From a virus: DNA of 28,448 nt. The position numbers were made by a program, and so were the translations under genes. Positions 1 to 28,448 of the stretch are shown here, piece by piece; the stretch's first letter is position 1, and every line of letters begins with the position of its first letter. The stretch spans positions 1 through 28,448 of the IMG/VR virus record IMGVR_UViG_3300047200_000053. The stretch is one strand, 5' to 3'. Below the pieces are notes generated by a model. It ran no database searches and was not told the DNA's origin. It saw nothing but the letters and a program-made list of their open reading frames with translations.

Positions 1-26
1 TCGTTATCATGGCTGCGTTTTAATTA

Positions 27-34
27 GATAAATA
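27..34 (+). promoter_or_regulatory. T4-type late promoter (GATAAATA) before tail fibre
   Basis: The octamer matches the T4 late consensus TATAAATA at 7 of 8 positions. It is followed by AAAACAAAAC, an extension shared with the promoters of gp18, gp22 and gp23. It lies 31 bases before the fibre start, and all three forward frames have stop codons at or just before it, so it sits in a true gene boundary. Recognition by the phage sigma gp55 encoded in this window is inferred. Confidence 0.6.
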
Positions 35-64
35 AAAACAAAACGATCAATTGGAGAATGAAAA

Positions 65-1423
65 TTGACAGATAAAGCGTTTAACGTCCGCAAAGGACTA
101 ATTGTTGCGAACTCAGTAATCTATGCTGCGGGATCTAACGTAGGTATTTCTAATACTTCACCTGCTCACACTTTAGCTGTCTCTGGTGTCTCTTGGTTTG
201 GTGGAAACGTCACATTTAATACATCCGCAATCGTAATTGCTAACGGATCGTTTGGTGTCAACGGAACAGCGTTGATGTCTAATGGAACTTCGCTTTATTG
301 GGGTGCAGCTGGTGCAGGTAGCATCACACAGGTCAATACTGGCGTAGGTATGACAGGTGGTCCTATTACTGCTTCAGGAACAGTTTCTGTTCTGGCAAAC
401 AATGGTATCACAGCAAACTCGACTGGTACATTCGTTACTGCAGGAAACAACATCACAGTTAACTCAACTGGTGTTCACGTCTCAACTGCATTCATCCAAA
501 ACACATATACAGGAACACTATCTGGTGTTCTAGCATTCTCTGGTAACACAAGCTTCTCTGGTGCAAACAACTTTGTTTCTACTCTATTCGCAGTAGGCGC
601 AAACGCAGTAATCAATACGACTTCGGTGTCAGTTGGTAACTCTACGATCTTCTCTAGAGCACTATCGACTTCTGTTGCAGTAACAAATACGTTATCATCT
701 GCTACAATCTCGCCAACTGGCATTCTGATTGGCAACACAACTACTACTTCGACTGGTATTGGATTAGAAGTATATTCTAACACAGGAACAGCGATTACAG
801 CTAGATCGCTAACCAATACGTCGATTCTAACAACTCATATTGCAAACGTAGCTCTTACAGCAACATCAAATACTAACTATGCTATTTCTGCAACTGCAAA
901 TAACTATTATGGTATTACTGGAAAGACGAACAGCTCGACTTATGGTGGTGTTTACGGAAGAAACGTAGACGATACTAAATATGGTGTGCTTGGATATGGA
1001 ACAACAAACTCGTTCTATGGTGTTGGCGATATCTACACATCTGGTGCTGCTAACATTACAGGCAACGTTGTTTCTGCATACTCTGACAAGAGATTGAAGA
1101 AGGTTGTTGATAAACTTACAAATGCTCTTGATATAATCTGTCAGTTAAACGGTTTCAAGTATATTGAGAATAAGACTGCTGCGAAGGTAATGGGAAGAGT
1201 AGACGAATCTGTAAAAGTAGGTCTATTCGCTCAGGATGTAGAAAAGGTTCTTCCAGAATTGATTAGACCTGCTCCATTCGACTTCGATTATCAGAATATG
1301 GTCAGCAAGTCTGGTAAAGATTATAAGACGATTCAATATGAACTGCTAATCCCTGTTCTAGTGGAAGCAATTAAGCAATTGAATGATAAGATAAACAAAC
1401 AAGGAAAGAAGGCAAGAAAGTAA
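65..1423 (+). CDS. Tail fibre protein with C-terminal peptidase S74 chaperone
   Basis: This 452-residue protein is a receptor-binding fibre or appendage subunit. Residues 1-330 are low-complexity, rich in Thr, Asn, Ser, Gly and Ala, with the fibre motif GVGMTGGPITASGTV near residue 100. Residues about 338-450 form an intramolecular chaperone domain of the S74 family: the SDKRLKK motif at 340-346 carries the Ser/Lys pair that in this family mediates self-cleavage after trimerisation, and GLFAQDVEKVLPEL follows. The mature fibre should therefore end near residue 339. The start is TTG, placed 8 nt after GGAG at 53-56; an ATG at 58 is out of frame and stops after five codons. The stop overlaps the next ATG (TAATG). 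Function is confident from the S74 signature; receptor specificity cannot be seen. Confidence 0.85.
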   Translation: MTDKAFNVRKGLIVANSVIYAAGSNVGISNTSPAHTLAVSGVSWFGGNVTFNTSAIVIANGSFGVNGTALMSNGTSLYWGAAGAGSITQVNTGVGMTGGPITASGTVSVLANNGITANSTGTFVTAGNNITVNSTGVHVSTAFIQNTYTGTLSGVLAFSGNTSFSGANNFVSTLFAVGANAVINTTSVSVGNSTIFSRALSTSVAVTNTLSSATISPTGILIGNTTTTSTGIGLEVYSNTGTAITARSLTNTSILTTHIANVALTATSNTNYAISATANNYYGITGKTNSSTYGGVYGRNVDDTKYGVLGYGTTNSFYGVGDIYTSGAANITGNVVSAYSDKRLKKVVDKLTNALDIICQLNGFKYIENKTAAKVMGRVDESVKVGLFAQDVEKVLPELIRPAPFDFDYQNMVSKSGKDYKTIQYELLIPVLVEAIKQLNDKINKQGKKARK

Positions 1424-1599
1424 TGGCATTTTTTATTGGCGGAACGCAATGGGCCGATAACTCTGCGATTGTAGCTTGGTCTCGTATTGTCGGCAAAGGA
1501 TCTCTTTGTGAAAACGTAGTTATTTCAGGATCTGGAACAGTACAAGTATATGTCGATCAAGCAACTACACCTACTTGGATTTATTTTACTAAAACGTAA
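1423..1599 (+). CDS. Small appendage-like protein, tandem paralogue 1
   Basis: This 58-residue ORF begins at the TAATG overlap with the fibre gene. Its N-terminus (MAFFIGGTQWADNSAIVAWS) aligns with the starts of the next two proteins, sharing the pattern MA-aromatic-hydrophobic-I, then NDS/DNSA, then a WS/YS-x-I motif. The rest is predicted beta-strand with one Cys and a Trp near the end (PTWIYF). Position after a fibre and the paralogy suggest a small virion appendage or fibre-tip subunit. No family is recognised, and the function is inferred only from context. Purine-rich AAGGAAAGAAGG lies just upstream. Confidence 0.6.
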   Translation: MAFFIGGTQWADNSAIVAWSRIVGKGSLCENVVISGSGTVQVYVDQATTPTWIYFTKT

Positions 1600-1609
1600 G
1601 AGGAAATAA

Positions 1610-1783
1610 ATGGCATACGTCATTGGATCAACAACAGTTGTAAACGACTCTGCTCAAATTAACTACTCACAGATTGTTTCTAGACCGACAATGTGCCAAA
1701 TCTATGCGTATTATGGTAATGGAATTCTTCATGGCGGAAACATTTATATCACTGGCGAAACGCTCGTGATTGTACCAGGATAA
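1610..1783 (+). CDS. Small appendage-like protein, tandem paralogue 2
   Basis: This 57-residue ORF is preceded by GAGGAAATAA, a good ribosome binding site. Its start (MAYVIGSTTVVNDSAQINYS) is nearly the same as that of the third member (MAFVITSTTVINDSAQLPWS), so the two are tandem duplicates sharing about 13 of 20 residues in this stretch. After the shared segment the sequences diverge: here a short beta-rich tail with MCQIYAYYGNG and ends IVPG. No known domain is recognised. It is likely a virion-associated partner of its neighbours. Confidence 0.6.
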   Translation: MAYVIGSTTVVNDSAQINYSQIVSRPTMCQIYAYYGNGILHGGNIYITGETLVIVPG

Positions 1784-1789
1784 ACCTTT

Positions 1790-2575
1790 ATGGCATTTGT
1801 AATTACATCTACTACAGTTATCAACGATTCAGCTCAATTACCTTGGAGTAGAATTTCTGGCACGCCGACAGGCTACGTCTCTGCAGTATCAAAGGTTTAT
1901 ACTGGAGATGGATTTAATACTAATGGACCAGTGCAGGATGTCGCTTTCAGTTCTCAAACTATAACAGTATGGATTGCTTCCAATTGTGCAGCCTGTTTAG
2001 ACTGTTCAAATTGTAGTGCTTGTGGCGACGGATGTTTCGTAAAAGGTTCTAAGATCTTTATGGCAGATGGCCGCGAGATTGCTATTGAAGACGTAAAAGT
2101 TGGTGATCAAGTATACACATTGACAGGAAAAGGAATTGTCCTAAAGACACCAAGATATACTCTTGGAGTTGGACGCAATATTGTAGATGTTTCTACAGAA
2201 GACGGAAAACGCACAATTACAATGTCTGATGATCATTCGTTGTGGACTAAGTTTGGTGAAATACAATGGTGGGGAACATATAACTTTTCTCATTACTTAT
2301 ATGAAATGTCTAATGTGCAAAATAATGATGGCGAAGGTCCACAATTAAAAGAACACTCAAGAATTCTAGTTCGTGGAAGACCATATATGCATGCAACAGA
2401 TCTTGGTTTTAAGCAATGCACAGTTAGCTATGCTGAATCAAGCAAATATACGCCAGATACAGAATTGTATCATTTAATTGTAGATACAGGAAGCTACATA
2501 GTCAACGGATTTGTTGTATCATCATCGCCGAAAGATGAATACTACGCAAATGCAAACTGGAAGGGACTTAATTGA
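1790..2575 (+). CDS. Appendage-like N-terminus fused to cysteine ladder and Hint domain
   Basis: This 261-residue protein has three parts. Residues 1-25 repeat the N-terminus of the two preceding genes. Residues 66-82 hold six cysteines with spacing C-x2-C-x2-C-x2-C-x2-C-x3-C. Residues 82-246 resemble a Hint (hedgehog/intein) domain: C82 begins a block-A-like segment (CFVKGSKIFMADG), IEDVKVGDQVYT follows, SDDHS with His149 fits block B, and YHLIV...SYIVNGFVV fits the C-terminal strands. The usual His-Asn at the C-terminal splice junction is replaced by Ser-Ser, so full splicing is not expected. Thiol-dependent N-terminal cleavage or transfer of the upstream part is possible. The start is preceded by AGGA at a normal distance, and the TGA abuts the next ATG. 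The Hint call is fairly firm; the biochemical role is inference. Confidence 0.75.
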   Translation: MAFVITSTTVINDSAQLPWSRISGTPTGYVSAVSKVYTGDGFNTNGPVQDVAFSSQTITVWIASNCAACLDCSNCSACGDGCFVKGSKIFMADGREIAIEDVKVGDQVYTLTGKGIVLKTPRYTLGVGRNIVDVSTEDGKRTITMSDDHSLWTKFGEIQWWGTYNFSHYLYEMSNVQNNDGEGPQLKEHSRILVRGRPYMHATDLGFKQCTVSYAESSKYTPDTELYHLIVDTGSYIVNGFVVSSSPKDEYYANANWKGLN

Positions 2576-3370
2576 ATGGCTTTGTGGCTTAATAAGATAA
2601 CAAATCAAAATGCGCCGACAGATGTGATTAAGATTCATATTACAGAGGACATGATCGATGTCAATGATACTGTAATCACGTTAGAGCAATTAAAAGCTAG
2701 ATCGGACTTTCGATCATTTTCTCGATTTGTATTTCCTTTGAGATCTAATCCAGATGTTACAAAGGCGAGAATGATGAAGGATTCATTGGGTGGAAATCAC
2801 TTCTTCCCACTAGGAATGATGCCTTTTGAAATCTTTGCTGCTTCTAATGTTTCTAAGGTATCTCCTTACGAATATTCTAGATCAACATTGCTTACCAACA
2901 TGATGATTTCTCTAGTGTTCTATCCAGAGACTCAGAACATGAAACAGGCGCTTCTAATTGTTACAGAACCAAGATCTCCTCACACACCATTGATTATTAC
3001 AACAACAAACGCAGATGGCGAAGTAATTGATTATCCAGTTACTAAGAGACTTGAAGCAATGAGTAGAACTGAATTTGTTCCTAAGTGTACACTAACCTGT
3101 GCATCTGATCAAGTATCTTCGAAGGGAATGGAGATGACATTCACATATCTAGATATTGATGGAATGCCAACTACTCTTTCTGAGCCATTCGAAGCAACAG
3201 TAAAGACGGACGCAGGATACATCTCCCATTCCAAGATTACTGTTGGAGCAGATGGAACAGCAAAGTTTACATTTATGCCACTTGCTCTTAATATGGGTGA
3301 CAAACCTACTATTCAAGTTGGAATCGGAAAGTATACGGACGTAGCGTCGAAAACTCTAACAGTGGTATAA
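2576..3370 (+). CDS. Unrecognised beta-rich protein, possibly virion-associated
   Basis: This 264-residue protein starts directly after the stop of the Hint gene, so the two are probably translationally coupled. The first half contains FVFPLRSNP, MMKDSLGGNHFFPLGM and LVFYPETQ segments that I do not recognise. Two Cys occur close together at about residues 172-176 (KCTLTCASD). The last 80 residues look like an Ig-like or bacterial-surface beta-sandwich: FEATVKTDAGYISHSKI, ADGTAKFTF and a terminal TDVASKTLTVV strand, as often found in exposed phage decoration domains. It lies between the Hint protein and the radical SAM enzyme, so it could be a structural scaffold or a substrate of that enzyme. 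No function is claimed. Confidence 0.65.
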   Translation: MALWLNKITNQNAPTDVIKIHITEDMIDVNDTVITLEQLKARSDFRSFSRFVFPLRSNPDVTKARMMKDSLGGNHFFPLGMMPFEIFAASNVSKVSPYEYSRSTLLTNMMISLVFYPETQNMKQALLIVTEPRSPHTPLIITTTNADGEVIDYPVTKRLEAMSRTEFVPKCTLTCASDQVSSKGMEMTFTYLDIDGMPTTLSEPFEATVKTDAGYISHSKITVGADGTAKFTFMPLALNMGDKPTIQVGIGKYTDVASKTLTVV

Positions 3371-3373
3371 AAC

Positions 3374-4684
3374 ATGTTTGAATTTATTATGGCGGACAGG
3401 AAAATGAAGTTATCATCCCTGTTCTATGATCATCGCACGTCTACTCTAAAGAATTCTGATGGAACGGATGTAATTCCAGTTGTTCCAGAGAAATTCACTC
3501 CATTCATTGCAATCTCTCCAGATAATCCAGGAATCAAGACAAAGAAAGTTTCTACTCTGAAAATTCAGATGGGACTTTCTTGTAACTATAGCTGCTCGTA
3601 TTGTTCTCAGTCTTCACAGATTGAAAAGACATTTCAAACAAAGCTAACAGAGACAGACGACTTCATTGAAGCAATCGTTCAGTGGATCGAAGGTGCTCCT
3701 AAGAGAATTGAATTCTGGGGAGGAGAACCGTTCGTTTATTGGTCGCGCCTGAAGGTTCTGATTCCTGCTCTGAAAGAAAAGTATCCTAACGCAGCAATGT
3801 CGATTGTTACTAATGGATCGATGTTCGATGCCGAAAAGATTGAGATGATCGATAAGTATGATGTATTCATTGCAATCTCACATGATGGTCCTGCTCAGAG
3901 TCATAGAGGTCCAGATCCTTTCAAAGACCCAGAGAAATTTGGATATATTAAGAAGCTAGTTGACCTCAGACCTACTAAAGTCGCATTCAATTCTGTTATC
4001 CATTCAAAGAACTTTGACTTCGAAGCTATCAAGAAATATTTCGACGAAACAATTGGTCCAAAAGCTGTTCTTAATCTAGAAGGCGTTATTGCTGTATATG
4101 ACAATTATACAATGGGCAATCTAGGAAAGTTCACTAAAGCTCAATATGATCAGCTTGCTGATAATGTGTTTATGGAATTGATCTCACCAAATCCACGTTT
4201 CTGGATGCTTGCATCAAAAGCAAACGAATTCATGGCATCTATTAAACAAGCAAGACCTCTGACTTCTGTTGGACAGAAGTGCGGAATGGACAAGCAAGGT
4301 AATATTGCAGTTGACCTTCTAGGTAATGTAATGACTTGCCAGAATACAGGTGCAAAGGGTGAGCATCACATAGGTCATATCAATGATCCAGAAAACATCA
4401 AACTAAATACCGCAACTCATTTCTCATTCCGTGAAGAATGCAGTGGATGTCCAGTCGTTCAACTGTGTAAAGGATCTTGCATGTTCCTGCAGCAAGACTT
4501 CTTCGCTCAATCGTGCTGGAATGAGTACTATTTCAATATTGGAATCCTGAAAGCAGCGCTATTCAGAATGACCAACAAGGTTTTGATAAATATTCAAGGT
4601 AATATAATGCGTCCAGAGTTCTCTGAACAACACTTGAAAAAATATCCAGATCTGAGGTCATTATATGAGACACAACCAATTTAA
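3374..4684 (+). CDS. Radical SAM/SPASM peptide- or protein-modifying enzyme
   Basis: This 436-residue enzyme has the radical SAM CxxxCxxC motif at C70, C74 and C77, GGEP at 116-119 for SAM binding, and an SHDGP...HRGPDP segment near 169-182, similar to the maturase subgroup that includes anaerobic sulfatase activators. The C-terminal SPASM domain carries seven cysteines: C303, C322, C356-x2-C359-x5-C365-x3-C369 and C381, enough for two auxiliary 4Fe-4S clusters. SPASM enzymes typically modify Cys, Ser or unactivated carbons in ribosomally made peptides. Its place beside a cysteine-ladder protein suggests a virion protein as target, by inference. ATG 3404 (MKLSSLFY), with GGACAGG upstream, is a possible alternative start. 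The 3' end overlaps the next gene by 20 nt. Confidence 0.9.
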   Translation: MFEFIMADRKMKLSSLFYDHRTSTLKNSDGTDVIPVVPEKFTPFIAISPDNPGIKTKKVSTLKIQMGLSCNYSCSYCSQSSQIEKTFQTKLTETDDFIEAIVQWIEGAPKRIEFWGGEPFVYWSRLKVLIPALKEKYPNAAMSIVTNGSMFDAEKIEMIDKYDVFIAISHDGPAQSHRGPDPFKDPEKFGYIKKLVDLRPTKVAFNSVIHSKNFDFEAIKKYFDETIGPKAVLNLEGVIAVYDNYTMGNLGKFTKAQYDQLADNVFMELISPNPRFWMLASKANEFMASIKQARPLTSVGQKCGMDKQGNIAVDLLGNVMTCQNTGAKGEHHIGHINDPENIKLNTATHFSFREECSGCPVVQLCKGSCMFLQQDFFAQSCWNEYYFNIGILKAALFRMTNKVLINIQGNIMRPEFSEQHLKKYPDLRSLYETQPI

Positions 4685-5033
4685 CTACAGTTACACACCA
4701 TTTCATCGTAATTGGAGACCAGCAATAGCATGGTCTTATCTTGTAGTTTGTCTTTTCGACTTCATCATATATCCCGTATTTTTCTCTTTATTATTCAAAG
4801 ATAAGATAGATATCATCTCAACGTGGGTGCCATTCACTCTGCGTTCGGGTGGTCTTTATCACATGGCAATGTTGACAATTGTTGGTGTATCTGCATGGAA
4901 TAGAACGCAAGAAAAGTTGCAAGCGTTCACGGCGATGACTCATTCTGGTCCTGCTACAAATCCGCAGCGAGATTATCCACTTCCGCCGCGAGATTTGCCA
5001 CCCCGTGAACAGCCACCTTCTCAACAGGGATAA
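4665..5033 (+). CDS. Small membrane protein, putative holin-like
   Basis: This 122-residue protein has two hydrophobic segments, at about 20-45 (WSYLVVCLFDFIIYPVFF) and 62-80 (LYHMAMLTIVGVSAW), followed by a hydrophilic proline-rich tail with repeated PPRD/PPRE units (residues 100-122). The N-terminal NWRPAIAW motif resembles the segment before the first helix of phage 3-TM holin-type proteins. It overlaps the radical SAM gene by 20 nt, with GAGG at 4651-4654 as its ribosome binding site. It is followed at once by a second membrane protein. A role in lysis or membrane remodelling is inferred from topology and pairing; no endolysin is visible in the window. Confidence 0.6.
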   Translation: MRHNQFNYSYTPFHRNWRPAIAWSYLVVCLFDFIIYPVFFSLLFKDKIDIISTWVPFTLRSGGLYHMAMLTIVGVSAWNRTQEKLQAFTAMTHSGPATNPQRDYPLPPRDLPPREQPPSQQG

Positions 5034-5039
5034 ATACAA

Positions 5040-5516
5040 ATGATTGCAATATTGACTACGTTGTTTGGATTCTTTTCTGGGTTATTGCCTAGTCTAGTAA
5101 AAATATTAGAATTGAGGGTTCAGAAGAACTATGAGCTGGAAATCGTCAGACTTCAATTGGAAGCGGCTAAAGCAAATGTTGAGCTTACATCTGTGGTTGA
5201 CGAGGGAAAATCTCTTCGACAGCATGATGCTGCTATTACTGTCTCTGGCCCTATGGAAACACTACGAGCTTCTATCCGCCCTGTTTTAACTTACTCGTTC
5301 TTTACATTATTCTGCGTCGTGAAAATGATTGCCGCATCTTTTATGCTATCGCATGGATATGACGCAATTCAAACTTTGAATGCAGTGTGGGACGTATATA
5401 CAATGGCGATCTTCGGATCTATCATGGGCTTCTGGTTCGGATCTAGAGCAATATCAAAGATGAATGACCAGATAATTGCAAATCAATATACTGCTACAAA
5501 ATCATTACAAAAATAA
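5040..5516 (+). CDS. 3-TM holin-like protein (GTA holin type)
   Basis: This 158-residue protein has an N-terminal hydrophobic helix (2-22), a charged helical stretch (25-65, likely coiled coil) and two further helices near 85-107 and 118-138. The segments SIRPVLTYSFF and FGSIMGFWFGSRA match my memory of the pattern of the 'holin of 3 TMs for gene-transfer release' family, where an RP precedes helix 2 and WFGSR closes helix 3. Those proteins are proposed to open the inner membrane for lysis or particle release. It is flanked by membrane proteins on both sides. The family assignment is from memory of the pattern and was not tested by a search. Confidence 0.7.
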   Translation: MIAILTTLFGFFSGLLPSLVKILELRVQKNYELEIVRLQLEAAKANVELTSVVDEGKSLRQHDAAITVSGPMETLRASIRPVLTYSFFTLFCVVKMIAASFMLSHGYDAIQTLNAVWDVYTMAIFGSIMGFWFGSRAISKMNDQIIANQYTATKSLQK

Positions 5517-5527
5517 GGAGTAACACT

Positions 5528-5692
5528 ATGTTCGGATTTATTCTTGGCGTTATCGTCGGAGTATTCATTGGTTGGAAGGTTCCTCAGCCAGACTTTATTA
5601 AGTCGAAGGTTGATCAGGCTCTTCCAGGCGCAACATCACTACTAACGAAGATCGTTGACTTCATTAAGAAGAAGCTTGGTCTAGGAGCTTAA
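5528..5692 (+). CDS. Small single-pass membrane protein (54 aa)
   Basis: This 54-residue ORF is preceded by AAGGAG at 5515-5520, a near-ideal ribosome binding site overlapping the stop of the previous gene. Residues 2-15 (FGFILGVIVGVFIG) form a Gly-rich membrane helix; the remainder is an amphipathic, Lys-rich tail ending KKKLGLGA. It is the third membrane protein in a row and sits immediately before gp13, whose own AGGAG lies inside its last codons. The layout suggests a co-expressed membrane module. No specific function is recognised. Confidence 0.65.
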   Translation: MFGFILGVIVGVFIGWKVPQPDFIKSKVDQALPGATSLLTKIVDFIKKKLGLGA

Positions 5693-5696
5693 TCAC

Positions 5697-6437
5697 ATGG
5701 CGCTTCCAAATTCAAGAGCAACATTTAAAAAAGAATGCCTTATGAGGCTGGGTGCGCCAGTGATTGAAATCAATGTGTCTGATGAACAGGTGGAAGCGCG
5801 CATAGACGAAGCGCTTTCATACTTCTGGGATTATCACTTTGATGGTGTCGAAAAACAGTACTATAAACACGTTTTGACCGACCTTGACAAGACGAACGGC
5901 TACATCACGATGCCAGACAACATCATCGGTGTTGTTAATCTGTTCAATATTGGCGATTCTATGAATACAGGAAATATGTTCTCTATTCGCTATCAGATCG
6001 CTTTGAATGACCTGTACACTCTAACTAATGTGTCGATGGTTCCATACTACATGGCTATGCAACACATTCAGGTTCTAGAAGAGCTTCTGATCGGCAAAGT
6101 TCCTATTCGTTATAATCGTAACATGAATCAACTTTATTTAGATATGGACTGGAATAAGATTGATGTAGGCAGATACATTGTTGTAGAAGCTTATCAAATC
6201 GTTGATCCAGAAATATACACAGATGTTTGGAAAGAACGTTGGTTGCTTCAATACTGCACTGCTCTTATTAAGAGACAATGGGGCAACAACACAAAGAAAT
6301 TTACAGGAATGTCATTGCCTGGTGGAGTTCAATTCACAGGTCAATTGACGTATGAAGAAGCAGTAGAAGAGATCAGAACGCTAGAAGCGGAAATGATTAA
6401 CTCGTACAGCTTGCCAGTTGCGGATATGATAGGATAA
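5697..6437 (+). CDS. gp13: Neck protein gp13
   Basis: This 246-residue homologue of T4 gp13 is one of the two neck proteins that close the DNA-filled head and form the docking surface for the tail. Support comes from its place at the head of the 13-14-15-16 run and from family-like text: the N-terminal region RIDEALSYFWDYHFDGVEKQYY, then ITMPDNIIGVVNLF, and a Trp-rich segment KERWLLQYCTALIKRQWG ahead of a C-terminal SLPGGVQF. It is shorter than T4 gp13 (about 309), as in cyanophage homologues. AGGAG at 5683-5687 is the ribosome binding site. Its TAA overlaps the ATG of gp14. Confidence 0.88.
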   Translation: MALPNSRATFKKECLMRLGAPVIEINVSDEQVEARIDEALSYFWDYHFDGVEKQYYKHVLTDLDKTNGYITMPDNIIGVVNLFNIGDSMNTGNMFSIRYQIALNDLYTLTNVSMVPYYMAMQHIQVLEELLIGKVPIRYNRNMNQLYLDMDWNKIDVGRYIVVEAYQIVDPEIYTDVWKERWLLQYCTALIKRQWGNNTKKFTGMSLPGGVQFTGQLTYEEAVEEIRTLEAEMINSYSLPVADMIG

Positions 6438-7183
6438 TGGCTACATCTACTTTCTTCAATAACTTCAGTCAATCTTCAGAACAAACACTTCTGGAAGACT
6501 TGGTTATTGAGTCAATCAAAATCTACGGACAAGACATGTACTATCTACCTCGTACACGCGGTTCGTTCGATAAAGTGTATTATGAAGACACAGTTTCTTC
6601 ATTTAATGACGCTTACATGATTGAAGTATACGTTCGCTCATATAATGGTTTCGAAGGTGCTGGCTCTATGATGAATAAGCTAGGAATGCTAGAAATCAGA
6701 GACCAAGTAATTCTATCAGTAGCTCGCCGCAGATTTGGTGACGAAATTACAGAAGCTCAATCGGAGATTCTGAGACCTCGTGAAGGCGATCTATTATACT
6801 TTCCGCTAAACAGAAAGTGCTTTGAGATTCAGTACACAGACAACAAGCCATTCTTCTATCAGCTTGGTGATCTGCAGATGTTCGACATGACGTGTGAGTT
6901 GTTTGAATACTCTTCAGAAATCTTTAATACAGGAATTGCAGAGATCGATTCGCTACAACAGAACCACTCTATCAACGTTCAGGATTATGGCGTGCTTACA
7001 GAGAACGACCAAGTTATTAATACAGATGAAGATCAGACTGTTGTTAATGAATTGTTCGATTCGATTAAAGAAGTTAGCGATCCTGGTGAAGATACTGAGT
7101 TTACAAGACAAGAGAATACTGATCATGACGTAATCAACTATTCAGAGAATAACCCACTATTCGGTCCGGATACTAGAAGATAA
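6437..7183 (+). CDS. gp14: Neck protein gp14
   Basis: This 248-residue homologue of T4 gp14 (256 aa) is the second neck protein, binding gp13 at the portal vertex. The N-terminus (TFFNNFSQSSEQTLLEDLVI), the IYGQDMYYLPRT segment and the REGDLLYFPLNRKCFEIQY/FFYQLGDLQMFDMTCELFEYS core are typical of the family. The C-terminal 60 residues are acidic and probably disordered. It is coupled to gp13 by a TAATG overlap and followed by gp15 after 14 nt that include TAGGAG. Confidence 0.9.
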   Translation: MATSTFFNNFSQSSEQTLLEDLVIESIKIYGQDMYYLPRTRGSFDKVYYEDTVSSFNDAYMIEVYVRSYNGFEGAGSMMNKLGMLEIRDQVILSVARRRFGDEITEAQSEILRPREGDLLYFPLNRKCFEIQYTDNKPFFYQLGDLQMFDMTCELFEYSSEIFNTGIAEIDSLQQNHSINVQDYGVLTENDQVINTDEDQTVVNELFDSIKEVSDPGEDTEFTRQENTDHDVINYSENNPLFGPDTRR

Positions 7184-7197
7184 TATAGGAGTAAATT

Positions 7198-8031
7198 ATG
7201 TTCGGTCACGGACCATTCTATTTTTCTACGATCAGAAAGATGACTACGTACTTCGAATCTTGTTTCAACAATATTCATATTGTACGTGAGAATCCTGATC
7301 AACAACAACTACAACTTCTAAAGATTCCTCTGCAGCAAGCTCAGAAAGATAAGCTATTGCTGCGTGCTGATGCTGATCCTGAAATTCAAAGACAAGCAGC
7401 TATCGTTCTTCCTAGAATGTCGTATCAGATGACTACTATGCAGTATGATCCTGATCGTAAGCTAAATACGATCGGAAGAAACGCGAGAAAAGACGATACA
7501 GACGCAAACAAATTCAAGTCTCAATATAATCCTGTTCCATATAACTTCTTCTTCGATCTGAACGTCTATGTAAAGAACATCGAAGACGGAAACAGAATTG
7601 TTGAACAGATTATCCCGTTCTTTACACCTGAAATGACTGCTACGCTAAATCTTATTCCAGAAATGGACTTGACAGTAGACATTCCAATTGTTCTAAAGAG
7701 TGTTTCATACGAAGACAATTTTGATGGCAATTTTCCAGAAGATCGTAGAATGATTATCTGGACTTTGCAATTCATTGTCAAGGGATATATTTACGGACCA
7801 GTTCAGACAAAACCAATTATCAAAGTATCCAAGATGCAGTTCTATATGCCAGCTGGCAATACAATTACATCTACAAATAGTTTCTCAGGTCAAATTGTCG
7901 TTCAGCCAGGTTTGGATGCGAACGGAGATCCAACTACAATTCTAGTTAACTCAGTGCCTTATTCTAACATTGCAGTAGATGATAATTATGGATACATTGT
8001 GGACAATAAAGGAATCGTTATTAGCCAATGA
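7198..8031 (+). CDS. gp15: Tail terminator / sheath stabiliser gp15
   Basis: This 277-residue protein matches T4 gp15 (272 aa) in length and position. In T4 a gp15 hexamer caps the finished tail and joins it to the neck. Residues 1-25 (FYFSTIRKMTTYFESCFNNI) and the YNPVPYNFFFDLNVYVKNIEDGNRIVEQIIPFF...DRRMIIWTLQFIVKGYIYGP core are the conserved parts. A TAGGAG site precedes the ATG. The last four bases (ATGA) are shared with the start of the small terminase gene. Confidence 0.92.
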   Translation: MFGHGPFYFSTIRKMTTYFESCFNNIHIVRENPDQQQLQLLKIPLQQAQKDKLLLRADADPEIQRQAAIVLPRMSYQMTTMQYDPDRKLNTIGRNARKDDTDANKFKSQYNPVPYNFFFDLNVYVKNIEDGNRIVEQIIPFFTPEMTATLNLIPEMDLTVDIPIVLKSVSYEDNFDGNFPEDRRMIIWTLQFIVKGYIYGPVQTKPIIKVSKMQFYMPAGNTITSTNSFSGQIVVQPGLDANGDPTTILVNSVPYSNIAVDDNYGYIVDNKGIVISQ

Positions 8032-8444
8032 CAAATAATATGTTGACTTCTTCGAATTCAATATCACAGGCTTTGAATCTAACGCCTTTGGTACCAATAA
8101 CTACTGCTCAAGTTAAAGCAGTTATTGAGAATGACGATTATCAGACTGCAAAAGGTAATATGCACAACATAATCGAAGTAGGTACTGATGCTATGAATAA
8201 GCTATCAGAGAATATCGCTTTGTCGCAGGATCCACGTGCATTCAGAGTTCTTACAGAGCTTCTAAGTGTGATGGTAACTGCAAATAAAGAATTAATGGAG
8301 ATTGGCAAGACAAAAACAGAAATTGATAAGCTAAATAAAGTAGAAGACAATCAAACTATAAATAACAATCTATTCGTCGGCTCAACTGCCGACTTGGTTA
8401 AGATGTTGGGTGAGATTAAGACAAAACCCCCAGAAGAAGGTTAA
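8028..8444 (+). CDS. gp16: Terminase small subunit gp16
   Basis: This 138-residue protein, T4 gp16-like (164 aa), should recognise phage DNA and regulate the packaging motor gp17. The long central helices (residues 35-105, including AFRVLTELLSVMVTANKELMEIGKTKTEIDKL) agree with the coiled-coil oligomerisation core of the family, followed by TINNNLFVGSTADLVKML. It starts at an ATGA overlap with gp15. In T4, genes 16 and 17 overlap; here they are split by a small secreted protein, a terminator and a promoter. Confidence 0.85.
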   Translation: MTNNMLTSSNSISQALNLTPLVPITTAQVKAVIENDDYQTAKGNMHNIIEVGTDAMNKLSENIALSQDPRAFRVLTELLSVMVTANKELMEIGKTKTEIDKLNKVEDNQTINNNLFVGSTADLVKMLGEIKTKPPEEG

Positions 8445-8449
8445 GAGAG

Positions 8450-8662
8450 ATGACTAAATTACTTATTGCTGCTGTATTTTCAATGGTTTTCGTTGGTTCT
8501 GCTATCGCTGCAGATCTACCAACTGATGCAAGAGTTCCAACGGGAATTGACGTTCGCGGAACAGTAGATTACAAGCTATGCAAGGGAAGAGTAGTTCAAC
8601 AGACTCCTACTGCAACATGGAAAGCAAAAGCTATGTGGGACCGCGGTCTAGGAAGCGAATAA
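8450..8662 (+). CDS. Small secreted protein with signal peptide
   Basis: This 70-residue ORF is preceded by AGAGAG and begins 5 nt after gp16. Residues 1-21 form a clear Sec signal peptide (MTKLLIAA...SAIA) with a predicted signal peptidase I site before AD. The mature part is about 49 residues, basic to neutral, with a single Cys (YKLCKGR) and no lipobox. Export to the periplasm is likely. Its last-gene position before a strong terminator makes it a cargo gene at the end of the neck/terminase operon. The function is unknown; superinfection exclusion or envelope modification would fit but is not shown. Confidence 0.65.
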   Translation: MTKLLIAAVFSMVFVGSAIAADLPTDARVPTGIDVRGTVDYKLCKGRVVQQTPTATWKAKAMWDRGLGSE

Positions 8663-8690
8663 AGCTCAGCGAAAGCGAGCCGAAGAAAGA

Positions 8691-8722
8691 AGAGCTGGGA
8701 GGAGATCCTGGCTCTTTTTTTT
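8691..8722 (+). terminator. Intrinsic terminator after gp16 operon
   Basis: A 10-bp stem, AGAGCTGGGA pairing with TCCTGGCTCT (two G-T pairs), closes a GGAGA loop and runs into eight T residues. This is a textbook Rho-independent terminator and ends the operon that includes gp13-gp16 and the secreted protein. Confidence 0.9.
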
Positions 8723-8725
8723 GTA

Positions 8726-8733
8726 TATAAATA
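8726..8733 (+). promoter_or_regulatory. T4-type late promoter (TATAAATA) for gp17
   Basis: This is a perfect copy of the T4 late consensus, beginning 3 nt after the T-run of the terminator and 34 nt before the gp17 start. Unlike four other late sites here, it is followed by CCTTTAC rather than the A-rich extension. Confidence 0.75.
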
Positions 8734-8766
8734 CCTTTACAATACAATTTCTTTAAAGGTAATTAA

Positions 8767-10404
8767 ATGTCTACAGTTTCTGGTTATCGTGGATCTACTA
8801 CACTCAAGAAATCTAATACTCCTATTCAATGGACGCCGGAATTAATTGAGCAATTGACAAGATGTTCTGCTGACCCAATCTACTTTGCTGAACATCACAT
8901 GAAGATTGTTAACGTTGATAAGGGTCTTATTACGATTCCTTTCTATGATTATCAGAAAGAAATCATCACAACAATCAATGAAAATAGATATACAGTTGCT
9001 GAAATGGCTCGTCAGTCTGGAAAGACGACTGCTATTACTGCATACGTTCTTTGGTACATTATCTTTAATCCAAATAAGACTGTTGCTATTCTAGCGAACA
9101 AAGCTGAAACAGCTCGAGAAATTCTAGGAAGAGTTCAGCTCGCGTACGAACATTTGCCAGATTGGCTGCAACAAGGTGTTATCGAATGGAACAAAGGTTC
9201 ATTCGAATTAGAAAATGGATCAAGAGTTCTAGCTGCTGCTACATCTTCAAATAACATTCGTGGTTATTCTATTAACTTGCTGATCCTAGACGAAGCTGCA
9301 TTCATTGATAACTTCGATTCGTTCTTCGCATCTGTGTTTCCTACAATTTCATCTGGTCAATCTACTAAGCTTGTAATGATTTCCACTGTAAATGGTCTAA
9401 ATCATTTCCACAAGTTGACTACACTTGCTCGACAAGGGCAGAATGGATATAAGTTGATCTCTGTTTCTTGGGAAAGAGTTCCAGGAAGAGATCAGAAGTG
9501 GAAAGATCAAACTCTTGCTGCTATGAACTTTGATCACGATAAGTTCGCACAGGAATACGAAAATAGATATCTTGGTTCGTCAGGAACACTTATTGCTGGT
9601 TGGAAGCTTCAACAGCTAGTTCATCAGGTTCCTATATTCGAGAAACAAGGTATCACACAATACAAACAGCCAGAACCAAACAGAACATACGCAGGATTAG
9701 TTGACGTCTCCAGAGGAAAGGGAATCGACTATTCTGCTCTACAAATCATCGATGTCACTGAAATGCCATACAATCAGGTATTCGTATTCAGAGACAACAT
9801 GACAACTCCTGCAGACTTTGCTGAAATCATTAATCGTATTGGCAAAATGTACAATACATCTGCGATTCTAGTCGAAGTCAACGATATTGGCCAGCAAGTT
9901 GCAGACATTCTATACTTCGACTACGAGTATCCTAACATCTTGTTTACGGAATCTGCAGGATCACAAGGAAAGAGAATCACACATTCTTGGAAACAAGGAA
10001 CAGATAGAGGTATCAGAACAACAAAGACAGTTAAGTCAATCGGCTGTTCTATGATGAAACTTCTAATTGAACAAGACCAACTTATAATCAACGACCACAA
10101 TACAATACACGAATTGTCAACGTTCTCCAAAAAGAACAACAGTTATCAGGCTGAACCTGGCGAACATGACGACCTTGTAATGTGTTTAGTTCTGTTTTCT
10201 TGGTTGACAGAACAAAAATACTTCAAAGACATGACAGATATTAATACATTGATGAAATTGAAGGAAAGAGATGAAGAAGAACTAATACAACAAATGACTC
10301 CATTCGGGTTTATTGATGATGGACGAGAAGATGATATTGTTATGATAGACGACTTTGAGAAGAATGGCGACAGATGGATGCTAGTCGACAAAAACCAGTT
10401 TTGA
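8767..10404 (+). CDS. gp17: Terminase large subunit gp17
   Basis: This 545-residue packaging motor ATPase and headful nuclease drives DNA through the portal. The ATPase half has Walker A ARQSGKTT at 81-88 and Walker B LLILDEAAF at 171-179 with the catalytic Glu176. The RNase H-like nuclease half has acidic residues at D313 (GLVDVSRGKG), E370 (AILVEVND) and the EHDDLV motif near 473. T4 gp17 is 610 residues, so this is a compact version. It has its own terminator/promoter boundary. AAAGG precedes the ATG. Confidence 0.97.
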   Translation: MSTVSGYRGSTTLKKSNTPIQWTPELIEQLTRCSADPIYFAEHHMKIVNVDKGLITIPFYDYQKEIITTINENRYTVAEMARQSGKTTAITAYVLWYIIFNPNKTVAILANKAETAREILGRVQLAYEHLPDWLQQGVIEWNKGSFELENGSRVLAAATSSNNIRGYSINLLILDEAAFIDNFDSFFASVFPTISSGQSTKLVMISTVNGLNHFHKLTTLARQGQNGYKLISVSWERVPGRDQKWKDQTLAAMNFDHDKFAQEYENRYLGSSGTLIAGWKLQQLVHQVPIFEKQGITQYKQPEPNRTYAGLVDVSRGKGIDYSALQIIDVTEMPYNQVFVFRDNMTTPADFAEIINRIGKMYNTSAILVEVNDIGQQVADILYFDYEYPNILFTESAGSQGKRITHSWKQGTDRGIRTTKTVKSIGCSMMKLLIEQDQLIINDHNTIHELSTFSKKNNSYQAEPGEHDDLVMCLVLFSWLTEQKYFKDMTDINTLMKLKERDEEELIQQMTPFGFIDDGREDDIVMIDDFEKNGDRWMLVDKNQF

Positions 10405-10411
10405 ATAAATA
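10404..10411 (+). promoter_or_regulatory. T4-type late promoter (AATAAATA) for gp18
   Basis: This matches TATAAATA at 7 of 8 positions and is followed by the shared A-rich extension (AAAATAACAA). It overlaps the gp17 stop codon and lies 80 nt before gp18. The leader contains the 10-bp palindrome TGATCGATCA at 10446-10455 and a strong AGAAGGAGAG ribosome binding site. Confidence 0.6.
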
Positions 10412-10490
10412 AAAATAACAAAAAATATCATTATCTGATAAAGATTGATCGATCACAATAATAATAAACTCTGAGAAGGAGAGACTTTAC

Positions 10491-12980
10491 ATGTCATTTC
10501 TAATATCGCCTGGCGTACAGGTTAGAGAAATTGATTTAACTACTATCGTTCCTAACGTTTCTACAACGGAAGGTGCGATCGGTGGTGTATTTAGATGGGG
10601 ACCTATCGGGCAAAGAACTCTAGTTGACTCGGAGAATGACCTAGTTAGCCGCTTTGGAAAGCCTACAAATCTTAACCCAGAAACTTGGTTCACTGCTGCG
10701 TCTTTCTTGGGATATGGTAACAGACTTTACGTATCGAGAGCTGCGAACACTTCAGGCGTTACTCCTTCTGTAACTGCAAACGTAACTAATGGAAGTGCGA
10801 CCGTTGTTCTTTCTACAGGTAATACTGCAGAATTGCAAATCGGTTTGATCCTAATTAGCTCTGCAAATTCAGGCCTAACTCCTGGTGCAACGATTGCTTC
10901 GATCGTTAACTCAACTGCATTCACAATCACAAGCAACGCATATGCGATTGCTAATACGACAGCTGATGCACTTCAGTTCGTTTCGAACACAGTATTTACT
11001 GCTGTTGCGAACACAGGACCAGTTGCAAACCTAGAATACCAGATCGTTAAGAATGAAGACCACTTCCAAGCGAAGGAAGGTACATTCGATACAGACGTTA
11101 AGTTCCTAGCAAGATACCCAGGAGAAATGGGTAACTCACTTCGTGTTTCTGTTTGCGGTAACTCACGCGGTTTCAGCTCAGACATCGATTTGACTTCATA
11201 CGGAACGAAGGCTTGGTTTACTGTTAATGTAAACTCAAACACAACAACGGTTAAGGTTGCAGGCGCAACAAACGCTGCTGCACACGGTAACGCAACTGCT
11301 CTAAAGACTCTGTTGAACGTAACCGACTTGATCGAAATAGGAAATACAGTTCTGGGATCTCAGTACTTGAAGATCACAGCTTCTGGAAACGTAACAAACT
11401 ACGGTACAACTGCTGCTACGGTCGCTGTTACGACAGACGTAAGCACAGATACTGCAAATAATCTTGTTACTGCGAACAACACAACTAACCTAGCAGCAGG
11501 AATGATTCTTACATCAGGTAACACATACCTGTTGGATCTTGTTGTTAATAACGTTGTTAACTCGACATCATTCTACACAACAACAGCTCCTGCCGTAACG
11601 ATCACGTCGAACGCTTCTACGTTCTCGTGCATCACATCATGGCCATTGAGCTTCGAAGACCAGTTCCAGCTTTCGGATCCGTTCACATATACGTCAGCGA
11701 ATTCGAATATGAAGACAGTAACACGTCACTGGGAATTCTTCAATAAGGTTGATCTTGCTCCTGGACAGTCTGACTACCAGATTAACTTCGGTAACTCAGC
11801 AATCAACTCTGACGAAATGCACGTAGTTGTTACAGACGACGGTGGAAAGTTCACTGGCGTTCCTGGAACAGTACTTGAAGTATTCAGAGCGGTTTCGAGA
11901 GCTACAAATGCTAAGACAATTGATGGTGCAGCAAATCACTATAAGACAGTGATCAACGATGCATCACAGTACATCTACGCAGTAAATGATATCTCAGGTG
12001 CTGCTTCGACAACTGCTGAATTGCTAAGCAACTCAACACTTGACATTGTTTCTTACAGAATGCAACTTGGACGCGATGGTAAGGATGAAACTTCTATCGA
12101 ACAATCAGTTCTAACAACAGCTTATGACTTCTTCGCTTCAAAGGAAGAATCAGACATCTCGTTGGTTCTAACTGGTAAGTCAAGATCATTCACTCTAGCA
12201 AACTACTTGATCGATAATATTGCTGAGAAACGTATGGATTGTATCGTTCTGTGCTCGCCACAGAAGGGTGACGTTGTTAATAACGTAGGTAACGAAGCAG
12301 ACGCTATTGTGTCGTTCCGTAATAACCTTCGTTCAACATCATACGGTGTTCTAGACTCTGGATACAAGTACATGTACGACAGATACAACGACATTTATCG
12401 TTGGATTCCGTTGAACGGAGATACTGGTGGTCTATGCGTTAGAACAGACTCAACAAACGATCCATGGTGGTCACCAGCTGGATTCAATCGTGGACAAATC
12501 AAGAACATCGTTCGTCTTGCTTATAATCCACGTCAAGCTGATCGTGACACATTGTATAAGGCAGGTGTTAACCCAGTTGTTACATTCCCTGGACAAGGAA
12601 CAATCTTGTTTGGTGATAAGACACTTCTAGCGAAGCCTTCTGCATTCGATCGTATTAACGTTCGTAGATTGTTCATCGTTCTAGAAAAGGCGATCTCTAC
12701 TGCTTCGAAGTATACACTATTTGAATTCAACGATCAGTTCACTCGTTCGCAATTCAAGAACCTTGTAATTCCATATCTTCGTGACGTTCAAGGACGTCGT
12801 GGTATTACGGACTTCTTGGTTGTTTGTGATGACACAAATAATACTCCGGAAATTATTGACCGTAACGAATTCGTTGGCGACATCTACATTAAGCCAGCAC
12901 GTTCGATCAATTTTATTCAATTGAATTTCGTGGCAGTTCGTACAGGCGTAGCGTTCTCAGAAGTCGTTGGCAAGTTCTAA
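10491..12980 (+). CDS. gp18: Tail sheath protein gp18
   Basis: This 829-residue contractile sheath subunit has the conserved start SPGVQVREIDLT and GAIGGVFRWGPIG, and a C-terminal half typical of the family: YNDIYRWIPLNGDTGGLCVRTD, WWSPAGFNRGQIKN, RRLFIVLEKAI and FNDQFTRSQFKN. The C-terminal third mediates sheath assembly and contraction. It is much longer than T4 gp18 (659). The extra length lies at residues about 85-380, rich in Asn, Thr, Ala, Ser and Val, and includes two related segments (99-150 and 322-374) sharing VNST-x-F and TITSNA. These are likely surface-exposed decoration domains. It is followed by a homing endonuclease. Confidence 0.95.
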   Translation: MSFLISPGVQVREIDLTTIVPNVSTTEGAIGGVFRWGPIGQRTLVDSENDLVSRFGKPTNLNPETWFTAASFLGYGNRLYVSRAANTSGVTPSVTANVTNGSATVVLSTGNTAELQIGLILISSANSGLTPGATIASIVNSTAFTITSNAYAIANTTADALQFVSNTVFTAVANTGPVANLEYQIVKNEDHFQAKEGTFDTDVKFLARYPGEMGNSLRVSVCGNSRGFSSDIDLTSYGTKAWFTVNVNSNTTTVKVAGATNAAAHGNATALKTLLNVTDLIEIGNTVLGSQYLKITASGNVTNYGTTAATVAVTTDVSTDTANNLVTANNTTNLAAGMILTSGNTYLLDLVVNNVVNSTSFYTTTAPAVTITSNASTFSCITSWPLSFEDQFQLSDPFTYTSANSNMKTVTRHWEFFNKVDLAPGQSDYQINFGNSAINSDEMHVVVTDDGGKFTGVPGTVLEVFRAVSRATNAKTIDGAANHYKTVINDASQYIYAVNDISGAASTTAELLSNSTLDIVSYRMQLGRDGKDETSIEQSVLTTAYDFFASKEESDISLVLTGKSRSFTLANYLIDNIAEKRMDCIVLCSPQKGDVVNNVGNEADAIVSFRNNLRSTSYGVLDSGYKYMYDRYNDIYRWIPLNGDTGGLCVRTDSTNDPWWSPAGFNRGQIKNIVRLAYNPRQADRDTLYKAGVNPVVTFPGQGTILFGDKTLLAKPSAFDRINVRRLFIVLEKAISTASKYTLFEFNDQFTRSQFKNLVIPYLRDVQGRRGITDFLVVCDDTNNTPEIIDRNEFVGDIYIKPARSINFIQLNFVAVRTGVAFSEVVGKF

Positions 12981-13026
12981 AAATAAAATTTATCTATTTT
13001 GACTTACCTTTAACTTCACTGAACAC

Positions 13027-13071
13027 AAATACTCTGGTAGGAATCGTCCTACGCTTTCTACCGGAGTATTT
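13027..13071 (+). promoter_or_regulatory. Hairpin sequestering the ribosome binding site of the homing endonuclease
   Basis: The 14-nt arms at 13027-13040 (AAATACTCTGGTAG) and 13058-13071 (CTACCGGAGTATTT) pair fully, with one G-T pair, around a 17-nt loop. The right arm contains GGAG (13063-13066), the ribosome binding site 8 nt before the ATG at 13075. An alternative hairpin, GTAGGA/TCCTAC around ATCG (13037-13052), would open the stem and release GGAG. T4 homing endonucleases are known to be repressed by similar structures. Confidence 0.8.
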
Positions 13072-13074
13072 AAA

Positions 13075-13695
13075 ATGCAAAAATATGGGTTCATTTATAT
13101 TTGGTATGACAAGAAACACAAAAAGTTTTATATCGGAAGACATTGGGGTACAGAAGATGATGGGTACATTTGTTCTTCTACAAATATGAGAAACAATTAT
13201 AATGGTCGCCCTCAAGATTTCAAACGTAGAATAATTGCAAAAGTATACTGTCGTCAGCAACTAGTTATTGAAGAACAAAGATGGCTCGACATGATCAAGC
13301 CAACAGAATGTAAGTACAAATATTACAATACGACACTAAAAGCTGATACTCCTTCAATGCGAGGCAAACAACATTCTGAAGAAACAAAAATAAAAATGAG
13401 TATTGCAGCTACAGGTAAACCAAAAAGCGAAGAACACAAACAAAAGCTTAGAGAAATTAATCTCGGCAAAAAATTATCAGAAGAAACTAAAAGAAAAATT
13501 AGCGAGAACCACAATAGAGATTATACCGATCCAATCTTTCGAGCAAAAATGTCGTTAGCTGCAAAAAATAGATCTGCTGAAACCAGGAAAAAATTAAGTG
13601 AAAATGCAAAAAGAAGAAGAGCGGAAGGCACTTTTGGTAGAGGCATTAAATCTCTGATAAATAGCAATAAATTACTTCAAAGGAGTATCGGTTAA
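13075..13695 (+). CDS. GIY-YIG homing endonuclease (Seg / I-TevI type)
   Basis: This 206-residue free-standing homing endonuclease is inserted between sheath and tube genes. The N-terminal GIY-YIG nuclease domain is seen in [22 protein letters not shown] (the GIY element appears as GFIYIW and YIG as FYIGRH), with a probable catalytic Glu in EEQRW. Residues about 98-175 carry repeated NUMOD3-like DNA-binding units: [36 protein letters not shown] and RSAETRKKL. It presumably cuts gene 18/19 DNA of related phages and spreads by repair. The gp19 ribosome binding site (AGGAG at 13681) lies inside its last codons, and its stop overlaps the gp19 ATG. Translation is probably held low by the upstream hairpin. 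Confidence 0.9.
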
Positions 13696-14297
13696 TGACA
13701 TTCAGCATTAATGAGTTCAAATCAAACGGTCTTGTATTTGGAGGCGCAAGACCGGCTATGTTCGAAATTACTCTTCCTCAATGGCCCGGAGCACTTCCAG
13801 ACGCATCGAGAAAGCTGTCGTTTCTAGCAAAAGCCGCATCGTTGCCTCCATCTATCCTTGACCCAATCGAAATCCCTTACATGGGGCGTAGAATCAAGGT
13901 TGTAGGCGATAGATCGTTCCCAGCTTGGTCAATCACAGTAATGAACGACGAAGACTTCTTGCTTCGTGAATCGTTCGAACAGTGGCACCAGTTGCTGAAC
14001 CAAAGAGAGCAGAACGTTTCTGCTATTGGTACAGAACCTGCAAACTACAAGAAGGATATCATCGTTACTCAGCTTTCAAAGGGTGGCGGAGATCGTCCAA
14101 TCTCGACAAGCTCGGCTTCAGTACAGCCAGCTTCCGGGTCGATATATACTTATACATTAGTTGGTGCTTTCCCAACAGTTGTAGATCCAATTCAGTTGGA
14201 CTTCGAAGCTGTCAATCAGGTAGAGCAGTTCAACGTTGAATTCCAATATGATTATTGGGAACCACGTGAAATCCGTGAAGGCGTTTCGCCAGAATAA
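13695..14297 (+). CDS. gp19: Tail tube protein gp19
   Basis: This 200-residue protein forms the rigid inner tube stacked inside the sheath (T4 gp19: 163 aa). Family features are FEITLPQWPG near the N-terminus, KAASLPPSILDPIEIPYMGRRIKVVGDR, FPAWSITVMNDEDFLLRESFEQW and the C-terminal YTLVGAFPTVVDPIQLDFEAVNQVEQFNVEFQYDYW. Its ribosome binding site sits within the upstream homing endonuclease gene, so the mobile gene has been fitted in without separating the tube gene from its translation signal. Confidence 0.93.
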   Translation: MTFSINEFKSNGLVFGGARPAMFEITLPQWPGALPDASRKLSFLAKAASLPPSILDPIEIPYMGRRIKVVGDRSFPAWSITVMNDEDFLLRESFEQWHQLLNQREQNVSAIGTEPANYKKDIIVTQLSKGGGDRPISTSSASVQPASGSIYTYTLVGAFPTVVDPIQLDFEAVNQVEQFNVEFQYDYWEPREIREGVSPE

Positions 14298-14316
14298 TTA
14301 AAGGATTGTTTTACAT

Positions 14317-15855
14317 ATGAGTGAGGGTTTTAGCCTTTTTGGTTTCAATATCAAAAGAAGACCGCAGCCAGAGACTGTAAAATCATTTACACCTGAGGTG
14401 AAAGATGATGGAGCGGTAGTTGTTTCTGCGGGTGGTGTTTATGGAACATATGTAGATCTCGACGGAACAGTAAGAACAGAAGCCGAGTTGGTTTCTAAGT
14501 ACCGTCAAATGTCATTGCAGCCTGAAATTGATAGAGCTGTAAATGAGATTGTCAATGAAGCAATCGTCACAGAAGACGGTCATCCAACATGCCAAATCGT
14601 GTTGGATGACTTGAAAGTCGGCGATGGCCTTAAAGACGCTATCACAAATGAGTTCAAGAATATCCTAGATATCTTGAACTTCCAAAAGACTTGTTATGAC
14701 GTATTCAAGCGTTGGTACATAGACGGAAGAGCATATTACCACATCGTTATTGATGAGGCAAGACCTGACGAAGGAATCAAGGAACTAAGATATATTGATC
14801 CTCGCAAGATTCGCAAAATCCGTGAAGTAACTAAGAAGAAGGACAAGGCGACTGACGCAGTTCTTCAGAATACTAAAACTGAATACTACATATACAATGA
14901 AAAGGGATTGAATTACAACGCGAAAGTTCAGTCGAATCTTGGTACATCTGGTATCAGAATCAAAGTTGACTCGATCATTCACGTCTCTTCTGGATTGATG
15001 GACGAGAATAATACTCTTGTATTGTCTTATCTGCATCCTGCTATTAAAGCATTGAATCAATTGAGAACGCTGGAAGATTCTTCTTTGATATACCACTTAT
15101 CTCGTGCTCCAGAACGTCGTATCTTCTACATCGACGTAGGAAATCTCCCAAAAATTAAAGCTGAGCAGTACCTTCGTGAAATGATGGTCAAGTATAAAAA
15201 CAAACTATCATATGACGCAGTTACTGGCGAAATTCGTGATGATCGCAAGTTCATGACGATGCTAGAAGACTATTGGTTACCTAGAAGAGAAGGAAACAGA
15301 GGAACAGAGATCACGACGCTTCAAGGCGGAACTGCTCTTCCTCAGCTACTACAATCGGTAGAGTACTTCCAAGACAGATTGTATCGTTCATTGCAGGTTC
15401 CTATTTCTCGTTTGAAGCCAGAAGATGGCTACACGATTGGTAGATCAACTGAAATTACCAGAGACGAAGTTAATTTCTCGAAGTTCATTGATAGAACACG
15501 TAACAAGTTTGCTGATCTGTTTATGATCGCTCTAGAAAAGCAATTGATTCTAAAGAAGATTGCTGCTCCAGAAGATTGGGACCAGATTAAGAAGTTTATC
15601 AGATTCAAGTTCCTAAGCGATCCTTATTTCTCTGAAATGAAGCAACAAGAGATCCTTGGTGAACGTATGCAAAGACTTGGATTGATTGTTCCTTATATCG
15701 GTCGTTTCTATTCTAACTCATGGGTTAGAAAGAATGTTCTACAACAGACTGATGAAGATATTAAGCAAAATGATCTTGAAATTAAACAAGAAATGAAGAT
15801 ACCACAATACAACGTAGAATTGGTTCCAGCATCTGGGCCACCGAATATACCATAA
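14317..15855 (+). CDS. gp20: Portal protein gp20
   Basis: This 512-residue protein (T4 524) forms the dodecameric portal through which DNA enters and leaves the head, and nucleates prohead assembly. Recognisable parts are KYRQMSLQPEIDRAVNEIVNEAI, FKRWYIDGRAYYHIVID, ELRYIDPRKIRKIREV, RAPERRIFYIDVGNLPK, YWLPRREGNRGTEITTLQGG and PISRLKPEDGYTIGRSTEITRDE, all typical of T4-like portals. AAGGA at 14301 precedes the ATG. It begins the portal-core-protease-scaffold-capsid run. Confidence 0.97.
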   Translation: MSEGFSLFGFNIKRRPQPETVKSFTPEVKDDGAVVVSAGGVYGTYVDLDGTVRTEAELVSKYRQMSLQPEIDRAVNEIVNEAIVTEDGHPTCQIVLDDLKVGDGLKDAITNEFKNILDILNFQKTCYDVFKRWYIDGRAYYHIVIDEARPDEGIKELRYIDPRKIRKIREVTKKKDKATDAVLQNTKTEYYIYNEKGLNYNAKVQSNLGTSGIRIKVDSIIHVSSGLMDENNTLVLSYLHPAIKALNQLRTLEDSSLIYHLSRAPERRIFYIDVGNLPKIKAEQYLREMMVKYKNKLSYDAVTGEIRDDRKFMTMLEDYWLPRREGNRGTEITTLQGGTALPQLLQSVEYFQDRLYRSLQVPISRLKPEDGYTIGRSTEITRDEVNFSKFIDRTRNKFADLFMIALEKQLILKKIAAPEDWDQIKKFIRFKFLSDPYFSEMKQQEILGERMQRLGLIVPYIGRFYSNSWVRKNVLQQTDEDIKQNDLEIKQEMKIPQYNVELVPASGPPNIP

Positions 15856-15867
15856 GGAGTTAAACAA

Positions 15868-16206
15868 ATGCCAGATAGACTAAAAGATATGATTGCTGCT
15901 GCAGTAGAGAAAAAGCCTCTGGATTTCAGTCAATCTATGTCAGACGTAATGGTCGACAAGATTAACGAACTAGTAGCTAATCGCAAAGTTGAATTGGCTG
16001 CAGAAATGCTGAATGCGTCTGTACTTGGTGGCGATGATGACGAAGACGATGTAGATGATACTACAGACGATTCGGAAGAAGATTGCGACGATGATCTTCC
16101 AGTTGACGACGATTCAGTTGACACATGGGAAGATGATGACGTTGATGACGTTGATGTAGCTGTCGATGATGGCGGAGACGAAATCCCAGACGACACAGCA
16201 GACTGA
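15868..16206 (+). CDS. Acidic prohead core protein (gp67-like)
   Basis: This 112-residue protein lies between portal and protease, where T4 has gp67 and gp68, components of the scaffolding core. Residues 1-50 (MKDLI-like LKDMIAAAVEKKPLDF, then MSDVMVDKINELVANRKVEL) fit the short helical motif seen in T4-type core proteins. Residues 55-112 are almost wholly Asp/Glu/Val/Thr and should be disordered. The family role is to fill the core and be degraded by gp21 protease. The codon pattern of the acidic tail creates a long reverse-strand open frame that is not a gene. It is preceded by AAGGAG. Confidence 0.7.
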   Translation: MPDRLKDMIAAAVEKKPLDFSQSMSDVMVDKINELVANRKVELAAEMLNASVLGGDDDEDDVDDTTDDSEEDCDDDLPVDDDSVDTWEDDDVDDVDVAVDDGGDEIPDDTAD

Positions 16207-16215
16207 GTAACAGAT

Positions 16216-16866
16216 ATGAAGAAACTGAGAGAAATTCTGGAGGCGAGAGCTACCAAAATGGTAGACGTCTCCAAAGGATTCAAGCCAGTTCCGAAAGCTG
16301 CAGGCGAACAAAAGTTCATCGACAAGCATAAGGTAGAACTGACTGAATATCCGCCTGACAAAGGTGAAGACGCTCGCCCAACTGCTTCTAATGTCAAGAA
16401 GTTGAGCCGCAAGCCTCGCATGGGTTATGAACCTGGCGAAGACAAAGGCGTTTATGAAGCTGCAGAAGATATCGACGAGTCTTTTAAGGTAGGCGACAAG
16501 GTCAAGGTTTCTGCAGGACCTCATCAGAAGACACCACATCAAGTAATTCATGTGTTCGACGATGGTTCCTATAACGTGAAGCCTACGGGTTTGTCGCCCA
16601 AGCAAATCAAGTATCGTCTAGGTGCAGCAAGAGCAAAGTCTTCAGAGTTAACAAAGATTGAAGAAACAACTGTGCACGTAGACGTTACTACAAAGACAAA
16701 AGAAAAAGATAAGAAGGACAAAACAAAGTCCCACAAACTATCTTTATTACCGAATGCTAAACCTTATCCGCAATTCGTTAAAAGAGAATTGCGTAAAGCA
16801 GGTTTAGAAAAAGGCAAGCACTATCATTCATTCAAAGTAATGAAGATCGAAGAACAAAAGGAATAA
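16216..16866 (+). CDS. Basic prohead-associated protein of unknown function
   Basis: This 216-residue Lys-rich protein lies 9 nt after the acidic core protein and 5 nt before the protease gene. No domain is firmly recognised; residues about 90-130 (FKVGDKVKVSAGP...VIHVFDDGSYNVKP) look like a small KOW/SH3-like beta-barrel, and residues 150-190 are highly charged (TKTKEKDKKDKTKSHK). A possible gp21 processing site of the (I/L)-x-E type is seen near the N-terminus (ILE before ARAT) and another at LTE before YPPD. A role as an inner core or internal head protein is inferred from position, basic charge and these sites. Confidence 0.6.
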   Translation: MKKLREILEARATKMVDVSKGFKPVPKAAGEQKFIDKHKVELTEYPPDKGEDARPTASNVKKLSRKPRMGYEPGEDKGVYEAAEDIDESFKVGDKVKVSAGPHQKTPHQVIHVFDDGSYNVKPTGLSPKQIKYRLGAARAKSSELTKIEETTVHVDVTTKTKEKDKKDKTKSHKLSLLPNAKPYPQFVKRELRKAGLEKGKHYHSFKVMKIEEQKE

Positions 16867-16871
16867 TTTCG

Positions 16872-17519
16872 ATGAAGCTTATCACCGAATTAACAGAAAA
16901 CGTAAAATGCCTTACCGAAGCTGATGAAGGTGGTAAGAAGCATATGTATATCGAAGGTGTATTCATGCAATACGATACACCCAATCGTAACGGCAGAATC
17001 TATTCAAAAGATATTATGGAACGAGAAGTAAATCGTTACATCAAAGAAGTTGTTTCTCAGAAGAGAGCATATGGCGAACTGAACCACCCACAAGGTCCTC
17101 AGATTAATTTGGATCGTGTATCGCATATCATCGAAAAGCTTACTATGCAGAATGATGGTACTGTAATGGGTAAGGCAAAGATTGTCAACACTCCAATGGG
17201 AAATATTGCTAGAGGATTGATGGAAGGCGGAGCAAACTTAGGTGTTTCAACTCGTGGTCTTGGTTCTCTAAAACAAGGTTCTAATGGAATCATGGAAGTA
17301 CAAGATGACTTTAGACTTGTTACTGCCGCTGACATTGTTGCCGATCCTTCCGCTCCCGCAGCGTATGTTAAGGGAATTATGGAAGGCGTTGATTGGCTAT
17401 ACAATGATAAGACTGGTGAGTGGATTGAAGAAACTAGAAAAGAGATTCGTAAGCTTTCAAAGACTCAACTAGAAGAACAGATGTTATCTTTCTTCGGAAA
17501 GTTCATAAAGACTCTGTAA
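16872..17519 (+). CDS. gp21: Prohead maturation protease gp21
   Basis: This 215-residue serine protease (T4 gp21: 212 aa, family U9/S78-like) acts inside the prohead, degrades the scaffold and trims the capsid protein after (I/L)-x-E sites. The catalytic His72 lies in GELNHPQGP and Ser126 in ANLGVSTRG, both in the expected order; NRNGRIYSKDIMEREV is also family-typical. Its own N-terminus contains LTE motifs (residues 7-9 and 14-16) that could be self-cleavage sites. It ends just before the late promoter of the scaffold gene. Confidence 0.93.
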   Translation: MKLITELTENVKCLTEADEGGKKHMYIEGVFMQYDTPNRNGRIYSKDIMEREVNRYIKEVVSQKRAYGELNHPQGPQINLDRVSHIIEKLTMQNDGTVMGKAKIVNTPMGNIARGLMEGGANLGVSTRGLGSLKQGSNGIMEVQDDFRLVTAADIVADPSAPAAYVKGIMEGVDWLYNDKTGEWIEETRKEIRKLSKTQLEEQMLSFFGKFIKTL

Positions 17520-17531
17520 AAACTTATCTTA

Positions 17532-17539
17532 CATAAATA
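17532..17539 (+). promoter_or_regulatory. T4-type late promoter (CATAAATA) for gp22
   Basis: This matches TATAAATA at 7 of 8 positions, with the shared extension AAAATAAAAC downstream. It lies 31 nt before the gp22 ATG, with TTAGGAGAG as ribosome binding site between. Confidence 0.65.
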
Positions 17540-17569
17540 AAAATAAAACTTCTTTTAGGAGAGAATCTA

Positions 17570-18901
17570 ATGGCAGAGAAAACTCCTGGATCGGAAAAAA
17601 CTAATCCTAGTGAACAAATCGACGAAACCATGCAAAATTGGAGTAACACAAAGGGGTTTCGAGATGAAGATCACGTCAAGGATGCAGTAAATGCAGTCAA
17701 GGGCGTAATCAAAAAAGCTAAGGGTGGTCACGAAAGATCTAGAAAAATGCTAGATGCATTGAAAGGGTATCAAGGCAAAAAATCTTATATGAGCAATAGC
17801 GATCATAGAGGAGCCATCGGCGATATATTTTCAAACTCTGGTATGTCACAACACAATTTTCACCAAGCAATTGGTTCGCACGACAAAATTGCTAAGCTCA
17901 TCAAAGATTATCACGGGACAAAAAACAAAATGAACGAAGAAGCACAAGATACAATTAAAATGCACCCATCTGCAGCTTCAAAGGCTGGCATGATGGCGCA
18001 AACAATGAACATGATGGCAGGAATGTCTAACGACGAATGCTCACAGTGGCTTTCACAAGCTCTTGCAGTTTCGGCGTCTCATGTAAAGAATGCGGCCGAC
18101 AATTCTGACAAGAACAGATCATCTGTTGCAATGAAGGGATCAGCTCCATCAGCAGTTCTTCCTAACATGGCGTCAGCTGTTAAGGAAGACATCGAAGCAT
18201 TGTTTGGTTCAGATGAACTATCAGAAGAATTCAAGACAAAGACAACGGTTCTTTTTGAAGCGGCTGTAAATGCAAGAGTGATTGCAGAAGCTGCTCGTCT
18301 AGAAGAAGAGTTTGAAACTCGCCTAGAAGAAGAAGTTGGAGAAATTACTGATGTGCTTGTTGAACAGGTAGATCAGTATCTTTCGTACGCTGCGGTCAAG
18401 TGGATGGAAGAAAATCAAGTTGCAATTGAATCAACACTAAAGAATGAACTTGCTGAAGAGTTCATGACAGGGTTACGTGATTTATTTGCAGAACATTATT
18501 TGAGTTTCCCTGAAGAACAGGTAGACGCTGTTTCGGCTCTTGCTGAAAAAGTACAAGCTCTAGAAAGCAAACTAAATGATACCATTGAAGAAAACATGGA
18601 ACTATCTGAAGTGGTTGAGTCATACGCAAAGCAAGAAATCTTCGATCAAGTAACCGAAGGTCTAGCTCTAACTCAGACAGACAAACTACAGCAGTTGTCT
18701 GAGGGCGTAGCATTCGACGGAAACGTTGAAGAATACAAGAACAAACTAGAAATCATTAAAGAACGTCACTTCGGAGTAAAGTCAACTCCCTCAATGATCA
18801 ATGAACAAGTTGATGATGAGCAGCCTGTTGCAGAAGTGAGATACATGGATCCGTCCGTTGCCTCATATGCTAAGGCAATTTCTAGAACAGTCAAGAAATA
18901 A
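17570..18901 (+). CDS. gp22: Prohead scaffold core protein gp22, with long N-terminal extension
   Basis: The C-terminal 240 residues (about 203-443) match the T4 gp22 scaffold (269 aa) in character: long acidic helices, including EEFETRLEEEVGEITDVLVEQVDQYL and VKWMEENQVAIESTLK, and a closing MDPSVASYAKAISR. Scaffold forms the prohead core and is digested by gp21; LSE at 217-219 is one candidate site. The first 200 residues are extra relative to T4. Residues 20-125 form a basic, Gly/Lys/His-rich helical region, and residues 132-175 a Met-rich motif (SAASKAGMMAQTMNMMAGMS) of the kind seen in prohead core proteins of other T4-like phages. It could be a fusion of two core components. It has its own late promoter. 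Confidence 0.88.
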   Translation: MAEKTPGSEKTNPSEQIDETMQNWSNTKGFRDEDHVKDAVNAVKGVIKKAKGGHERSRKMLDALKGYQGKKSYMSNSDHRGAIGDIFSNSGMSQHNFHQAIGSHDKIAKLIKDYHGTKNKMNEEAQDTIKMHPSAASKAGMMAQTMNMMAGMSNDECSQWLSQALAVSASHVKNAADNSDKNRSSVAMKGSAPSAVLPNMASAVKEDIEALFGSDELSEEFKTKTTVLFEAAVNARVIAEAARLEEEFETRLEEEVGEITDVLVEQVDQYLSYAAVKWMEENQVAIESTLKNELAEEFMTGLRDLFAEHYLSFPEEQVDAVSALAEKVQALESKLNDTIEENMELSEVVESYAKQEIFDQVTEGLALTQTDKLQQLSEGVAFDGNVEEYKNKLEIIKERHFGVKSTPSMINEQVDDEQPVAEVRYMDPSVASYAKAISRTVKK

Positions 18902-18906
18902 TATTT

Positions 18907-18914
18907 TATAAATA
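18907..18914 (+). promoter_or_regulatory. T4-type late promoter (TATAAATA) for gp23
   Basis: This is a perfect late octamer with the A-rich extension AAAACAAACC, 42 nt before the capsid gene. Together with the gp22 promoter it provides a gp23-only transcript, as expected for the most abundant virion protein. AAGGGAG serves as ribosome binding site. Confidence 0.8.
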
Positions 18915-18955
18915 AAAACAAACCCAAATAAGAAAATAAGGGAGTAACTATTACA

Positions 18956-20329
18956 ATGTCTAGAACAACAGAAGGTTCAATCCACGAGCAGTTAATCGCA
19001 AAGTGGAAGCCAATTCTTGAACACGAAGAACTACCTGGAATTAAGGATCTCAACCGTCGTAACGTTACAGCGGTTGTCCTAGAGAACACAGAAAGAGCAT
19101 TGAGAGAAAATGCTGCTTACTCAACACAGTTCCTAGTTGAAAGCCCAATCCCAGCTAACGCGATGAGAGCTTCATCATCGGATTCGTCAACAGGCGCAAT
19201 TGACACATTTGACCCTGTGTTGATCACCCTTGTTCGTCGTTCGATGCCTAACTTGATCGCATACGACATTTGCGGCGTACAGCCAATGACTGGTCCTACA
19301 GGACTGATCTTCGCAATGCGCGCACGTTATGCTAACCAGACAAACACTGAAACGTTCTACAACGAAGTTAACACTCAGTGGTCGTCAGTAACTGGTGGTG
19401 CAAACACGCTTGGTGACAAGCACGTTGGTACAGTTCCAGGTACAAACACACAGACATCTAACTTGGCTGCAACTGGCATCTACAACTACGGTGCTGCTAT
19501 GTCTACGCCACAAGCGGAAGCGTTGGGAACTGATTCCAACACAGCATTCGCACAGATGGCATTTAGCATTGAAAAGGTCTCTGTAACTGCAAAGTCAAGA
19601 GCTCTAAAAGCTGAATACACAATGGAACTAGCACAGGACCTTAAGGCAGTTCACGGTCTTGACGCTGAAACAGAATTGTCAAACATTCTGTCGACAGAAA
19701 TTCTTGCAGAAATCAACCGTGAAGTAGTTCGTACGATTTACGTATCGGCTGTTCAAGGTGCTGCAACACCAGGTGTTACAACAGCTGGTATCTTCGATCT
19801 TGACCTCGACTCAAACGGTCGTTGGATGGTTGAAAAGTTCAAGGGTCTGATGATGCAGATCGAAAAAGAAGCTAACCAAATTGCAAAAGAAACTCGTAGA
19901 GGGCGTGGTAATATCATCATCTGCTCGTCTAACGTAGCTTCGGCTCTGCAGATGGCTGGTTTGCTTGACTATACTCCAGCACTAAATTCAAACAATAACT
20001 TGTCGATCGACGACACAGGTAATACATTTGCCGGTGTTCTAAATGGACGTTATAAGGTTTACATCGATCCTTACGCAACAGGCGACTTTATGGTCGTAGG
20101 TTATAAGGGTGCAGGTGCATTTGACGCTGGCCTATTCTATTGCCCATACGTTCCTCTACAGATGGTACGCGCTGTGGATCAGGATTCGTTCCATCCAAAG
20201 ATTGGTTTCAAGACTCGTTACGGAATGGTAGCAAATCCATACGCAGAAGGTGCTACAGCAGGTGCTGGTGTAATCAATAAGGACTCAAACGTTTATTACA
20301 GACGCGTCTTGGTCAATAATTTAATGTAA
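18956..20329 (+). CDS. gp23: Major capsid protein gp23
   Basis: This 457-residue precursor of the head shell subunit has a HK97-like fold by family; T4 gp23 is 521. Conserved text includes STGAIDTFDPVLITLVRRSMPNLIAYDICGVQPM, TGPTGLIFAMRARY, KAEYTMELAQDLKAVHGLDAE and a C-terminal DQDSFHPKIGFKTRYGM with YRRVLVNNL. The N-terminal 62 residues are a probable delta domain: LVE at 60-62 matches the gp21 (I/L)-x-E rule and precedes SPIPANAM. No gp24 vertex paralogue follows, unlike T4. The gene is separated from the next by a promoter and a terminator. Confidence 0.98.
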   Translation: MSRTTEGSIHEQLIAKWKPILEHEELPGIKDLNRRNVTAVVLENTERALRENAAYSTQFLVESPIPANAMRASSSDSSTGAIDTFDPVLITLVRRSMPNLIAYDICGVQPMTGPTGLIFAMRARYANQTNTETFYNEVNTQWSSVTGGANTLGDKHVGTVPGTNTQTSNLAATGIYNYGAAMSTPQAEALGTDSNTAFAQMAFSIEKVSVTAKSRALKAEYTMELAQDLKAVHGLDAETELSNILSTEILAEINREVVRTIYVSAVQGAATPGVTTAGIFDLDLDSNGRWMVEKFKGLMMQIEKEANQIAKETRRGRGNIIICSSNVASALQMAGLLDYTPALNSNNNLSIDDTGNTFAGVLNGRYKVYIDPYATGDFMVVGYKGAGAFDAGLFYCPYVPLQMVRAVDQDSFHPKIGFKTRYGMVANPYAEGATAGAGVINKDSNVYYRRVLVNNLM

Positions 20330-20358
20330 AATATATACTATGTTGAATCTAGGTTCAA

Positions 20359-20366
20359 TATAAATA
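20359..20366 (+). promoter_or_regulatory. T4-type late promoter (TATAAATA) located upstream of a terminator
   Basis: This is a perfect octamer. If spacing is as in T4, transcription would start around 20372-20374, so the terminator hairpin at 20377 would form the very 5' end of the new RNA. The expected targets are the coiled-coil protein at 20450 and genes beyond. Confidence 0.65.
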
Positions 20367-20376
20367 GCAGAAGTGA

Positions 20377-20409
20377 AGGGGACGGGCCATTGGTTCGTCC
20401 TCTTTTTTT
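20377..20409 (+). terminator. Intrinsic terminator after gp23
   Basis: AGGGGACG (20377-20384) pairs with CGTCCTCT (20396-20403), extended inward by GGCC/GGTT across an ATT loop, and is followed by a run of seven T. It would stop the abundant capsid transcript. Confidence 0.85.
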
Positions 20410-20449
20410 GGTCATGGAGGTCCACCGAGAAAAGAGGAAACCAGCTATC

Positions 20450-20851
20450 ATGTCTTCAAACGATCGAAATTATAATGGTAGTTCGCAACTGGACCGATTG
20501 GAAATGACAATTGACAAAATTTCTCAAGTATCAAACACTCTTTCATATCAGATTTCATCGATCAACATGACTTTAGATTCACATGATACTTCGATTACAA
20601 AGTTTGACGATAAGCTATCAGAAATGGCAACAAAGGTCAACAACATCGATCTTGAGCTTGTTAGAATTTCTTCTAAGCTTGATGCTGCATTGAACGAAAG
20701 AAATGATCTGAAACAACAGCTTGCTGACCTAAAGAAATCGTCAATTTCAGTTGACCAATTCACACCAGTTCAGAGAGCAATCTACTTCGTAGCAACTTTT
20801 GTAGTAACAGGGGTACTAGGCGCAGTTCTAAATCTAGTAATCAAAAAATGA
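20450..20851 (+). CDS. Coiled-coil protein with C-terminal membrane anchor
   Basis: From the ATG at 20450 the protein has 133 residues. Residues 14-105 are a continuous coiled coil (SQLDRLEMTIDKISQ, MATKVNNIDLELVRISSKLD), followed by one membrane helix (AIYFVATFVVTGVLGAVLNLV) and a KK end. The open frame extends upstream to a TTG at 20390, but that start is inside the terminator stem; ATG 20450 has AAGAGGAAA at a normal distance. The architecture resembles XhlA-type or spanin-like phage membrane proteins. It overlaps the next small membrane protein by ATGA, suggesting a functional pair. No named function can be assigned. Confidence 0.7.
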   Translation: MSSNDRNYNGSSQLDRLEMTIDKISQVSNTLSYQISSINMTLDSHDTSITKFDDKLSEMATKVNNIDLELVRISSKLDAALNERNDLKQQLADLKKSSISVDQFTPVQRAIYFVATFVVTGVLGAVLNLVIKK

Positions 20852-20979
20852 TTCAAATTCGTAAGATATATAAATCAAATGTATTTCCGATATTGGCAGG
20901 ATTCATTTTAGCCGCAGCTCTGCCAATATCAGTATTGTATGCGTTTTTCCATTACATCATAACATTAATATTGCATTGA
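20848..20979 (+). CDS. 43-residue membrane protein coupled to the coiled-coil protein
   Basis: This short ORF begins at an ATGA overlap with the preceding gene, a strong sign of coupled translation. After a basic start (MIQIRKIYKS), residues 12-42 are almost entirely hydrophobic (NVFPILAGFILAAALPISVL, then YAFFHYIITLILH), enough for one long or two short membrane helices. The TGA is used in the ribosome binding site (TGAGGG) of the next gene. It may work with the coiled-coil partner as a holin/antiholin-like or spanin-like pair, which is inference. Confidence 0.55.
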   Translation: MIQIRKIYKSNVFPILAGFILAAALPISVLYAFFHYIITLILH

Positions 20980-20986
20980 GGGTTAA

Positions 20987-21508
20987 ATGAGCGCAATTGA
21001 CAATCTACCAACCAACGAGAACTTTCTATCGCCTCTTGGTTTTAAGTTTCAGATCAAAAAGACTCCTGGAATGAATTTCTTTGTTCAAAGAGTTAATCTT
21101 CCAGGAATGTCTATTCCAGATACTGGACAACCTAACCCATTCGTTAAGATTCCATTAGCGGGCGATCACATTGAATTTGAACCTCTTCAAGTAACGTTCA
21201 AGGTCGATGAGATCCTCGCTAATTATTTGGAAATTCACAATTGGTTAAGAGGACTTGGATTCCCTGACGAATTCAGACAGTACAAAGACCTTTCCAATAA
21301 ACCTATAATGTCAGGTCTAGGACTAACGTCAGATATTTCTCTACTAGTTCTTTCATCTGCAAAGAATCCAACATTCGATGTTGTGTTTAGAGATGCACAT
21401 CCAATAGGTCTAACGTCACTAACGTTTGACACTACAGATCCAGATGTCAACTATTTGACTGCAACAGCTACTTTCAAATACCTGTCATACTCGATTAATC
21501 CCGCATAA
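20987..21508 (+). CDS. Tail-tube-fold virion protein (gp3 position in cyanophages)
   Basis: This 173-residue protein resembles a compact gp19-type tube fold: FKFQIKKTPGMNFFVQRVNLPGMS, PFVKIPLAGDHIEFEPLQVTFKVDE, NYLEIHNWLRGLGFP, and a closing DVNYLTATATFKYLSYSINP. In cyanophage genomes a protein of this size between gp23 and uvsY is usually labelled gp3, tail completion/sheath stabiliser. The sequence itself suggests a tube-like beta-barrel, so it may be a tube initiator, terminator or specialised ring. It is distinct from the main tube gene at 13695. The ribosome binding site is GAGGG. Confidence 0.7.
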   Translation: MSAIDNLPTNENFLSPLGFKFQIKKTPGMNFFVQRVNLPGMSIPDTGQPNPFVKIPLAGDHIEFEPLQVTFKVDEILANYLEIHNWLRGLGFPDEFRQYKDLSNKPIMSGLGLTSDISLLVLSSAKNPTFDVVFRDAHPIGLTSLTFDTTDPDVNYLTATATFKYLSYSINPA

Positions 21509-21512
21509 ACTG

Positions 21513-21541
21513 TTGATTTACTTGATACTTTGCTTTACAAT
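21513..21541 (+). promoter_or_regulatory. Sigma-70-type promoter for uvsY-uvsW
   Basis: TTGATT at 21513-21518 and TACAAT at 21536-21541 are separated by exactly 17 nt (4/6 and 5/6 matches to the host consensus). They lie in the gap between the last virion gene and uvsY, where a switch from late to early/middle expression is expected. No late octamer is present here. Confidence 0.6.
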
Positions 21542-21566
21542 ACAGTAAATGTAGATGGAGCAAATG

Positions 21567-21998
21567 ATGAAAATTGAGCAGATACTGGACCAGTGGGAAG
21601 CTGATTGTAAAATCGATAAGACTCAGCTTGGCGACGAATCAATCAAAGTTCCCAAGCTTCACGCTAAATATTCCCGAGAATTTGTTACAGAGAGGATTCG
21701 ATTGATTCATTTGAAGAATCAACTGAAGACTCTTCGTTTTGAAAAGATGGAGTTTCTTATTAATCCTACTCAAGAAGGCGTTCAGAGAGGATGGAAGATT
21801 CCTGCGCAAGGAAGACTTCTTAAAGCAGACGTCGCAAATCATTTAGATTCAGATCCAGAAATCATAGAGATTGAAACCAAAGTTGGTATTCAGACAGAGA
21901 AGGTAGAGCTACTAAAAGCGATTATCGATTCGCTAAAGACTCGTGGATTCCTGATAAAGAACTGCCTAGATGAAATCAAATGGATTAACGGTGGATAA
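21567..21998 (+). CDS. uvsY: UvsY recombination mediator
   Basis: From ATG 21567 the protein has 143 residues (T4 UvsY 137). UvsY loads the UvsX recombinase on single-stranded DNA coated by gp32. The start MKIEQILDQWEADCKIDKTQ parallels T4 MRLEDLQEELKKDVFIDSTK, and the C-terminal IIDSLKTRGFLIKNCLDEIKW matches the T4 segment around SRGFAIKHI. An upstream ATG at 21555 would leave GGAG (21557-21560) inside the gene; ATG 21567 places it 6 nt away and fits the family N-terminus. It is joined to uvsW by TAATG. Confidence 0.88.
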   Translation: MKIEQILDQWEADCKIDKTQLGDESIKVPKLHAKYSREFVTERIRLIHLKNQLKTLRFEKMEFLINPTQEGVQRGWKIPAQGRLLKADVANHLDSDPEIIEIETKVGIQTEKVELLKAIIDSLKTRGFLIKNCLDEIKWINGG

Positions 21999-23428
21999 TG
22001 TTAAAAGTTGAATATGTAAACGAGACATATATCAGAATCGTCACAGAACCATCTATTGAGATGGAACTGTCAGAAGCATTCTGCTTCAAGGTTCCTGGAT
22101 TCCAATTCATGCCTAAATTCCGTGCGGGAATCTGGGATGGTAATGTTCGTCTATTCAATCAAAGAAACAAGACAATCTACAGAGGTCTTCTGCAGCAGGT
22201 AATTGAATTCTGCAAGCAGAGAGAATATGAGATCGACTTCCCTTCCGAATTTGCTGACAGAGAGTTCTCTGAAACTCAGGCAAACAACTTCATCAAGTCT
22301 CTCAATCTAAAGCATATCCCTCGTGATTATCAGACAGATTACTTTATCAAAGCAGTACGTTCAAAGAGAGCAGCAGTCGTTTCTCCTACTGGATCTGGCA
22401 AGTCTTTGATGATCTATATGCTTACTCGCCTGTACAACAAGAAGACTCTTCTGATTGTTCCTACAGTTGCACTAGTTCGCCAGATGGTCGGCGACTTTGA
22501 GGACTATGGATATGACAAGCCTATTCATCAGATCTATTCAGGTCAAGAGAAAGATACAGACGACAAAGTCACTGTAACTACTTGGCAATCAATCTATAAG
22601 ATGCCAAAGACATGGTTCGATCAATTCGATGTTGCTATTTGTGACGAAGTGCACAAAGCGAAGGCAGATGCACTTACTCGAATCATGGAGAATCTTCACA
22701 ATTGCAAGTATAGAATTGGCTTTACTGGAACGCTAGGAAGTGTCAAGACTAATCAGTTAATCATTGAAGGACTATTCGGTCCTCCGATTACTGAAGTAAC
22801 TACGTCTGAATTGATTGACAGAAAGCTTCTAGCAGATTTTAAGATCAAATGTATTGTATTCAATTATCCTGACGAAATCAAGAAGCAAGTAGTCAAGCTT
22901 GATTATCAGCAAGAGATTGATTATATTATTACATCAGAAGCTAGAAATAATTTTATTTCAAATCTAGCGCTTTCTCTGAAAGGCAATACTCTTATTCTGT
23001 TCAGCCGAATCAAGCATGGTGAGAGATTATTCGATTTAATTAGTGGTAATACTACTCGTCCTGTGTACTACATAGATGGATCTGTTGATATTGATGAAAC
23101 AGAACACGTTCGTAAGATCATCGATACTCATAAAGACGCAATCATTGTAGCTATCGACAAGAAATTCTCAACTGGGATAAATATTGAAACTCTTCAATAC
23201 TTGATCTTTGCTGCTCCATCGAAAGCAGAGATAACTATTCTACAGTCTATCGGACGTATGTTGAGAAGAACTGAAAGCAAGACTAGCTCAGTTCTATTTG
23301 ACATCTCAGACAATTTTAAATGGAGAACGTCATCCAACTATACTCTAAAGCACTTTCTTGCTAGACTACAAATCTATAGCAAGCAAAAGTTCCCATTCAA
23401 AGTTTTTAATGTGGAGTTAATTAAATGA
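21998..23428 (+). CDS. uvsW: UvsW RNA/DNA and branched-DNA helicase
   Basis: This 476-residue superfamily 2 helicase (T4 503) unwinds R-loops and branched recombination intermediates and helps switch origin-dependent to recombination-dependent replication. Motifs in order: IPRDYQ near 107-112, Walker A SPTGSGKS 129-136, DEVH 216-219, GFTGT 241-245, LILFSRIKHGERL and QSIGRMLRR near the C-terminus. Residues 1-95 are the N-terminal domain with MPKFRAGIWDGNVRLF, as in T4. It is translationally coupled to uvsY and to the following Sm-like gene. Confidence 0.95.
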   Translation: MLKVEYVNETYIRIVTEPSIEMELSEAFCFKVPGFQFMPKFRAGIWDGNVRLFNQRNKTIYRGLLQQVIEFCKQREYEIDFPSEFADREFSETQANNFIKSLNLKHIPRDYQTDYFIKAVRSKRAAVVSPTGSGKSLMIYMLTRLYNKKTLLIVPTVALVRQMVGDFEDYGYDKPIHQIYSGQEKDTDDKVTVTTWQSIYKMPKTWFDQFDVAICDEVHKAKADALTRIMENLHNCKYRIGFTGTLGSVKTNQLIIEGLFGPPITEVTTSELIDRKLLADFKIKCIVFNYPDEIKKQVVKLDYQQEIDYIITSEARNNFISNLALSLKGNTLILFSRIKHGERLFDLISGNTTRPVYYIDGSVDIDETEHVRKIIDTHKDAIIVAIDKKFSTGINIETLQYLIFAAPSKAEITILQSIGRMLRRTESKTSSVLFDISDNFKWRTSSNYTLKHFLARLQIYSKQKFPFKVFNVELIK

Positions 23429-23823
23429 ATGACATAAAGCACATCAGACTTATCAATGGCGAAGAAGTAATCGCAGAAGTTCTCGAGCCACTCGACTCAC
23501 AAACGGTCTGCGTAACTAATCCTATGTTGGTATCAGAACAATCAACAGACGATGGTGGATATCAGGCAGTATTAGTTTCTTACGTGCCATTCTCTGTTAG
23601 CAAGACTATCTTCCTCAAGAACGATCATATCATTACTATATCAGATCTTCATAAGGAGATGGAGAGACATTACCATTACAGCTTGAAGCTTACCTGCATT
23701 GCTAATACTAGAATGATCAAACAGATTGCAGCAGTCAATGATGCTATGCAATCAGCTCTTCTGAATACATCTGACAATGTAGATCAGTCTAGACTATTCA
23801 AAGCACCTTCTTCACTTCAATGA
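23425..23823 (+). CDS. Sm-like (Hfq-fold) phage protein, putative
   Basis: This 132-residue protein overlaps the uvsW stop (ATGA). The N-terminal 65 residues (IRLINGEEVIAEVLE, VCVTNPMLV, SYVPFSVSKTIFLKNDHII) have the strand order and Gly-Glu turn of an LSm/Hfq-type barrel, a protein type found next to uvsW in cyanophage genomes. The C-terminal half is helical and polar. A role in RNA binding or late regulation is inferred from the fold only. It closes the uvsY-uvsW unit; an intergenic gap of 115 nt follows. Confidence 0.6.
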   Translation: MNDIKHIRLINGEEVIAEVLEPLDSQTVCVTNPMLVSEQSTDDGGYQAVLVSYVPFSVSKTIFLKNDHIITISDLHKEMERHYHYSLKLTCIANTRMIKQIAAVNDAMQSALLNTSDNVDQSRLFKAPSSLQ

Positions 23824-23878
23824 TAGGTATTCATTGCAGTTCCATTAGTAACTTCTATACCCTTTTAATCCTCTTCAT

Positions 23879-23906
23879 TTGAACCACAATTGATTATACA
23901 TACGAT
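23879..23906 (+). promoter_or_regulatory. Possible sigma-70-type promoter for gp55
   Basis: TTGAAC at 23879-23884 and TACGAT at 23901-23906 are 16 nt apart, in the only sizeable gap (23824-23938) of this block. The match is modest, but a host-type promoter is expected because the late sigma factor must be made before late promoters fire. Confidence 0.35.
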
Positions 23907-23938
23907 TCCAGAAACAGGTCAACAGGAAAAATACAAAT

Positions 23939-24469
23939 ATGGCTAAAAATTATGTGAATAACAAGACACTGTTCGAGGTGATGTCAAAATACTGCGGAGA
24001 GTATCATCATAACAAATTAAATGGAATTGAAGCTCCTCGAATCCCCAATTACATTGGTGAAGCGCTTTATCTGATTGCAACTAGATTAGCGAACAAACCA
24101 AACTTCTCTGGATACACTTATAAGGATGAAATGATTGGTGATGGAATCGAAAACTGCTTAATGTATCTACATAACTTCAATCCAGAGAGAACCAACAATC
24201 CATTTGCATACTTCACTCAAATAATCAAGTTTGCGTTCATCAGACGTATTGAGAAGGAACGCAAGCAACAGTATATCAGAATCAAGAGTCTGTCTTCTGT
24301 TGAAGCTGAATTGGAGAATAATGGAGAGAATCATATCAAGCGATTGCCATCTAATGATTCTCACGATGAGTTTATCAGATCATATGAAAAGAAGTTGTCT
24401 GACAAGAAAAAACCAGCTATAGTCCCGCTAAATAATGTATCTGAGTTTTTTAATGAGGGATCAAAATGA
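23939..24469 (+). CDS. gp55: Late-transcription sigma factor gp55
   Basis: This 176-residue protein (T4 gp55 185) directs host RNA polymerase to TATAAATA promoters. Matches to T4 gp55 include YVNNKTLFEVM at the start, NFSGYTYKDEMIGDGIENCL, LHNFNPERTNNPFAYFTQII and IRRIEKERKQ. The C-terminus (VPLNNVSEFFNEG) mirrors the T4 SLDFLYE motif that binds the sliding clamp gp45, so clamp-coupled activation of late genes probably operates here. Several likely target promoters lie in the same window. It ends at an ATGA overlap with a small ORF. Confidence 0.95.
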   Translation: MAKNYVNNKTLFEVMSKYCGEYHHNKLNGIEAPRIPNYIGEALYLIATRLANKPNFSGYTYKDEMIGDGIENCLMYLHNFNPERTNNPFAYFTQIIKFAFIRRIEKERKQQYIRIKSLSSVEAELENNGENHIKRLPSNDSHDEFIRSYEKKLSDKKKPAIVPLNNVSEFFNEGSK

Positions 24470-24657
24470 AAGATGATCTTAGAAACCAACTTCCTCCAAT
24501 TGTAGTACAGTATATCGAAAAACTACAAGATACTCGATCTAGTGAAATAAACAGAGAGACAGCATGCCAAACTCTAGAAAGAATTATCTCAGTTAGCTCA
24601 CACTACGTTCAAGCCTATAAGAACGAGACTAAGAGGAACAGAGCTGCTAGACGCTGA
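24466..24657 (+). CDS. Small charged protein after gp55
   Basis: This 63-residue ORF is coupled to gp55 by ATGA and followed by gp47 after 9 nt, with GAGG near its stop serving gp47. It is predicted to be helical throughout, with an Arg-rich end (KNETKRNRAARR), and no family is recognised. Coupling to the sigma factor raises the idea of a transcription accessory protein, such as the T4 co-activator gp33, but it is shorter than gp33 and I see no sequence match. Confidence 0.6.
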   Translation: MKDDLRNQLPPIVVQYIEKLQDTRSSEINRETACQTLERIISVSSHYVQAYKNETKRNRAARR

Positions 24658-24666
24658 GGATATTTA

Positions 24667-25737
24667 ATGACAAAAATTTGTCTTTTGACTGATACCCATT
24701 ATGGTATTCGAAATGATGCCCTTGTGTTTATCGACTATCAGAAGAGATTCCTTGACGATATCTTCTTTCCTGAATTAGAAAAACATCAAATCAAAGACAT
24801 CATTCATCTTGGCGATCTTGTTGATCGTCGAAAGTATGTCAACTTCTACACATCGTACAGAATGCGTCAGGACTTCCTGAATAGGCTGGAAGGATATAAT
24901 TTCCATCTGATTGCTGGTAATCATGACGTGTTTCATAAGAACACAAATGACATTAACGCATTCGACGAGCTTCTAAAGGCATATCCGTTCCATATCTACA
25001 AACATCAGGCTGAGCAAGTAAACATTGCTGGAACTGATATGATGATGGTTCCTTGGATTAACAAACAGAACCACGAAGCGTCTCTGAAAGCAATTGCAGA
25101 ATCAACTGCTCAATTGTGTTTCGGACATCTAGAGCTTGTTGGCTTTGAGATGGGAAGAGGCGTTGTCTGTGATCATGGATACGACAAAGCATTGTTCTCC
25201 AAGTTCGACATGACATTCACAGGACACTTCCATCACAAGTCGTCTAAGGACGGAGTGTATTATCTTGGTGCACCTTATCCGATGACATGGGCAGATTACG
25301 GAAGTGCTAAGGGATTCCATATCTTTGACACAGAAACTCGCAAGTTAACTTTCATTGAGAACCCATACAAGTTATTCAACAGAATCGTGTATGATGATTC
25401 TGGGATCAAGTCTATTCGCAACTACTTGAAGGTTCGTCCAGTCGATCCTTCCAATGTAACAGACTGCTATTGCAAGATCGTAGTTCAAGCAAAGAACGAC
25501 CCATACGTATTTGATATGTTCATTGACCATATTGAGAAAATGTCTCCTTTTGACTTGAAAATTGTTCAGCAATCGTCTATAATCTCTGATGATGACAACA
25601 TCACAGATCAGTGCGAAGATACACTAACAATTATCAACAAATCAATTGATAGGTTAGAATCAGAGCAAATCGATCGCAAGAAGCTAAAAGGTTTCTTTGA
25701 ACAACTGTATAAGTCTGCTCTGGAGCTCGAAGTTTAA
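24667..25737 (+). CDS. gp47: Recombination endonuclease subunit gp47 (Mre11/SbcD-like)
   Basis: This 356-residue metallophosphoesterase (T4 339) is the nuclease half of the Mre11/Rad50-like complex that resects DNA ends for recombination-dependent replication and degrades host DNA. Metal-binding motifs in order: DTHYG (D9, H11), LGDLVDR (D50), AGNHD (N85, H86), FGHLE and FTGHFHH. The C-terminal part should contact gp46. The stop is 2 nt before the gp46 start. Confidence 0.95.
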   Translation: MTKICLLTDTHYGIRNDALVFIDYQKRFLDDIFFPELEKHQIKDIIHLGDLVDRRKYVNFYTSYRMRQDFLNRLEGYNFHLIAGNHDVFHKNTNDINAFDELLKAYPFHIYKHQAEQVNIAGTDMMMVPWINKQNHEASLKAIAESTAQLCFGHLELVGFEMGRGVVCDHGYDKALFSKFDMTFTGHFHHKSSKDGVYYLGAPYPMTWADYGSAKGFHIFDTETRKLTFIENPYKLFNRIVYDDSGIKSIRNYLKVRPVDPSNVTDCYCKIVVQAKNDPYVFDMFIDHIEKMSPFDLKIVQQSSIISDDDNITDQCEDTLTIINKSIDRLESEQIDRKKLKGFFEQLYKSALELEV

Positions 25738-25739
25738 AT

Positions 25740-27446
25740 ATGTCAATCAAATTGCAAACTGTACGTTGGTGCAACTTCTTGAGCACCGGTAATATCTTTA
25801 CCGAAGTCGCACTAGACGAATCTCCTACAACACTTATCTCTGGTGAGAATGGATCTGGCAAGTCTACGATCCTCGATGCTCTGTGTTTTGGTTTGTTCAA
25901 TAGACCATTCCGTAAGATCAATAAGCCTCAGCTAGTCAATTCTGTTACCAACAAGAAAGCGGTTGTCGAAGTAGAATTCGAGATCTCCAACAGAAAGTAT
26001 CTGGTGCGCAGAGGAATTAAGCCTGCTGTGTTCGAATTGTATGTTGATGGGAGACTAATCAATCAGTCTTCAGATTCTAGAGATTATCAGCAGATACTAG
26101 AGCAGAACATCCTAAAGACTAACTTCAAGACATTCTGTCAAGTAGTTATTCTCGGAGCAGCGAACTTTACTCCATTCATGCAGCTTCCTGCTGCTTCTCG
26201 TCGTGAGATCATTGAAGATCTACTAGACATCCAAGTATTCTCTAAGATGAACGTTATCTTGAAGAACAAGATGGCAACTAATAGAGATCAGTTGGTAGAA
26301 GTAGATCATCAGATTAATTTGACTAAGACTCGTATTGAACTGAACAATGCTCACAGACAACAACTAAAGAAGAATACAGAGTCAGTAATTGCAAAGAAGA
26401 ACAAGCTTCTGCATGACGCTTCAGACGATCTAGAAAAGCTGAATGAAAGGCTGAAATCGAAGAGTGATAAACTGTCTGCTCTGAATGATAAGATCTCCGA
26501 AAAGCTGCCTGAAATCACTACGAAGATGCAGACTGCTTCTGGTTTGCTCAGCAAACTACAAGGGAAGATTGCAAAGAGCCAACAGGAGATTGAGTTCTAT
26601 GCAAATTCTGTCAATTGTCCAGTATGCGAACAGACAATCTCTGAACAGTTCAAACAAGTGCAGGTTGAACAGAAGACTGACAAGATCAAATGCTCTCATG
26701 CAAAGATTGAACAGCTGAATCAGTCAATCGATAAGTTCACTAAGAAGAAGAATATTCTGGATAGTCTGATTGAGCAGGCTGGTGAATTGAAAGAAGCAAT
26801 CTCAGTGATCAAATCTAATATTTCGTTCACTGAAAGAACGATAAGTGGACTAAACAAAGAGATTGATGAGCTTTCACACCAGAACAAGAGTGTAGTTACT
26901 AACAATGAAGACAGATCTATCTTGCGTCAGCATGTAATTGAGAAGCAAAGACTGACTGCAGAGAAAGAACTATACAACGTTAGCTCTGTGCTACTAAAGG
27001 ATGGCGGAATCAAGTCGCAGATTATCAAGCAATACATTCCGATCATTAACAGACTGATCAATAAATATTTGGAGCAGATGGAGTTCTTCTGCCAGTTCGA
27101 AATCAATGAGCAATTCGAAGAAGTGATCAAATCTCGTTTCAGAGACGAGTTCTCGTACGATTCGTTCTCTCAGGGTGAGAAGATGCGCATCGATCTTGCG
27201 CTTCTGTTCTCATGGAGAGAGATCTCTAAGATGCGTAATTCTACTTCTACCAACATTCTAGTGTTCGACGAAATCATGGACTCATCACTAGATGTAGGTG
27301 GAACAGAAGAGTTCATCAAGATCCTCGGTCAGCTATCTGGCAATTCAAACATCATTGTGATCTCACATAAGTCTGATCAAATCCAAGACAAGTTCGAACG
27401 AGTAATTCGCTTCGGCAAACAAAAGAACTTTTCAAAAATTCTATAA
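25740..27446 (+). CDS. gp46: Recombination endonuclease subunit gp46 (Rad50/SbcC-like ATPase)
   Basis: This 568-residue ATPase (T4 560) is the partner of gp47. Walker A GENGSGKST lies at 35-43, followed by a long coiled coil interrupted by a zinc hook CPVC at 293-296, the ABC signature FSQGEKMRIDLAL near 476, Walker B ILVFDEIMDSS near 505-515 and a terminal VISHK switch His. All functional parts are intact. AAGGA at its end serves the next gene. Confidence 0.96.
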   Translation: MSIKLQTVRWCNFLSTGNIFTEVALDESPTTLISGENGSGKSTILDALCFGLFNRPFRKINKPQLVNSVTNKKAVVEVEFEISNRKYLVRRGIKPAVFELYVDGRLINQSSDSRDYQQILEQNILKTNFKTFCQVVILGAANFTPFMQLPAASRREIIEDLLDIQVFSKMNVILKNKMATNRDQLVEVDHQINLTKTRIELNNAHRQQLKKNTESVIAKKNKLLHDASDDLEKLNERLKSKSDKLSALNDKISEKLPEITTKMQTASGLLSKLQGKIAKSQQEIEFYANSVNCPVCEQTISEQFKQVQVEQKTDKIKCSHAKIEQLNQSIDKFTKKKNILDSLIEQAGELKEAISVIKSNISFTERTISGLNKEIDELSHQNKSVVTNNEDRSILRQHVIEKQRLTAEKELYNVSSVLLKDGGIKSQIIKQYIPIINRLINKYLEQMEFFCQFEINEQFEEVIKSRFRDEFSYDSFSQGEKMRIDLALLFSWREISKMRNSTSTNILVFDEIMDSSLDVGGTEEFIKILGQLSGNSNIIVISHKSDQIQDKFERVIRFGKQKNFSKIL

Positions 27447-27456
27447 GGAATGCGAT

Positions 27457-27882
27457 ATGAGATACATTATTATAATTCTGATACTTTTAGGTTTTCTTGA
27501 CGATGCAATGGCGAATCCATACAACTATAAAGTGCTCAGAGTTGTCGATGGGGACACTGTGGAAATAGAAGCGGGTTTCTTGCCGGTAGAATTAGGTTCT
27601 ACGCTGAAATTGAGACTGATCGGTATAGACACACCTGAAAAGGGAAAACTCGCAAAATGCGCCAAAGAAGCGGGTTTATCACTAGACGCAAAAATATATG
27701 TTGAAGTGCTGATTTCTCAAGCGAAAGATATCAAGGTTGTTCTGAAGAAGTGGGACAAGTATGGCGGAAGAGTTCTAGGAGATTTGATCCTTGACGGATC
27801 CAGCCTGACTGATCGTTTACTTTCAGAACAATATGGTGTAGCATATTCAGGTAAGAAGAAAGTTATGGATTGGTGCAAATGA
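27457..27882 (+). CDS. Secreted staphylococcal-nuclease-like thermonuclease
   Basis: This 141-residue SNase-fold protein has an N-terminal signal peptide (residues 1-19, MRYIIIILILLGF...AMA). The nuclease core is intact in outline: RVVDGDTVEIEA, LRLIGIDTPEKG with the Arg and Glu expected at the active site, and KYGGRVLGDLIL with the second Arg. Such enzymes cut DNA and RNA with calcium. It is likely periplasmic or secreted, which is unusual next to intracellular recombination nucleases. Its last four bases (ATGA) start the deformylase gene. Confidence 0.85.
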   Translation: MRYIIIILILLGFLDDAMANPYNYKVLRVVDGDTVEIEAGFLPVELGSTLKLRLIGIDTPEKGKLAKCAKEAGLSLDAKIYVEVLISQAKDIKVVLKKWDKYGGRVLGDLILDGSSLTDRLLSEQYGVAYSGKKKVMDWCK

Positions 27883-28409
27883 TTAGACCTCTACAATTGT
27901 TTTATTCTGAATCTCTCAGAAAACCATGTATCAAATTTGATTTCAAAAATCCTCCAGAAGATCCTATCGAGCTCGCACATGATCTCGCTCAGTCAATGAT
28001 CCAGTACAATGGTATCGGACTTGCAGCAAATCAGGTCGGATTGCCATATCGTGTGTTTGCTTTAAAGACACAACCAATTATCGTGGCTTTCAATCCGATT
28101 ATTGTTGACACTTCGACAGAAATCGTTATGATGGAGGAAGCGTGTCTGTCCTGGCCAGGAATCGTCTTTAATATCAAAAGACCAAAGTCGATCCGGATGC
28201 GTTACACAGAGCCAAATGGAAACGTCGAAACCAAGAAATTCACAGGAATCACAGCCAGAACCGTCCAGCATGAGATTGATCATCTGGATGGTCATATCTT
28301 TGCACCTAATCTATCGAGAGCTGCAATTGAGCTGGCAATTAAGAAAGCGAAGAAGAGAGGAGCGAATTATACGATCTCTGACTTCTTGAAAGGAGAACCA
28401 GTACAATGA
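27879..28409 (+). CDS. def: Peptide deformylase
   Basis: From ATG 27879 the protein has 176 residues, typical of the family. It removes the N-formyl group from new proteins. All three motifs are present: GIGLAANQVG, EEACLSWPG (usual EGCLS, with Ala for Gly) and QHEIDHLDG with the metal-binding His pair and catalytic Glu. An upstream TTG at 27870 is in frame, but the ATGA overlap with the nuclease makes the ATG more likely. Phage deformylases are known in marine cyanophages, where they are thought to speed maturation of host or phage proteins. Confidence 0.95.
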   Translation: MIRPLQLFYSESLRKPCIKFDFKNPPEDPIELAHDLAQSMIQYNGIGLAANQVGLPYRVFALKTQPIIVAFNPIIVDTSTEIVMMEEACLSWPGIVFNIKRPKSIRMRYTEPNGNVETKKFTGITARTVQHEIDHLDGHIFAPNLSRAAIELAIKKAKKRGANYTISDFLKGEPVQ

Positions 28410-28448
28410 GTCTGGAAACTAAGTTAAATTGGGGAGATACTACAGTAG
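28406..28448 (+). CDS. Start of an unidentified gene, cut by window end
   Basis: The ATG overlaps the deformylase stop (ATGA), with AAAGGAG at about 28390-28396 as ribosome binding site. Only 14 codons are visible (MSLETKLNWGDTTV), too few to name. Confidence 0.6.
   Translation, partial: MSLETKLNWGDTTV

Follow-up and report, generated by a model that had tools for sequence, protein, structure and literature searches.

The window analysed here, the whole stretch of 28,448 nucleotides, belongs to a T4-like phage and is a fragment of 28 kb, from a virus record without other contigs. Within it the gene for the major head protein gp23, whose closest named counterpart comes from Stenotrophomonas phage DLP6 (69.6%), is followed by a short non-coding region, two small genes and a gp19-like tail-tube gene. 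The features needed for what follows are:

18907-18914, + strand: late promoter TATAAATA of gp23, 41 nt 5' of the gp23 ATG
18956-20329, + strand: gp23, major head protein (phrog_138, E 6e-168)
20330-20340, + strand: AATATATACTA, an element containing TATAC, directly after the gp23 stop
20339-20362, + strand: AT-rich hairpin, from the MFE structure of 20330-20412
20359-20366, + strand: T4-type late promoter motif TATAAATA, exact match
20375-20409, + strand: intrinsic terminator, with a 14-bp stem (20375-20388/20392-20405), loop AUU and a U tract to 20409
20399-20437, + strand: alternative hairpin of 14 bp, 20399-20412 paired with 20424-20437
20433-20439, + strand: Shine-Dalgarno AGAGGAA of orf133, read from the sequence, 10 nt 5' of ATG 20450
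20450-20851, + strand: orf133, with a predicted coiled coil and C-terminal membrane helix
20848-20979, + strand: orf43, small single-helix membrane protein, its start overlapping the orf133 stop
20987-21508, + strand: gp19-like second tail-tube gene, whose nearest full-consensus late promoter is that at 20359
23939-24469, + strand: gp55-like late sigma factor (phrog_234, E 2.4e-50), the expected reader of TATAAATA

The two small genes (20450-20979), lying between gp23 and the second tail-tube gene, have no phage homologues. The product of orf43 is a 43-aa membrane protein, and orf133 shows a weak XhlA-like match; no homologue of orf133 was found in phages or viral contigs, the single match being a 30% coiled-coil hit in a MAG. 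With no homologue to compare, its start codon is uncertain, ATG 20414 being in frame besides ATG 20450. The window holds two differing gp19-like tail-tube genes, at 13695-14297 and 20987-21508, as does DLP6.

The terminator after gp23 is very likely real, given the stability of its fold, its near-universal presence in relatives and its published conservation. The hairpin is predicted at -20.6 kcal/mol with a z of -5.0, none of 200 shuffles was equally stable, and the G+C-rich stem-loop is followed directly by its U tract, the layout that defines an intrinsic terminator. Nearly every relative has a terminator at the same place after gp23, and T4-like phages conserve one after gene 23 (PMC1524935). 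An Rfam match to the greA leader over the same bases was rejected as sub-threshold (E 0.58, 20 bits vs 60 needed). Many flanks also carry a small second hairpin between the gp23 stop and the terminator (e.g., ACCAGGATAACTGGT), among them L010, L064 and the window at 20339-20362.

Ahead of this terminator lies an exact copy of the late promoter motif, TATAAATA. A sequence-only reading had placed a late promoter 5' of the gp23 terminator, and the order stands, with the motif at 20359-20366 and the stem beginning at 20375, although the gap between them is 8 nt (20367-20374) and not 10. That reading also pointed to the opposite order at 8691-8733, which we confirmed as a hairpin of -22.2 kcal/mol followed by TATAAATA at 8726. 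Since T4 late promoter motifs span -13 to -6 (PMC1524935), RNA from the 20359 motif would be expected to begin at about 20372, leaving 3 nt ahead of the stem.

On present sequence evidence it is probable that the 20359 motif acts as a promoter. Late promoters of T4 and cyanophages have the form TATAAATA, in which the first base can vary, or NATAAATA, and are read by gp55 (PMC1524935, PMC2984593), and the window resembles them in exact consensus, in encoding a gp55-type sigma factor and in carrying the motif before gp23, gp22, gp18 and the terminase gene. What is different is that the motif at 20359 comes ahead of the preceding gene's terminator and does not follow it. Four exact copies of TATAAATA occur in the window, where shuffles yield 1.23 +/- 1.27, and NATAAATA is found 12 times on the coding strand vs 2.3 expected, a count attained in 0 of 200 Markov runs, with none on the opposite strand of the window. 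Copies of NATAAATA are located 30-80 nt 5' of gp17, gp18, the first gp19, gp22 and gp23. A promoter is favoured by this strand enrichment, by the presence of a gp55 gene and by the lack of any further full-consensus motif from gp23 to the second tail-tube gene. It is favoured further by the absence from the window of the gp19-proximal promoter that many relatives keep. No NHTAAATA motif was seen between the terminator and ATG 20450, and the best other candidate in the region is a 7/8 match, TATAAATC at 20869, 110 nt before gp19. Cut off from gp23 by the terminator, orf133, orf43 and the second tail-tube gene would be left without a full-consensus promoter of their own, were it not for the one at 20359.

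It also should be considered that the motif could be accidental, having arisen as TATAAATA in the AT-rich spacer between the small hairpin and the terminator, in which case orf133 and the tail-tube gene would be expressed by read-through from gp23 or from TATAAATC, whose distance from gp19 suits such a role. From base composition, the chance of finding the motif in the 46-nt spacer is 0.7% for TATAAATA and 2.5% for NATAAATA. The first bases of the motif overlap the 3' arm of the AT-rich hairpin, so the motif could be a by-product of that arm. Against an accident of this kind stand the marked enrichment of NATAAATA on one strand of the window and what is seen in relatives, and we regard it as possible but rather unlikely. 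A further idea, that the motif is simply part of the terminator's A tract, was ruled out for the window by the 8 nt between motif and stem; it does hold for a group of relatives described below.

For comparison across relatives, 278 distinct gp23 3' flanks were gathered in all, and the order of elements was counted in the first set of 272. Once an initial, over-strict terminator filter had been relaxed, a terminator was present in 270 of the 272. A late-promoter motif was found only after the terminator in 199/270, only before it in 9/270, on both sides in 1/270 and nowhere near in 61/270, so that the motif precedes the terminator in 10/270 flanks, the window among them. The promoter-before-terminator order is the reverse of that in nearly all relatives, but it departs only modestly from gene control already known in phages. 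As a whole the pre-terminator class is not above chance, since its counts over the 270 flanks lie near those expected from composition (NHTAAATA 9 vs 9.0, NATAAATA 4 vs 4.1, TATAAATA 3 vs 1.2), a total that agrees with an accidental motif. Where these motifs fall is another matter, and one that speaks against accident: they cluster in flanks that have none after the terminator (8/56 vs 1/177 clusters, Fisher 5e-5), and the association persists at p 0.01 when the endonuclease group is collapsed to one and the T4-type case dropped. No homologue of the window's exact junction was found in viral contigs.

Many relatives with the motif before the terminator have a second trait in common with the window, the TATAC element directly after the gp23 stop, which likewise favours a promoter over an accidental motif. 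The element occurs in 9/16 promoter-before clusters vs 12/224 others (p 4e-7, a count partly ascertained via an endonuclease query), and the association has p 0.01 when the window is left out and only flanks gathered prior to that query are counted. In several of the relatives whose motif precedes the terminator, the gene directly downstream encodes a GIY-YIG homing endonuclease, and querying with such an endonuclease uncovered further loci of the same layout. Promoter-before-terminator junctions 5' of GIY-YIG genes after gp23 are:

L324, positions 2877-2966
L318, L345, L389 and L393
L395, L401-L403 and L418

These endonuclease-type junctions are like that of the window in their site after the gp23 stop, in the order of motif and terminator and, in many, in the TATAC element. 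They differ in cargo, an endonuclease in place of orf133 and orf43, and in geometry, as motif and stem touch or overlap (gap -5 to +1), the window's gap being 8 nt. In them the U tract is the pairing partner of the promoter's AAATA, and transcription is predicted to start 4-10 nt inside the 5' arm, so endonuclease RNA would not form the full terminator. With a start inside the arm, the terminator would fail to act on the RNA of the endonuclease itself, while in the window the whole hairpin would stay on the new RNA. The window's junction may derive from an endonuclease insertion in which the enzyme was replaced by orf133 and orf43. When the window's spacer was aligned locally to all flanks, the best score was 31, no better than the average of 29.9 for shuffled queries, so that the case for shared descent with the endonuclease-type junction comes from an element of 5 bases. 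The window has a NUMOD3 GIY-YIG homing endonuclease gene of its own elsewhere (13075-13695), 44% identical to the L324 enzyme. Its leader (13018-13090) forms a hairpin of -24.8 kcal/mol with a GGAG ribosome site within the 3' arm, and GATAAATA at 13656, inside the gene, is positioned to suit a promoter of the next tail-tube gene.

If TATAAATA at 20359 is a gp55-dependent late promoter within the gp23 3' untranslated region, it would drive transcription of orf133 and orf43, probably extending to the second tail-tube gene. The new RNA would begin near 20372 and bear the entire terminator hairpin from about nucleotide +4. The earlier reading had supposed that polymerase cannot terminate so early, a premise contradicted by the 39% termination of E. 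coli RNA polymerase at +38 of a T7A1-tR2 unit in vitro (PMC6978380). Here the U tract spans +32 to +38, so that the new RNA would by default be expected to terminate in part, and it would no longer be the default that the hairpin terminates gp23 RNA only. The terminator would act on two transcripts, ending most gp23 RNA and stopping some of the new RNA early, at ~32-38 nt. Transcripts that read through would retain the hairpin as a 5'-terminal stem-loop, 3 unpaired nt followed by the -20.6 kcal/mol stem. By analogy with E. coli, where 5'-terminal stem-loops can slow mRNA decay according to work listed in PMC3997798, a protective 5' hairpin on the new RNA is plausible.

Such protection would equally be expected if, as in the earlier reading, the promoter were real and its polymerase never terminated at the hairpin, which would then be a one-way gp23 terminator and a protective 5' hairpin at once. 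The closeness of the hairpin to the predicted RNA 5' end (3 nt) and the mRNA-stabilising stem-loops listed in PMC3997798 fit that arrangement; we nonetheless judge it improbable in view of the 39% termination at +38, a figure measured for E. coli polymerase and not for T4-type late polymerase (PMC6978380). Far less probable still is a recycling unit, in which the polymerase ending gp23 RNA would slide back ~40-50 bp and restart at TATAAATA. Sliding and re-initiation at nearby or upstream promoters do follow intrinsic termination (PMC6978380), but this evidence comes from in vitro and not in vivo work, gp55 would have to be retained or re-bound instead of sigma-70, and the usual terminator-then-promoter order would serve equally well.

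The leader of orf133 adds a feature that the sequence-only reading, sound in its anatomy and in the reversed order, had overlooked: a competing fold. The alternative hairpin (-19.3 kcal/mol) covers the Shine-Dalgarno and excludes the terminator fold. Its 14-bp pairing is the longest among 270 flanks, with a shuffle frequency of 0.0014, comparable pairings in relatives being typically 5-9 bp. At equilibrium the predicted openness of the ribosome site is 0.25, and it rises to 0.85 once the terminator hairpin is imposed. The leader may therefore be bistable, the terminator fold exposing the ribosome site and the alternative hiding it. When the hairpin forms, the site would be open; when it does not, its 3' arm and U tract would pair with the site and hide it. 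We treat this as a lead and not a finding, because U tracts and purine-rich ribosome sites pair easily by chance. The hiding fold lies downstream of the predicted start and could form in both RNAs; during transcription the terminator would be the first of the two to form, so that in read-through RNA the site is probably left open.

The best explanation as a whole, to which we give a probability of about 0.55, is a working gp55-dependent promoter with a terminator that acts on two transcripts. The sequence itself shows the motif, the terminator and their reversed order, and the two exclusive leader folds are predictions; that the promoter is active, where it starts, that termination is partial, and any effect on RNA stability or translation are inferred.

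Several known systems bear comparison. T4 gene e, I-TevI and segB have a late promoter inside the 5' arm of a hairpin that represses (PMC2988022, PMC3014915), and in these leaders and that of Aeh1 mobE a late promoter is closely coupled to a 5' RNA hairpin of the downstream gene and a fold can hide the ribosome site (PMC3014915, PMC2988022). The window has a similar coupling of motif and hairpin, and a predicted fold there may hide the ribosome site. In those systems late RNA lacks the 5' arm and so escapes repression. The predicted start in the window is 3 nt before the stem, so its RNA would keep the whole hairpin, and the hiding fold lies downstream of the terminator hairpin. It is the endonuclease-type junctions that resemble the I-TevI/segB/gene e design, as if moved from translation to termination. 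The PeSL promoter-terminator cassettes found in T4-like phages (Arbiol 2010, Comeau 2014; cited in PMC4503421) are like the window in placing a promoter and stem-loop beside variable cargo genes, but their promoters are of the early, sigma-70-like type, whereas the window's motif is of the late type. A more ambitious interpretation, which we think unlikely, would make the window's hairpin a built-in attenuator that sets how much RNA survives, protects its 5' end and keeps the ribosome site open, and would have the endonuclease cassettes fuse promoter and terminator so that the start disables their own terminator.

If real, the arrangement would give one short element three roles: to end the most abundant late RNA, to act as an attenuator and to cap the RNA of a cargo operon at its 5' end. 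It would also illustrate how genes inserted downstream of the capsid gene can come under late transcription once the normal promoter has been displaced. Together with the window, the endonuclease-type junctions form a set of natural variants in which the predicted start ranges from 3 nt before to 10 nt inside a similar terminator, and these may offer a direct test of promoter-proximal termination by T4 late polymerase.
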